Source: Sphingomonadales bacterium
Lineage (GTDB): Bacteria; Pseudomonadota; Alphaproteobacteria; Sphingomonadales; Sphingomonadaceae
Assembly: GCA_027491235.1 (NCBI GenBank)
Contig: JAIXWO010000018.1
Span: 124,001-188,000, forward strand
Direction of reading: 5' to 3'
Length of the DNA stretch: 64,000 bases
Part shown: in pieces, positions 1 to 64,000 of the stretch
How positions within the stretch are numbered: the stretch's first letter is position 1
Layout: each line of letters starts with the position of its first letter
Position numbers and translations under genes: made by a program
The notes under the pieces: generated by a model
What the model was told of the DNA's origin: nothing
Database searches by the model: none
The model's input: only the letters and a program-made list of their open reading frames with translations

Positions 1-1
1 G

Positions 2-1306
2 ATCCAGACCATACAGCACATCCCATCTCGGCAGGACCAGTTCAGCCAAGAACTGCGCGTAGCTTCAAACCGGCCGGGATCGGTCGAATATGTCGCTGGC
101 CTCTATTATTTCAACCAGAAGATCGTCGGCCATCCGATAAGTATCTATGGACCGTTGGCGACCTATTGGCTGCTGCCCGCTGGACGGCCCGCCAGCCTCC
201 TCGATGGGTATCAGACCAACGGAACCACCGACTTCCGCACAGACAGCTATGGCGTGTTTGGTGAAGTGACGTGGCATGCGACAGATCGCCTCGCACTGAC
301 GGGTGGTGTCCGCTATACTTACGAAGATAAGAATGGCGCCTACAACGTGCAGGCTTTCGGTGGATTGACCACCGGCCTCACCTCGTCGCTAATCAGCGAT
401 AAGAACTCGATCCTGCGATCGCAAAGTTACACTGGCCATGTTGGTGACGGCAGCGCCTCTGGGCGGGTCAATATGTCGTACCAAATCACGAATGGGATCA
501 TGGCCTATGCCAGCTATGCGCGCGGCCAGAAGTCAGGCGGCATCAATATGTCGGGGCTTCCGGTCTACCCTTCGGGCGTGACAGGTCATGCCTCCGGTGA
601 TCCGATCCTTTCGACCGTCACTGTCCGGCCGGAGCAGAACACGACGTGGGAAGGCGGCCTTAAGACCAGCTTCTTCGACCGGGCGCTCATCATCAATTTG
701 GACGGCTACTATACCCGCGTCCGCGATTTTCAGGCGAACGTGGTCGACAACGCTGCCGTCGTCGCACTGCGCAGCTATTTGGCCAACATCCCTTTGGTAA
801 CGGTGAAGGGTGTTGAGTTTGACGCATCGGCACAAATGGGCAGTCGCGTTACCTTACGCGTGTCTGGTGCCTACTCGGATGGCCGCTACGCCAGCTATCC
901 GGCCGGACCTTGCCCGATCGAATTGACTGGTTCGAGCACCGCCCAATGCAACCTTACCGGCGAGGGGCTGCCGGGACTTCCGAGGTGGTCTGGCTCTTTC
1001 GGTGGACAATATACGCTACCGATCCGGCCGGGCGACGTTTATGTGCGCACCGATGTCAGCGCGAAGACCCGCATCTTCGGCGATGCAACGGGCTCTGCAA
1101 ATACGGTTATCCCCGGCTATACGCTGGTCAACGCCAGCATAGGGTTCCGAAGCGCCAAAGGTTGGGAGATCGCACTGTTCGCACGCAATCTCTTTAACAG
1201 GGATTTTCTGCAGAACGTGACCATTCAGGCTGGCAACAGCGGTCTGATTGTTGGCACGCCGAGCGATCCACGAATGTTTGGAGTGACGTTCAGAGCAAGC
1301 AATTAG
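2..1306 (+). CDS. TonB-dependent receptor, C-terminal part (5' end outside window)
   Basis: The reading frame is open from the first complete codon of the window, so the gene continues upstream; the ATG at 155 is internal. About 434 residues remain. They read as the outer-membrane beta-barrel of a TonB-dependent receptor: alternating amphipathic strands, the segment QFSQELRVAS near the start, YASYARGQKSGGINMSG in the middle, and the closing strand FGVTFRASN. Such receptors import siderophores, cobalamin or plant-derived sugars and aromatics with energy from TonB-ExbBD. The plug domain and TonB box lie outside the window, so the substrate cannot be guessed. A hairpin follows the stop codon. 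Confidence 0.9.
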   Translation: MQTIQHIPSRQDQFSQELRVASNRPGSVEYVAGLYYFNQKIVGHPISIYGPLATYWLLPAGRPASLLDGYQTNGTTDFRTDSYGVFGEVTWHATDRLALTGGVRYTYEDKNGAYNVQAFGGLTTGLTSSLISDKNSILRSQSYTGHVGDGSASGRVNMSYQITNGIMAYASYARGQKSGGINMSGLPVYPSGVTGHASGDPILSTVTVRPEQNTTWEGGLKTSFFDRALIINLDGYYTRVRDFQANVVDNAAVVALRSYLANIPLVTVKGVEFDASAQMGSRVTLRVSGAYSDGRYASYPAGPCPIELTGSSTAQCNLTGEGLPGLPRWSGSFGGQYTLPIRPGDVYVRTDVSAKTRIFGDATGSANTVIPGYTLVNASIGFRSAKGWEIALFARNLFNRDFLQNVTIQAGNSGLIVGTPSDPRMFGVTFRASN

Positions 1307-1317
1307 ATTCGCTTGGT

Positions 1318-1354
1318 CTAAAAACCGCGCTTCTATCAAGAGCGCGATTTTTAG
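1318..1354. terminator. Bidirectional hairpin terminator between the receptor gene and tRNA-Ser
   Basis: A 13-bp stem (CTAAAAACCGCGC against GCGCGATTTTTAG, one G-T pair) with A-rich and T-rich outer arms. It can end both the receptor mRNA on the plus strand and the tRNA transcript arriving on the minus strand. Confidence 0.75.
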
Positions 1355-1360
1355 AGGGAA

Positions 1361-1452
1361 TGGCGGAGACGGCGAGATTCGAACTCGCGGTAGCGGTTAC
1401 CCGCTACGACGGTTTAGCAAACCGTTGGTTTCAGCCACTCACCCACGTCTCC
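1361..1452 (-). tRNA. tRNA-Ser (anticodon GCU)
   Basis: Read on the minus strand this is a complete 92-nt class II tRNA. The acceptor stem GGAGACG pairs with CGTCTCC and is followed by the discriminator G and an encoded CCA. The anticodon loop contains GCT at 1416-1418, there is a long variable arm (GTAGCGGGTAACCGCTAC), and the T loop is GTTCGAATC. It decodes AGC and AGU serine codons. Confidence 0.97.
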
Positions 1453-1472
1453 CGATGCGCTTGGCTGGGGCG

Positions 1473-1501
1473 GCTATAGCGAGGGCTTTTGCAGGACACA
1501 A
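1473..1501 (-). promoter_or_regulatory. Predicted sigma-70 promoter of tRNA-Ser
   Basis: On the minus strand, TTGTGT (1496-1501) lies 17 bp from TATAGC (1473-1478). The start point would fall about 14 nt before the tRNA. Hexamers and spacing are close to the housekeeping consensus. Confidence 0.55.
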
Positions 1502-1623
1502 TGCCCCAACGCTGCGGAATTTTGATTCAAACTGGCGTAAATTCGACTCACCTCGTCGCTCTCGGCTTGCGGGCGCGCAGGGAGGCGATTCTAGCTTGCC
1601 GGATTGAGACTTGGGAGTTTGGC

Positions 1624-2364
1624 ATGATTGGGCAATGGGTGCGTCGTTTTGCGATTGGTATAGCTGCGGCTGTGGTCGTGGCCGGACCGGCAGGGGCGCA
1701 GGTCAAGCAGGTTGACCCCAGCGCGCCATATGAAGTGCCCGCCGCGGCGCCTGCGTCCGCGCCGAATGGGGACGCGGCCATCGAGGCAGATGTGACGCAG
1801 TCGGACCTCGCCGGACCGCAGGATGTGGCAGGCGCGTCCGCTGCATCGGGTGCAGAGACGGCTGCCGCCGCCATGCCGGCCAAGACCTACAAGAAGGATG
1901 ATTTGATCGGCGCGGCCGAAGGCGTTTTCGGCAAAGGGGCAAAGGGCCTTGCTGAAATGCTGGAGAAAATCCTGAAGGACCAAGGCGAGCCGAACGCCTA
2001 TATCGCGGGCCGCGAAGCCTCTGGCGCGATTGGGGTCGGCTTCCGTTATGGGTCGGGTACGATGGTGCACACAGTCGAAGGGGAGCGGCCTGTTTATTGG
2101 ACCGGTCCGTCGCTTGGTTTTGATCTGGGGGGCGATGCCGCAAAGACCTTCGTGCTTGTCTACAACCTCTATGACAGTCAGGATCTCTACCGCCGCTATC
2201 CGCAAGTGGAGGGGCGCGCCTATTTCGTGGGTGGCCTTTCGGCCACATATTTGCGGCGGGGCGACATTGTTATCATCCCCATTAGATTGGGTGTCGGTGT
2301 CCGTCTGGGCGCCAATATTGGATATATGAAGTTTAGCGAAAAGTCTCGCTGGCTGCCCTTTTAG
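1624..2364 (+). CDS. eipA: EipA-type envelope integrity protein (DUF1134)
   Basis: A 246-residue exported protein. The chosen ATG gives a clean signal peptide (VRRFAIGIAAAVVVAGPAGA, cleavage after Ala25); the longer in-frame start at 1489 would bury it. A low-complexity Ala/Pro-rich linker (about 30-85) leads to the DUF1134 domain (about 95-246), seen in GVGFRYGSG, GERPVYWTGPSLGFDLGGD and the C-terminal glycine-rich GVGVRLGANIGYMKFS. In Brucella, EipA is a periplasmic beta-barrel protein needed for envelope integrity and linked to O-polysaccharide and cell division. It is monocistronic here, between a tRNA gene and a terminator. Confidence 0.88.
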   Translation: MIGQWVRRFAIGIAAAVVVAGPAGAQVKQVDPSAPYEVPAAAPASAPNGDAAIEADVTQSDLAGPQDVAGASAASGAETAAAAMPAKTYKKDDLIGAAEGVFGKGAKGLAEMLEKILKDQGEPNAYIAGREASGAIGVGFRYGSGTMVHTVEGERPVYWTGPSLGFDLGGDAAKTFVLVYNLYDSQDLYRRYPQVEGRAYFVGGLSATYLRRGDIVIIPIRLGVGVRLGANIGYMKFSEKSRWLPF

Positions 2365-2426
2365 AGGGCGCCGTTCGACGGAAGCGATCAACGACAAGAA
2401 GGTTTTCGGGTCGCACCAAACTTCAA

Positions 2427-2455
2427 GGGTCGCAACGCAAGTTGCGGCCCTTTTT
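2427..2455 (+). terminator. Rho-independent terminator after eipA
   Basis: GGGTCGCAAC-GCAA-GTTGCGGCCC followed by TTTTT: a 10-bp stem with one T-G pair, a tetraloop and a U tract. It also separates eipA from the convergent pyrC. Confidence 0.9.
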
Positions 2456-2474
2456 ATGACTGCCAAACTCTAAG

Positions 2475-3512
2475 TCAGTCGACGAGGCGCCAAGGCAGCG
2501 TTTCACCGGCGTGGAACGGCACCAATGCAGAGCCAGCGGCGGGAATGCTGTCCGGCACAAGGGCAGGGGCTCGCTCCAGCGTGAGTGTGCCCTCGTTGAC
2601 AGGTAGGCGATAAAAGGCCGGGCCGTTGAGCGAGGCGAATGCCTCCAGCCGGTCAAGCGCGCCTTCCTCATCAAACACCTGTGCATAGCTCTCCATCGCA
2701 AAAGGCGCGTTGAAGATGCCCGCGCAGCCGCAAGAGGTTTCCTTGGTTTCAATGGCGTGCGGCGCAGTGTCGGTGCCGAGGAAGAATTTGGGCGAGCCGG
2801 ATGTCGCGGCTTTGCGCAAAGCGAGGCGATGTTCCTCCCGCTTCACAATCGGCAGGCAATAAAGATGCGGGCGGATGCCGCCGACCAGCATGGCATTCCG
2901 GCTGATGTGGAGGTGCTGTGGCGTGATGGTGGCCGCAACATTGGGGCCAGCGCTCTCCACGAACTCTGCTGCGTCTTTGGTCGTGATATGTTCAAACACC
3001 ACGCGCAGGTCTGGCAAGTCGCGCACCAGCTTTGTCATGGTCCGCTCGATGAACACAGCCTCGCGGTCGAACACGTCGACATCGTGGTCAGTGACTTCGC
3101 CGTGGATGAGGAAAGGCATGCCGATTTTCTGCATCCGCTCCAGAACGCCCATCACGTTGGCAATGTCGGTTACGCCGTGCGCGGAATTTGTCGTAGCGTT
3201 GGCGGGGTAGAGTTTGACCGCCGTGAAGGCGCCACTCTCAAACCCGCGCTCAATCTCATCGGGATCAGCGGAGTCGGTTAAATAGCAGGTGATGAGCGGT
3301 TCGAAGTCGCTGTCCGCCGGCAGGGCCGCCATGATGCGCGCTTTATAGGCGAGTGCCTGTTCCGCTGTTGTCACCGGCGGCTTCAAATTGGGCATCACGA
3401 TGGCGCGGCGGAACTGCCGTGCTGTGAACGGCACGACGGCGGCCATCATCTCATCATCGCGCAGATGGACATGCCAGTCATCAGGGCGGCGGATGGTGAT
3501 GCGGTCGGTCAT
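2475..3512 (-). CDS. pyrC: Dihydroorotase, class II (PyrC)
   Basis: 345 residues, close to E. coli PyrC (348). It catalyses the reversible cyclisation of N-carbamoyl-aspartate to dihydroorotate, the third step of UMP synthesis, in the cytoplasm. Metal-site residues of the amidohydrolase barrel are present: H14 and H16 in WHVHLRD, the carboxylated K100 in AVKLYP, H137 in LIHGEV, H175 in VFEHI and catalytic D248 in LGTDTAPH. The start [10 protein letters not shown] was chosen over a longer upstream ATG because it matches the usual N-terminus. It is divergent from ygfZ, 38 bp apart, so the promoters must overlap. Confidence 0.96.
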
Positions 3513-3550
3513 TTCGGCTCCGGCTTGGGTTTCTGGTCGGGACATCCTAG

Positions 3551-4228
3551 ATGGGGCGCATGGCAAACACGACTCTGGGCGACCGCGCCGTCATCCGAAT
3601 GTCCGGTGAGGATGTTCGCGGATTTTTGCAAGGTCTTGTGACGAACGATGTGCTCGGCGCGCTGCCGGTCTGGGCGGGGCTGCTGACGCCGCAGGGCAAG
3701 GCGCTGTTCGATTTTCTGCTCTGGGCAGACGGGGACGATGTTCTGATCGACTGCGAGGCCGAACAGGCCGACGCGCTGGCCAGGCGGTTGAGCATGTACC
3801 GGTTGCGTCGGCCGATCACGATTGCGCGGGATGCGACGTTGGCTGTGCATTGGTCAAAAGAGGGAGGGGCCGGTGTGCCCGACCCGCGCCTGCCGGCATT
3901 GGGCCATCGCTGGATTGCGGCGGCGGATGGGGAGGCGGCTGGATATCATGCGCACCGCCTGTCGCTGGGCGTGCCGGAAGGCGCCGCCGAGCTTGGGCAG
4001 GACAAGACACTCTGGCTGGAGACCAATGCTGTCGAACTCAACGGCGTCAGCTTCACCAAGGGCTGCTATGTCGGTCAGGAGAATACGGCGCGGATGAACT
4101 ACCGTCAGAAGGTCAACCGCCGGTTGGTCGTGTCGCCGGATGGTTCGGTTGAGCGGCGGCCGGTGGCGGAACCGGGAGATGCGCTTATTCCTGATTGGCT
4201 GGCGCCTGCACTCTCCGCTGACGGGTGA
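3551..4228 (+). CDS. ygfZ: Folate-binding YgfZ/IbA57-type Fe-S assembly protein
   Basis: 225 residues related to the tetrahydrofolate-binding domain of GcvT. The family signature KGCYVGQE is at 170-177, with the redox-active Cys172. YgfZ (IBA57 in mitochondria) uses folate to help assemble or repair certain [4Fe-4S] enzymes, such as MiaB and radical-SAM proteins. The protein is shorter than the E. coli form (326) and appears to lack most of its C-terminal barrel, as in many alphaproteobacteria. The start may be Met1 or Met4. It is divergent from pyrC. Confidence 0.9.
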
Positions 4229-4310
4229 CCGCGCGCTGCCCTTGCTTCCTCTGAAGGCCCCATGCGATAGCATCTTTGAAGGCACCGTAGAGCGGGCCAA
4301 GGGGGGGTAG

Positions 4311-5075
4311 ATGGCGGAGCTGATAAAAGCCTGGCTGGGGCTTGATCCTGCTATATTCATGGCATTGTGTGGCATTGTGCTGGGCGCAGGGGCTGTGCGC
4401 GGATTGACGGGCTTCGGCTTTGCGATTCTGGCTGTCCCTTTGATGGGGCTCGTCATTCCGCCAACCGAAGCGGTGCTGCTCGCCATCATCCTGCAAATGC
4501 TGATTGGGCCGTTCGGTGTCAGCGGGGCCATTGCCCATATTGACCGGTGGCTTGTGTCGGGCGTTGCCCTTGGTGCGGCGCTGGGCACGCCTTTGGGGCT
4601 GCTGGTTCTGTCGGCAACCGCGCCGGACACCGCCCGCCTGATGATCGCGGCGATCGCCATCGGCTGTTTTGGAATCTTTCTTATCAAGCGCGCACCTTTG
4701 CCCAATCGGGCACCGTCACATATTGCGGCGACGGGGCTGGCGGCTGGCGTGCTCAACGGTTTTGCCGCGATGCCGGGACCGCCTGTGGTGCTCTACTTTG
4801 TCCGCAGCGGCGTGACGCCGATGGCGGCGCGCGGATCAATGATTCTCGTCTTCTTCGCCGCCGCCACGGCAGGCACGGTGACCGCTTGGCTGCGGGGGCT
4901 GCTCGACGGACATCTGGTGCTGCTCTCTGCTGCGGTTTTCCCGTTGATGCTGGCTGGAAACCATGTCGGGTCGAAGTTTTTCGGGACTGTACCGGAGCGG
5001 ACATGGCGCACAGCCGTGGTCATTCTTTTGGTTGTCTCGGCACTTGGCGCGCTTCTGAAGCTTTGGCGGGGTTGA
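4311..5075 (+). CDS. TauE/SafE-family sulfite/anion exporter (DUF81 membrane protein)
   Basis: A 254-residue polytopic membrane protein with about 8 hydrophobic segments. The family-type glycine-rich motif GAGAVRGLTGFGFAI is in the N-terminal half, and a similar repeat GVLNGFAAMPGPPVVLYFV in the second half reflects the internal duplication of the family. Members export sulfite, sulfoacetate or related organic anions; the substrate here is unknown. It lies 54 bp upstream of leuD in the same direction and may be co-transcribed, but no functional link to leucine synthesis is apparent. Confidence 0.85.
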   Translation: MAELIKAWLGLDPAIFMALCGIVLGAGAVRGLTGFGFAILAVPLMGLVIPPTEAVLLAIILQMLIGPFGVSGAIAHIDRWLVSGVALGAALGTPLGLLVLSATAPDTARLMIAAIAIGCFGIFLIKRAPLPNRAPSHIAATGLAAGVLNGFAAMPGPPVVLYFVRSGVTPMAARGSMILVFFAAATAGTVTAWLRGLLDGHLVLLSAAVFPLMLAGNHVGSKFFGTVPERTWRTAVVILLVVSALGALLKLWRG

Positions 5076-5129
5076 CGGCGGGCCTACACACCGCCAATCG
5101 GTCGGGCAGATTTTGAAGGAAACTATCGC

Positions 5130-5723
5130 GTGGAACCGGTCAACACGATCGACGGCAAAGCCTATCCATTTGGTCTGAAGAACATCGACACGGATGTCAT
5201 CATTCCGGCCGAATGGCTGAAGACCATCAGCCGCACCGGCCTTGGCAAAGGCGCGTTTGAGGCGCTGCGTAAGGATCCGGACAATTTGTTCGACAGTCCT
5301 GAATATGCGGGCTCCCCCATCCTGATCGCAGGTGACAATTTCGGGTGCGGTTCCAGCCGGGAGCACGCGGCTTGGGCGCTGCTTGATCTGGGGATCAAGG
5401 CCGTGATCGCGCCGAGCTTTTCCGATATTTTTTCGGGCAACGCCTTCAAAAACGGCATCCTCACGGTCGTTCTGCCGCAAGAGGCGATTGACCGGCTGAT
5501 GGAGGTCGCGAAGACTGACTCCATTCATATCGACCTTGAAGCGCAGACGGTGACGACACCTTTTCAGGACCGCTTTGCCTTTGAGATTGATGCATTCCGC
5601 AAAAATTGCCTCCTCAACGGCCTCGACGAAGTCGGCCTGACGATGGCGATGGATGCGAAGATTTCAACTTATGAGAGCCGTGCGAAAGAAGCATGGCCTT
5701 GGCAGGCAGGAGCGGTAACATGA
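5130..5723 (+). CDS. leuD: 3-isopropylmalate dehydratase small subunit (LeuD)
   Basis: 197 residues, the usual length. It forms the swivel domain of isopropylmalate isomerase and with LeuC interconverts 2- and 3-isopropylmalate in leucine synthesis. Hallmarks are the N-terminal [14 protein letters not shown] and the substrate loop [17 protein letters not shown]. The start is GTG, preceded by GAAGGA. LeuC is not in the window, so the subunit genes are split or lie further away. The stop codon overlaps the next start (ATGA). Confidence 0.96.
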
Positions 5724-6721
5724 AAGCATTATTGTCAAAGGCCGCCGGTGGCCCGGAAACGCTGGTTCTCGAAGATGTGGCAGATCCGGTTGCCGGTCCC
5801 GGCCAAATTCTCGTCGCGGTGAAGGCCTGTTCGGTCAATTACCCCGACGTCCTTATCATTGAAGACAAATATCAGTTCAAGCCGCCCCGGCCTTTCTCGC
5901 CGGGCAGCGAAGTGTCTGGCATTGTTGAGGCGGTGGGCGAAGGCGTGACCAACTTTAAGGTTGGTGACCGCGTTCTGGGCGCGACCGGCAGCAGTGGCGG
6001 CATGTCTGAAAAGGTCGTGCTCAATGCCGCGACCGCCTATGAACTGCCCGCAGAGCGCAGCTTTGCCGAAGGTGCTGCCCTGATCCTGACCTATGGTACG
6101 TCGATCCACGCGCTGCTCGATCGTGGCCATATCAAGGAAGGCGATACGCTCCTCATCCTCGGTGCAGCTGGTGGCGTTGGCCTGGCAGCGATTGAACTGG
6201 GTGTAGCCTTTGGCGCGCGCGTCATTGCCGCTGTGTCTTCGGAAGAAAAGGCCAAGGTCGCGCGTGAAGCCGGTGCGTCGGACGTCGTGATCTATGGCCG
6301 CGCGCCGTTTGATAAAGACCAGTCCAAGGCATTGTCCGAGGCGTTTAAGAAGGCTGTCGGCCCCAATGGCGCCGACATCATCTATGACGCGGTCGGCGGC
6401 GATTATGCGGACCCTGCGATCCGCAGCATCGCTTGGGAAGGGCGTTACCTCGTCGTTGGTTTCCCGTCGGGTATCCCGAAGCTGCCGCTCAACCTCACGC
6501 TGCTCAAGAGCTGCGATGTGTGCGGCGTGTTCTGGGGCGCGTTCACCATGCGCGATCCGGAAAAGAACCGCGATCACATCGCCCGCCTCTTCCGCCTGTG
6601 GAAGGACGGCAAGATCAATCCGCGTGTCACCGACACCTTCCCGCTTGCCAAGGGGGGCGACGCCATTGCCAAGATGGCGCGGCGCGAAGCCATTGGGAAG
6701 CTCGTCGTCACAAATGACTAA
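5720..6721 (+). CDS. NADPH:quinone oxidoreductase family protein (MDR superfamily)
   Basis: 333 residues. An N-terminal GroES-like domain ([12 protein letters not shown], then [16 protein letters not shown]) is followed by a Rossmann domain with [17 protein letters not shown]. No zinc-ligand cysteine pattern is visible, as expected for the quinone oxidoreductase/enoyl reductase branch. It probably reduces quinones or alpha,beta-unsaturated carbonyls with NADPH. ATGA overlap with leuD implies translational coupling; the upstream in-frame ATG at 5693 lies inside leuD and was rejected. Confidence 0.87.
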
Positions 6722-6807
6722 GCGGATGCGCGGGTTTCGGCGTTGAACGTCGGGCCCGCAGTCCCTATTATGAGAACAGACGAGTTCGGCATGAGAAAGG
6801 GAGTGAC

Positions 6808-7131
6808 ATGACCACCTTTGATAATCGCGAAAATGCGTTTGAGAACAAGTTTGCGCGGGATGAGGACATGTCGTTCCGGATCACGGCACGGCGCAACCGG
6901 CTCGTCGGCCAATGGGCTGCCGCAAAAATGGGCCTGACGACCGAGGAAACGGATTCCTATTCGAAATCCGTCGTTCAGGCTGATTTTGAAGAAGCCGGCG
7001 ACGAAGATGTCATCCGCAAGCTTCTGGGGGATCTGACGGCCGCCGGTGTCGACACGAGCGACGAAGAAGTGCGCAAGGCGCTGTCCGACCATGAAGTCGA
7101 AGCCCGCCGCCAGCTGATGGAATCGAAATAA
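6808..7131 (+). CDS. ATP synthase zeta inhibitory subunit homologue (DUF1476)
   Basis: 107 residues of the DUF1476 family, recognised by MTTFDNRENAFENKFA, FRITARRNRLVGQWAA and VRKALSDHEVEARRQL. In Paracoccus denitrificans this protein is the zeta subunit: it binds F1 and blocks ATP hydrolysis, working like mitochondrial IF1. The N-terminal inhibitory segment (about 1-20) is present. A good ribosome site (AAGGGAGTG) precedes the ATG. It sits next to bolA and grxD rather than an atp operon. Confidence 0.9.
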   Translation: MTTFDNRENAFENKFARDEDMSFRITARRNRLVGQWAAAKMGLTTEETDSYSKSVVQADFEEAGDEDVIRKLLGDLTAAGVDTSDEEVRKALSDHEVEARRQLMESK

Positions 7132-7134
7132 ACC

Positions 7135-7368
7135 ATGCCCATGGCTGCTGCCGATATTGAAGACCTGATCCGCGCTGCATTTCCCGATGCGGCGATCGAG
7201 ATCACGGATCTGGCGGGTGATGGAGACCATTATGCCGCCAAGGTGACGTCTGCCGCCTTTGCGGGGATGCCCCGCGTGCGGCAGCATCAGGCCGTTTATG
7301 CCGCCCTTGGCGGCCGCATGGGCGGAGAACTCCACGCCCTTCAACTCACTACTGCCATCCCCGATTGA
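7135..7368 (+). CDS. BolA/IbaG-family protein
   Basis: 77 residues with the BolA fold. The conserved [12 protein letters not shown] carries the His used for [2Fe-2S] binding with a CGFS glutaredoxin, and [17 protein letters not shown] precedes it. The IbaG-like subclass lacks an extended N-terminus. It starts 3 bp after the zeta gene; Met1 or Met3 may be the start. The immediate neighbour is its expected partner, the monothiol glutaredoxin, and the pair acts in Fe-S cluster trafficking and iron sensing. Confidence 0.9.
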
Positions 7369-7378
7369 GGACCTCATT

Positions 7379-7714
7379 ATGACCGACGCCACCCAAGCCC
7401 GTATCGGCGAAATTGTGAACAGCAGCGACGTTCTGCTGTTCATGAAGGGCACGCCCTATTTCCCGCAGTGCGGCTTTTCCAGCCGCGCGGTTGCCATCCT
7501 TGAACATCTTGGTGTTGAGTTTGGCAGCTTTGACGTGCTGCAGGACCCTGAAGTCCGCGCAGGCATCAAGGAGTTTTCCGACTGGCCGACCATCCCCCAG
7601 CTTTATGTGAAGGGTGAATTTGTCGGCGGATCGGACATTATGATGGAAATGTTCGAAGCCGGAGAACTGAGTGCGATGATGGCTGAAAAGGGCGTGCCGT
7701 CCACCGCCGCCTGA
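7379..7714 (+). CDS. grxD: Monothiol glutaredoxin, Grx4/GrxD type
   Basis: 111 residues. The monothiol active site CGFS lies in [18 protein letters not shown], and the glutathione-binding [19 protein letters not shown] is typical. Grx4-type proteins bind a glutathione-coordinated [2Fe-2S] cluster and hand it over, often in a complex with BolA, which is encoded just upstream. The start is the ATG 10 bp after bolA; an upstream in-frame ATG would overlap bolA and spoil the family N-terminus. No clear terminator follows, only extragenic palindromes. Confidence 0.94.
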
Positions 7715-7964
7715 CGCCAAGCTCCGAAGGCCTCTCCGTCGCCCCGTGCTTGACACGGGGCTTGGCTTTTCTTGCAGTCTTACGGTCGGCATGGAGGTCG
7801 AATTGCTCGACCTTCGGGGCCAATGGTCGACTGGAAGCTTGGGGCTGAAACCCGACGAAGTGAAGCCCAGCCCCGTGTCAAGCACGGGACGACGGATGTG
7901 TGGTGGCGAATTTGCTTACGCTGAATAGGCTCGGGCTACAGACCGGGGCACTGCATGGCGCTGT

Positions 7965-8055
7965 CCAGAAACGGGAAAGGGCGGACCGACGCGAGACCAG
8001 AGGAGCTGTCGATCCGCCCTTTAAGAAGCGTTTGGGGAACGCTCGTTGGGAACAC
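7965..8055 (-). ncRNA. Candidate small RNA A (about 90 nt)
   Basis: Read on the minus strand, the conserved block forms a short hairpin AGCGTT-CCCCA-AACGCT (arms 8027-8032 and 8038-8043) and a long one with stem AAAGGGCGGA/TCCGCCCTTT (arms 7976-7985 and 8013-8022), ending in CCCGTTTCT, a weak U-rich tail. Loops carry TTCCC and CTCCTCT, which could pair with ribosome-binding sites. The expected start from the -24/-12 element (about 8054) falls at the edge of the conserved block. No open reading frame is conserved. Family unknown to me. Confidence 0.6.
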
Positions 8056-8064
8056 GTATAACAG

Positions 8065-8080
8065 TGCAGGCCGCGTGCCA
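8065..8080 (-). promoter_or_regulatory. Sigma-54-type -24/-12 promoter for small RNA A
   Basis: The minus strand reads TGGCACGCGGCCTGCA. The RpoN consensus is TGGCACG-N4-TTGCA/T; 11 of the 12 specified positions match and the GG-to-GC spacing is exact. The element is conserved in copy B while the bases on both sides differ. The -12 cytosine at 8066 puts the start near 8054. Confidence 0.6.
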
Positions 8081-8091
8081 GTTTGGGCGCG

Positions 8092-8163
8092 TGTCGGTTT
8101 TCTGACGCTTCTGGTGGTGAAGCAGATTTTAACCATGAGGAGTTCTGTCAAAATTTCCGACAG
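8092..8163 (-). promoter_or_regulatory. Two upstream dyads, possible enhancer-binding sites (copy A)
   Basis: Upstream of the -24/-12 element on the minus strand are TGTCGGTTTTCTGACG (8092-8107) and CTGTCAAAATTTCCGACAG (8145-8163, plus-strand sense). Both are imperfect inverted repeats of TGTC/GACA. They lie about 40-110 bp before the predicted start, a plausible place for a sigma-54 activator. Confidence 0.4.
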
Positions 8164-8456
8164 GTTCGCGGCAAGGATGGACTCCCGCCCTCTAGCCGGG
8201 ACCCACATTCGAGGTCCAAGAGCTTCTCCGTCGCCCCGTGCTCGACACGGGGCTTGGCTTTTCTTGCAGTCTCACGTTCGGCATGGAGGTCGAATTGCCC
8301 GATCTTCAGGACTATTGATCGACCGGAAGCTTGGGACTGAAACCCGAAGAATTGAAGCCCAGCCCCGTGTCAGGCACGGGGCGACGGATGTGTGGCGGCG
8401 AATTTGTCCACGCTGCCTAGGCTCGGGCTCAGGGCCGGAGCACTTCATGGAGAACT

Positions 8457-8547
8457 CCAGAAACGGGAAAGGGCGGACCGACGCGAGACCAGAGGAGCAG
8501 TCGATCCGCCCTTTAAGAAGCGTTTGGGGAACGCTCGTTGGGAACAC
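8457..8547 (-). ncRNA. Candidate small RNA B, paralogue of A
   Basis: The same two hairpins lie 492 bp further on. The only difference from A is CTGTCG versus CAGTCG (plus-strand sense) next to the base of the long stem. The predicted start is about 8546. Two nearly identical tandem RNAs would give redundancy or dosage, as known for Qrr RNAs of Vibrio. Confidence 0.6.
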
Positions 8548-8556
8548 GCAGAACGA

Positions 8557-8572
8557 TGCAGACCGCGTGCCA
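8557..8572 (-). promoter_or_regulatory. Sigma-54-type -24/-12 promoter for small RNA B
   Basis: The minus strand reads TGGCACGCGGTCTGCA. It differs from copy A only within the free spacer. A further TGGCACG lies just upstream (8573-8582 region) but has no matching GC element at the right distance. Confidence 0.6.
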
Positions 8573-8583
8573 GAGCGTGCCAG

Positions 8584-16302: not shown

Positions 16303-17712
16303 ATGCGCGTTTCAAAACTGATTGCGGCGACGGTTCTCGCCGCCCTGTCGTCCACATCGATGGCGCAGACGCTGCGCCCCGATCAGGCGGCGTTCCGCGA
16401 ACTTTATAAGGAACTGGTCGAAACCAATACGACCCAGTCGGAAGGCAGTTGCACGCTGGCCTCTGAACGGATGGCCGCGCGCCTAAAGGCCGCCGGATTT
16501 GCGGATAGCGATATCACGCTGTTTGCAACGCCTGAAAAGCCGAAGGATGGCGGCCTTGTCGCGGTGCTCAAGGGCACATCCAAGACCGCCAAGCCGATCC
16601 TGCTGCTCGCCCATATCGACGTTGTCGAAGCGCGTCGGGCCGATTGGGTGCGTGATCCCTTCACGCTGATCGAGGAAGGCGGCTATTTCTACGCCCGTGG
16701 CGCCGCCGACGACAAGTCGCAGGCGGCGATCTGGACCGACGCCATGATCCGCTTCAAGAAGGAAGGCTTCAAGCCGAAGCGGACGGTGAAGCTCGCACTC
16801 ACCTGCGGTGAAGAGTCGGTCGGCGCGTTCAATGGCGCCGAATGGCTGGCGATCAACAAGCCGGACCTGATCGCGGCGGAATTCGCGCTCAACGAAGGCG
16901 GCGGCGGTCGTCTCGATACATCGGGCAAGAAGGTTTCACTGTCGATGCAGGTCGGCGAAAAGACCGTCCAGAACTACCTTCTGGAAACGACCAACCCCGG
17001 CGGACACAGCTCGGTTCCGCGGCCCGACAATGCGATCTATTCGCTGACGGCGGCCGTCACAAAGGTCGGGCAATATGAATTCCCGATCCAGTTCAGCGAC
17101 ACGACACGCACCTTCTTCAAGCGAACCGCCGAACTCACCGGCGGCGAGATGGGCAAGGCGCTGACCGCCGTGCTCGCCAATCCCGATGACAAGGCAGCCG
17201 ATGCCATCGTGTCCAAGGATGCGAGCTTCCATTCCATGCTGCGCACGACCTGCGTGGCCACCATGCTTGATGCCGGCCATGCGATGAATGCGCTGCCACA
17301 GCGCGCGCGTGCCGTCGTGAATTGCCGTGTCTTCCCCGGCGTTTCGGTCGATACCGTCAAGGCAGAGCTGGACCGCATCATTGGCGACCCTTCGGTGTCG
17401 GTCACGAAAATTGAACCGATCCGTCCCATGGCTGTTCCACCGCCACTTTCGCCCAAGGTCTTTGGCCCGGCGGAAAAGCTGGCTGCCAAGCACTTCCCCG
17501 GTGTGCCGATGATCCCTGTTATGTCCACGGGTGGCACCGATGCGCCGTATCTGTCGCTGGCGGGGATCCCGACCTACGGCATGCCCGGCATCTTCCAGCA
17601 ATTGGAAGGCAGCGGGGTGCATGGTTTGAATGAGCGGATTTCGGTGAAGTCGCTCTATGAGGGGCGCGACTATCTGTTCGCTCTCGCCAAGATCTACGCA
17701 AATCAGGACTAA
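16303..17712 (+). CDS. Exported M20-family metallopeptidase
   Basis: 469 residues with a signal peptide (LIAATVLAALSSTSMA, cleavage after Ala21). Zinc-site residues are H104 and D106 in LLAHIDVVEA, D136/D137 in GAADDKSQA, and the E170/E171 pair in TCGEESVGAFNGAEWL. A dimerisation domain (about 215-345) and STGGTDAPYLSLAGIP near the end complete the M20 layout. It probably acts on peptides or acylated amino acids in the periplasm. It lies between gcdH and a CoA-transferase gene with small gaps, so it belongs to the same operon. Confidence 0.88.
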   Translation: MRVSKLIAATVLAALSSTSMAQTLRPDQAAFRELYKELVETNTTQSEGSCTLASERMAARLKAAGFADSDITLFATPEKPKDGGLVAVLKGTSKTAKPILLLAHIDVVEARRADWVRDPFTLIEEGGYFYARGAADDKSQAAIWTDAMIRFKKEGFKPKRTVKLALTCGEESVGAFNGAEWLAINKPDLIAAEFALNEGGGGRLDTSGKKVSLSMQVGEKTVQNYLLETTNPGGHSSVPRPDNAIYSLTAAVTKVGQYEFPIQFSDTTRTFFKRTAELTGGEMGKALTAVLANPDDKAADAIVSKDASFHSMLRTTCVATMLDAGHAMNALPQRARAVVNCRVFPGVSVDTVKAELDRIIGDPSVSVTKIEPIRPMAVPPPLSPKVFGPAEKLAAKHFPGVPMIPVMSTGGTDAPYLSLAGIPTYGMPGIFQQLEGSGVHGLNERISVKSLYEGRDYLFALAKIYANQD

Positions 17713-17715
17713 TCC

Positions 17716-18909
17716 ATGACCAAGGCCCTTTCCGGCATCAAGGTGCTCGATCTGTCCCGCGTGTTGGCGGGGCCTTGGTGCACCCAGATGCTGGGGGATT
17801 TGGGTGCGGAGATCATCAAGATCGAGCAGCCCGGAAAGGGCGATGACACGCGCGGCTGGGGCCCGCCCTGGCATGGCGAGGGGGAGGAAAGGCTATCGGC
17901 CTATTACCTCTCCGCCAACCGCAACAAAAAGAGCGTGGCGATCGACATCTCCAAGCCAGAAGGTCAGGCGCTGATCCGCGAGATGGCGGCCAAGTGCGAT
18001 GTGCTGGTCGAGAATTTCAAGGTCGGCGGGCTGGAGAAATACGGGCTCGATTATGTGAGTCTGAAGGCACTCAATCCGCGGCTTGTCTATTGCTCGATCA
18101 CCGGTTTCGGCCATTCGGGTCCGCGCGCGCATCAGCCGGGGTACGACCTGATGGTGCAGGGCATGTCGGGCCTGATGAGCATCACCGGCGATCCTGCGGG
18201 TGAGCCGCAAAAGGTTGGCGTGGCGCTCGTCGATGTCATGACGGGGCTTCATGCCTGCATTGCGGTGCTCGCTGCGCTCAACCAGCGGCATGTGACGGGC
18301 CGGGGCCAGTTTATTGATATGGCGCTGCTGGATGTCGCCGTTTCAACGCTCGCGAATATCGGCCTCAACCAGCGCGTGACCGGCACAGCGCCCAAGCGGA
18401 TGGGCAATGCGCATTCCAGCGTCGTGCCCTATCAGGTCTTTGAGACAGCCGACGGGCATATGATTGTTGCGGTCGGCAATGACAGCCAGTTTGCGCACTT
18501 CGTGGGGGCATTGGGCTTGGCGTCGATGGCAGAGGACCCGCGTTACAAAACCAATTCCGCCCGCGTCGAGAACCGGGGCACGCTGATCCCACAACTCGCT
18601 GTCGCGATGAAGACGCAGACGACCGCCTATTGGGATGCCGCACTGGAGGCGGTCAACGTGCCCGCCGGGCCGATTAATGACATCGGACAGGCGCTCAACG
18701 ATCCACAGTCCGTGGCGCGTGGTCTGGCGACGATGGCAGGCAACCGTCCGGCCATTGCGAGCCCGCTGCGGTTGTCTGACTCCATGCCCGACGCCGGGAC
18801 GGAACCGCCGATGTTAGGGCAGAATACGGAGGAAGTTCTGCGGGCATTTCTGGGGCACAGCGACGCGGATTTGGACGCGCTGAAGGCGAGGGGTGTCTTG
18901 CCCTCCTAA
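17716..18909 (+). CDS. Class III CoA-transferase (CaiB/BaiF family), candidate succinyl-CoA:glutarate CoA-transferase
   Basis: 397 residues. Family motifs are KVLDLSRVLAGPWCTQMLGD, ADVIKIE-like AEIIKIEQPGKGDDTR, VLVENFKVGGLEKYGLDY and the active-site GYDLMVQGMSGLM with nucleophile D144. These enzymes move CoA between carboxylic acids. Being 3 bp after the M20 gene and in one operon with glutaryl-CoA dehydrogenase, it most likely activates glutarate, like mammalian SUGCT. Specificity is inferred from context only. Confidence 0.87.
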   Translation: MTKALSGIKVLDLSRVLAGPWCTQMLGDLGAEIIKIEQPGKGDDTRGWGPPWHGEGEERLSAYYLSANRNKKSVAIDISKPEGQALIREMAAKCDVLVENFKVGGLEKYGLDYVSLKALNPRLVYCSITGFGHSGPRAHQPGYDLMVQGMSGLMSITGDPAGEPQKVGVALVDVMTGLHACIAVLAALNQRHVTGRGQFIDMALLDVAVSTLANIGLNQRVTGTAPKRMGNAHSSVVPYQVFETADGHMIVAVGNDSQFAHFVGALGLASMAEDPRYKTNSARVENRGTLIPQLAVAMKTQTTAYWDAALEAVNVPAGPINDIGQALNDPQSVARGLATMAGNRPAIASPLRLSDSMPDAGTEPPMLGQNTEEVLRAFLGHSDADLDALKARGVLPS

Positions 18910-18910
18910 C

Positions 18911-19021
18911 CGTCATCCTGAACTTGTTTCAGGATCCATTCCGTGAAGGTTGGCATGAGTGCCAAAGGTCGAGATTACCCCAATCGCGAGGCATGGATGC
19001 TGAAACAAGTTCAGCATGACG
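18911..19021. repeat. REP-like inverted pair between convergent genes
   Basis: CGTCATCCTGAACTTGTTTC (18911 on) is mirrored by GAAACAAGTTCAGCATGACG (19002-19021), with about 60 bp between the arms. Each arm is itself a palindrome around TGAACTTGTTTCA. Elements of this sequence are frequent between genes in sphingomonads. It could end transcription from both sides. Confidence 0.75.
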
Positions 19022-19042
19022 AGGGGAGGGGAATGGGTCGGA

Positions 19043-20044
19043 TTACCCCACCGTCTGTTCAATCACCCCGAAGATCGGATGGTGCTTGTCATCCTCCATC
19101 CAGATGCGGACGGTATCGCCCTTTTTGAGGAAGGGCGTTTCGGGTTTCCCGCCGAGGATGGTTTCCACCGTCCGCACCTCGGCCAGACAGGAATAGCCCA
19201 CCCCACCCGCGCTGATCGGTTTGCCGGGGCCGCCATCGGCGCCGCGATTAGAAACGGTGCCCGAGCCGATGATCGTCCCCGCGCACAGGCTGCGTGTCTT
19301 GGCGGCGTGGGCGATCAGCTGGCCGAAGTCGAAGGTCATGTCGACGCCCGCGTCGGCGCGGCCGAGCGGCTGGCCGTTGAGATCAACGCAGAGCGCGCCG
19401 TGCAGCTTTCCGCCGTCCCACCGATCGCCCAGTGCGTCGGGTGCCACGAAAACGGGGGAGAAGGCGCTGGCCGGTTTGGATTGCAGGAAGCCGAAGCCCT
19501 TGGCGAGCTCATCAGGGATGAGGTTGCGCAGCGACACATCGTTGGTGAGGCCGACAAGGCGGATAAAGCCGCGCGCCTCGTCTGCGCTCACACCTTGCGG
19601 CACGTCGCCGGTGACGACGACGACTTCCGCCTCCATGTCGCAGCCCCAGGCTTCGTCCGCGAGCGGAATGGGATCGCGCGGGGCGAGGAAGCCATCGGAG
19701 CCGCCCTGATACATTAGCGGGTCATGCCAGAAGCTGTCGGGCATCTCGGCGCCTCGCGCCTGCCGGACGAGGGCGACATGGTTCACATAAGCGGAGCCGT
19801 CCGCCCATTGATAGGCGCGCGGCAAAGGCGATGCGGCATTGCGCTCATGAAAGCGCATCATCGGGATGGTTTCATGCGCCAGATCGGTTGCAAGGTTGCG
19901 GAGCAGCGGTTCTGCCATGTGCCAATCATCAAGGGCAGCTTGAAGCGTGGGGGCAATGTGCGAGGCGTCTGCACACCAAGCGAGATCGTCTGAAACAACA
20001 ACAAGGCGGCCATCACGTCCACCTTTTAGAGATCCGAGCTTCAT
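19043..20044 (-). CDS. Fumarylacetoacetate hydrolase (FAH) family protein
   Basis: 333 residues. The FAH-fold core is visible in DMEAEVVVVTGDVPQGV (metal-binding acidic cluster), LVGLTNDVSLRNLIPDELAKGFGFLQSKPASAFSP and the glycine-rich GSGTVSNRGADGGPG near the active site. The length and the Q-S-K-P motif resemble fumarylacetoacetases of aromatic degradation or bacterial homologues of FAHD2. It cleaves a C-C bond in a diketo acid; the exact substrate is uncertain. The chosen start MKLGSLKGG has AGGAGAG upstream. Confidence 0.85.
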   Translation of the reverse strand: MKLGSLKGGRDGRLVVVSDDLAWCADASHIAPTLQAALDDWHMAEPLLRNLATDLAHETIPMMRFHERNAASPLPRAYQWADGSAYVNHVALVRQARGAEMPDSFWHDPLMYQGGSDGFLAPRDPIPLADEAWGCDMEAEVVVVTGDVPQGVSADEARGFIRLVGLTNDVSLRNLIPDELAKGFGFLQSKPASAFSPVFVAPDALGDRWDGGKLHGALCVDLNGQPLGRADAGVDMTFDFGQLIAHAAKTRSLCAGTIIGSGTVSNRGADGGPGKPISAGGVGYSCLAEVRTVETILGGKPETPFLKKGDTVRIWMEDDKHHPIFGVIEQTVG

Positions 20045-20141
20045 GCGCCTCTCCTGTCTCATGGTATCCATCCGACTTGACGGACACACCCATTCATGGT
20101 GGCTTTGTCATCCGAAACGGGGCGCATTGAAAGGGGATTCG

Positions 20142-21071
20142 ATGGGGGCTGCCAGGAAACGATGGGGATGGGGCATTTTGGCGGCCGGATTGCTCGGCCT
20201 GTCCCCTCTATTCGCGCAGCGTGTGGACCCGAATGAGGAGGCCGCGCAGAAGGGGTTTATGACGGATGTGGGGCGGGCGCCCGCCTGGCATCTGACCCAG
20301 CTCAAGCGGATGTCAGCGGCGATTGCAGCGCTGAAGCCGCAACGGCCCGGCGTGGTGGACGCCTATGTTGTCGCTGTCGGGCTCGATTCAGATCCTGTCT
20401 TTGGGCGGGAGGCTGCCGAGGCCGCCAAGGTTCTGTCCCGCCGCTATGATGCCGAAGGCCGCACGCTTCTGCTGGCCGCAGGCGGCGGCGCAGGGCCGGT
20501 GCCAAATGGGTCGCCCGCCAACCTCCAGACGGCATTGGCTGCGGTTGCCGGGCTGATGGACGCCAAGGAAGATGTGCTCCTGCTCTACACCACTTCGCAC
20601 GGCGCGCCGAAGGTTGGCATCGTCTATAAGGATGGTGAGAACGGCTATGGCTATATCGCGCCGAAGAACCTTGCCGCGACCCTGAACGGGCTGGGCATCC
20701 ACAATCGGATGGTCCTGATTTCAGCCTGCTATTCGGGCATCTTCATTCCTGATCTGGTGGATGATGATACGGTGCTGATTACAGCTGCATCGCCGGTGAC
20801 GACCTCGTTCGGCTGTGCGCCCGCCAATGATTGGACGTTCTTTGGCGATGCGCTCATCAACAATGCGTTCCGGGCACCGGCCAAGCTTGATGAGGCGATG
20901 GGGCAGGCGCTGTCGCTGATTGGAGGTTGGGAGAGGATGCGCGGCCTGCCGGCCTCCAACCCACAGTTTTTTGTGGGGGCACGTGCACGGGGATGGCTGA
21001 CATCGCTTGAGGCGCGGACGCCTGTGACGACAACGCCCAAAGTGGGGCGACCTGCTATTGAAGAGAAATAG
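20142..21071 (+). CDS. Exported C13-family (legumain/caspase-like) cysteine peptidase
   Basis: 309 residues with a signal peptide (ILAAGLLGLSPLFA, cleavage after Ala25). The caspase/legumain-fold dyad is clear: H153 in LLLYTTSHGAPK and C196 in VLISACYSGIFIPDL. TAASPVTTSFGC and NDWTFFGDALINNAF follow, as in bacterial C13 proteins. Peptidases of this group cut after Asn or Asp; bacterial roles are mostly unknown. The longer in-frame start at 19947 runs into the divergent FAH gene and was rejected. AAAGGGG precedes the chosen ATG. Confidence 0.85.
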   Translation: MGAARKRWGWGILAAGLLGLSPLFAQRVDPNEEAAQKGFMTDVGRAPAWHLTQLKRMSAAIAALKPQRPGVVDAYVVAVGLDSDPVFGREAAEAAKVLSRRYDAEGRTLLLAAGGGAGPVPNGSPANLQTALAAVAGLMDAKEDVLLLYTTSHGAPKVGIVYKDGENGYGYIAPKNLAATLNGLGIHNRMVLISACYSGIFIPDLVDDDTVLITAASPVTTSFGCAPANDWTFFGDALINNAFRAPAKLDEAMGQALSLIGGWERMRGLPASNPQFFVGARARGWLTSLEARTPVTTTPKVGRPAIEEK

Positions 21072-21074
21072 GAC

Positions 21075-21091
21075 AACGCCCTAAGAGCGTT
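21075..21091 (+). promoter_or_regulatory. Dyad just upstream of the MarR gene
   Basis: AACGC-CCTAAGA-GCGTT, 3 bp before the start codon and overlapping the ribosome site. It may be an autoregulatory operator for the MarR protein. Weak evidence. Confidence 0.3.
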
Positions 21092-21094
21092 CTT

Positions 21095-21532
21095 ATGTCC
21101 TCGCTCACCCTTGAAGAATTTGTGCCCTATCGGCTGTCGGTCGCGTCCAATGCCGTGTCGACACGCATCTCCCAAAGCTACCGCAAGCGCTTCAAGCTGA
21201 AAGTCGCGGAATGGCGGCTGATCGCCATCCTTGCCGAAACCGCGCGTATGACGCCGCAGGACATCGGCAAGGCGGGGGAATTGGATAAGATCACCGTCAG
21301 TCGGGCGGCGTCTGCGCTGCTGAAGCGGGGGCTGGTGGCGCAGGATCGTAATCCGGAAGATGGCCGTTCGCACTTTTTGTCGCTGACTGCAGAGGGCAAG
21401 GCGCTTTACGAACAGATTGTACCGGCGGCCAAAGGAATGGAGGAGGCGCTGCTCGCAAAATTCTCGGCCGAGGACCGTGCACGGCTCGTTTCGCTGCTCC
21501 GTCAGATCGAAGACGCTGCAAATTCCACTTGA
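21095..21532 (+). CDS. MarR-family transcriptional regulator
   Basis: 145 residues. The winged-helix core reads LKVAEWRLIAILAETARMTPQ, then ITVSRAASALLKRGLVAQD, then DGRSHFLSLTAEGKALYEQI (the wing). MarR dimers usually repress adjacent catabolic or efflux genes until an aromatic or CoA-type ligand binds. It lies 56 bp upstream of an acyl-CoA dehydrogenase gene in the same direction, with a 16-bp palindrome between them, so that dehydrogenase is its likely target. Confidence 0.9.
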   Translation: MSSLTLEEFVPYRLSVASNAVSTRISQSYRKRFKLKVAEWRLIAILAETARMTPQDIGKAGELDKITVSRAASALLKRGLVAQDRNPEDGRSHFLSLTAEGKALYEQIVPAAKGMEEALLAKFSAEDRARLVSLLRQIEDAANST

Positions 21533-21544
21533 CGTAAGCGTCAA
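21529..21544 (+). promoter_or_regulatory. Palindrome TTGACG-N4-CGTCAA upstream of the acyl-CoA dehydrogenase gene
   Basis: A perfect 6-4-6 inverted repeat overlapping the MarR stop codon, 45 bp before the dehydrogenase start. It resembles sites of LiuR (MerR family), which controls branched-chain amino acid and fatty acid breakdown, but it could equally be a MarR site or part of a -35 box (TTGACG). Confidence 0.45.
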
Positions 21545-21588
21545 CTTGGGGATTCCAGTTGGGTCATAACTCCAGCAAAGGATGCCCC

Positions 21589-22743
21589 ATGTCGCTCGAC
21601 GCCCTGCACCGCACCGCATATACCGAAGATCACGAAGCATTCCGTTCGACCGTGCGCCAGTTTGTGGCGAAGGAAATCGAACCCAATGCCGACAAATGGG
21701 ACGCGGAAGGCCTTGTGCCCAAGGACGTATGGCCCAAGGCTGGTGAACTCGGCCTGCTGTGCCCGACCGTTCCGGAGGCCTATGGCGGGCTTGGGCTCGA
21801 CTTCGGCTATAACTCCATCATCAATGAAGAGTTTGGCTACAACACCGATGTCGCCACCGGCTTCTCGCTGCAGACCGATATCGTTGCCAACTACCTGATC
21901 GAATATGGCTCTGAAGAGCAGAAGGCGCATTGGCTCCCGAAGATGGTGTCGGGCGAGATCGTCACAGCGATCGCGATGACCGAACCTGGCACCGGATCTG
22001 ACCTTCAGGGGATGCGGACCACCGCGAAGAAGGACGGCAACCATTATGTGATCAACGGGGCCAAGACCTACATCACCAATGGCCAAAATGCGGACCTGAT
22101 CCTCGTGTGCGTCAAGACAGACCCCGATGCGCAGCCCGCCTATAAGGGCGTGTCCATCGTTCTGGTCGAAGCCGACCGGGAAGGCTTTAAGCGCGGCCGC
22201 AACCTCGACAAAATCGGTCTGGATGCGGCGGATACGTCGGAGCTTTTCTTTGAAGATGTGCGCGTGCCGATCACCAACTGCCTTGGCGAAGAGGGCATGG
22301 GCTTCATCTACCTGATGACGGAGCTTCCGCAGGAGCGTCTGTCGATCGCCATCGGCGCGCAGGCTGCGGCCCAACGCACTTTTGACCAGACGGTGGAGTT
22401 CGTGCGGGAACGCAAAGCCTTCGGCAAACCGATCTTGGATTTCCAGAATACGCGTTTCGTCCTCGCCGATCTCAAGACCAAGTTGCAGGTGGGCTGGGCG
22501 CATATTGATTGGGCGCTCGCCCGTCATCTGAAGCGCGAACTGACCCCGGAAGAAGCCTCATCGGCGAAGCTCTGGCACACCGAATTGCAGGGCGAAATGG
22601 TCGACAAGTGTCTCCAGCTGCATGGCGGCGCGGGCTTCATGAACGAATATCCGATCGCCAAGCAGTTCCGTGGCGCGCGCGTGACCCGCATTTTCGGCGG
22701 CACGAGCGAAATCATGAAGGAACTTATTGGTCGCAAACTCTAA
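21589..22743 (+). CDS. Acyl-CoA dehydrogenase
   Basis: 384 residues. Flavin and substrate motifs are AIAMTEPGTGSDLQGMRTTA, NGAKTYITNG, VRERKAFGKPILDFQNTRF and, at the C-terminus, LHGGAGFMNEYPIAKQFRGARVTRIFGGTSEIMKELIGR in parts; the catalytic Glu is in the GTSEI segment. It introduces the alpha,beta double bond in an acyl-CoA, with electrons going to ETF. Chain-length or branched specificity cannot be read from sequence. GCAAAGGA precedes the ATG. Confidence 0.92.
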   Translation: MSLDALHRTAYTEDHEAFRSTVRQFVAKEIEPNADKWDAEGLVPKDVWPKAGELGLLCPTVPEAYGGLGLDFGYNSIINEEFGYNTDVATGFSLQTDIVANYLIEYGSEEQKAHWLPKMVSGEIVTAIAMTEPGTGSDLQGMRTTAKKDGNHYVINGAKTYITNGQNADLILVCVKTDPDAQPAYKGVSIVLVEADREGFKRGRNLDKIGLDAADTSELFFEDVRVPITNCLGEEGMGFIYLMTELPQERLSIAIGAQAAAQRTFDQTVEFVRERKAFGKPILDFQNTRFVLADLKTKLQVGWAHIDWALARHLKRELTPEEASSAKLWHTELQGEMVDKCLQLHGGAGFMNEYPIAKQFRGARVTRIFGGTSEIMKELIGRKL

Positions 22744-22755
22744 ATTTTGAAACAG

Positions 22756-22799
22756 AAACGGCGGCCGTCCGGACCTTGAAGGTTCGGGCGGCCGTTTTC
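22756..22799 (+). terminator. Hairpin terminator after the acyl-CoA dehydrogenase gene
   Basis: AAACGGC and CCGTTTT form the base of a long imperfect stem with an inner CCTTGAAGG tip, followed by the T run TTTTC. It separates the dehydrogenase gene from rlmB. Confidence 0.75.
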
Positions 22800-22845
22800 G
22801 ATTCTGCCCCTAGCCAAATCGCATCCAATCCGCGACAAGCGCGCC

Positions 22846-23601
22846 ATGCGTAAGGGTCATCGTCCATCAAAGCCGCCGTCAAATCGTCCACGTTTTTGGG
22901 GAAAGCACGCCGTATATGCGGCGCTCGACAACCCGAACCGGGTATCCCGCAAATTATGGGCCACGCGCGAAGCCGCGTCGGCGATTGTCATTCCTGACGG
23001 GCTTACCGTCGCTTTTGCCGATGTGGCGGATCTGGGCCGCATGGTTCCTAATGATGCGCCGCATCAGGGCCTTGTGCTCGATGTCGATCCTTTGGAGGAC
23101 GTCTGGCTCGGCGACCTTCTGGCCGATGGTGCAAATGACACCCGTCCTATTTTGGTGCTCGATCAGGTCACAGACCCGCATAATGTTGGCGCGATCCTGC
23201 GGTCGGCTGCCGCCTTTGATGCGCTGGGAATCGTCACGCAAGACCGGCATGCGCCGCCGGAGGGCGGGGCATTGGCCAAAGCTGCCTCGGGCGCTTTGGA
23301 AATCGTGCCTTGGGTGCGTGTCGTCAATCTTGCCCGTGCGCTTGATGATATCGGCGACGCCGGCTACTGGCGCATTGGCCTGACGGGACATACGGACCGG
23401 TTGCTCGGCGATGCAATTGGCATGGCGAAAGTCGCACTTGTGCTGGGTGCGGAAGGGGAAGGTATGCGCCAGAACACCGAGGCGCACTGTGATGAACTGG
23501 CCAAGCTGCCGATCAGCCCGAAGGCGGAAAGCCTAAACGTATCCAACGCCGCAGCCATTGCTCTTTACGCGGCCGCAACCGGACGAGGAGGAAACGAATG
23601 A
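22846..23601 (+). CDS. rlmB: 23S rRNA (guanosine-2'-O-)-methyltransferase RlmB (TrmH/SpoU family)
   Basis: 251 residues. An N-terminal substrate-binding part (FWGKHAVYAALDNPNRVSRKL) is followed by the SPOUT knot with the three family motifs: VLDQVTDPHNVGAILRSAAAF, ALVLGAEGEGMRQ and LPISPKAESLNVSNAAAIAL. RlmB methylates the 2'-OH of G2251 in the peptidyl-transferase centre; related TrmH proteins methylate tRNA G18, so the target is likely but not certain. It overlaps the lipoprotein gene by ATGA. Confidence 0.88.
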   Translation: MRKGHRPSKPPSNRPRFWGKHAVYAALDNPNRVSRKLWATREAASAIVIPDGLTVAFADVADLGRMVPNDAPHQGLVLDVDPLEDVWLGDLLADGANDTRPILVLDQVTDPHNVGAILRSAAAFDALGIVTQDRHAPPEGGALAKAASGALEIVPWVRVVNLARALDDIGDAGYWRIGLTGHTDRLLGDAIGMAKVALVLGAEGEGMRQNTEAHCDELAKLPISPKAESLNVSNAAAIALYAAATGRGGNE

Positions 23602-24515
23602 AGATCATCCGCACCCTGGGCGTGCTGGCAGCATCCACGATGCTGTCCGGTTGTTTTCTGGTTCCCGGTAAGTTCGGTGCGGATGTCGACATACGAAAGG
23701 CGGGTGACTTTACCGTTGCCTATAAGGGCGAAATCATCTTCCAGATGCCCGATGACTTTATGGGCAGCAAAATGAAGCCCAAACCGTGGGATGACGCCTT
23801 CGCCACTTGCTATGCCAGCGGGCGCACCATGACCGACGAATATGCGTCAGCAGAAACGCACGAAGCAGCCATTAAGGGCGCGGAAGACGGTTCTATCGAC
23901 GGTCAGGATGATGACACACGCGAAGTCGCCTGTTCCGCCAAGCAGATTGCCGAACTTCGCAAAACATACGAAGCCGATAAGGCCGAGGCTGCGGCCAAGA
24001 AGGCCGAAGAATCTGATAAGATGGCGCAGATGTTCGGCTTTTCCGGCAGCGGCGATGAAGCCAACCAGAAGTTCGCAGCCGCCCTTATGAAGTATGAGGG
24101 CTGGAAGAATGTGACCTACAAGGGGAAGGGCACGTTTGACGTCGACTACCGCTACACCGGCAAGCTGACGCATGACTATGTGTTCCCGATCTTCCCGAAG
24201 ATGGACATGATCTTCCCGTTCATCATGGTCCGCAAGCGGGCTGATGGCGCGGTGATGGTCACCGCCCCCTCGCTGATCGGCGGCGGCATGAAGGCGCTGG
24301 CGGGACGCGCAAAGATGCTGGGGGATCTGTCCGGATCGAAGGACATACCGCAGTCCCCGCAGACTCAGGGCCTGTTCACGGTCACGACCGATGGCGAGAT
24401 CCTCAGCAACAATAGTGAGGACGGCCCGTCTGCGGATCCCAAGGGCAAAAAGGTCGTCTGGGATGTGAACCCCATGACAGACCGGCTTCCTGAGGTGCTC
24501 ATCAAGATCAAATGA
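23598..24515 (+). CDS. Predicted lipoprotein, unknown function
   Basis: 305 residues. A lipoprotein signal ends in the lipobox LSGC (Cys19). A charged Ala/Lys/Glu-rich helix (about 118-150) lies in the middle, followed by WKNVTYKGKGTFDVDYRYTG and a beta-rich C-terminal part. I do not recognise a named family; similar proteins exist in sphingomonads as conserved hypotheticals. It is co-translated with rlmB and followed by a strong terminator. Confidence 0.75.
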   Translation: MKIIRTLGVLAASTMLSGCFLVPGKFGADVDIRKAGDFTVAYKGEIIFQMPDDFMGSKMKPKPWDDAFATCYASGRTMTDEYASAETHEAAIKGAEDGSIDGQDDDTREVACSAKQIAELRKTYEADKAEAAAKKAEESDKMAQMFGFSGSGDEANQKFAAALMKYEGWKNVTYKGKGTFDVDYRYTGKLTHDYVFPIFPKMDMIFPFIMVRKRADGAVMVTAPSLIGGGMKALAGRAKMLGDLSGSKDIPQSPQTQGLFTVTTDGEILSNNSEDGPSADPKGKKVVWDVNPMTDRLPEVLIKIK

Positions 24516-24545
24516 AAAAAAGCCCCGGGGTGAACCGGGGCTTCT
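24515..24545. terminator. Bidirectional terminator between convergent genes
   Basis: A stem AAGCCCCGG/CCGGGGCTT with loop GGTGAA, preceded by seven A (so T on the minus strand) and followed by CTT. It serves mainly the minus-strand ferredoxin gene as well as the lipoprotein gene. Confidence 0.8.
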
Positions 24546-24574
24546 CATTCCTCGCTTGGAAAGAAGGCTAAGCC

Positions 24575-24892
24575 TTAGTCTTCCTGCGCAATCGTGACCT
24601 TCAGGCCATCCAGCGCAGCCTTAAAGTGGATCTGGCAGGACAGGCGCGATGTCGCGTCGCGGTGGGCCGAGCTGTCGAGCAGGTCATTCTCGTCTTCGCT
24701 CATCGGATCGACCTTGTCCGCAAAAGCGGCGTCGACATGGATGTGGCACGTCGCGCAAGAGCAGCAACCGCCGCACAAAGCGAGCAACTCATCAAATCCG
24801 GAATCACGGATGATTTCCATGACCGACAGGCCTTCCTGACCGTCAACTTCCTTTTCGGTACCGTCGCGCGTCACAACTACCAGCTTTGCCAT
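24575..24892 (-). CDS. [2Fe-2S] ferredoxin, adrenodoxin type
   Basis: 105 residues. The cluster ligands follow the vertebrate/ISC ferredoxin pattern C-x5-C-x2-C-...-C: C40, C46, C49 and C86 (LSCQIHF). Two additional cysteines (C43, C44) lie in the loop [10 protein letters not shown]. Such ferredoxins pass electrons to cytochromes P450 or Fe-S assembly and are frequent in sphingomonads. No P450 or reductase gene is adjacent, so the partner is unknown. Confidence 0.92.
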
Positions 24893-24972
24893 GCTCTTTC
24901 CTCTTGATCCCGTGTCTAAGCTTCGCCAGCGTCGCTAGCCGCGCCAAAGGCACAGATCAAGGGACGAGTTTG

Positions 24973-25590
24973 ATGGGGCTGACTGCAGAACAACTAAAGG
25001 CCTCTGTTGACGCCTTGATCGCGATCGAACCGAGGTTCGGCGATGCTGTGGGCCGGGTTGGTTATCCGGAACCGCGCATCCGCAGCCGGGGCTATGAAAC
25101 GCTGCTCCGCACAATCATCGGCCAGCAAGTCAGCGTGAAGGCTGCGGCGTCGATCTGGAACAAGCTGGAGGCGGGGCTTGGCGACCTCACTCAGCCGGCC
25201 ACGGTTCTGGGGTCCAATGAGGAGGAACTGCGCAGCTTTGGCCTGTCACGGCAAAAGCAGGGCTATGTCCTCAGCCTTGCCCGACTGGTGGAGGACGGTG
25301 ATTTGGACCTGCACAATCTGCCGGAAGACGACGAAGAGGCCATCGCGCTGATGACGAAGGTCAAGGGTATCGGGCGCTGGTCCGCGGAGATTTACCTTCT
25401 CTTTGCCGAAGGGCGCGCCGATATCTGGCCGGCGGGCGATCTGGCGGTACAGATCGAAATTGGCCGCATTTTGGGATTGGAGGAGCGCCCGAGCGAGAAG
25501 CATGTCCGCCAATTGGCGGAGATATGGCGACCCCATCGGGGTGCCGCTGCCATCATGGCCTGGCATCATTATAATACCGACACAATCTAG
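24973..25590 (+). CDS. DNA-3-methyladenine glycosylase II family (AlkA-like)
   Basis: 205 residues, the compact form without the AlkA N-terminal domain. The helix-hairpin-helix KVKGIGRWSAEIYLLFA is at 129-145, followed by the catalytic aspartate D156 in IWPAGDLAVQ. The substrate pocket helix TIIGQQVSVKAAASIW is at 47-62. It removes alkylated purines in base-excision repair. A longer upstream ATG overlaps the divergent ferredoxin region and gives a non-family N-terminus. Confidence 0.9.
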   Translation: MGLTAEQLKASVDALIAIEPRFGDAVGRVGYPEPRIRSRGYETLLRTIIGQQVSVKAAASIWNKLEAGLGDLTQPATVLGSNEEELRSFGLSRQKQGYVLSLARLVEDGDLDLHNLPEDDEEAIALMTKVKGIGRWSAEIYLLFAEGRADIWPAGDLAVQIEIGRILGLEERPSEKHVRQLAEIWRPHRGAAAIMAWHHYNTDTI

Positions 25591-25602
25591 CCGGTCGCCC
25601 GA

Positions 25603-26418
25603 TCAGATAGTGGGCGGACCCGATACCGAGAGCGTGATGGCTTCTAATCGGTCCAACGCCTTTCGGACCTGCACATAGTTGCGGGCGCGGGCCAGCCAAG
25701 GCTTGGCGTCGGCCTGACCGGGCAGAGCCTCCACCTCACGAATGGCGACCTCAACCCTATCCCGTTCCAAAGCACGGCTCGCCCGATCAAAACGCTGGTC
25801 GGGTGAGAGGCGGTCTTCGCCCTCATGCTTAATCACGGCCAGATTGCCCATGTCGTTCCAGATACGTTTGAACCAGGCTGCATCTGCGGGAGCGGTGACG
25901 AGGCCAGTCCGCGCGGCATCCAACGCTTCTTCGAGCTGTTCGAGCGTGACTGGCGCCCGGGCACCCTTGATGATTGCGGATACAGCATTTGCATCTGTGC
26001 CGCCAAATTGCCGCATCAACGCGCCTTCCAGATAACCGAGAGACGCCCCACGTTCGATCGCCCTGCGGGCAGCAAAAGCAATCATCATCCGTTCGGCGCG
26101 GGAGGCATCGTTGGAGGCGCTGTCGGCTTGTTGGTCAATGATCGCCAGCTTCTCCTCGATCTTCGCCATATGGGCTTCAGGCGAGGCAATGATCTCCTCT
26201 TCTGGAGCAGCCGGAGCGGGGATTGAGCTTTGAGACGGCGCGAGGACGGTTTGAGGCGGAGGCGATGCCCCCAGCACCAGGTTACGGGCGGGCGTCCATT
26301 CGGACAAAAGCCACCCCATTGCGGCGATGCCAATGACAAAGCAGACCATCGCGAAGATGACCAGTCCGCGTATGGAGCGTGAGCGGGCGGGTTCGGGCGG
26401 CGTAATATCCTCGTCCAT
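25603..26418 (-). CDS. Mitofilin/Mic60-like inner-membrane protein of the hem cluster
   Basis: 271 residues. One N-terminal transmembrane helix (about 19-38) is followed by a Pro/Ala-rich linker, a helical region with heptad-like spacing (EAHMAKIEEKLAIIDQQADS) and a C-terminal helical domain (RGASLGYLEGALMRQFGG to the end). Alphaproteobacterial Mic60 proteins are encoded just after hemD, have one N-terminal helix and shape intracytoplasmic membranes. This one is short with only a modest coiled coil, so the assignment rests on position and architecture. ATGA overlap with hemD. Confidence 0.65.
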   Translation of the reverse strand: MDEDITPPEPARSRSIRGLVIFAMVCFVIGIAAMGWLLSEWTPARNLVLGASPPPQTVLAPSQSSIPAPAAPEEEIIASPEAHMAKIEEKLAIIDQQADSASNDASRAERMMIAFAARRAIERGASLGYLEGALMRQFGGTDANAVSAIIKGARAPVTLEQLEEALDAARTGLVTAPADAAWFKRIWNDMGNLAVIKHEGEDRLSPDQRFDRASRALERDRVEVAIREVEALPGQADAKPWLARARNYVQVRKALDRLEAITLSVSGPPTI

Positions 26419-27107
26419 CAGGGAGATGTGCCCGTTTCACCGACGCGGCACAAGGGGGCAGCGATCTCGAGCATCGCCCTGTCTGATGGCGCATCTGGCC
26501 AATGGACGCTCGCCCAGCCCGGCCCGGCGGCGATGGCGGCCTTCTCGCTGATGCCGACAAGGTCGATATGTCTGCGCTCCGCAACAAGCCCTGCGAAGCG
26601 CCGTGCCGCCCGAGGGGAATGGACGAGCGCGATGAGGGGCTGCTGCGTCACTTCTTGGACTTGAGTATCAATAGTTAATTCAACAGTCTCATAGACAATC
26701 TTCACATCAAATATGAGGTTGGAATGGTTGACGGGTGTGTGCGGTTCTCCAGCCAGCCACAGCAGATGGCGATATCCCAGCGCAGCAGCGAGGTCCGCCA
26801 GTGCTGCGGCGCCGTCTGTGCCTGCTGTGACGTCACTTAACCCAGCCCGTCGCGCCGCGTCTGCCGTCGCCTCGCCGACGCAGAGAATGGACAAATCTTT
26901 TAAAAAATTTATACTTTTATCTATAAATTTCAATGCATTAGAACTTGTTATTAAGACTGCATCATAGGGTGTGGTTGCATCCATCGACCAGGGCACGGCC
27001 CGCACCTCAAACATTGGGACGACCAAAGGCGCCAATCCTTGCGCTGCAGCGCGCTGTGCCGTCTCATCCGCCCCCGGCTGGGGCCGCAGGACGAGGAGCG
27101 GCTTCAT
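26418..27107 (-). CDS. hemD: Uroporphyrinogen-III synthase (HemD)
   Basis: 229 residues, weakly conserved as usual for the family. Two alpha/beta lobes read LLVLRPQPGADETAQRAAAQGL, DAVLITSSNALKFI, CVGEATADAARRAGL, and later ALVHSPRAARRFAGLV and DLVGISEKAAIAAG. It closes and inverts ring D of hydroxymethylbilane, the product of HemC encoded next to it. It overlaps hemC and the mitofilin-like gene by ATGA on either side. Two internal segments (about 26650-26730 and 26890-26965) are strikingly AT-rich. Confidence 0.88.
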   Translation of the reverse strand: MKPLLVLRPQPGADETAQRAAAQGLAPLVVPMFEVRAVPWSMDATTPYDAVLITSSNALKFIDKSINFLKDLSILCVGEATADAARRAGLSDVTAGTDGAAALADLAAALGYRHLLWLAGEPHTPVNHSNLIFDVKIVYETVELTIDTQVQEVTQQPLIALVHSPRAARRFAGLVAERRHIDLVGISEKAAIAAGPGWASVHWPDAPSDRAMLEIAAPLCRVGETGTSP

Positions 27108-28000
27108 CCGAATATGGCACGTAGGCGCGGCGGCGCGCGGTCGAGCAGTGCTTGGGCAAGCGTTGCGGGATTGTCCGATGCGCCGTGTTCCCGCATCGCC
27201 CCGTCTTCGGTCAGGATCTCCCCACGGATATGGAGCGCACCCTCAACAAGCCGCGCTTGGGCGGCAACAGGTGAGTGGCAGTCCGCACTTAGGGTGGCGA
27301 GGAAGGCCCGTTCCGCCATCACACAGGCAAAGGTATCTGCGTGATTGATCGGATCAAGCAAGGCGCGGACACGCGCGTTGTTGCCAAGCGTTTCAATGCC
27401 GACAGCCCCTTGGGCAGGCGCAGGCAGCATCTCGTCTTCTGAAATGGCGACGCCGACATCCTGTTGGCCCAGTCGGTCCAGACCTGCCGCCGCCAGCAGT
27501 GTGGCATCGGCCTCTCCGGCCTCAAGCTTGGCAAGGCGCGTGGAGACATTGCCGCGGAACAGGACGATGTTCAGGTCGGGCCGCAAACGCCGCAATTGGG
27601 CACTGCGCCGGGGGGAACTGGTGCCGACGCGCGCGCCCTGCGGCAGCGCGCTGATGCTGGAAGCGCCGATCAGCCGGTCACGAACATCGGCACGCGGCAG
27701 CATGGCAACAATGGCCAATTCGGGCGGCCGGAGGGTTTCGACATCCTTCATCGAATGGACGGCGAAATCGATATCGCCTTCAAACAAGGCGCGATCCAGC
27801 TCCTTCGTCCACAAGGCCTTGCCGCCGACCTCTGCCAGAGGCCGGTCCAGAATGCGGTCTCCACTGGCCGTCATGGCGACAATCTCGATACGCGACTCGC
27901 TCCATCCATGCGCCTTTAACAGGGCATCGCGCACCAAATGAGCTTGGGCGAGGGCGAGGGGAGAGGCGCGTGTGCCGAGTTTTAGGGGCGTGTCTGTCAT
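27104..28000 (-). CDS. hemC: Hydroxymethylbilane synthase / porphobilinogen deaminase (HemC)
   Basis: 298 residues. It joins four porphobilinogens into hydroxymethylbilane on a dipyrromethane cofactor bound to C241 (LSADCHSPVAAQ). Other signatures are KLGTRASPLALAQA, VHSMKDVETL (substrate loop) and GTSSPRRSAQLRRLRPDL. The start MTDTPLKLGTR is the family N-terminus; a longer frame upstream was not used. It is divergent from tsaD, 44 bp apart. Confidence 0.96.
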   Translation of the reverse strand: MTDTPLKLGTRASPLALAQAHLVRDALLKAHGWSESRIEIVAMTASGDRILDRPLAEVGGKALWTKELDRALFEGDIDFAVHSMKDVETLRPPELAIVAMLPRADVRDRLIGASSISALPQGARVGTSSPRRSAQLRRLRPDLNIVLFRGNVSTRLAKLEAGEADATLLAAAGLDRLGQQDVGVAISEDEMLPAPAQGAVGIETLGNNARVRALLDPINHADTFACVMAERAFLATLSADCHSPVAAQARLVEGALHIRGEILTEDGAMREHGASDNPATLAQALLDRAPPRLRAIFG

Positions 28001-28044
28001 GGCGGCGCTTGTGCTAGCGGCGTGTGGGGCTAGAGGGAAGGCCA

Positions 28045-29079
28045 ATGGCAATCATCCTTGGCCTTGAATCCAGTTGCGACGAAACGGCAGCGGCGCTCGT
28101 TACGAGTGATCGGGTCGTTCTGGCCCACAAATTGGCGACGCAGGAAGCCGCGCACCGGCCCTTTGGCGGCGTGGTGCCGGAGATTGCGGCGCGCGCGCAT
28201 GTCGACGTTCTGGCGGCGTTGATCGAACAGACGTTGGAGGAGGCAGGCCTGACGCTGAATGACGTCGACGCCATCGCCGCGACCGCCGGGCCGGGCCTGA
28301 TCGGGGGCGTCATGGTCGGGCTGGTGACCGGTAAGGCCTTGGCCCATGCTGCGGGCAAGCCCCTCATTGCCGTCAATCATCTGGAAGGCCATGCTTTGAG
28401 CCCGCGTCTCGCGGACCCTGCGCTGGAATTTCCGTATCTGCTGCTGCTCGTCTCCGGCGGGCATTGCCAGCTGCTGCTAGTGGAAGGCGTCGGCCAATAT
28501 CGCCGCCTTGCGACAACGATTGATGATGCGGCAGGCGAAGCCTTCGACAAGACGGCCAAGCTGTTGAAGCTCGGCTTTCCGGGCGGCCCAGCCGTGGAAG
28601 CGGCCGCGCGGTCGGGGAACGCAAAGGCGGTGCCTCTGCCGCGCCCGCTCGTTGGCACAGCAGAGCCGCATTTCTCTTTTGCCGGATTGAAAAGTGCTGT
28701 TCTGCGCGCCCGTGATGCCGGCATCCACAAGCCCGAAGACATCGCCGCCAGCTTTCAGCAGGCCGTGGTCGATTGTCTGGTCGACCGCACAAAGCGTGCC
28801 ATTCACCGGGCGCATGGGGCGACGGCTTTGGTCGTCGCAGGCGGTGTCGCGGCCAATCAGGCAATCCGGACGGCGCTTGAGGCGCTGGCGGCTTCCAATG
28901 GCCTCCCCTTCTTTGCACCGCCGCTCTGGCTTTGCACCGACAATGCCGCAATGATCGGCTGGGCGGGTGCGGAACGGTTCGCATTGGGACTGACGGATCC
29001 GCTCGACGTGATCGCGCGGCCGCGCTGGCCGCTTGATCCGGATGCGGAAACGGTTCGTGGTGCAGGAGTAAAGGCATGA
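28045..29079 (+). CDS. tsaD: tRNA N6-adenosine threonylcarbamoyltransferase (TsaD)
   Basis: 344 residues, ASKHA fold. It transfers the threonylcarbamoyl group to A37 of ANN-decoding tRNAs together with TsaB and TsaE. Seen are [28 protein letters not shown], the metal-binding pair in [22 protein letters not shown] and [21 protein letters not shown] precedes the start. ATGA overlap with gpsA. Confidence 0.97.
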
Positions 29080-30056
29080 AGCTTGGGGTCATCGGTGGCG
29101 GCGCTTGGGGCACGGCATTGGCTCAAGTTGCAGCTGCGGGCGGAGACGACGTCGTTCTCTGGGCGCGGGAGGCCGATGTCGTCGCGTCGATCAATGCGTC
29201 GCGCGAGAATAGCAGCTTCCTGAAAGGTGTCTCCCTCTCAGAGCATATCGTCGCGACAGGGGATTTGGCCGATTTGGCGCCGTGCGACGCGTTGCTGGTC
29301 GTCACCCCTGCGCAGCACATGCGCGCGGTGCTCGCGAACACACCGGTGGGTACCCGTCCGCTTGTTCTGTGCGCCAAGGGCATTGAGGCGGAGACGCAGA
29401 TGCTGATGTCTGAGGTGGCGGCGCAGTGTTGCCCTGAGGCGGCCATTGCCGTTCTATCCGGCCCCACCTTCGCGCATGAAGTCGCCAAGGGCCTGCCGAC
29501 CGCGATCACACTCGCCTGTGAGGATGCCGCCATCGGGCAGCAACTCGCCGCGCGCATCGCGCGACCGCACTTCCGACCCTATGTTTCGCAGGATGTGATT
29601 GGCGCAGAAATTGGCGGCGCTGTGAAGAACGTGCTCGCCATCGCCTGTGGCGTCGTCGAAGGGGCAGGCCTCGGCCAGAATGCGCGGGCGGCCCTCATCG
29701 CCCGTGGCTTTGCAGAGATGACCCGCTTCGGTCTGGCGCGCGGTGCGCAGGCCGAGACGTTGGCTGGTCTATCGGGTCTGGGTGATCTCGTACTCACCTG
29801 TTCCTCGACCAGCTCCCGCAATTTCTCGCTCGGCAAGGGGCTGGGAGAGGGGCAGAGCGCCGCGTCGCTGCTAGCTGACCGGAAAACCGTGGCTGAAGGG
29901 GCCTACACGGCGCCTGTGCTTCAGCAGGCTGCCTTGGCGGCAGGCGTGGAGATGCCGATTGTCGATGCCGTTTGCGCGCTGCTCAAGGATGCCGACATCC
30001 GTGGGGTTGTCGCGTCATTGCTGTCCCGCCCCCTCAAGGGCGAGGGTGCTGCCTGA
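29076..30056 (+). CDS. gpsA: Glycerol-3-phosphate dehydrogenase [NAD(P)+] (GpsA)
   Basis: 326 residues. It makes sn-glycerol-3-phosphate for phospholipids from dihydroxyacetone phosphate. The N-terminal Rossmann motif is [16 protein letters not shown]; the catalytic Lys lies in [16 protein letters not shown], and [16 protein letters not shown] and [13 protein letters not shown] complete the family pattern. It ends directly against the convergent DUF1674 gene with no space for a terminator. Confidence 0.97.
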
Positions 30057-30224
30057 TCAAAAATCGACCGCGATGCCCTTCAAGGTCCAGTCACCATAGC
30101 GGACAGGGTTGAGGCCAAGCGGATCTTCGGTCGTAGCCTTGTCCACCACCGGCTCCGGCTGAGGCAAAGGTGGGCTTTTGGAGAGATGCTTTGGTGGCTT
30201 CACGTGTGCGGGGCGCTGTCCCAT
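30057..30224 (-). CDS. Small DUF1674 protein, SDHAF4-like succinate dehydrogenase assembly factor
   Basis: 55 residues. The C-terminal DPLGLNPVRYGDWTLKGIAVDF region, with RYGDW-x3-G-x3-DF, is the hallmark of DUF1674/SDHAF4, which binds flavinylated SdhA before complex II assembly. The N-terminus is Pro/Lys-rich and probably disordered. The start was set by AAGGA placed 9 bp upstream; a longer open frame on this strand crosses htpX and is not credible. It is divergent from htpX. Confidence 0.82.
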   Translation of the reverse strand: MGQRPAHVKPPKHLSKSPPLPQPEPVVDKATTEDPLGLNPVRYGDWTLKGIAVDF

Positions 30225-30290
30225 ATGTTCATTCCTTCTTGAAGCCAGCCTGATGCTTCCCACATTGGGGGTGTTAGGAGGAGAGTTCAA

Positions 30291-31163
30291 GTGAACGGTC
30301 TGAAAACACTTTTGCTTTTGTCGGCGCTGACAGCGTTGCTGATGGCTTTGGGATACACATTTGGCGGCGCGCAGGGGGCGGTCATCGCTTTCGTCGTTGC
30401 GGCGGGCATGAACGTGTTTTCCTACTGGAATTCCGACAAGGTGGTGCTGCGCATGCACGATGCGCGGGAAGTGGACGCGACGAGCGCGCCCGATTTTTAC
30501 GGCATGGTCGCTGAACTCGCGAAGCGCGCGGATCTGCCGATGCCGAAGGTTTACATTATCGATTCACCCCACCCCAATGCCTTTGCGACGGGGCGTGATC
30601 CCGAACATGCGGCAGTTGCGGCCACGACAGGCCTGCTCAACATGCTGACGCGCGATGAAGTCGCGGGCGTCATGGCGCACGAGCTTGGTCATGTGAAGAA
30701 TCGCGACACGTTGGTCATGACGGTCGTCGCGACTGTGGCCGGCGCCATTTCGATGCTGGCCAATTTCGGCTTGTTCTTCCGCAGCGGCGACAATCGCGGC
30801 AATGCGCTGGCCACTATCCTTGCCGTCATCGTGGCGCCCATGGCGGCGATGATCGTGCAAATGGCAATCAGCCGGACGCGGGAATTTGGGGCCGACAAAG
30901 CGGGCGCTGAAATTTCGGGCAACCCGATGGCACTAGCGTCCGCACTCTCCAAGATTTCGCGCGGGGCGCAGGCGATCCCCAATCCGGTGTCGGAACGGAT
31001 GCCCGCCGCAGCGCAGCTCTACATCGTGCCGACGCACATCTCCCAGATGTTCTCAACGCACCCAGCCACGGAGCACCGCATTGAGGCGCTTCAGGATTTG
31101 GCGGCACAAATGGGCACCGTGCAGGCCCCGCGCCGACGCAGCGCACTAGATCCATTGAGCTGA
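30291..31163 (+). CDS. htpX: Membrane zinc protease HtpX
   Basis: 290 residues with a GTG start behind AGGAGGAGAG. Two N-terminal membrane helices (4-22, 29-47) precede the catalytic HELGH (130-134 in [13 protein letters not shown]). Two more hydrophobic segments lie near 145-185, and [13 protein letters not shown] supplies the third ligand. HtpX degrades misfolded membrane proteins alongside FtsH. The stop codon lies in the first unit of a 14-bp tandem repeat. Confidence 0.95.
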
Positions 31164-31192
31164 ATCCATTGGGCTGACTCCATTGGGCTGAC
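31151..31192 (+). repeat. Three tandem 14-bp repeats across the htpX stop codon
   Basis: TCCATTGAGCTGAA, TCCATTGGGCTGAC and TCCATTGGGCTGAC are contiguous. The first unit holds the last htpX codons and its TGA. Each unit carries its own in-frame-type TGA, so slippage would alter only the 3' flank. Confidence 0.85.
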
Positions 31193-31221
31193 AAGGCGGC
31201 GCGCCCGCGCTAGGGCGAGGG

Positions 31222-32466
31222 ATGACAGATATCCAAGGCCTTCCCGCACGGCGTGCGGCACTCCAATTGCTCGACGCTGTTCTGCGCCGCGGACAACCAC
31301 TTGAAAACGCACTGAACGCCGCCACTAAGGGCATCGACAACCCTGCGGATCGCGCGCTGGCACATGCCATTGCGTCGGAAGCTTTGCGCCGTCTGCCGGA
31401 TCTGGATGATCTGATTGACGGTGCGACCAAGCAGCGGCTGCCGGATGATTCCAAGGCACGCATGGTCCTGCGGATCGCACTGGTGCAGGCGTTGATCCTC
31501 GGAACCCCGCAGCACGCGGCTGTGGCGACGGCGCTGCCGCTTGTGGAGGGTGGACCACGCCGGTTGGTGCATGGTGTTTTGGGCACATTGTTCCGGCAGG
31601 GTGCGCAGTTGCGCAAAGTGCCCATGCTCCTTCCCGCCGTTGAGCAACGCTGGGGCGAGGCCTGGGGGCACGCGATGCTGGGGGCCGCCTCAGAAGTGCT
31701 GGCGGAGCAACCGGCGATTGATCTCACGCTTCGGACAGCCGAGTCGACAGACGACTGGGCGGAAAAGCTGGGCGGCGAATCGCTGGCCCCCGGCCATGTC
31801 CGTGTCAGTCGGGATCGGGCGATTACGGACCTTCCCGGTTTTGCCGAAGGCGAATGGTGGGTTCAGAATATCGCGGCTTCTATTCCCGCGCGATTGCTGG
31901 GTGCAGGCGACGGCCGGACGGTGCTGGATTTGTGTGCCGCACCGGGTGGCAAAACCATGCAGCTTGCGGCGTCCGGCTGGACTGTGATCGGTGTGGAGCG
32001 GGAGGCGGCCCGTCTGGACCGTCTGCGCGAAAACCTCCTGAGAACAGGGCTTTCTGCCGATCTCGTGGTGGGCGACGTGCTGAAATGGGAGCCCAAAGAA
32101 CCGGTCGACGCCATCCTGCTGGATGCACCGTGCAGCGCGACGGGCATTTTTGCGCGGCACCCTGATGTGCTCCATCGCATCCGCCCCAAGGACATTGCGC
32201 AACTGGCTGAAATACAGGCCCAAATGCTGAAGCGTGCGGCAGGATGGCTGAAGCCCGATGGCCGCATCGTTTATGCGACCTGCAGTCTGGAACGGCCCGA
32301 AGGCGAAGACGTGGCGGCACAGGCAAAGACGTGGGGCTTATTGGTTGATCCTATTGAAACCGGAGACCTTTTCGGCGGGCTTCAGGCTTCTCCAGAAGGC
32401 TGGCTGCGCGTTCTGCCGGGGCAGGGGCGCGACGGGTTTTTCATTGCGCGGTTCAAGAGGGCGTGA
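31222..32466 (+). CDS. rsmB: 16S rRNA m5C967-type methyltransferase RsmB
   Basis: 414 residues. An N-terminal NusB-like RNA-binding domain (about 1-140, PARRAALQLLDAVLRRGQPL) is followed by the Rossmann methyltransferase. SAM is bound by LDLCAAPGGKTMQLA; the two catalytic cysteines are in LLDAPCSATG and YATCSLERPEGE. It methylates C967 of 16S rRNA. It is followed by rpe 44 bp on, the same order as in many alphaproteobacteria. Confidence 0.92.
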   Translation: MTDIQGLPARRAALQLLDAVLRRGQPLENALNAATKGIDNPADRALAHAIASEALRRLPDLDDLIDGATKQRLPDDSKARMVLRIALVQALILGTPQHAAVATALPLVEGGPRRLVHGVLGTLFRQGAQLRKVPMLLPAVEQRWGEAWGHAMLGAASEVLAEQPAIDLTLRTAESTDDWAEKLGGESLAPGHVRVSRDRAITDLPGFAEGEWWVQNIAASIPARLLGAGDGRTVLDLCAAPGGKTMQLAASGWTVIGVEREAARLDRLRENLLRTGLSADLVVGDVLKWEPKEPVDAILLDAPCSATGIFARHPDVLHRIRPKDIAQLAEIQAQMLKRAAGWLKPDGRIVYATCSLERPEGEDVAAQAKTWGLLVDPIETGDLFGGLQASPEGWLRVLPGQGRDGFFIARFKRA

Positions 32467-32510
32467 CTCGCCTTGCCCGCATCGGCGCTGCCGACTAAGG
32501 CCTCGACGTA

Positions 32511-33173
32511 ATGACTCATCCCGTTCTCATCGCACCGTCGATTCTCTCCGCTGACTTCGCTCGTTTGGGTGAAGAGGTTCGCGCCATTGATGCCGCAGGG
32601 GCAGATTGGATCCATGTGGATGTGATGGACGGCCACTTCGTGCCGAACATCACGATTGGCCCCATGGTGGTGAAGGCGTTGCGCCCGCACACGCAAAAGG
32701 TGATGGACGTGCATCTGATGATCACGCCGGTTGATCCGATGCTGGATGCCTTTGCCGAGGCCGGGTCAGACTATATCACCGTGCATCAAGAAGCCGGGCC
32801 GCACCTTCATCGCACCGTCCAGCGCATCAAGGCGCTGGGCAAGAAGGCGGGCGTCTCGCTTAATCCGGCGACACCCGCCAAGATGCTGGATTACATGTAT
32901 GAGGACATCGACCTCATCCTCGTGATGAGCGTCAACCCCGGCTTTGGCGGGCAGAGCTTTATCGAAAGCCAGCTCCGCAAGATCGAGGCCATCCGCAAGA
33001 ATATCGACAAAATGGGTCTGGATATCCGCCTGCAAGTGGATGGCGGCGTGGATGCCAATACGGCCCCGCGCGTCATTGAAGCTGGTGCAGACGTCCTTGT
33101 GGCGGGCACGGCGACCTTCAAGGGTGGGCCGGATGCGTATGCGGCCAATATTGCGAGACTGCGCGGCCAATGA
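32511..33173 (+). CDS. rpe: Ribulose-phosphate 3-epimerase (Rpe)
   Basis: 220 residues, TIM barrel. It interconverts ribulose-5-phosphate and xylulose-5-phosphate. Metal and acid/base residues sit in [45 protein letters not shown] and [16 protein letters not shown] overlap with the heparinase-like gene. Confidence 0.97.
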
Positions 33174-34900
33174 GCGGCGACACGCCGGACACATCCGATA
33201 CGATTGAATCCGGCAAACGCCTTGTGCGTGCCCGCACCGCATCTGGCTCCTCGCTGGGGGAGCGATTGCTCAACCAGTTTTACCGGCTGACCTGGCGCAC
33301 ACCTCTTCACGCTTTCAAACTGCGTGGCCGTTATCCCCTGAAGCTCCTAACCGTTCCCGATGACCCCGTGCTTGGCGATGCCGAACGCGGACTGGCCATG
33401 CTGGAAGGCACCATCCGGTGGCGCGGGGAAACACAGGCCATTGAGGGGTGCCGTTTTGACGCCACCAATTGGTCGCGCGGCTTTTCCGATTATATGCACA
33501 GCTTCGCTTGGTTGCGTGATCTGGCGGCGGCCAAGGATCGCGACATTGCGGCCCCCATTGCCGAATATCTGATGCGTTCTTGGCTTTCCGCCAATGCGGA
33601 CAATGTCACCGATGCCGCCTGGCGTGGAGACTTGGCCGGAAAGCGCGTTCTCTACTGGGCGGCCCATGCGCCGTTGATCCTTTCAAGCACCGATCTCGTC
33701 TATCGATCCAGCGTGCTCAACACGCTCGCTCGCACGGCCCGCCATCTGGATCGTGTGGCGGACCGGACGCCGATTGGCGTTCCCCGTGTCCATGCTTGGG
33801 TGGGCGTGATTGCAGCCGGACTGCTGATGCCGGGCGGAGAACCCCGCCGGACCTTTGGCGAGGCGGGGCTGCAAAAGGCGCTTGCGGGCGCTTTTACCTA
33901 TGACGGCGGCTCGGTCTGCCGATCCCCCAATGCGCTCGCTGATGGAATCGTCACGCTATCGATGCTCGTAAAGGCCTATGAGGCGCGCCGCATTCAACCC
34001 GATGCCCTGATTGGCGAGGTGCTGGCCAAGGCTGTCCCCGCGCTTCAGGGTGTGATGATGGGGGATGGGGCACTGTCCAGCTGGCAAGGCGGGCTGCCGC
34101 TCTGCAAGGTCGATATGGATGCGATCCTCCTCGGCAGTGGCGTCCGGGCCCGGCCCATGCGGCAGGCGCGGGATTGGGGCTATCAGCGGATCAGCGTCGG
34201 TGACACGATCATCGTGATGGATGCCGCACCGCCACCGGTCAGCCGCCTGGTTGAAACGGGCTGCGCCTCAACGCTGGCGATTGAAATTTCAGACGGAACG
34301 CATCGGCTCGTCGTCAATTGCGGCGGTGCGCGTGCAGGTGGCGCCGGCATGACGCCCGTTCTCGCACAGGGGCTGCGCACAACGGCAGCGCATTCGACAC
34401 TGACCTTGTCCGACAGCAACTCAACATCGGTTCATGCTGATGGGTCGCTTGGCAAAGGCGTCGAAGAGGTTGAGTTGGACCGGCAGGAGGCTGAAGTCGG
34501 CAGCCGGATTGAAGCGAGCCATGATGGCTATGCCCGGCGCTATGGTTTCGTGCATCGGCGCAGCATGTCTGTGGGGCCCGATGGGCGCGAAATTCGGGGG
34601 GATGATGTGCTCGTTCCAGCCCAGGTCCGTCGCAAGGGGCAGGCGGCGACGTTCGCGGTCCGCTTCCATCTTGGGCCGGATGTGGAAGTCAGCCCGACAG
34701 CGGATGGAAGTGGCGCATTGCTGCGGATTTCCGAAGGCGCATTGTGGCAGTTCCGCAGCCATGGCGGCGCGCTTGTCATTGATGATAGCCTGTGGGTGGA
34801 CGGCAATGGCCGCATCCGGGCGACGCAGCAATTGGTGATTTCAGGTGAGGTGCCGGCAGGCGGCGCCTCGGTAAGTTGGGCGTTTCGACGCGCCGGATAA
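33170..34900 (+). CDS. Heparinase II/III-like protein
   Basis: 576 residues. The N-terminal half is an alpha/alpha toroid ([20 protein letters not shown], then [10 protein letters not shown] and RTARHLDR) and the C-terminal half a beta-sandwich of the Hepar_II_III type ([10 protein letters not shown]-like [18 protein letters not shown], and [19 protein letters not shown]). No signal peptide is visible, so it seems cytoplasmic or uses an unusual route. The family holds polysaccharide lyases, but the conserved version between rpe and purH in alphaproteobacteria has no established substrate. Confidence 0.85.
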
Positions 34901-34918
34901 CGACGGAAAAAGAACGAC

Positions 34919-36508
34919 ATGACGACTATGAAGATTAAGCGGGCACTCCTTTCCGTGTCCGACAAGGCCGGGCTTTCGGAACTGGGTGCCGCCCTCGCAC
35001 GCCACGGCGTGGAGCTGGTGTCGACCGGGGGTACAGCCAAAGCGCTGCGCGATGCGGGCCTTGCTGTGATGGATATTTCGGACCTGACCGGCTTTCCCGA
35101 AATGATGGACGGCCGTGTGAAGACGCTGCACCCCAAGGTCCATGGCGGCCTGCTGGCAGTGCGCGACAACCCCGAACACGTCGCGTCCATGACCGAACAT
35201 GAAATTGGCGCCATCGACCTCGTTGTCGTCAACCTCTATCCCTTTGCCCAGACCGTGGCCAAGGGCGCGGACCGTGACGAAATCATCGAGAATATCGACA
35301 TTGGTGGTCCGTCCATGGTCCGCTCGGCGGCGAAGAACCATGCCTCAGTCGCGATTGTGACGGACCCTGCCGACTATGCCGAACTCATCGCCGCTATGGA
35401 CGGCAATGACGGTGCTACCGATTATGATTTCCGGCGGCGTTTGGCGGCCAAGGCTTATTCGGCGACAGCGGCTTATGACGCGATGATCAGCCAATGGTTC
35501 GCCTTTGCTGACCAGCAGCAGATGTTCCCGGACATGCTCGCCGTCACGGCCAAAAAGCAGGAAGAATTGCGCTACGGCGAAAATCCGCACCAGAAGGCGG
35601 CGCTCTACATCCCTAACGGCCCACATGGCACCGGGATCGCGCAAGCCGAGCAGGTGCAGGGCAAGGAGCTGAGCTACAACAATTACAATGACGCGGATGC
35701 CGCGCTGGAACTCGTCAGCGAGTTCCGCAACGGCCCGCCGACCGTCGTGATCGTCAAACACGCCAATCCATGCGGCGTGGCGACCGGGGCAACGCTGATC
35801 GAAGCTTATCAGAATGCGATGGAATGCGATTCCGTGTCGGCCTTTGGCGGCATTATCGCCTGCAACCGTCCGCTCGACGGGCCGACCGCAGAAGCAATCT
35901 CCGGCATCTTCACCGAAGTCGTGGCGGCCCCCGGTGCGGATGACGCCGCTCGCGCCGTCTTCGCCAAGAAGAAGAACCTCCGCCTGCTCATCACGGGTGA
36001 TCTGCCGGATCCTGCACGTGGCGGGCTCAACATCAAGAATATCGCAGGCGGATATCTCGTCCAGAGCCGCGACAATGGCACCGTCACGCGTGAGATGCTG
36101 AAGGTCGTCACCAAGCGCCAGCCGAGCGCGCAGGAACTCGATGACTGCTTGTTCGCCTGGACTGTCGCCAAGCACACCAAGTCAAATGCGATTGTCTATG
36201 CCAAGGACGGCGTGACAGCAGGTATCGGTGCCGGCCAGATGAACCGCCGCGATTCCGCCCGCATTGCGGCCATCAAGGCGAAGGAAGCCGCCGAAACCTA
36301 TGGTTGGGCCGCACCCAAGACCTTGGGCAGCGCCGTCGCCTCCGACGCGTTCTTCCCCTTTGCCGATGGCCTGCTGGCGGCGGTTGAAGCCGGGGCGACA
36401 TCGGTTATCCAGCCGGGCGGGTCGATGCGCGATGACGAAGTCATTGCAGCGGCGGACGAAGCAGGTCTCGCGATGGTTTTTACCGGGATGCGTCACTTCC
36501 GGCACTGA
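34919..36508 (+). CDS. purH: Bifunctional AICAR transformylase / IMP cyclohydrolase (PurH)
   Basis: 529 residues, the expected size. The N-terminal IMP cyclohydrolase domain (about 1-200) contains [27 protein letters not shown] and [19 protein letters not shown]. The C-terminal transformylase domain has [26 protein letters not shown] and [14 protein letters not shown]. It carries out the last two steps to IMP. Met1 or Met4 may be the start. It is convergent with the flippase gene, 12 bp apart. Confidence 0.97.
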
Positions 36509-36520
36509 TCGGGAGCGGGA

Positions 36521-38011
36521 TTAAGCCATCTTGCGGAACAGGACGCGGTCTTCCTCACGGAAGCCGAGCTTCCACAGCAGCCAGCCATAGACGGCCAGGA
36601 TGGCCGGGATGCCAACCGCCAGCTCCACCCATTCGGGCAGGCGGATGAAAATCTGCCCGACGAACACGGCACCTGCAGCGGCCCAAACGATCGACCAGCG
36701 CCAGACCGAGACAGGCGCGCCGAGCAAGCGGCTCGCGAGGCGTGACTTGACGACGGAGCTGATGGCAAGGGCGATGCACAGCCCCATCGCGACGCCTGCG
36801 GCCATCCAGGCTTCGCTCAATCCTTCGCGTTGCATGACGAATAGGATGGCGACGGAGGCAACCGCTTGCACGGTGATCATACCAAGTGAAATGAGCATGT
36901 TGCGGAGACGCGCGATATAGACGAGCGCGGCTTCACTAACGACGGCGAGCGAGGCCACCACCTCTGCCAGCAGCAGAAACGCCAGCGCGCCGGTGCCTGA
37001 TACGAAGCCGCCGCCCGGCCCGACCAGCCCCAATATCCCTTCAGCTGGAATGCCGAGCGCAAAGGCGATGCCGACTTGTGCCGCCAAAATCCAGAAGCCG
37101 ACCTGGCTGACCTGCGTTGCAATGGCAGGCAGGTTCTTTTCCTCCAGACGTCGTGTGATGACAGGGCCGAGCACAGGGTCAAAGCTGGTCTTCAGCTTCT
37201 GCGGCAGCGAGGCGACTTGCTGCGCTACCCAATAGATGCCGACGGTTGCGGGCGAGACAAACAGACCGAGAATGGCAAGGTCCAGCCTGCGGGACCCCCA
37301 TTCAATGGCGTCGGCCGCCGCCAAAGGGACATTACGCCGTGTCAGCGCCCAAAGTTCGCGGGGGCGGGGTTTCCAGTTCCTCGGCAGTCCAATGGTTCGG
37401 AGGAAGGGGATGAGCGAGGCGATGAACGCCGCCGCCATCGACAGGGCATAGGCCACCAATAGGCCGTCTCGCGGCAGGCTCCAGGCCAGTGCAAAGGCGG
37501 CAATGCTGATCGTCCAGGGCTCGATCACCGCACGCGCACGCACTGTGGAGGCGACGTCGAAGCGATAGGCGAGCGCCGCCAGCATCAGGTCTGACGCCGC
37601 AAGCGCCGGAATGATGAGCGGCAACAGGTTATCCAGCCGGTTGATCTGGCTGTTCGGGAACATGATTTCCGGAACCCACATCAGCAGGATGGTCAGCGGC
37701 AATGTGGCCAAGAGGACGACGACAAGGCCGTCCCAGGCCCCGTTTTCTTTGCCCTCCCCCGAAAGATGCAGAGCCAGCCCGCGCTTTAGGCCGAGTGTGG
37801 CGATTTGCGCTGCAAACTCCACAATGACGATGGCATAGGCCAGCCGCCCCAGCGCTTCTGCGCCATACCATTGCCCGCCAATGATGAGGAAGGGGATGCG
37901 TGCCAGCAGGCGGACGAAAAAGCCCGCCACATTTGTCCGGCCCCCTTTGGCGAGGGCCTGGATGTCGTCGCCCTGTTCAGGGGCGGGCGCTGTCAATGTG
38001 CCGCGCCCCAA
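36521..38011 (-). CDS. Wzx/MATE-like polysaccharide flippase (oligosaccharide transporter)
   Basis: About 490 residues with 12-14 hydrophobic helices. The N-terminal half carries AGFFVRLLARIPFLIIGG and ALGRLAYAIVIVEFA, typical of the polysaccharide biosynthesis/MOP exporter group; conserved charged helix ends (TRRNVPLAAADAIEWGSRRLDL) are seen near the middle. It probably flips lipid-linked sugars. No ATG is well placed: TTG codons at 38011 or 37996 are the candidates, overlapping the end of polA by up to 19 bp, which implies coupled translation. Confidence 0.82.
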   Translation of the reverse strand: MGRGTLTAPAPEQGDDIQALAKGGRTNVAGFFVRLLARIPFLIIGGQWYGAEALGRLAYAIVIVEFAAQIATLGLKRGLALHLSGEGKENGAWDGLVVVLLATLPLTILLMWVPEIMFPNSQINRLDNLLPLIIPALAASDLMLAALAYRFDVASTVRARAVIEPWTISIAAFALAWSLPRDGLLVAYALSMAAAFIASLIPFLRTIGLPRNWKPRPRELWALTRRNVPLAAADAIEWGSRRLDLAILGLFVSPATVGIYWVAQQVASLPQKLKTSFDPVLGPVITRRLEEKNLPAIATQVSQVGFWILAAQVGIAFALGIPAEGILGLVGPGGGFVSGTGALAFLLLAEVVASLAVVSEAALVYIARLRNMLISLGMITVQAVASVAILFVMQREGLSEAWMAAGVAMGLCIALAISSVVKSRLASRLLGAPVSVWRWSIVWAAAGAVFVGQIFIRLPEWVELAVGIPAILAVYGWLLWKLGFREEDRVLFRKMA

Positions 38012-40782
38012 TTCTTGCCCGTGCCGATTTCAACACCCAGCGGGACATCCAGTTTGACAAGCGGTTCAGCAGCTTCCGCCATGACGCGTTCGATGACCTT
38101 GCTGGCTGCGGCGACATCGCCTTCGGGCAGTTCGAACACGAGTTCGTCATGCACCTGCAGCAGCATCTTCACATGAGGCAGGCCAGCCTCAGTGAGCGCA
38201 GGCAGCATCCGCACCATGGCACGCTTGATGATGTCGGCGCTTGTCCCTTGGATCGGCGCGTTGATGGCGGCGCGTTCGCTTCCGGCCCGCTCCGTCTGGT
38301 TCTGGCTGGTGATGCGCGTGAAATGCGTTTTCCGCCCGAACAGTGTTTCGGTGAAGCCCGTCTCCCGCGCCGATTGCAGCGTGCGGCTGATATATTGGTT
38401 GATGCCGGGGAAGCTTTGAAAATAGCGGTCGATCATTGACTGGGCTTCGTCCGCCGAAATGCCGAGGCGACCGGCCAAGCCCCAGCGGGAAATGCCGTAG
38501 AGCAAAGAGAAGTTGATCGTCTTTGCCCGACCACGCGTGTCGCGGTTCACTTCACCGAACAGTTCCTGCGCAGTGCGGGCGTGAATGTCTTCGCCATTGG
38601 CAAAGGCATCCTTCAGCGCAGGCACATCGGCCATGTGCGCGGCCAGCCGCAGTTCGATCTGGCTATAGTCAGCCGAGAGCAGGACATTGCCGGGCTCCGC
38701 CACAAAGGCTTCGCGGATACGACGACCAACTTCGGTGCGGATGGGGATGTTCTGCAAGTTCGGATCATTCGAGGAAAGACGACCCGTCTGTGCGCCCGTC
38801 AAGCTGTAGCTGGTATGAACGCGGCCCGTCTTGGGATTGATCTGTGTTTGCAGCGCATCCGTGTAGGTGGATTTGAGCTTGGACAGCTGACGCCAGTCGA
38901 GCACCTTGCGGGCGATCTCGACGCCGTCTTCGGCCAGCTTTTCAAGGACGGTGACGTCGGTTGAAAAATCGCCCGACTTGCCCTTCTTGCCACCCTTCAG
39001 GCCCATTTGCCCGAACAGAATTTCACCCAACTGCTTCGGGCTGCCCACGGAAAAGGGCTGTCCGGCAAGGGCGTGGATTTCAATCTCAAGCCCTGCACAG
39101 CCGTCTGCAAACTCTGCGGACATGCGGGCGAGTTCATCGCGGTCCACCTTGATGCCTTCGCGCTCCATGCGGGCGAGCACGGGGACCAGAGGCCTGTCGA
39201 CGCGTTCATAGACGCGCGTGGCCTTTTCAGCGCTGAGGCGCGGTTTGAGGCGATGCCAAAGCCGAAGTGTGACATCGGCATCTTCTGCGGCATAACGCGT
39301 GGCTTCGGCCATGCCGACCTGATTGAAGGTCAGCTGGTTCTTGCCGGTGCCGCAGACGTCTTTGAAGGCGATGCAGCTATGCCCGAAATGGATCAGCGCC
39401 AGCTCATCCATGCCGTGGTTATGCTTGCCCGCGTCGAGATCGAAACTCATCACCATCGTGTCGTCGATGGGGGCAACGCTGATGCCATACCGTTCCAGCA
39501 CGTTCAGATCATATTTGATGTTATGCCCGATTTTGAGGACGGACGGGTCCTCCAGCAGCCGCTTCAGCTTTGCAATCGCTGTGACTATCGGAACTTGGGC
39601 GGGGGAATCTGAAAACAGATCGCTGCCGCCATGTGCCAAGGGAATGTAACAGGCGCGGTTCGGCCCTGTCGCGATGCTGACACCGACGAGCCCTGCCGCC
39701 ATGGAATCCAGCGCATCGGTTTCCGTATCGACAGCGATGGTTCCGGCAAGTGTTGCCTCGGCAATCCATGCGTCCAGCTGCGCCTCGGTTTGGACGCAGT
39801 CATAGATGTCGCGGTCAAACACCTGCGCAATGGGCGCGGGGGCCTCTTCAGGGGGCGTGCCCTTTGCCTCAGACCGGATCATCGCCATGGCGTGACCGTC
39901 CGCGCGGGCGGTGGGGCCGTCGAGCTTCTTCAGCAGAGATCCAAAGCCGTGATGCTCCAGAAAGGCGCGCAAGGGGGCGTCGGGAATTTCCTTCAGGAGG
40001 AAATCGTCCAGAGGCTCCGGCAGGGCCGCATCATCCTTCAGCGCGACAAGAATGCGCGACAGGCGGGCCTTGTCCGCATGTTCGATCAAATTGTCGCGCA
40101 TCTTGGACGGTTTCATGAATGGCGCAGCTTCGAGCACGGCTTCCAAATTGCCAAATTCAAGGATCAGCTTGGACGCTGTCTTGGGGCCGATGCCCGGAAC
40201 ACCGGGCACATTGTCTGCCGTATCCCCCATCAGAGCGAGGACATCGGCCAGACCTTCCGGCCCGACGCCGAATTTGTCGACCACAGCCTGCGGGCCGAGC
40301 CGCTCACTCTTCATCGGGTCGAGCATGTCGAGGCCCGGCTGGATGAGCTGCATCAGATCCTTATCGGTCGACACAATGGTGACGAGCCAGCCATCGGCCA
40401 GTGCGGCCTTGGCGTAGGACGCAATAATGTCATCCGCTTCCAGCCCGAGTTCTTCGATGCAAGGCAGAGAGAAAGCGCGCGTGGCATCGCGGATCATCGG
40501 GAATTGCGGAACAAGGTCTTCCGGCGCGGGCGGCCGATGCGCCTTATACTGATCGTAAATCTCGTTACGGAAGGTCTTCGATGACGCGTCGAGGATGACG
40601 GCCATATGCGTTGGCCCATCCGCCTTGTGCAGCGCATCTGCGAGCTTCCACAGCATGGTGGTGTAGCCATAGACGGCGCCCACAGGCTCGCCGCGAATGT
40701 TCGTCAGCGGCGGCAGACGGTGATAGGCGCGGAAAATATAGCCCGAGCCATCGACGAGATAGAGGTGTTTTTGATCTCCCAT
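37993..40782 (-). CDS. polA: DNA polymerase I (PolA)
   Basis: 929 residues, all three domains. The 5'-3' exonuclease (about 1-290) opens with LYLVDGSGYIFRAYHRLPPL. The 3'-5' exonuclease (about 325-510) keeps the metal motif AVDTETDALDS, so proofreading is probably active, and IGHNIKYDLNVL. The polymerase domain (about 530-929) contains LSADYSQIELRLAAHMADV, RGRAKTINFSLLYGIS and LQVHDELVFELP. It processes Okazaki fragments and fills repair gaps. It is unusual only in overlapping the flippase gene. Confidence 0.97.
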   Translation of the reverse strand: MGDQKHLYLVDGSGYIFRAYHRLPPLTNIRGEPVGAVYGYTTMLWKLADALHKADGPTHMAVILDASSKTFRNEIYDQYKAHRPPAPEDLVPQFPMIRDATRAFSLPCIEELGLEADDIIASYAKAALADGWLVTIVSTDKDLMQLIQPGLDMLDPMKSERLGPQAVVDKFGVGPEGLADVLALMGDTADNVPGVPGIGPKTASKLILEFGNLEAVLEAAPFMKPSKMRDNLIEHADKARLSRILVALKDDAALPEPLDDFLLKEIPDAPLRAFLEHHGFGSLLKKLDGPTARADGHAMAMIRSEAKGTPPEEAPAPIAQVFDRDIYDCVQTEAQLDAWIAEATLAGTIAVDTETDALDSMAAGLVGVSIATGPNRACYIPLAHGGSDLFSDSPAQVPIVTAIAKLKRLLEDPSVLKIGHNIKYDLNVLERYGISVAPIDDTMVMSFDLDAGKHNHGMDELALIHFGHSCIAFKDVCGTGKNQLTFNQVGMAEATRYAAEDADVTLRLWHRLKPRLSAEKATRVYERVDRPLVPVLARMEREGIKVDRDELARMSAEFADGCAGLEIEIHALAGQPFSVGSPKQLGEILFGQMGLKGGKKGKSGDFSTDVTVLEKLAEDGVEIARKVLDWRQLSKLKSTYTDALQTQINPKTGRVHTSYSLTGAQTGRLSSNDPNLQNIPIRTEVGRRIREAFVAEPGNVLLSADYSQIELRLAAHMADVPALKDAFANGEDIHARTAQELFGEVNRDTRGRAKTINFSLLYGISRWGLAGRLGISADEAQSMIDRYFQSFPGINQYISRTLQSARETGFTETLFGRKTHFTRITSQNQTERAGSERAAINAPIQGTSADIIKRAMVRMLPALTEAGLPHVKMLLQVHDELVFELPEGDVAAASKVIERVMAEAAEPLVKLDVPLGVEIGTGKNWGAAH

Positions 40783-40829
40783 TGCGGGGGATTAGCAATG
40801 GCGCAGCACTTTGGCGACAGCTTTAGCGG

Positions 40830-42017
40830 TTAGTTTGCCCCACGCGCGCGTTGGCCACCCCGCGAGGCATAGTCACTGCTCTTATGGTTGGCCGCGACGA
40901 GCGAGGCAACTTGCTGGATCAGCTTCTGTCGGGCGGGAACCGGAGCCGTTGTGTCGGCAATCATGACAGCCACGGCATAGCTGGTGCCATCGGGTGCAAT
41001 CATGATGCCGACATCGTTGAAGCCCGCCGTGCGGCTCCGCAGATCCTGACCCGTGCCGGTTTTGTGCGCAAGCTTCCAACCGGCAGGAACGCCGGCCTTC
41101 AGGCGGGCACGGCCGGTTTCGGTCGATTCCATCAGGTTGATCAGATAACGGGTGGACTGTGCGCTCAACAGTTCGCCGCGCTTCAGGCGGGCAAGGGAGC
41201 GGGCAATGGCGGCGGGCGTTGCGCCGTCCATGGGATCCGACACATATTTGTCCATCGCCGCCTTTCGTGCGGTTGGAGACAGGGCCGCGCGTGCTGAATT
41301 GAAGGCGCCCGAGTAGCTATATTCAGGCTTCCAGACCAAGCCGGCGGTTGCCGCCTGAAAATGGCGTTCACCCGGGCCAAAGCGGATGGCGCCGAGGCGT
41401 TTTGAGGCGATCAACTCGCGAATGGCGTTCGGGCCACCGACACGACGCATGAGGAAATCGTTCGCCGTGTTGTCGCTCTGTGTCATCGCGCGCTTCAGCA
41501 GGCTCGCAATTGTCGTTGTGTAGCCGTTGGGGCCAATCAGACCTGCGATAGGTTGATGAAATACGGTCATATCCGATTTGCGCAGCGTGACGCTATCGTC
41601 GAGCGACAATTTGCCTTTGTCGACCGCATCCATCACCGCGATGGAGACCCACAGCTTGGAAACGCTCTGCTGCGGCATCGGTTCATCGCCGCGATAAGAA
41701 ACCATCCATGACCCGTCGGTCTTCATGACCGCGATACCCGCCTTGCCGGGGAAAGACGCCCACAAAGAGCGAAGTGCGGTCACCATTTCCGGCGGTGCTG
41801 CGCGCGCGCCATCGTTGATGGTGGGCTGCGAAGAGGGCGCTGGAAGCGCGATCCGGACAGAAGGGGCCGCCGGGCGGGATCCCTTAGCGACGCTCTGGGC
41901 GTCTGTGCTCTTCGGCGTTGTGAGTCGGGACGGCGGAGACGCCGGCGAAACGCAGGCTGTCGCGATCAGTCCAAGTCCCAATGTCAAACGAATCTGTTTG
42001 ACAACATTCACAACCAT
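40830..42017 (-). CDS. Class A beta-lactamase-like serine hydrolase, probable lipoprotein
   Basis: 395 residues. The three penicillin-recognising motifs are present: S118-V-S-K121 (PQQSVSKLW), SDN at 181-183 (TQSDNTAND) and KTG at 319-321 (AHKTGTGQDL). The omega-loop E-x-x-L-N is not canonical; ERHFQ at 217-221 may stand in for it. The N-terminus has a hydrophobic segment ending in Cys22 (LIATAC), probably a lipobox, then a 50-residue Pro/Ser/Thr-rich linker. The start is the ATG giving that signal. Activity could be beta-lactamase or a cell-wall peptidase-like role. Confidence 0.82.
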   Translation of the reverse strand: MVVNVVKQIRLTLGLGLIATACVSPASPPSRLTTPKSTDAQSVAKGSRPAAPSVRIALPAPSSQPTINDGARAAPPEMVTALRSLWASFPGKAGIAVMKTDGSWMVSYRGDEPMPQQSVSKLWVSIAVMDAVDKGKLSLDDSVTLRKSDMTVFHQPIAGLIGPNGYTTTIASLLKRAMTQSDNTANDFLMRRVGGPNAIRELIASKRLGAIRFGPGERHFQAATAGLVWKPEYSYSGAFNSARAALSPTARKAAMDKYVSDPMDGATPAAIARSLARLKRGELLSAQSTRYLINLMESTETGRARLKAGVPAGWKLAHKTGTGQDLRSRTAGFNDVGIMIAPDGTSYAVAVMIADTTAPVPARQKLIQQVASLVAANHKSSDYASRGGQRARGAN

Positions 42018-42156
42018 TTTGGTTAAGTCCTTAACATTAATATACAATTCGGTTAGTCCCCGAGTGTCTCCCGGCCAAATGGATTGCGATGAACGATTCT
42101 GCAGCAGCGACGAACCGATGGTTGCGCGACGGAACAGGGAGTGCTTTGTTTGGATC

Positions 42157-43326
42157 ATGACAAGTTTTGACCAATGGCGAACACGGTCGCCCTTTTACGA
42201 CGAAACCCATGAACAATTGGCTATCGCCGTCCGTCGCTTCGTCGCAAGCGAGGTGCAGCCCAACATTGACCAGTGGGAAAAAGACGGTGAACTGCCGCGT
42301 GACCTCCACAAAAAGGCCGCCGCCGCGGGCATTCTCGGCCTGCGCTATCCCGAAGAATATGGCGGGCACAGTGATGGGTTCGACATCTTTCACGGCCTGA
42401 CCCAAACCGAAGAGCTGTCCGCTGTTGGCGCGGGCGGACTGGGCGCGTCGCTGATGACGCATGGCATTGGCCTGCCGCCCATCCTCGCTTTGGGCTCGGA
42501 TGAACTGAAGCGCCGCGTGGCCCCGCCGGTGCTGTCTGGCGACAAGATTATCGCATTGGGCATCACCGAGCCCTCAGGCGGGTCGGATGTTGCCAACCTG
42601 AAAACCCGTGCTGTCCGCAAGGGCGACCATTATGTCGTCAATGGATCAAAGATGTTCATAACGAGCGGCATGCGCGCCGACTGGCTTACCTGCGCGGTCC
42701 GGACGGGCGGCGACGGCGCGGGCGGCGTTTCGCTGCTGCTGATCGACATGACGGCCAAGGGGGTCTCCCGCACGCGGCTTGAGAAGATGGGCTGGCATTG
42801 CTCGGATACAGCGGCGATCTATTTTGAGGATGTGGAAGTCCCGGTCGAAAATCTCATCGGGCCGGAAAATGGCGGCTTCATCGGCATCATGCGCAACTTC
42901 AATTCAGAGCGTTTGGGCATGGCGATGGGGTGCTGCGCCTTTGCGCGTGTCTGCCTGAAGGAAGCGTCCGAATGGGCGCAGCAGCGTGAAACCTTTGGCA
43001 AGCCGCTGATCGGCCACCAGTCGATCCGCATCAAGCTTGCCGATATGGCGCGGCAGATTAACGCCACCCAAGCCTGGGTCGATCTGTGCGCCTGGCAGGT
43101 GCAGCAGGGTGCCGACCAACCCGCCGATTTCGCAATGCTCAAAGTGCAGGCGACACGCATGCTGGAGAGTGTTGCGCGGGAAGCGGCTCAGGTGCTTGGC
43201 GGGGCCAGCTATTTGCGCGGATCAAAGGTGGAGCGCATTTACCGTGAAGTGCGCGTCAACGCGATTGGCGGCGGATCTGAAGAGATCATGCTCGATCTGG
43301 CTGGGCGACAAATGTTTGGTCGTTAA
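42157..43326 (+). CDS. Acyl-CoA dehydrogenase
   Basis: 389 residues, the third acyl-CoA dehydrogenase of the window. Motifs are ALGITEPSGGSDVANLKTRA, NGSKMFITSGMRADWLTCA, WAQQRETFGKPLIGHQSIR and, at the C-terminus, VNAIGGGSEEIMLDLAGRQM, where the catalytic Glu lies in GGGSEEI. The bulky N-terminal FDQWRTRSPFYDETHEQLA fits the long-/branched-chain group. The ribosome site is weak, and the start is set by family similarity; upstream in-frame codons run into the divergent beta-lactamase promoter. Confidence 0.9.
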   Translation: MTSFDQWRTRSPFYDETHEQLAIAVRRFVASEVQPNIDQWEKDGELPRDLHKKAAAAGILGLRYPEEYGGHSDGFDIFHGLTQTEELSAVGAGGLGASLMTHGIGLPPILALGSDELKRRVAPPVLSGDKIIALGITEPSGGSDVANLKTRAVRKGDHYVVNGSKMFITSGMRADWLTCAVRTGGDGAGGVSLLLIDMTAKGVSRTRLEKMGWHCSDTAAIYFEDVEVPVENLIGPENGGFIGIMRNFNSERLGMAMGCCAFARVCLKEASEWAQQRETFGKPLIGHQSIRIKLADMARQINATQAWVDLCAWQVQQGADQPADFAMLKVQATRMLESVAREAAQVLGGASYLRGSKVERIYREVRVNAIGGGSEEIMLDLAGRQMFGR

Positions 43327-43392
43327 TCGGCACATCTGGACTTTTCCTGCATTATCCACCTAACCAACACATCCCTGTTCAGGAGCAAACAC

Positions 43393-44328
43393 ATGGCATC
43401 CGGCCTTGCCGCCCTACTTGATGATATCGCGCTGATCGCAAAGGTTGCCGCTGCGTCTATCGATGATGTGGGCGCCGCTGCGGGCCGGGCCGGCGTGAAG
43501 GCGGCGGGTGTTGTGATAGACGATACCGCTGTCACCCCCCGTTATGTCACGGGCTTCACGCCAGACCGGGAACTGCCGGTGATCTGGCGGATCGCCAAGG
43601 GGTCGATGTTCAACAAGCTGTTCCTCATTTTACCGGTGGGGCTGCTGCTCAGCTACTTCTTGCCCGCGGCAATCACGCCTATCCTGATGCTCGGCGGCGC
43701 GTTTCTGTGCTATGAAGGCGTCGAGAAAATCGTTGAATCCCTGCAGCCGGAGGATGAAACGCTGGACGAAGCGATCGCCGAGCTTTCCAGCGAAGAACAT
43801 GAAAAGCTTATGGTCTCGGGCGCTGTGCGGACGGACCTGATTCTGTCAGCGGAAATCATGGCCATTGCACTTGGCGAAGTGGCTGAAGAGTCGATCTGGC
43901 TGCAGGCCGGCATCCTGTTCGTCGTGGCGGTCGCCATCACCATCGGCGTTTATGGCATGGTTGGCCTGATCGTGAAGATGGATGACATTGGCCTACACAT
44001 GGCAAAGCGGGATGGATCACTCTCTAAGGCCATCGGCCGGGGGCTGGTGCGCGCCATGCCAAAGCTGCTCGCGGGCCTGTCCGTCATTGGCATTGCGGCG
44101 ATGATCTGGGTCGGTGGTGGCATCTTCCTGCATGGGATGCACGAATACCACTTTACGCCTTTGCCGGAGTGGCTTGATCACGCCTCCCTTGCCGCTGGAA
44201 CAGCCGTCCCGGCGGCGTCAGGCCTTGTGCAATGGCTTGTCCATGCGATTGGATCAGGCGCGTTTGGTTTGGTCATCGGCGGCGTGATTGTGGGCGTCCA
44301 CCACGCTTGGGCACACCGCAAGGGCTAA
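43393..44328 (+). CDS. DUF808 (YedI) family inner-membrane protein
   Basis: 311 residues. The N-terminus MASGLAALLDDIALIAKVAA and the following KAAGVVIDDTAVTPRYV are diagnostic of DUF808. Five to six hydrophobic helices follow (about 75-105, 150-195, 225-245, 285-305). The function is unknown; E. coli YedI is an uncharacterised membrane protein. CAGGAG lies 8 bp before the ATG. Confidence 0.88.
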   Translation: MASGLAALLDDIALIAKVAAASIDDVGAAAGRAGVKAAGVVIDDTAVTPRYVTGFTPDRELPVIWRIAKGSMFNKLFLILPVGLLLSYFLPAAITPILMLGGAFLCYEGVEKIVESLQPEDETLDEAIAELSSEEHEKLMVSGAVRTDLILSAEIMAIALGEVAEESIWLQAGILFVVAVAITIGVYGMVGLIVKMDDIGLHMAKRDGSLSKAIGRGLVRAMPKLLAGLSVIGIAAMIWVGGGIFLHGMHEYHFTPLPEWLDHASLAAGTAVPAASGLVQWLVHAIGSGAFGLVIGGVIVGVHHAWAHRKG

Positions 44329-44331
44329 GCC

Positions 44332-45582
44332 CTATTTGCCGATGCGGGCCTCACTGGGTGGAACATTCTTCATGCTCGCGGCCACCTGCTCTGCCTGACG
44401 CAAGGCGCGGATAATGTTCCGGCTGGAGATTTTTTCCAGATCCGCCTGACTATAGCCACGCTTGGCGAGTTCCACGAACAGGGCGGGATAGCCTGACACA
44501 TCCTCCATGCCGGCAGGTGCGCTGTCCATGCCGTCATAATCGCCGCCAAGGCCGATATTGTCGATGCCGGCGACCTTGCGGATATGGTCGATATGGTCGG
44601 CGACCTGCGCGATACTGGCTTTCGGCTTGGGGTTCGCTTTCTCCCAATCCGCCAACTGCGCCTTCACTGTTGCGGGATCAAAGGAGGTCAGGCGCGACAG
44701 GCGCGTTTCCTCAGCGGCGCGGCGCGCCGCCCATTGGCGGACCTCCTCGCTGACATAATCGGGGAGGAACACCATCATCACGACGCCGCCATTCTTGGGC
44801 AGGCGGGCGAGAACGCTGTCGGGCACGTTGCGGCCATGGCCGTTGATCGCCCGCGCGCCCGAATGGCTGAAAATGACCGGCGCTTTGGAGACATCGAGCG
44901 CGTCCATCATCGTCGCTTCAGAGACATGGCTCAGGTCCACCAACATCCCGATGCGGTTCATTTCCTTCACAACCTCAACCCCGAAAGGAGAGAGGCCGTC
45001 AAATTTGGGCGCATCAGTGCCGCTGTCGGCCCAGTTGCTGGTCTTGCTGTGCGTCAGCGTCATGTACCGCGCGCCTGCGCGATACATTTGGCGGAGCACG
45101 CCCACCGATGATCCAATCGAATAGCCGCCTTCCATGCCGATCAGCGAGGCGATCTTTCCGGATTTGAAGCCGGCCTCAATGTCCGACGCCGTCAGCGCGA
45201 GCGCCAGCTGGTTCGGATAGGCAGCGATCAGCCGATGCACGATGTCGATCTGCTCGGTCACGGCTTCCACGGCCTCGGGATCAGACATGGAGGCTGGCAC
45301 CCAAACCGACCAGAATTGGCCGCCGACCATCCCCTTTTTCAGGCGTGCAAGGTCCGTATGCATCATGATGTCGGTCGCTGTGGCGGTGCCCGTCGTGTCA
45401 TTGAAATTGAACTTGGACAGATCATTGTCGAACCGGCCGCGGATCTGTTCCGGCACGTCATTATGCCCATCGACGACGGGAGACGCCTTGAGCGCGGCGC
45501 GCGCGATCTGTTCAGGGGTGGCTGCAAGCGCCGTTTGGGCAAGGCAAAGGGCGAGGATGGTGGTGAGGCTGTGCTTGATCAT
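44332..45582 (-). CDS. Exported M19 membrane dipeptidase (renal dipeptidase family)
   Basis: 416 residues with a signal peptide (MIKHSLTTILALCLAQTALA). The amidohydrolase barrel has the metal-binding DGHNDVPEQIRGR, GMEGGYSIGSSVGVLRQMYRAGARYMTLTHSKTSNWADS in parts, LSHVSEATMMDAL, VIFSHSGARAING and, near the end, NIGLGGDYDGMDSAPAGMEDVSGYP in parts. It cleaves dipeptides, including D-residue-containing ones, in the periplasm. It is convergent with DUF808, 3 bp apart. Confidence 0.92.
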   Translation of the reverse strand: MIKHSLTTILALCLAQTALAATPEQIARAALKASPVVDGHNDVPEQIRGRFDNDLSKFNFNDTTGTATATDIMMHTDLARLKKGMVGGQFWSVWVPASMSDPEAVEAVTEQIDIVHRLIAAYPNQLALALTASDIEAGFKSGKIASLIGMEGGYSIGSSVGVLRQMYRAGARYMTLTHSKTSNWADSGTDAPKFDGLSPFGVEVVKEMNRIGMLVDLSHVSEATMMDALDVSKAPVIFSHSGARAINGHGRNVPDSVLARLPKNGGVVMMVFLPDYVSEEVRQWAARRAAEETRLSRLTSFDPATVKAQLADWEKANPKPKASIAQVADHIDHIRKVAGIDNIGLGGDYDGMDSAPAGMEDVSGYPALFVELAKRGYSQADLEKISSRNIIRALRQAEQVAASMKNVPPSEARIGK

Positions 45583-45713
45583 GCCTGAGGCTTAACGGCC
45601 CTGCGGGACCTGTCAAAGGGCTTTCACCAAGCGCCCTTAGGAACGTCACGACTTGCCAATTGATGGGACTCCCATCAAGAGCGGCGCAACATCTGCCAGT
45701 GAAGGACCACGCC

Positions 45714-46556
45714 ATGACTTTTGAGACCGTTTCCACCAATCGCAGCCATGGCGGCACCCAAGGCGTCTACAAGCATGCCTCATCCGCGACGGGCACAGAG
45801 ATGACCTTTTCGGTCTTCGTGCCGGATCATGCGCCGGGCACAAAGCTGCCGGTCGTCTGGTATCTGTCGGGCCTCACCTGCACCCATGCCAATGTGACGG
45901 ACAAGGGCGAATTTCGCGCCATCTGTGCTGAACTCGGCATCATCTTTGTCGCACCCGATACAAGCCCACGCGGCGAAGGCGTCGCCGATGATGCGGACGC
46001 CGCTTATGATTTCGGGCTGGGCGCAGGCTTCTACGTCAATGCGACCCAAGAACCGTTCGCCGCGCATTACCGGATGCGCGATTACATCGAGCAGGAACTG
46101 CCCGCACTCGTGGCCGCCAACTTCCCTGTCGACATGGCGCGTCAGGGGATCACCGGCCATTCGATGGGCGGGCATGGCGCGCTGACGATTGCGCTGCGCA
46201 ATCCCGATCGGTTCAAGAGCACGTCGGCGTTTGCGCCCATTGTTTCACCAACCAACTGCCCCTGGGGCCACAAGGCGCTGGGCGGCTATCTGGGCGATGA
46301 TCGCGCAGGTTGGGCCGAGTATGACGCCTGCGCCTTGATCGAAGGCGGCGCGCGCTTGCCTGATCTGCTGGTGGATCAGGGCGATGCGGACAACTTCCTT
46401 GTCGAACAGTTGAAGCCGGAACTGCTGCAGGCCGCCTGCGATGCCGCCGGGCAGAAGCTCACGCTGCGCATGCAGCCGGGCTATGACCACAGCTATTATT
46501 TCATCTCCACCTTCATGGCAGACCATCTGCGCTGGCACGCAGAACGGCTCGGTTGA
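45714..46556 (+). CDS. fghA: S-formylglutathione hydrolase
   Basis: 280 residues, esterase D family. The nucleophile S150 sits in ITGHSMGGHGALTIAL; the oxyanion segment is WYLSGLTCTHAN, the acid lies in DQGDADNFL and the His in GYDHSYYFIS. It hydrolyses S-formylglutathione to formate and glutathione in formaldehyde detoxification. The glutathione-dependent dehydrogenase that feeds it is not in the window. Confidence 0.95.
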   Translation: MTFETVSTNRSHGGTQGVYKHASSATGTEMTFSVFVPDHAPGTKLPVVWYLSGLTCTHANVTDKGEFRAICAELGIIFVAPDTSPRGEGVADDADAAYDFGLGAGFYVNATQEPFAAHYRMRDYIEQELPALVAANFPVDMARQGITGHSMGGHGALTIALRNPDRFKSTSAFAPIVSPTNCPWGHKALGGYLGDDRAGWAEYDACALIEGGARLPDLLVDQGDADNFLVEQLKPELLQAACDAAGQKLTLRMQPGYDHSYYFISTFMADHLRWHAERLG

Positions 46557-46568
46557 CGGCTGCCGACC

Positions 46569-49457
46569 TTATTTTGTGGGCGCGGGGCTCTCCGGCGCAA
46601 CGACCATAGAGAAGGTCTTATTGGCTTTCAGATAGCGCTTCGCCAGCTTCTGCAAGGTGGCGGGCGTCATCGATTTCAGGTCTGCGCCCCAGCTCAGCAA
46701 ATTGTCGACGCGCATCGGCTCGCTGGTCGCGCCGGACAGTTGCGACAGCCAGAACATGTTGCCGGTCTGCGCGCGGGCAAGGCGTTGCAGCATCGGGCCA
46801 ATCGCGCGCTGCAACTCGTCTGGTGTCACCGGCTTAGACGCAAGGTCCTTTGCAATGGCGCGGGCGCGCACAAAGAAGGCCTCGACCGATTCCGGCTTCA
46901 CTTGCGCCATGACGGTGAAGTTGCCGCCGCTGTCGAAGGTGGAGGGCCAGCTGCTCGAGACATCGGGGCTATAGCTGGCGCCTTCGCCTTCGCGGAACTG
47001 TTCGAAAAGACGGTCTGTGAAGATGCTCGCCAGCATTTCCAGCTGACGTCCGGTGCGGACGTTGGCCATGCCGCCGCCTGTCGCCCAAGAGAGGACAGCC
47101 ACCGCCTGATCGGGTGAGCCCTTGTGCGTCAGGCGAACCGGCGTCTTCGTTGGCTTTGGCCCGGATGACATGTCGCTGCCCTTCAGCGCGACCGCCACAG
47201 GCCGGGCGGGCAAGGCACCAAAGGTTTCAAGGATGATCGGCTTCACAGCGTCGGGGTCAAAGTCCCCAAAGATGGACAGTTCAATGGGGCCAGTCGCAAG
47301 CACAGGTTCCCAAAAGGCGCGGAAAGCCTCGGGCGTCAGGGCTTCGGCATCCGCCTTGCCGGGGGTACTCCAGCGCTTGTCGCCGCCGCGCAGATATTGG
47401 CCAAGTTCGCGGCCAACCACATCACGCGGTGACGAGTCAGCGGTGCGCAGGCCAAGGATTGCGGCGGCCTTTGTCCGAAGAACAGGTGCCGCGTCCCAGC
47501 CGGGGGCGGCAAATTTCGCGGCCATCAGCTTGAGCTGATCGGCAAGGTCCGCCGGGCGGGTCAGGGCCCGCATGGTGAAGGCGCTTTCTCCGGTGTCGAT
47601 CGCCATGTTGATCTGACGGCCGCTGGTCATGCGTTCCAACTGGTCCTGCTTCAGCGTGCCGATGCCGCTTTGCACAAGTGCGCCGGGGCCGGCCCAAGCT
47701 GCTGTCAGGCGATCCCGCGGCAGGGACTTCATACCATTGCCGAAACGGGCGGAGACATAGACCCGACCGGCCTCTGACGAAGAGGGGCTGAGCATAACCT
47801 TGGTTCCGTTGGACAGCGTGAGGACATCAAGGTCGACACCCTTAAAGCGCTGCGTGCCGGTGATGGTGCCCGCCGGACCGGCCTTTGGCAGTTGATCGAA
47901 CGTGATCTGTGCCTGATCGCGGTCGGTGGTCAGCGCGGTGACGGGCGCCGCGATGGCGGCCGCAAGCTGTTCTGGACCATCAGCCTGTTCGGTCTGGCTG
48001 GACACAAAGGCACGCGGGCCGATGCCGGAAAAGAGGCGCTGGGTGGCCTTCAACACGTCTGCCGGACGGATCTTGTCCTTCAGCGCACCAAAGACATCAC
48101 GGGCCACTTCCGGGCTCGCGACAGTCTCACGGATGTTGACGGCCTCGACCAGATCATCCGCCTGCTTGGCGCTGGCTTCTGCGCGGGCGGTTTCCACCTG
48201 CACGTCGAGCAGGGCGGTGAATTCATTCGTCTCCCGGTCAATTTCCGCCTGTGTCGGCGGGTTGATGAGCGCATCGGCAATGACGGCGCGCACATCGCCC
48301 AAGGCAAGACGCCAGTCTTCGCCCAAAGGGATGATCGAGACAAAGGTTGCGTCGGTGGAGCGCGCGACATTTTCCTGCTGCACATCGGCCTGAAGGAAGC
48401 TGCCGCCGGCACGGGCGCGCTGTTCCAGACGGCGGTTGATGAGGCGGGAGGCCACGATTTCGATAAGGCGCCCTTGGTTGAGGGCAATCGTATCATCCAC
48501 CTGCGTCCAAGGACGAAGCCAGGCGAGGCTGACGGACGTTGGCAGGCCGGGTTCTGCGATAAAGCTGGTTGTCGGTGCGGTGGGCGTCGGGCGACCAAGG
48601 TCAACCGAGGGAACGGGCCCTGCGGCGACCGGCTTCCAGTCTGAGAAATATTTGCTGATCAGCTGCGCGAAGACCACCGGATCGCCGTCACCCGACATGG
48701 CGATCACCGTGTTGTCCGGGCGGTACCACCGATCGTGAAATCCCCGCAGCGACGCAGACGTGGCCTTGGCCAGCGAGTCCAGATTGCCGATCGGGGATCG
48801 GTCGGCCAAGGGCTGGCCCGCATAGAACAGCTTGGAGGCGGCATCGGCGATGCGGACCTGTGCGCCATCCTGTTCGCGCGCCTCGGCAGAGACGGTGCGG
48901 CGTTCTGCGTCGACCTCTGCTGCTGAAATTGTTGGGCCGGACATCATGCCCGACAGGATCTTCATGCTCTCATTGAGCGCGGGGAAGCCCGCATTGGGCA
49001 GGTCAAGCTTGTACACCGTCTGCGTGGGCGAAGTGATTGCGTTGCTGTCATTGCCGAAGGTCGCGCCCAGCCGCTGCCACACGCGCTTGGCCTCACCATC
49101 GGTCACATATTTGGACCCGCGGAAGGACAAATGCTCGATGAAGTGAGCATAGCCGCGCTCGTTTTCGCGCTCCATCAGCGAACCGGCATCAATGGCCACG
49201 CGGATCGAGACTTGCCCCGGCGGCACGCGGTTGCGGCGCACGGCATAGCGCAGGCCATTGGGCAATTCCCCAAAGATCCACTGCTTATCGACCGGGATAT
49301 CGCTGTTCTTGTAAAGCCAGGGGACGTCGGCTTCGACAGGCGCAACTTTGGTCGCGGCAGCCTTGGGCTTTGCGGGGGCTTTGACGGCCGGAGAAGCGGC
49401 GACAAGGACGAAGCCCGATAGGGCGAGCGTAAGGGAACGCAGGAAGGGGAAACGCAT
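46569..49457 (-). CDS. Exported M16-family zinc protease (pitrilysin/insulinase type)
   Basis: 962 residues with a signal peptide (about 1-22, SLTLALSGFVLVAASPA). The inverted zinc motif HFIEH is at 105-109 (GYAHFIEHLSFRGS) and the third ligand glutamate lies in ERRTVSAEAREQDG. Two M16 halves (about 60-510 and 540-950) form the closed chamber; the second half lacks the motif, as usual. It probably degrades peptides in the periplasm. The start MRFPFLRS was preferred to a longer ATG because it exposes the signal peptide. Confidence 0.92.
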   Translation of the reverse strand: MRFPFLRSLTLALSGFVLVAASPAVKAPAKPKAAATKVAPVEADVPWLYKNSDIPVDKQWIFGELPNGLRYAVRRNRVPPGQVSIRVAIDAGSLMERENERGYAHFIEHLSFRGSKYVTDGEAKRVWQRLGATFGNDSNAITSPTQTVYKLDLPNAGFPALNESMKILSGMMSGPTISAAEVDAERRTVSAEAREQDGAQVRIADAASKLFYAGQPLADRSPIGNLDSLAKATSASLRGFHDRWYRPDNTVIAMSGDGDPVVFAQLISKYFSDWKPVAAGPVPSVDLGRPTPTAPTTSFIAEPGLPTSVSLAWLRPWTQVDDTIALNQGRLIEIVASRLINRRLEQRARAGGSFLQADVQQENVARSTDATFVSIIPLGEDWRLALGDVRAVIADALINPPTQAEIDRETNEFTALLDVQVETARAEASAKQADDLVEAVNIRETVASPEVARDVFGALKDKIRPADVLKATQRLFSGIGPRAFVSSQTEQADGPEQLAAAIAAPVTALTTDRDQAQITFDQLPKAGPAGTITGTQRFKGVDLDVLTLSNGTKVMLSPSSSEAGRVYVSARFGNGMKSLPRDRLTAAWAGPGALVQSGIGTLKQDQLERMTSGRQINMAIDTGESAFTMRALTRPADLADQLKLMAAKFAAPGWDAAPVLRTKAAAILGLRTADSSPRDVVGRELGQYLRGGDKRWSTPGKADAEALTPEAFRAFWEPVLATGPIELSIFGDFDPDAVKPIILETFGALPARPVAVALKGSDMSSGPKPTKTPVRLTHKGSPDQAVAVLSWATGGGMANVRTGRQLEMLASIFTDRLFEQFREGEGASYSPDVSSSWPSTFDSGGNFTVMAQVKPESVEAFFVRARAIAKDLASKPVTPDELQRAIGPMLQRLARAQTGNMFWLSQLSGATSEPMRVDNLLSWGADLKSMTPATLQKLAKRYLKANKTFSMVVAPESPAPTK

Positions 49458-49563
49458 GGCGCATTTGCTAACCATCCATGCCCATGAAAGCCAATGAAAA
49501 ACCCGCAATGCCGTCTGGCGCCTGTGCGCCGACCATGCCACATTGTCCACCAACGGAGGTTTT

Positions 49564-49731
49564 ATGGCACAATATAGATCCGCATCTTACAACGTGACGA
49601 AGGCCGGCATCGGCTTTGGCAGCGCGCTGGCAATCACCATTTCATGGTCGCTGCACAAGTCTGTCCTGTGGGCGATCATCCAAGGCTTCTTCTCTTGGTT
49701 TTACGTCGCTTATTACCTGATCACCCGATGA
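49564..49731 (+). CDS. Small membrane protein coupled to apt
   Basis: 55 residues behind a strong GGAGG. It has two hydrophobic stretches (about 15-30 and 34-52) and the sequence ISWSLHKSVLWAIIQGFFSWFYVAYYL. No named family was recognised, but short proteins of this look occur widely as hypothetical membrane proteins. ATGA overlap with apt makes real translation very likely. Confidence 0.75.
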   Translation: MAQYRSASYNVTKAGIGFGSALAITISWSLHKSVLWAIIQGFFSWFYVAYYLITR

Positions 49732-50264
49732 TTGATGATCCGCTGCGGAACCTGATCCGCACCATCCCGGACTTTCCAAAACCCGGTATCCAGTTCCGCG
49801 ATATCACGACCGTTCTGCGCGATGCGGACGGCTTTGGCCTTGCGATAGAGCGGATGCGCGCGGCGCTGGACGGGCATGATGTGAACATGATCGCGGGGAT
49901 CGAGGCGCGCGGCTTCATCTTTGGCGCGGCCTTGGCGCGGGAGATGGGGCTGGGCTTCGTGCCCATTCGCAAGAAGGACAAGCTGCCCGGCCGGACCATC
50001 GGGATGAACTATGCGCTCGAATATGGGCAGGACCGGATCGAGATCCACGATGATGCGGTGGGCAAGGGGGACCGGATTGCGCTCATCGATGATCTGATCG
50101 CGACGGGCGGCACCGCGATTGCGGCCACCCGCCTGCTGCGGTCCGCCGGAACCGAGGTGCCGGTCGCGGTGTTTCTTGTCGACTTGCCTGATCTGGGGGG
50201 GGCGGACCGCCTTTCGGCCGAAGGGCCCGTCGTCCACAGCCTGGTCGCGTTTGACGGGCATTGA
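49728..50264 (+). CDS. apt: Adenine phosphoribosyltransferase (Apt)
   Basis: 178 residues. It salvages adenine to AMP using PRPP. The PRPP-binding loop is IALIDDLIATGGTAIAA; the N-terminal IRTIPDFPKPGIQFRDITTV and IAGIEARGFIFGAALA are typical. The start overlaps the stop of the upstream 55-residue gene. Confidence 0.96.
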   Translation: MIDDPLRNLIRTIPDFPKPGIQFRDITTVLRDADGFGLAIERMRAALDGHDVNMIAGIEARGFIFGAALAREMGLGFVPIRKKDKLPGRTIGMNYALEYGQDRIEIHDDAVGKGDRIALIDDLIATGGTAIAATRLLRSAGTEVPVAVFLVDLPDLGGADRLSAEGPVVHSLVAFDGH

Positions 50265-50307
50265 CGTTTCGCTGGCATCCGGTGGTCTGAACCGGTAGCG
50301 CATTTTC

Positions 50308-52551
50308 ATGCCCAAGCACCCCCATCACAGCAAGTCCAAGGGTCTTCCGACCCGCCAGCAGGTTCTGGACTTCATCACCAGCACCGACACACCTGCTGGC
50401 AAGCGGGAGATTGCGCGCGCCTTTGGCCTGCTGGGCAATGAGAAGATCGCGCTGAAGGCGCTGCTGAAGGACATGGCCGATGAGGGGCTGATCGACAGCG
50501 CACCGGGTCGCGCCTTCCACAAGATGGGCGGGCTGCCCAAGGTGACGGTGCTGCGTGTCGTGGATGTGGACGACGCACAGGTCATCGCGATCCCTGAACA
50601 TTGGGAGGCCGAAGGCAAGCCGCCGCCGCGCCTGCGCGTTGTGGAGCGCGGCAAAAGGTCCGCGCTTGGCATCGGGGATCGCATTCTCGCCCGCACGGAA
50701 GAACAGGGCTCAGGCTATGTCGCCCACCCGATGAAGAAGCTGGCGCGGAGTGAGGAGCAATTGCTCGGCGTTGTCGCAAAGGATGGCGACCGATACTGGC
50801 TGCGCGCCATCGACAAGCGGGAACGCCGCGACACGCCGATCTCAGACCTCGGGGAGGCGGGCGAGGGCAACCTTGTGCTCGCCGAGAAGACCGGTCGTCC
50901 GCCGCGCATCACGGCGAAGGTCGTGGAAATCCTCGGCGATCCGTTTGCGCCCAAATCCTTCAGCCTCATTGCGATCCACAAGTTCAACATCCCGCACGTC
51001 TTTTCCGAAGAGCTGTTGCAGGAAGCCGAGACGATGGCCGCGCAGAGCCTTGGTGAACGCGAAGACCTGCGCCATCTGCCCATCGTCGCGATTGACCCTG
51101 TCGATGCGCGCGACTTTGACGATGCCGTCTGGGCTTCCCCGCGCGAGGATGGCGGGTTTGATGCCATCGTCGCCATTGCCGATGTCAGCTTCTACGTCCG
51201 CCCCGGCAGCGCGCTTGACCGCGAGGCGCGCAAGCGCGGCAACAGCGTCTACTTCCCCGATCGCGTCGTGCCGATGCTCCCCGAACATCTCTCCGCCGAC
51301 GTCTGCTCGCTGCGGGCGGGGCAGGATCGTGCGGCGATGGCGTGCCACATGGTCATCGATGCCAAGGGCCAGATGGTCAGCTGGCGCTTCTCCCGCGCGG
51401 TCATCAAGGTCGCGGCGAACATCCCCTATGAGGACGCACAGGCCGCGATTGACGGCGTGAAGCCGCATGATCTGACCGAGGTCGCCCTGCGCCCCCTATG
51501 GGCCTGCTGGGCGCTGCTGTTCAAGGCGCGGGAAAAGCGCGAGCCGCTGGACCTTGACCTGCCCGAACGCCGCGTGGAGCTGGATGAGAAAGGCCGCATC
51601 CAATCCGTCGCGCCGCGTGAACGGCTCGATGCGCATAAGCTGATCGAGGATTACATGATCGCGGCCAACGTCGCCGCCGCCAAGGCGCTGGAGGCGAAGA
51701 AGGCGCCGGTCATGTACCGCATCCATGAACCGCCGAGCCGCGAAAAGCTCGTCGCGCTCAAGGAATATCTGGCGACGTTTGAGATTGCCTTTGCGCTGGG
51801 GCAGGTCATCACGCCCGCCACCTTCAACCGCCTGATCGACAAGCTGGGCGAGGTTGAATTCCGCACCGAGGTGATGGAGCAGATCCTGCGCAGCCAGACG
51901 CAGGCCTATTACGGCCCGCAGAATAGCGGCCATTTCGGCCTCTCGCTCGGGTCCTACGCGCACTTCACCTCACCCATCCGCCGCTATTCGGATTTGATCG
52001 TCCACCGGTCGCTCGTGGGTGCCTACGGCCTCAACCCGCAAGCCGAAGCGACCGCGCTGACCAAGGACGATGCCGAGCGGATGAAGCTCATCGGTGAGGT
52101 CATCTCCGCTGCCGAACGCCGCGCGATGGAGGCGGAGCGCGAGACCGTGGACCGCTATGTCGCCGCCTTCCTTGCCATGCGCGTGGGCGAGATCGTCGCC
52201 ACGCGGATCACCGGCGTCACCAATTTCGGCTTCTTCGCCACGGTCGAAGGGCTGGGCGGCGACGGGCTGGTCCCGATCTCCACATTGGGCACCGAATATT
52301 TCCGCTTTGATGAGGCGCATAAGTCTCTCGTCGGGGAGCAGACGGGCGAGACGTACCGCATCGGCCAGCACATCGATTTGCGTTTGGCAGAGGCCAACCC
52401 CATTTCAGGCGCACTGCGTTTTGAATTGCCGGAAGGGGCGAGCCACTTGCCCATGCCGAAAGACCGCGACCGCAAAGACCGCGTCCGCCGCCCCACGATG
52501 GGCAAGCGCGGACGGCCGGGCAACATCCGCCATCAGGGGCGGCGGAAATAG
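50308..52551 (+). CDS. rnr: Ribonuclease R
   Basis: 747 residues. N-terminal winged-helix (TRQQVLDFITSTDTPAGKRE) and OB/CSD regions lead to the RNB catalytic domain with IVAIDPVDARDFDDAVWA, where the magnesium aspartates lie. A C-terminal S1 domain (VGEIVATRITGVTNFGFFA) ends in a basic tail (DRKDRVRRPTMGKRGRPGN). It degrades structured RNA 3'-5', including defective rRNA and tmRNA-tagged messages. Confidence 0.95.
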   Translation: MPKHPHHSKSKGLPTRQQVLDFITSTDTPAGKREIARAFGLLGNEKIALKALLKDMADEGLIDSAPGRAFHKMGGLPKVTVLRVVDVDDAQVIAIPEHWEAEGKPPPRLRVVERGKRSALGIGDRILARTEEQGSGYVAHPMKKLARSEEQLLGVVAKDGDRYWLRAIDKRERRDTPISDLGEAGEGNLVLAEKTGRPPRITAKVVEILGDPFAPKSFSLIAIHKFNIPHVFSEELLQEAETMAAQSLGEREDLRHLPIVAIDPVDARDFDDAVWASPREDGGFDAIVAIADVSFYVRPGSALDREARKRGNSVYFPDRVVPMLPEHLSADVCSLRAGQDRAAMACHMVIDAKGQMVSWRFSRAVIKVAANIPYEDAQAAIDGVKPHDLTEVALRPLWACWALLFKAREKREPLDLDLPERRVELDEKGRIQSVAPRERLDAHKLIEDYMIAANVAAAKALEAKKAPVMYRIHEPPSREKLVALKEYLATFEIAFALGQVITPATFNRLIDKLGEVEFRTEVMEQILRSQTQAYYGPQNSGHFGLSLGSYAHFTSPIRRYSDLIVHRSLVGAYGLNPQAEATALTKDDAERMKLIGEVISAAERRAMEAERETVDRYVAAFLAMRVGEIVATRITGVTNFGFFATVEGLGGDGLVPISTLGTEYFRFDEAHKSLVGEQTGETYRIGQHIDLRLAEANPISGALRFELPEGASHLPMPKDRDRKDRVRRPTMGKRGRPGNIRHQGRRK

Positions 52552-52573
52552 GGGCATTTCCGGTCTTTCCCCA

Positions 52574-52699
52574 CCGTTCGTCCCGAGCGACGTCGAGGGA
52601 CCTAAACTTGACGCGCGCACCCCTAACCCGTTCGTGTCGAGCGAAGTCGAGACACCTTGTACCGCATCTGCGTCCCTCGACGTCGCTCGGGACAAACGG
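52574..52699. repeat. REP-like palindrome cluster after rnr
   Basis: CGTTCGTCCCGAGCGACGTC (52575 on) has an inverted copy at 52671-52699 and a diverged direct copy at 52629-52655 (CGTTCGTGTCGAGCGAAGTC). Each is built on TCGAGCGA/TCGCTCGA-type palindromes. This is a third family, different from the ones at 7.7-8.4 kb and 18.9 kb. Confidence 0.75.
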
Positions 52700-52766
52700 T
52701 GGTTTGGGCCGAAAGGTCGCAGGCGACCCCCATTTGAAATCCACCCCCACAGCCCTATGAGCAGCC

Positions 52767-53261
52767 ATGTCTCTTGATCTCTCCCGCCTGTTCATCGGCA
52801 CGCTCGATTACACCATCCCCTTTGCCGCACTGGATGATGTGCGGTTTGAACGCATCCTGCGCGGCTTTGGCAGCCATTATGTCGTCCACCCGACCTCACA
52901 GTCGAGCTTCACCTTCGCGCGCGGCGAAGGGTTTGATAAATTTGAGAAATGGGATGCCTTTGCCTATGTCGATGGCGGCACCCTCACGCGCCTGCGGGAA
53001 CAAATTGAGGTAGAGACAGACCCCGGCTCCAACATCGCGATCCTGCCGCCCCCCTGGTCCGGCCTGCGCCTTACCCTCAACGTCCGCGTGGTGCTTATCT
53101 TCTGGGCGCTGGGCCTCATCATCGCGCGGAGCTTTACCGGCGGAGACTGGCTCTTCTGGCTGATCGGATTCCTGACGCTCTACGGCGCCCACGTCGCGCT
53201 GATCCGGCGGAGTTTGAAGAAGAAGCTGGGACGGTGGTTGGCGCGGGAGAGTTGGAATTAG
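52767..53261 (+). CDS. Small membrane protein, unknown function
   Basis: 164 residues. A soluble N-terminal part (1-100, with SRLFIGTLDYTIPFAALDDV and FDKFEKWDAFAYVDGG) is followed by two membrane helices (106-121 and 127-145) and a basic tail ending LGRWLARESWN. No family recognised. Its last 111 bp are repeated, with deletions, 530 bp downstream. Confidence 0.7.
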   Translation: MSLDLSRLFIGTLDYTIPFAALDDVRFERILRGFGSHYVVHPTSQSSFTFARGEGFDKFEKWDAFAYVDGGTLTRLREQIEVETDPGSNIAILPPPWSGLRLTLNVRVVLIFWALGLIIARSFTGGDWLFWLIGFLTLYGAHVALIRRSLKKKLGRWLARESWN

Positions 53262-53315
53262 GTCTGATTCCGTTAGGTCATTGCCCGATCCGGAAATGTC
53301 AGACACACTCAATCC

Positions 53316-53678
53316 ATGCATTCTTTGAAACTCTTCCTCTCGCTTGCCGTAATCGGCGTGGCGGCATGCTCGTCAGAAAAGACGACCGATGGGTGGGATG
53401 CCTCTGATATCCGCGAAAAGGGTGTCGTCCCTCAAACGGTAAAACTCGCCGCTGCAGAACTCATGGAGCGATGCGCTGTCCCGATCAATGGCCGCACCAT
53501 CGTTCAGCAATGGGAGGCGCGGGAAGGGCAGGCGCCATTCACTCTTTCTCTCACCCACGAACAAATGAACGACAAACGCACGACAGTGTGTCTCGCGCGC
53601 GAAGCGGAGCGATTGGGCATCGCCTCCGAGATAAACTTCGGAGAGGATCCACCGCCTTCTCCTCCAGAGAAGGGCTAA
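53316..53678 (+). CDS. Small predicted lipoprotein
   Basis: 120 residues with a lipobox VAAC at Cys18. The mature part has two more cysteines (MERCAVPINGRTIVQQWEAREG and TTVCLAREAERLGI) and ends in a Pro-rich tail. No family recognised. It is flanked by the membrane-protein gene and the truncated copy of that gene's 3' end. Confidence 0.65.
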   Translation: MHSLKLFLSLAVIGVAACSSEKTTDGWDASDIREKGVVPQTVKLAAAELMERCAVPINGRTIVQQWEAREGQAPFTLSLTHEQMNDKRTTVCLAREAERLGIASEINFGEDPPPSPPEKG

Positions 53679-53682
53679 TCCG

Positions 53683-53783
53683 CTCTTCTGGCTGATCGGT
53701 TCCTGACGCTCTACGGCGCGCTGATCCGGCGGAGTTTGAAGAGGAAGCTGGGACGCTGGCTGGCGCGGGAGCGTTGGAATTAG
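53683..53783 (+). pseudogene. Truncated duplicate of the 3' end of the 52767-53261 gene
   Basis: These 101 bp match 53151-53261 closely but lack one base (GGATTCC to GGTTCC) and nine bases (within GGCGCCCACGTCGCGCTG). The one-base loss shifts the frame. There is no start codon or ribosome site. It is a leftover of a duplication, not a gene. Confidence 0.85.
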
Positions 53784-54009
53784 CAAGGTGCGCCGCTTGC
53801 GAATGGTGGGGCAATAAAATGCAGTTTTATTTTCACAACTGCGGGGCTTAGCGATCGGAGCTCTCCGAACAGCGTTTTTTAGCCTTATAATTCAAAGGGT
53901 ATTGTTGAATTTTGCCGAGACATTCAAACGCCATTCTAAGAAACATGGATTCATATGATTATTTCAGCAGTTGCTTGCGAATCTGGTGCCAAAGTCTTAG
54001 ATAGTGGGA
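53784..54009. other. Lower-GC intergenic stretch before the accessory cassette
   Basis: Base composition drops clearly (for example GCAATAAAATGCAGTTTTAT and AGCCTTATAATTCAAAGGGT). No gene, tRNA or repeat was found. A weak promoter candidate, TTGCGA at 53975-53980 and GATAGT at 54000-54005, lies right before the small gene at 54010. Confidence 0.6.
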
Positions 54010-54183
54010 ATGGCAACAGCTTCTTCCCTGTCGACTAAGAAGTGCACCTACGCGGCTGCACACAAGGTTGGCCGTAGCGCGGCCACAGGCATGTTTGTGC
54101 TTGCTCCAGCCTCTAAGCGCGGAAAAATTACGGTCGCAAAGGCACGGTTTGCCGCTAACTCCGTGTACAGTTCGAAGAAGTAG
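54010..54183 (+). CDS. Small basic protein, first gene of the accessory cassette
   Basis: 57 residues: N-terminal MATASSLSTKKCTYAAAHKV, then GRSAATGMFVLAPASKRGKI, then TVAKARFAANSVYSSKK. It is rich in Lys, Ala and Ser, with no acidic residues at all. GRSAATG-x-FV recalls short basic proteins often found beside mobile or defence genes, but I cannot name the family. There is no normally spaced ribosome site; a leaderless message is possible. The stop lies 2 bp before the next start, so the two genes form a unit. Confidence 0.6.
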   Translation: MATASSLSTKKCTYAAAHKVGRSAATGMFVLAPASKRGKITVAKARFAANSVYSSKK

Positions 54184-54185
54184 GT

Positions 54186-54803
54186 TTGACTTCGGAACGC
54201 CTGTCAACGGACGATGTTTTCATAAATTGTCCGTTCGACAAAGATTTTAGACCAATTTTCCAAGCGCTAGTCTTCACGATTTTTACTTGCGGATTTCGCC
54301 CCCGGTCTGCTCGTGAACTCGATGATGGTGGCCAGACGCGCATTGACAAGCTCTACGGGCTAATTGCGGAGTGCCGGTATGGCATCCATGATCTTTCGCG
54401 CACAGAGCTTGATGACGATCACAAATTGCCACGGTTCAATATGCCGCTTGAGTTGGGCCTCTTTCTTGGAGCTAAGCGATATGGCGATAGGGCGCAACAC
54501 GACAAGCGCCTGTTGATTCTAGACATAGAGCGGTTCCGCTACCAGAAGTTCATCTCTGATCTTGCAGGCATGGACATCCATGAGCATGATGCGAAGCCAG
54601 AAGGCGCAATTCGGCAAACGCGCGACTGGCTTGCAAATGTCTCGCGTAGGCAGATACTCAGTGCAGAAAAGGCTGTTCGCCTTTATCAGGACTTTTCTTT
54701 CGATCTACCGGCGTTGGCCGCCGCGCTGGAGTTTGACCCGGAAAATATTCCATACGTCGACTTCGAACGGATTGTCGTTGGTTGGCTAACACGGGACACA
54801 TAG
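54186..54803 (+). CDS. NDT/TIR-like predicted nucleotide-processing protein of the accessory cassette
   Basis: 205 residues from a TTG codon, the only usable start before the conserved region. The alpha/beta N-terminal domain reads DDVFINCPFDKDFRPIFQAL, AECRYGIHDLSRTEL and FNMPLELGLFLGAKRYG. The order strand-loop, 'I-x2-C-x4-IHDLS' and a glutamate in PLELG (E89) recalls nucleoside 2-deoxyribosyltransferase and TIR-type folds, where that Glu is catalytic. The C-terminal part (about 120-205) is helical. GC content is visibly lower than the neighbours. A role in defence is an inference from composition and architecture. Confidence 0.65.
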   Translation: MTSERLSTDDVFINCPFDKDFRPIFQALVFTIFTCGFRPRSARELDDGGQTRIDKLYGLIAECRYGIHDLSRTELDDDHKLPRFNMPLELGLFLGAKRYGDRAQHDKRLLILDIERFRYQKFISDLAGMDIHEHDAKPEGAIRQTRDWLANVSRRQILSAEKAVRLYQDFSFDLPALAAALEFDPENIPYVDFERIVVGWLTRDT

Positions 54804-54844
54804 ACCCAACTAAGCCTTAACTCAAAAATTCGGCAGCCCCCCAA

Positions 54845-56002
54845 TCACTCCACCCCAAACGTTAGCCCCGCATGCTTCACCAACCGCTCCAGCAGCGGCT
54901 GCGCGATGATCGCGCCGGGTGTCACCACGCCGCCCGGTGTGTCTGTCTCTAGCAGGGTCAGTGCGCTTTCGGCGATCATTTTGCTGGTGGAGCCATAGCC
55001 GGGGTCTTTGTCGCCCTGCACGCTGGCGCGGACTTGGGTGCCGTCGGGATATTCGCCGATGAAGAGGACGTCGTAAAAGCCGTTCTCGCGCTCTTCCTTG
55101 CTCGGGCCGTCGCCCGGCGCGATCTTTGAATCGCCGAACGGGTTGGCCTTGGCAATGGCCTCTGCCATCGCGCGGCCCGCGTCGCCCAGCGTCGTCATGA
55201 TCATCTCATCATAGACAAAGTCGCGGCCATAAGCGTGGCCGAGCAGGAAGTTGGTGCGGTGCACGTTCTTCGTGTTGATCGGCGCCATCACGAACGGCGC
55301 GGTCCAGGTGCCGGTCGCGCTGTCATATTCGGGCATCAGGCCCGCAGGCTGTGCGGGGCCTTCAAAGCCGGGGGTGAGGGCAAAGCTGCTCTTCAATAGA
55401 CCGATGATCTTCGGGTTCTTGGCCGCGGCCTTCATCGTTTCGGTCAGGCTCGCGATGGTGCCGCCAGAGGCGCCGCCCTGCATCTTGCGGACGCGGCCCT
55501 TGACGCGGGGGGCGGGCTTGCCGTGGGTCTTGACCGCTTCCTGCTGGAGGAACCAGACGCCGAGATCGAACGGGATCGAGTCAAAGCCGCAGGAAAAGAC
55601 GATGCGCGCGCCGCTCGCCTTGGCGGCGTCATCATGCGCGTCGATCATCTCGCGCATCCACGCCGGTTCGCCGCACAGGTCGACATAATCGGTGCCGGTC
55701 TTCGCACAGGCGGCGACAAGCTGCGGGCCGTAAAGCTGATAGGGGCCGACCGTCGTGATGATCACGCGGGTGCGGGCGCACATGAGTTCCAGAGAGGCGG
55801 GGTCATCGGAATTGGCGACGACCAAGGGCGTTTCGGCGGGCAGGCCCATCTCATCGCGGACTTCGGTGAGCTTGGTGAGGCTGCGGCCGCCCATCGCCCA
55901 GCGCGTGATGCCGCGCGCGGCCAGATATTCCGCGACAAGCCGGCCGGTAAAGCCGCTTGCGCCATAGACGATGATGTCAAACTCTGCGTCTTTGCGCGCC
56001 AT
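54845..56002 (-). CDS. Saccharopine dehydrogenase-like NADP-binding oxidoreductase
   Basis: 385 residues. The N-terminal Rossmann motif IIVYGASGFTGRLVAEYLA and TTVGPYQLYGPQLVAACAKTG are typical of the saccharopine dehydrogenase NADP-binding family, including mycobacterial trans-acting enoyl reductases. CGFDSIPFDLGVWFLQ and MQGGASGGTIAS follow. The substrate is unknown; lipid-related reductions are common in this group. GGGAGAGAG precedes the start. Confidence 0.85.
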   Translation of the reverse strand: MARKDAEFDIIVYGASGFTGRLVAEYLAARGITRWAMGGRSLTKLTEVRDEMGLPAETPLVVANSDDPASLELMCARTRVIITTVGPYQLYGPQLVAACAKTGTDYVDLCGEPAWMREMIDAHDDAAKASGARIVFSCGFDSIPFDLGVWFLQQEAVKTHGKPAPRVKGRVRKMQGGASGGTIASLTETMKAAAKNPKIIGLLKSSFALTPGFEGPAQPAGLMPEYDSATGTWTAPFVMAPINTKNVHRTNFLLGHAYGRDFVYDEMIMTTLGDAGRAMAEAIAKANPFGDSKIAPGDGPSKEERENGFYDVLFIGEYPDGTQVRASVQGDKDPGYGSTSKMIAESALTLLETDTPGGVVTPGAIIAQPLLERLVKHAGLTFGVE

Positions 56003-56047
56003 GTCTCTCTCCCACCTGTTCTTGTTGTATCGGTTTGTGTCGGTTGT

Positions 56048-56527
56048 TTATTTCACCATCGCGTAGAAGCTCAGCCGTCCTGTGCTGTTGCCCGCAATAG
56101 GCTTTGAAAAGGTCCAGCGCACGTGCGTGACATCCTGCGGGATGGCCGCGCGCATCACGCGGTCGCCTGCGGAAATTTTGAGCGTGGCCAGCGGGCCGAA
56201 GGTCTTCCCGCCATCGACGGAGACGACGCCCCATTCGCTGTTTTCACCAAGGGCGGTGAAATCAATCGCGGCAGGCACGGGGTTGTTGATGACAAAGCCG
56301 GTCACGGGGCTTGCGGTCGTGTTCTTATAGTTGATCCAGACGACGAGCGGCGTGCCGGGGATGACCGTCGTTGGGTCGACCAGCGTCTTCTTCTTGACGC
56401 CCTTTGCGTCGGTGGTTTCTTTCACCGCCTGAATGTTGCTGGTGATGGCGATGGCCTGCGGCTTGCCTTGGGCAAAAGCGGTAGTTGAGAGCGAGAGGAG
56501 TCCGAGTCCGATGAGAAGTTTTTTCAT
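56048..56527 (-). CDS. Exported protein with a DUF11/CARDB-like beta fold
   Basis: 159 residues with a signal peptide (LLIGLGLLSLSTTAFA, cleavage after Ala19). The mature part looks like a single immunoglobulin-like domain: TPLVVWINYKNTTASPVTGF, NNPVPAAIDF, SVDGGKTFGPL and THVRWTFSKPIAGNSTGRL. Proteins of this type occur in surface or periplasmic structures. Function unknown. AAGAGGA precedes the start. Confidence 0.75.
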   Translation of the reverse strand: MKKLLIGLGLLSLSTTAFAQGKPQAIAITSNIQAVKETTDAKGVKKKTLVDPTTVIPGTPLVVWINYKNTTASPVTGFVINNPVPAAIDFTALGENSEWGVVSVDGGKTFGPLATLKISAGDRVMRAAIPQDVTHVRWTFSKPIAGNSTGRLSFYAMVK

Positions 56528-56563
56528 AAGGCGTCCTCTTGCAGTCCGGTTCCTAATGGTCGC

Positions 56564-57118
56564 TTAAAGTCGCGGCAGTGTCACGCCTTTTTGGCCCATA
56601 TATTTGCCCGCGCGGTCGGCATAGCTCGTCTCACAGGGTTCATTGCCCTTCAGGAAGAGGAACTGGCACGCGCCTTCATTGGCGTAGATCTTGGCGGGCA
56701 GGGGGGTGGTGTTGGAAAATTCCAGCGTGACATGGCCCTCCCAGCCGGGTTCCAGCGGGGTGACGTTCACGATGATGCCGCAGCGCGCATAGGTCGATTT
56801 GCCAAGGCAGATGACGAGCACGTCGCGCGGCACGCGGAAATATTCGACCGTGCGGGCGAGCGCAAAGCTGTTCGGCGGGATGATGCAGCAGTCCGTCTCC
56901 ATGTCGACGAAGCTCTTGGGGTCAAACTGCTTGGGGTCGACCACCGTGGAATGCACGTTGGTGAAAATCTTGAACTCCGGCGCGACGCGCGCGTCATACC
57001 CGTACGACGACAGGCCATAGCTGATGCACCCGTCGCGGCGCTGTGCCTCGACAAACGGCTCGATCATGCCGTGGTTCTGCGCCTGCTCGCGGATCCATTT
57101 ATCTGAAAGAATGGACAT
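56564..57118 (-). CDS. dcd: dCTP deaminase (Dcd)
   Basis: 184 residues. It deaminates dCTP to dUTP for thymidylate synthesis. Key segments are [63 protein letters not shown] in parts and [20 protein letters not shown], which holds the catalytic Glu. It is followed on the strand by unrelated exported proteins; cdd lies just upstream, so two pyrimidine deaminases sit together. Confidence 0.96.
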
Positions 57119-57126
57119 TTTCTCTC

Positions 57127-57573
57127 CTAAGCCAGCCCAAGGTCGGCCGGGCCGAACGCATGGGGCAGCAAGTCCGATAGCTTGTGATGCTCGACAGCGC
57201 TACCGTCTGCCGACGCGCAATGCACGATGATGTCGGTGCCGGAAAGGCCGCCCGCCTCGTTGATCACCTGACGGCAGCGGCCACAGGGGCGCACCGGGTC
57301 CACACCCGTGATGCGGCCATCGATCAGCTTGCCGCCGATTACCGCTATCTCTTTGATCTGCCGAAGCTTTCCCTGCGCATTCGCGGTCGCAATCGCCACC
57401 GTCTCCGCACACAAGGTCAGCCCGTAACTTGCGTTCTCAAAATTACAGCCGGAGATGATCTCGCCATCCTCCAGCAGCAGCGCTGCCCCCACGCCAAAGC
57501 CTGAGTATGGTGCATGGGCGTTGAGCGCAGCCTCTCTGGCAGCGGCGACGAGTTCAGTCACTTGATCGATCAT
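57127..57573 (-). CDS. cdd: Cytidine deaminase (Cdd)
   Basis: 148 residues, the short tetrameric type. Zinc ligands are C55 and the C97/C100 pair (RPCGRCRQ), and the catalytic Glu is E57 in [10 protein letters not shown]. The substrate segment is [11 protein letters not shown]. It converts cytidine and deoxycytidine to uridines. The start overlaps the stop of the GH25-like gene (ATGA); the longer in-frame ATG is inside that gene. Confidence 0.94.
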
Positions 57574-58247
57574 TGGTGTATCACATTCCAGTCCACAGAC
57601 CCCTCGATGCCCGCGACGCGGCGGATTGTCGAGGCCTGCCACATCACCCAGGCCCGCGCGCCATAGCTTGGCGGGAAAAGGAAGCCGCGCAGCCATAAGG
57701 GCCGGTCAATGGCGTCGCTGATCATGTAATAATCATCAAACTCCCGCGTGAGCTGGAGGATGGTCGGCTTGCCGGTGTGCGCCTCCACCATTTCGATGAA
57801 GGTCTTGAGTTCGCGCAGCACGACGTCGCGCGCCGGTCGGTCTTTGCAATTGCCCGCAAAATCAAGCGCGAGTGCGGCGGGCAGGGCGTCCTTTTCACGC
57901 GGGACGATAGAGATGAAGTTGGTCGCCTGATCCGCCGCCAGACGGCAGAGCGAGAATTGGTGATAGGCCCCGTGCCGCATGCCGGCCGCGGCTGTCGCTG
58001 CCCAGTTTTCGGCAAAGCGCGGGTCGCTGATGTCCGCACCTTCGGTTGCCTTCACATAAGCGAAATCAGCGCCGGCTGCTTCTACGGTCGGCCAGGCAAT
58101 CACGCCGTCTGCGGCAGATATATCGACGCCCTGCACCGGATAGTCTGTGCTGTTCGGTCGCCAGTACAACGCCCACCAGCCAAGGGCGACGCCCAGAATA
58201 ACCAGCCCGGCGACCCAAGCCTTCCACGGAATAGATTGCCCCCGCAA
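57570..58247 (-). CDS. GH25-family (lysozyme-like) membrane-anchored protein with altered active site
   Basis: 225 residues. An N-terminal membrane anchor (about 9-28) is followed by a GH25 barrel: VQGVDISAADGVIAW, FAYVKATEG, RHGAYHQFSLC and, near the end, WQASTIRRVAGIEGSVDWN. GH25 enzymes use an Asp-x-Glu pair on strand 4 (LDxE). Here the segment reads AALALDFAGNC (about 124-134), so the expected Asp appears as Ala127 and the Glu as Asp129. The first aspartate (D42) remains. It may be impaired or use another arrangement. Confidence 0.82.
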   Translation of the reverse strand: MRGQSIPWKAWVAGLVILGVALGWWALYWRPNSTDYPVQGVDISAADGVIAWPTVEAAGADFAYVKATEGADISDPRFAENWAATAAAGMRHGAYHQFSLCRLAADQATNFISIVPREKDALPAALALDFAGNCKDRPARDVVLRELKTFIEMVEAHTGKPTILQLTREFDDYYMISDAIDRPLWLRGFLFPPSYGARAWVMWQASTIRRVAGIEGSVDWNVIHQ

Positions 58248-58252
58248 ACGCC

Positions 58253-58735
58253 TTACCCCTTGATATGCAACACGCAGATCAAGGTGAACAGGCGGCGGGA
58301 GGTATCGAAATCGATGTCGATCTTGCCCTCAAGACGCTCTTTCAGCATGTCTGCGCCCTGATTGTGGATGGCGCGGCGGGCCATGTCCACCGTTTCAATC
58401 TGCTGGGCGGTCGAGGTCTTGATGGCTTGATAGTAACTATCGCAAATTGCGAAATATTCTCTGATGAGCCGACGAAAGCGGCCAAGGGCCAGGATAACCG
58501 ACTCAAGCGGCGTCGCATCTTCGCGCAGCACATCGAGCACCAAACGGCCTTCTTCCACGCGCAGGGAAAGCCTGTACGGCCCGGCATAACCATCGGCATG
58601 CACACGCTGCGGGGCGAAGTGATTGCCCTCGAGAATATCGAAAATGGCGATCCGCCGTTCCTGCTCAATATCCGCAGAACGCCAGATGATGGTATGCTCG
58701 TCGAGTTTGATGTCGATGATACGGGGATCGGCCAT
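58253..58735 (-). CDS. UPF0262 family protein
   Basis: 160 residues, the family's normal size. MADPRIIDIKLDEHTIIWRS, ERRIAIFDILEGNHFAP, YRLSLRVEEGRLVLDV and RLIREYFAICDSYYQAIKT match this alphaproteobacterial family. Function unknown. It lies 5 bp upstream of the GH25-like gene in the same operon and is divergent from dnaB. No good ribosome site is seen at either possible ATG. Confidence 0.9.
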   Translation of the reverse strand: MADPRIIDIKLDEHTIIWRSADIEQERRIAIFDILEGNHFAPQRVHADGYAGPYRLSLRVEEGRLVLDVLREDATPLESVILALGRFRRLIREYFAICDSYYQAIKTSTAQQIETVDMARRAIHNQGADMLKERLEGKIDIDFDTSRRLFTLICVLHIKG

Positions 58736-58850
58736 TGTGGGCGCATATCGGAAGCACATCGGATTGGAAAGACAGACCCTTTAGGACTTATCCCCATTAT
58801 CCACTTTGGGTGGCGTTCCGGATGGCGTATCTTTCCGCCATGGAGGTCAC

Positions 58851-60362
58851 ATGGCCGAACCCGTTAGACTGATTCACGACAATAGCGACACGCAGCTTGA
58901 GCTGCCCAAGAATGTGGAGGCGGAAGCCGCCCTGCTTGGCGCAATCATGATCGACAACCGCATTGCGGAAGACGTGCAGCTGAAGCTGCGGGCGGAGCAC
59001 TTTTTTGAGCCTGTTCATGGCCGCATTTATGATGCGATCATGAAGCTGATCGACCGGTCGATGGTTGCCAATCCGGTCACGTTGAAGCCGATGTTTGATG
59101 CGGATGAAGCGATGAAGGCTCTGGGTGGCCCGGCCTATCTGGCCCAGCTGACCGGATCGGGCGCAGCGCTGATCGGCGCGCGCGATTTCGCGAACCAGAT
59201 CTATGACCTCGCCTTGCTGCGTGAACTCGTCAGCGTCGGGCGCGACATGGCGACCCGCGCGCTCGATACCAGCGAGGCGGTGCTGCCGACGTCGCAGATC
59301 GAAGAGGCCGAAATGGCGCTCTACCGCGTCGCTGAACAGGGCGGCGAGACGGGCAGTGTGAAAAGCTTTGTGCAGGCCACGACAGAGGCTGTGCGCTTGG
59401 CCGAAAAGGCAATGAATGCGGGCGGCGGCCTGTCCGGTGTCACCACGGGTCTGGAAGGCCTGAATGGCAAAACCGGTGGCCTTCACCATTCCGATCTTCT
59501 CATCCTCGCCGGACGTCCGGGCATGGGCAAGACGGCGCTGGCCACCAACATTGCCTTCAACGCCGCCGCACGCTGGATGCGCGACATGCAGGACGGCATC
59601 CCGCCAGAGAAATCGGTGGGTGCACCGGTCGCCTTTTTCAGCCTCGAAATGTCCGCCGACCAGCTGGCGACGCGTATCCTTTCGGAGCAGTCGCGGATCG
59701 TGGCGGAAGATATCCGTACCGGCAAAATGAACGCCGAGAAGTTCCGTGATTTCGCCCGGTCCGCGCGCGATCTTGAATCGTTGCCGCTCTATATCGATGA
59801 CACGCCGGGTTTGACGATCGCGGCGCTCCGCACCCGCGCCCGCCGGATGAAGCGCCGGCATCAGATCGGCCTCATCATCGTCGATTACCTGCAGCTGCTG
59901 CAAGGCTCAGGTCGCGGGGGCGAGAGCAATCGCGTTCAGGAAATCTCTGAAATTTCCCGTGGTCTCAAAACCTTGGCGAAGGAACTGAATGTGCCGGTGA
60001 TGGCGCTCTCCCAGCTCAGCCGTGCGGTGGAACAGCGCGAAGACAAGAAGCCACAACTGTCTGACCTTCGCGAATCCGGTTCGATCGAGCAGGACGCCGA
60101 CATCGTGCTCTTCGTCTATCGCGAGGAATATTACGTGCGGGGCCTTGAGCCGAAGCGTCCGGTTGAATCGGACTCCTCCGACGTGTTCGACAAGCATAAT
60201 GAATGGCTGCGTAAGCTGCAGACGGTTGAGAATTTGGCCGAAGTGATCGTCGCCAAACAGCGTCACGGCGCCACAGGAACCGTACCCGTGCGCTTTGAAG
60301 GCAAGTTCACGCTGTTCAGCGATTACATTCCGGATGCCTATCTGCCGACACAGATGGGCTGA
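58851..60362 (+). CDS. dnaB: Replicative DNA helicase (DnaB)
   Basis: 503 residues. The N-terminal primase-interacting domain (about 18-125, VEAEAALLGAIMID) is joined by a linker to the RecA-like motor. Walker A is GRPGMGKTA (221-229); H2 is IGLIIVDYLQLLQG, and MALSQLSRAVEQREDKKPQ and DIVLFVYREEYY follow. No intein is present. GGAGGT lies 8 bp before the ATG, which is preferred over an upstream in-frame ATG. Confidence 0.97.
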   Translation: MAEPVRLIHDNSDTQLELPKNVEAEAALLGAIMIDNRIAEDVQLKLRAEHFFEPVHGRIYDAIMKLIDRSMVANPVTLKPMFDADEAMKALGGPAYLAQLTGSGAALIGARDFANQIYDLALLRELVSVGRDMATRALDTSEAVLPTSQIEEAEMALYRVAEQGGETGSVKSFVQATTEAVRLAEKAMNAGGGLSGVTTGLEGLNGKTGGLHHSDLLILAGRPGMGKTALATNIAFNAAARWMRDMQDGIPPEKSVGAPVAFFSLEMSADQLATRILSEQSRIVAEDIRTGKMNAEKFRDFARSARDLESLPLYIDDTPGLTIAALRTRARRMKRRHQIGLIIVDYLQLLQGSGRGGESNRVQEISEISRGLKTLAKELNVPVMALSQLSRAVEQREDKKPQLSDLRESGSIEQDADIVLFVYREEYYVRGLEPKRPVESDSSDVFDKHNEWLRKLQTVENLAEVIVAKQRHGATGTVPVRFEGKFTLFSDYIPDAYLPTQMG

Positions 60363-61178
60363 TCAGGCTTCCGCGCCGTAACGGTCGCGGAACCGGTCGA
60401 GTGCCTGTGTAATGTCTGCCGCCTGCGCGCCGTGCACTTCGGCAATATCGTTGCCGTGGGTGAAGACGTAGAATTCTCCAGCATCAAGGCCATCGAGGAT
60501 ACGCGACGCCGCCTCGTCGGGCGTCAGCCCCGGCTCAGTCGAGGTGCGCTGCTCTATGACCCTTGGACCGCCAAAGCGTTCATGCCGCGTGCGCAGCGGG
60601 TTCCAGATGTCGGTCAGCACGACCGCAGGGCAGATGATCGAAACGTCCACGGGCGTCTCTGCCAGATCGCGCCGCAGGGTTTCCGCCACGCCGAGCACGG
60701 CATGTTTTGACACGGTGTAGATGGAGGCCTGCCCGCCGCGCGCCGGCAGCCCGAGCGAATGCTCCGAGCCTGTCATCGCAAAGCGCGATGGCCGGCCAGC
60801 TTCGATCATCAGCGGTACAAAGACTTGCGCCATCCAGATTGGCCCCATCAGATTGACGGCCATCACCCAGTCAATGTTGCGCTGGGGTGTGGACCAGAGC
60901 GGCCCGCCCGCGCCGACACCGGCATTGGCAATGACAAGGTCGATGCTTGGCAGTTCCGCTTTGGCGAAGGCGGCCAGATCCTCAATGCTCGCGCGGTCAG
61001 CATGGTCGACGATGCACGCCGTTGCGGTGCCGCCCCTGGCACGAATGGCTTGGGCAACGCCCTCGACGCGGTCTGCGTCGATGTCCGCAAGGATGACATG
61101 CGTGCCGCGCGCGGCCAGATGGTCGGCCAGCGCCGCGCCAATGCCCGATGCAGCTCCAGTGATGACGGCTCCAAGCAT
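60363..61178 (-). CDS. Short-chain dehydrogenase/reductase (SDR)
   Basis: 271 residues. The cofactor motif AVITGAASGIGAAL is at the N-terminus and the catalytic Y-x3-K lies in SIYTVSKHAVLG; IANAGVGAGG is the NAG motif. A C-terminal extension (ALDRFRDRYGAEA) follows. The substrate is not apparent. It begins 4 bp after the stop of the S9 peptidase gene and abuts dnaB convergently. Confidence 0.9.
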   Translation of the reverse strand: MLGAVITGAASGIGAALADHLAARGTHVILADIDADRVEGVAQAIRARGGTATACIVDHADRASIEDLAAFAKAELPSIDLVIANAGVGAGGPLWSTPQRNIDWVMAVNLMGPIWMAQVFVPLMIEAGRPSRFAMTGSEHSLGLPARGGQASIYTVSKHAVLGVAETLRRDLAETPVDVSIICPAVVLTDIWNPLRTRHERFGGPRVIEQRTSTEPGLTPDEAASRILDGLDAGEFYVFTHGNDIAEVHGAQAADITQALDRFRDRYGAEA

Positions 61179-61182
61179 GGCG

Positions 61183-63258
61183 CTATTTGGTCTCCGGCTT
61201 TTCGGCAGCCACCCCGCCATGCTTGGCGAACCAGCCGAGAATGTAGGTCGACTTGGCGACCAGGCGGCTCGGACGATCCAGCATGCCGTGCGACGATTCC
61301 GGAATACGCACCATGGCCGCGTCCACGCCATTGAGCTTCAGCGCGGCATAATATTGCTCAGTCTCTGAAATGGGCGTGCGGTAATCCTGCTCGCCGGTGA
61401 TGAGCATTGTTGGAGTCTTCACGTTGCCCACAAGGCTCAGCGGGGACCGCCGCCAATAGTCGGCCTGCGCGCCCGCTTCCCAAGGGTTTTTGCCGAACCA
61501 ATATTTGCCGAAATAGGCGGCGTTGTCGGCGGTCAGGACAAAGCTGGTCCAGTTGATGACGGGTTTGGCGACGACCGCCGCGCGGAAGCGGTTGGTATTC
61601 CCCACGATCCACGCGGTCAGCACGCCCCCGCCGCTGCCGCCGGTGACGAACAGACGGGCCGGGTCGACATAGCCCTTGGCGATCGTCGCATCGACGGCTG
61701 CGATCAGGTCGTCATAGTCATTGCCGGGATAGGCCTTGTCGATGAGGTTGGCGAACTTGTCGCCATAGCTCGTGGAGCCGCGCGGGTTGGAATAGAGCAC
61801 CACATAGCCGGCCGCGGCATAGGCCTGCATTTCGGCCGAGAAGCGCGCGCCATAATTGGTGTGCGGACCGCCATGGATTTCGAGGATCATGGGGTATTTC
61901 TTGGCCGGATCGAAGTTTGCCGGACGCATGATCCAGGACTGGCTCTTCACGCCATCGGGTGCTGTGGACCAGATTTCCTCGACAGAGGCGAGATCACGGA
62001 TGGCGGATACATCGTCATTGAGGCGCGTGAGTCGCCGCACATTACCGCCCTTGATCACGGCGACATCGCCCGGATCGGTCGGGGTCGTCACATTGGTGGC
62101 GACAGTGCCATCGCGCGCGACGGAAAGGCTCGCGCCGGAATAAGGGCGGCCAATGTCTTCACCGCCAAGCCCCGACGCAACCGCACGTCCGCCGCCGCTC
62201 CCTGACGTGTAGGCGAGCTTGGTCGTGCCCTGCTCGTCATAGAGGTAATAGAGACCGCCTTTGCCGTCCCACGCAAAGTCCGCAACGCCGATATCGAGCG
62301 CCCCGGTCAGGGAGCGGGCGCCAGAACCATCGCGGTTCATGACCCACAGGCTGAATTCCTGATTGCTGGTATAGCGGTCATCAAAGCCAAGAAAGGCGAT
62401 GCGGCTGCCATCGGGGGATACTTTGGGCGCAACGCTCGGCCCTTCCCGCTTGGTCAGCTGGGTGACGTTGAGCGAGGCGAGGTCAACCGCCAAAATCTGG
62501 TCCCTGTTGGGCGTCAGGTCCGGATCAGCCGTGCGGGTTGCAAAGACATAGAGAGTGCGGCCGTCGCGGCTCCAGTCAAACGCGCTGCCATAATCGAAGT
62601 CACCGCTTGTCACCTGACGCGGCGTGCCGCCTTCCGCGGGCACCGTGAAGACGTGCGTGTGGCCCTGTTCGGCATAGCCTTGCCCGTCACCGCGATAGTT
62701 GAGGCGGTCAATGACGATGGGCTTTGCCGCCCATTTCGCGCCGTCCGGCGCGGCAGGCATGGACGCAAAGGACTTGCCTTCGCCCGGCACGAACATCGCA
62801 AAGGCCAGTTGCTTTCCATCGGGCGACCAGCTGAGGCCGCCCGGTCCCTCGCTCACATTGGTCACGCGCGCGGTGGCGCCTGTGTCCATCCAGCGGATGT
62901 AGATTTGCGCGCTGCCTTCAGAGGCGGAGATGTACGCGAGGCGCTTCCCATCGGCCGACCAGCGCGGGCTGGAATAGCTTGCGGCACCAGACAGAAGCGG
63001 GCGGTGCTCGCCGGTTGCCACATCGACAATCCAGATGTTGGCGCGGGCGCGGTCTGACATGATATCAAAGCTGCGGCGGACATAGGCGATCTTGCGGCCA
63101 TCGGGCGAAATCTGTGGGTCGGCGGCATATTCCAGCGCGTAGAGGTCAACCGGCTGATAGGCTCTGCTTTGTGCCGCGGGTGCCGACCAAGCCGGGCTCA
63201 GCGCGGCGCTCAGGCCCAAGGCCGCTGCGGTAAGTAAAAACCGGTTGATCGTCATCAT
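61183..63258 (-). CDS. Exported S9-family peptidase (prolyl oligopeptidase/acylaminoacyl peptidase)
   Basis: 691 residues with a signal peptide (about 1-25). Seven-bladed propeller repeats (SPDGRKIAYV, SADGKRLAYI, SPDGKQLAFA, SPDGSRIAFLG) fill about 45-420. The alpha/beta hydrolase follows, with the nucleophile in VTGGSGGGVLTAW, the Asp in ITGEQDYRTP and the His in PESSHGMLD. It releases dipeptides or acyl-amino acids in the periplasm. AGGAGAC precedes the first of two ATGs. Confidence 0.94.
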   Translation of the reverse strand: MMTINRFLLTAAALGLSAALSPAWSAPAAQSRAYQPVDLYALEYAADPQISPDGRKIAYVRRSFDIMSDRARANIWIVDVATGEHRPLLSGAASYSSPRWSADGKRLAYISASEGSAQIYIRWMDTGATARVTNVSEGPGGLSWSPDGKQLAFAMFVPGEGKSFASMPAAPDGAKWAAKPIVIDRLNYRGDGQGYAEQGHTHVFTVPAEGGTPRQVTSGDFDYGSAFDWSRDGRTLYVFATRTADPDLTPNRDQILAVDLASLNVTQLTKREGPSVAPKVSPDGSRIAFLGFDDRYTSNQEFSLWVMNRDGSGARSLTGALDIGVADFAWDGKGGLYYLYDEQGTTKLAYTSGSGGGRAVASGLGGEDIGRPYSGASLSVARDGTVATNVTTPTDPGDVAVIKGGNVRRLTRLNDDVSAIRDLASVEEIWSTAPDGVKSQSWIMRPANFDPAKKYPMILEIHGGPHTNYGARFSAEMQAYAAAGYVVLYSNPRGSTSYGDKFANLIDKAYPGNDYDDLIAAVDATIAKGYVDPARLFVTGGSGGGVLTAWIVGNTNRFRAAVVAKPVINWTSFVLTADNAAYFGKYWFGKNPWEAGAQADYWRRSPLSLVGNVKTPTMLITGEQDYRTPISETEQYYAALKLNGVDAAMVRIPESSHGMLDRPSRLVAKSTYILGWFAKHGGVAAEKPETK

Positions 63259-63406
63259 TCTGTCTCCTGCTTTGGGCAGGGCATAGCGCGTCCGCCCAAC
63301 AGACGGAAGCAGACCCGGCGGCTGAGGGTTGCGGATTGACGGACATTTTCATGCTGCGCTGCACAATTTTGTTGCGCTGACGGAGAGTTCGGGGAATCAT
63401 GCAGAT

Positions 63407-63709
63407 ATGACTACAAACCGCGCCATCCTTGAAGCGATCGCCACCAAGCGCGTGCTTTCCTCCACCTATAACGGCACCGCGTTCATCCTCGCGCCGCATA
63501 TTCTCTATACAAGGCGGGATCTGGTCTATCTTGATGCCGTGCCGATCGCGAAGAACGGTGCGCCGCCGCGCGAGGAGAAGATTGCGACCTTCAAGGTTGA
63601 TGGCATGGCGGACATTGCGATGGCGGATGGCACGTTTTCCATCTGCCCGCTGTTCGAGCCCTATCTGGAAAAATATCGCGGAACGACGCTGTTTTCCGTC
63701 GACGCCTAA
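63407..63709 (+). CDS. Small protein resembling an isolated WYL-type domain
   Basis: 100 residues. ILEAIATKRVLSSTYNGTAF, ILAPHILYTRRDLVYLDAVP and EEKIATFKVDGMADI follow the order of strands in WYL ligand-binding domains (Y-N-G, then P-H-x-L, then Y-L-x-A), but no DNA-binding part is attached. Many alphaproteobacteria have such short proteins. The assignment is by pattern only. Confidence 0.65.
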   Translation: MTTNRAILEAIATKRVLSSTYNGTAFILAPHILYTRRDLVYLDAVPIAKNGAPPREEKIATFKVDGMADIAMADGTFSICPLFEPYLEKYRGTTLFSVDA

Positions 63710-63768
63710 GGGCGCTTACCATCATGACAAAGGGTTAACGTTGCGGCCATCGGCGCGACAATAGGGGG

Positions 63769-63873
63769 GAGATATACCCTGCTTATTGGGTCGCACCAGC
63801 CACCTTTACCCTGGGTGGCAAGTAGATCGCGGCGTCGGCGACACTTCCCCAGTCCCCGACGCCGTTTTCTTTT
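63769..63873 (+). ncRNA. Candidate stand-alone small RNA with its own terminator
   Basis: About 105 nt between two genes that point toward each other. A possible promoter is TTAACG (63735-63740), 16 bp, GACAAT (63757-63762). The RNA would contain a first hairpin GCCACC-TTTACCCT-GGGTGGC (63809-63829 region) and end in a 9-bp terminator stem CGGCGTCGG/CCGACGCCG (63830-63838 and 63856-63864) followed by TTTTCTTTT. No ATG-led frame fits inside. Family not recognised. Confidence 0.5.
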
Positions 63874-63878
63874 GCGCG

Positions 63879-64000
63879 TTAGGCGGCAGCGCTGCTTGCG
63901 CCCCGCGTCCGCAATTCCTCATTCAGCATTTCGGCAAGCAGGAAGGCCAGTTCAAGCGACTGGCCGGCGTTGAGGCGCGGGTCACAATGCGTGTGGTAGC
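63879..64000 (-). CDS. Class II DAHP synthase, C-terminal end (5' part outside window)
   Basis: The last 40 codons are present. [20 protein letters not shown] followed by [10 protein letters not shown] is the conserved C-terminus of type II 3-deoxy-D-arabino-heptulosonate-7-phosphate synthases, the first enzyme of the shikimate pathway. The gene runs toward the candidate small RNA. Confidence 0.88.

What the first reader, a model, noticed from the sequence alone, without database searches (positions are those of the whole stretch)
54010..54803. Lower-GC two-gene cassette: small basic protein plus NDT/TIR-like protein
A 57-residue protein without acidic residues is followed 2 bp later by a TTG-started 205-residue protein. 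The latter has an alpha/beta domain with the feature order of nucleoside deoxyribosyltransferase or TIR folds, including a candidate catalytic Glu (E89 in PLELG). Base composition is clearly lower than in the core genes around it and the insertion sits next to palindromic repeats and a duplication scar. Tight coupling of a small protein with a possible NAD- or nucleotide-cleaving enzyme resembles toxin-antitoxin and anti-phage modules. This is the best candidate here for an undescribed protein system.
Basis: partly seen in the sequence, partly recalled or inferred. Interest (0 to 1): 0.75.

Follow-up and report, generated by a model that had tools for sequence, protein, structure and literature searches.

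The report
Two-gene TIR-fold immune effector module
A mobile pair of genes, a tiny basic protein followed by an enzyme-like protein with the TIR fold used in immunity from bacteria to humans, sits at a chromosomal site where related bacteria carry other virus-defence genes, so it is probably an undescribed bacterial anti-virus kill switch with its own small regulator; this is predicted, not tested.

Summary
Two selected genes lie at 54010-54183 (57 aa, no acidic residues) and 54186-54803 (205 aa, TTG start), 2 bp apart. The 205-aa model (pLDDT 88.8) has the TIR/nucleoside-deoxyribosyltransferase fold; best matches are the TIR parts of SPARTA, TIR-STING and AbTir, and DNPH1 (Z about 11-12). E89 is invariant and aligns with the Glu of the Cap12/Pycsar-TIR motif RxNVxFELG. 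The family is sporadic: about 2% of Proteobacteria, plus plasmids and viral contigs. In 34 of 38 members a small basic gene precedes it, against 52 of 315 neighbour genes. Partner type follows effector clade; one clade uses DUF2188 proteins. In congeners the same convergent-gene site is empty, or holds an OLD-like nuclease or PADLOC candidate PDC-M36: a defence hotspot. DUF2188 genes also lead CBASS operons and a ThsB-TIR operon, and are fused to ribbon-helix-helix antitoxins beside BrnT-like toxins. Best reading: an abortive-infection module in which the small leader protein restrains a TIR-fold nucleotide (probably NAD) glycohydrolase. Fold, coupling, co-inheritance and hotspot are shown; activity, restraint and trigger are inferred. 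No PADLOC, NCBIfam or above-threshold Pfam model covers it. New variant of a known kind.

The parts
54010..54183 (+). Small basic leader/partner gene, 57 aa, no acidic residues; conserved GRSAxTGxFVL strand-like motif and C-terminal helix-like segment ITxxxARxAAxxV
   Evidence: dN/dS 0.15
54186..54803 (+). TIR-fold effector, 205 aa, TTG start, 2 bp after the partner
   Evidence: AF2 model pLDDT 88.8; fold searches; alignments A1, A2
54216..54239 (+). VFINCPFD motif (residues 11-18), first strand and loop, comparable in place to TIR box 1
   Evidence: invariant or nearly invariant columns
54384..54401 (+). IHDLSR motif (residues 67-72; H68, D69 and S71 invariant)
54450..54452 (+). Codon of E89, candidate catalytic Glu in RFNMPLELG
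   Evidence: invariant in 29 members; aligned with the Glu of RxNVxFELG in PF10137 proteins, which in turn match PycTIR 8jsj and Cap12 9lmq/7un8
54555..54575 (+). SDLAGMD motif (residues 124-130; D125, G128, D130 invariant), counterpart of PSDxxG in Cap12/Pycsar TIRs
53262..54844 (.). Whole accessory insert between the stop codons of two convergent core genes; empty (12-37 bp) in G001, G003, G012; other defence cargo in G008 and G009
52767..53261 (+). Left flanking core gene (164 aa, unknown function)
   Evidence: found next to the site in 5 congeners
54845..56002 (-). Right flanking core gene (saccharopine dehydrogenase-like, PF03435 E 9e-13)
53150..53261 (+). 3' end of the left flanking gene, source copy of the duplication
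53682..53783 (+). Second, partial copy of that 3' end inside the insert (scar)
53316..53678 (+). Lipoprotein-like 120-aa ORF between the two duplicated copies; passenger in the insert, not recognised beside other family members

Best explanation
A mobile two-gene abortive-infection (toxin-antitoxin-like) module. Gene 2 encodes a compact TIR-fold enzyme with a catalytic Glu (E89), most likely an NAD+ or related nucleotide glycohydrolase, plus a two-helix C-terminal extension. Gene 1 encodes a small basic leader protein that is made first and probably in excess, because the effector often has a weak TTG/GTG start coupled to it, and that holds the effector inactive or positions it until phage infection disturbs the pair. 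The effector then depletes its nucleotide and stops phage production. Shown: genes, selection, fold, invariant candidate active site, partner coupling and co-inheritance, sporadic mobile distribution, defence hotspot. Inferred: enzymatic reaction, inhibition by the partner, phage trigger.
For: Fold: AF2 pLDDT 88.8; Foldseek top hits SPARTA TIR-APAZ (E 8.8e-5) and TIR-STING; VIA Z 11.7 SPARTA, 11.3 DNPH1, 11.2 AbTir. Active site: E89 invariant and aligned to the ELG Glu of Cap12/Pycsar TIRs, hhalign E 2e-5. Coupling: basic small ORF upstream in 34/38 against 52/315; partner type changes twice on the tree against 12.3 in shuffles; 22/38 effectors have no ATG within 22 codons. Defence context: same-site alternatives are AAA+OLD-TOPRIM (AriA 2e-18, Old 9e-17) and PDC-M36A/B (E 3e-223); relatives lie near Mrr nuclease, PD-T4-6-like kinases, ThsB, TIR-TM, LmuB, AbiEii and RES genes. 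Partner type DUF2188 (E 4.5e-28) also leads CBASS operons, precedes a ThsB TIR, and is fused to ribbon-helix-helix antitoxin-like segments next to BrnT-like toxins.
Against: No activity, toxicity or phage data exist. The window's partner is not detectably homologous to DUF2188 (hhalign prob 0.7%), so the DUF2188 associations transfer only by position and clade. A TIR fold does not prove NADase activity; DNPH1/NDT enzymes match equally well. Many relatives sit alone among ordinary genes. DUF2188 genes also occur with no defence gene next to them.
Confidence: 0.5

Rival explanations
1. Sensor/adaptor model: the small protein is not an inhibitor but the phage sensor or nucleic-acid-binding scaffold that assembles and switches on the TIR effector. 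Loss of the partner would then abolish defence rather than cause toxicity.
For: Bacterial TIR effectors are commonly activated by oligomerisation on a sensor or trigger (Swarozyc binds phage portal, PMC13174449). Partners are basic and partly low-complexity, compatible with nucleic-acid binding. Partners are diverse while the effector core is conserved.
Against: Order (small gene first, effector with weak coupled start) and DUF2188 fusion to ribbon-helix-helix antitoxin-like segments fit restraint better. In CBASS operons a dedicated sensing cyclase already exists next to DUF2188.
Confidence: 0.25
2. Nucleotide-hydrolase or signalling variant: the effector acts on a nucleotide other than NAD (for example dNMP/NMP, like DNPH1 or MilB), or makes an ADP-ribose-type signal for a distant effector.
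For: DNPH1 and MilB structures match about as well as TIRs (Z 10.2-11.3); NDTs appear in the Foldseek list.
Against: Foldseek's lowest E-values and the profile-profile hit are TIRs. No dedicated second effector gene follows the pair consistently.
Confidence: 0.2
3. Plain addiction/stabilisation toxin-antitoxin pair of plasmids and genomic islands without a role in phage defence.
For: Found on conjugative and other plasmids and beside integrases, relaxases and transposases.
Against: The chromosomal site alternates with known-type or candidate defence genes, and relatives sit in phage contigs among tail and tape-measure genes, where plasmid addiction makes little sense.
Confidence: 0.15
4. Ordinary metabolic nucleoside-processing gene with an unrelated small ORF upstream.
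For: Fold shared with nucleoside deoxyribosyltransferases.
Against: About 2% occurrence, mobile contexts, no NDT Pfam hit at E up to 1, partner under selection and tracking the effector tree.
Confidence: 0.05

Closest known systems
Cap12/TIR-STING and PycTIR effectors (PF10137)
   Same: Motif set RxNxxxELGxxxG ... SDxxG and the candidate catalytic Glu; profile-profile E 2e-5; same fold
   Different: Below the Pfam cut-off (15.1 against 24.7 bits); no STING or cyclic-nucleotide-binding domain, no cyclase gene; a small partner gene instead; two extra C-terminal helices
SPARTA TIR-APAZ
   Same: Best structural match of the TIR part (Foldseek E 8.8e-5, Z 11.7)
   Different: No APAZ domain and no short Argonaute nearby
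NDT/DNPH1 enzymes and the NDT-like effector of retron Eco1 (the latter from own knowledge)
   Same: Same alpha/beta core with a catalytic Glu; DNPH1 Z 11.3
   Different: No NDT Pfam hit; no reverse transcriptase or wHTH partner
Swarozyc (DUF4062 TIR-like NADases), PMC13174449
   Same: Small TIR-like proteins, sporadic, in defence islands, in about 1-15% of genomes
   Different: Different sequence family; activated by phage portal; L157 holds both a DUF2188-TIR pair and a DUF4062-looking gene
Two-gene defence/TA systems such as HipA/DUF3037 (PDC-M66), PMC12548924
   Same: Toxic effector plus small neutralising protein acting as stand-alone defence
   Different: Unrelated proteins
CapH/CapP, CapW and CapK/CapS regulators of immune operons (PMC13373217)
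   Same: Accessory genes at the head of diverse immune operons, like DUF2188
   Different: Those are transcriptional regulators; DUF2188 and the window's partner are tiny leader proteins in the effector's own transcription unit

Membership tests
TIR/NDT structural superfamily | Flavodoxin-like alpha/beta core with TIR/NDT strand order | tested here: met
   model pLDDT 88.8; Z about 11-11.7 to many TIR and NDT/DNPH1 structures
TIR/NDT structural superfamily | Glu at the conserved catalytic position | tested here: met
   E89 invariant in 29 members and aligned with the ELG Glu of PF10137 proteins; catalysis itself not tested
CAP12/Pycsar TIR (PF10137) | Score above the curated cut-off | tested here: not met
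   15.1 bits against 24.7; weak in 11 of 19 members, best E 0.0067
CAP12/Pycsar TIR (PF10137) | Fused STING or cNMP-binding sensor and adjacent cyclase | tested here: not met
   205 aa = TIR core plus two helices; no cyclase recognised among neighbouring ORFs
Nucleoside deoxyribosyltransferase family | NDT sequence profile | tested here: not met
   no NDT Pfam model among hits at E up to 1 for any member
Thoeris / SPARTA / retron | ThsA, Argonaute-APAZ, or reverse transcriptase plus ncRNA next to the effector | tested here: not met
   window neighbours look like ordinary genes (ORFs of 49000-60000 read by eye); PADLOC gives no hit for either protein
Type II-like toxin-antitoxin | Small gene directly next to, and co-inherited with, the toxin gene | tested here: met
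Type II-like toxin-antitoxin | Toxicity neutralised by direct binding of the partner | not testable with these tools
   needs expression and binding assays
Type II-like toxin-antitoxin | Partner carries a DNA-binding autorepressor domain | tested here: inconclusive
   no Pfam domain in the window's partner; DUF2188 is fused to a ribbon-helix-helix-like segment only in the phage cases
Known PADLOC defence system | Hit to a PADLOC model | tested here: not met
   none at E up to 1
DUF2188 (PF09954), as identity of the window's partner | Pfam match | tested here: not met
   no Pfam hit; profile comparison prob 0.7%; DUF2188 is the partner mainly in the sister clade

The most novel reading that the evidence does not exclude
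DUF2188 and its functional analogues, including the window's 57-aa protein, are a general class of tiny leader proteins that restrain or license bacterial immune effectors: TIR-fold enzymes, CBASS operons with phospholipase or endonuclease effectors, ThsB-type TIRs, and BrnT-like toxins by fusion to ribbon-helix-helix antitoxins. The window module would be the minimal form, leader plus effector only.
Probability: 0.3. Interest if true: 0.8.

Novelty: new variant of a known kind. Interest (0 to 1): 0.62.

Why it matters
TIR-fold effectors are shared by the immune systems of bacteria, plants and animals, and the open question for most bacterial ones is how they are kept off and switched on. Here a two-gene system offers a minimal, testable case with a tiny candidate regulator. 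The DUF2188 link extends the question to CBASS and other operons: only 7 open-access papers mention DUF2188, none apparently about defence. The alternating hotspot also gives a natural comparison of strains with different cargo at one site.

Tried and rejected
MerR_2 hit (E 4.7e-4, residues 148-182, below cut-off): seen in 2 of 19 relatives only, treated as chance. Sequence search of solved structures with the family profile: nothing credible. Window partner as a reduced DUF2188: not supported. DUF2188 fold search: best VIA Z 6.5 to an anti-CRISPR (7f45), too low to interpret. Phage genomes in INPHARED: no hit to the 205-aa protein by tblastn, although 11 viral contigs of IMG/VR encode relatives. 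Promoter/terminator scan: nothing above chance on the + strand. PHROGs: only scattered weak matches, none for the window protein. The null rate for upstream ORFs uses greedy longest ORFs in GC-rich DNA, many of which may not be genes, so it is rough.

Full report
OBSERVATION. The 57-aa protein has no D or E. The 205-aa ORF starts with TTG two bases after the first stop, has no in-frame ATG nearby, and keeps that TTG in Sphingobium and Sphingomonas relatives. Both are real genes: against the Sphingobium sp. Sx8-8 copy dN/dS is 0.15 (partner) and 0.05 (large protein). GC of the cassette is 0.520 against a median of 0.613, the lowest 1% of windows of that length. The duplication (53150-53261 and 53682-53783) and the inverted repeat (52571-52601/52672-52702) are present.

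THE INSERT AND ITS SITE. The window lies in a 3.39-Mb assembly of 29 contigs. The closest hits are Sphingomonadales, so I take it to be one (inference). Within the genus 1 of 13 genomes carries the module. In three congeners the stop codons of the 164-aa gene and of the saccharopine-dehydrogenase-like gene are only 12-37 bp apart. In the window 1.58 kb lies between them, and in two near relatives about 2.2 kb of unrelated DNA. The relative whose dehydrogenase protein is 99% identical carries a 701-aa AAA_15 plus OLD-like TOPRIM protein there (PADLOC AriA 2e-18, Old 9e-17). The one at 95% carries a three-gene set that matches PADLOC candidate PDC-M36A (E 3e-223) and PDC-M36B twice. The site between two convergent genes is thus a small hotspot that exchanges defence genes, and the cassette is its third known occupant.

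THE LARGE PROTEIN. A model from 29 natural sequences has mean pLDDT 88.8 and pTM 0.87. Foldseek ranks the TIR domains of SPARTA (E 8.8e-5), TIR-STING and plant receptors first, then AbTir and nucleoside deoxyribosyltransferases. VIA-align gives Z 11.7 (SPARTA), 11.3 (DNPH1), 11.2 (AbTir), 10.8 (SfSTING), a tie within its error. Invariant residues include N14-C15, R52, H68-D69, S71, R83, N85-M86-P87, E89-L90-G91, D125, G128 and D130. Pfam's CAP12/Pycsar TIR model matches 11 of 19 members weakly, best E 0.0067; the window protein is below cut-off. A profile of PF10137 proteins collected here aligns with the family at E 2e-5, putting RFNMPLELG on RxNVxFELG and SDLAG on PSDxxG. A PF10137 profile in turn finds PycTIR (8jsj) and Cap12 (9lmq, 7un8) in the PDB. 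So the family looks like a divergent relative of Cap12/Pycsar TIRs, but the window protein is not a member by Pfam's own rule. Two helices (160-180, 190-203) follow the core.

DISTRIBUTION. Relatives occur in 7 of 197 near relatives, 7 of 385 genomes of the class and 8 of 398 of the phylum, the window's own genome counted in each; in a Hymenobacter MAG and a Poribacteria MAG; on 17 plasmids of Sphingomonas, Sphingobium, Bradyrhizobium, Rhizobium, Sinorhizobium and Microvirga; and in 11 viral contigs. In three of these (L045-L047) the pair sits among what look like phage tail and tape-measure genes (read by eye). Neighbours include an Mrr-type nuclease 3 bp downstream with kinase genes further on (L009), a PD-T4-6-like kinase (L008), ThsB and TIR-TM (L044), LmuB of Lamassu (L052), and AbiEii, RES or Fic genes on plasmids. 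Other copies sit among ordinary genes.

THE PARTNER. In 34 of 38 non-redundant members an ORF of at most 140 aa with net charge of at least +5 ends within -30 to +60 nt of the effector start, against 52 of 315 neighbouring genes. One further member (L012) has a similar small basic gene directly downstream. Partners fall into types. The window's type has a G-R-S-x-x-T-G-x-F-V-L segment and a C-terminal I-x-x-A-V/A-x-x-V segment. The other large clade uses DUF2188 (Pfam E 4.5e-28), predicted as b-b-b-a-b-b. The two types are not detectably homologous, although one viral protein (L038) combines DUF2188 with a C-terminal tail that resembles the window type by eye. On a tree of 38 effectors the partner type needs two changes, against 12.3 in shuffles, so partner and effector are inherited together. 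The DUF2188 label of L041 rests on weak resemblance. In 22 of 38 members no ATG is available within 22 codons, so the effector must start at TTG or GTG, consistent with low effector and high partner dosage.

DUF2188 ELSEWHERE. DUF2188 genes occur in 15 of 142 genomes of the class and 34 of 249 of the phylum. Directly downstream of strong hits lie this TIR family (three loci), a ThsB-type TIR (PADLOC 4e-71), a CBASS phospholipase (2e-139), a CBASS cyclase (2e-172) and an unannotated 390-aa family with a capP-like regulator divergent where checked. Two loci are CBASS operons led by DUF2188 with divergent regulators: capH/capP | DUF2188-phospholipase-cyclase-E1E2 (L154) and HTH/capP | DUF2188-cyclase-E2-SAVED/HNH endonuclease (L155). 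Two annotated plasmids show DUF2188 2 or 14 bp before a CBASS-type or patatin-like phospholipase. In Mycobacterium phage prophiT48-1 (toxin annotated as BrnT-like) and Gordonia phage Schnabeltier, DUF2188 is the C-terminal part of an antitoxin-like protein with a ribbon-helix-helix-like segment (by eye), next to the BrnT-like gene. Some DUF2188 genes have no defence neighbour.

MECHANISM. The evidence fits a TIR-fold glycohydrolase restrained by a small leader protein and released during infection, ending in nucleotide depletion and abortive infection. The chain from fold to NAD cleavage, from leader to inhibitor and from hotspot to phage defence is inference. The main alternative is that the leader is the sensor that activates the effector. 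Partner deletion (toxic, or inert) separates the two.

NOVELTY. No PADLOC or NCBIfam model matches either protein. PADLOC-DB is of 2023, so later systems may be missing from it. Open-access literature mentions DUF2188 in seven papers, none apparently on immunity from titles and abstracts, and a 2026 study of regulators heading immune operons (PMC13373217) does not name it. The closest recent parallel is Swarozyc, a different small TIR-like NADase family (PMC13174449). I rate this a new variant of a known kind: TIR-effector immunity with an unusual, tiny, co-inherited leader protein.

Noticed in passing
L154 1-6100; L155 4370-8550; L163 1813-4277; L167 1664-5900: DUF2188 gene is the first gene of CBASS-type operons, 2-75 bp before the phospholipase or cyclase, with divergent HTH/ImmA (CapH/CapP-like) regulators.
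   Followed up: partly
L161 1797-2731; L165 1764-2701: DUF2188 fused C-terminally to a ribbon-helix-helix-like antitoxin segment beside BrnT-like toxins in Mycobacterium and Gordonia phages.
   Followed up: partly
L115, L117, L129, L133, L136: A 386-395-aa (one 478-aa ORF) family, without Pfam or PADLOC match in the two members tested, follows DUF2188 by 11-15 bp in five genomes; where checked, an HTH plus capP-like gene pair is divergent. Possibly another undescribed immune operon.
   Followed up: partly
L078 9250-11355; L079 4835-7020: Other cargo at the same chromosomal site: OLD/AriA-like 701-aa protein; PDC-M36A plus two PDC-M36B genes.
   Followed up: yes
L157 1904-4993: DUF2188, ThsB-type TIR and a gene that looks like a DUF4062 (Swarozyc-type) TIR protein in one run, with a WYL regulator divergent.
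   Followed up: partly
L045-L047: The pair lies among what look like tail and tape-measure genes of siphophage contigs, a curious place for a toxic effector.
   Followed up: no
53316-53678: Lipoprotein-like 120-aa ORF trapped between two copies of the 3' end of the 164-aa gene; no family match above cut-off.
   Followed up: no
52571-52702: 31-bp inverted repeat, 97% complementary, 70-nt spacer (REP-like); further copies of its core in the window only with 3 mismatches.
   Followed up: partly
L164 3001-3474: DUF2188 gene convergent with a YegP-family gene on a Clavibacter plasmid; the partner in L004 also looks YegP-like by eye.
   Followed up: no
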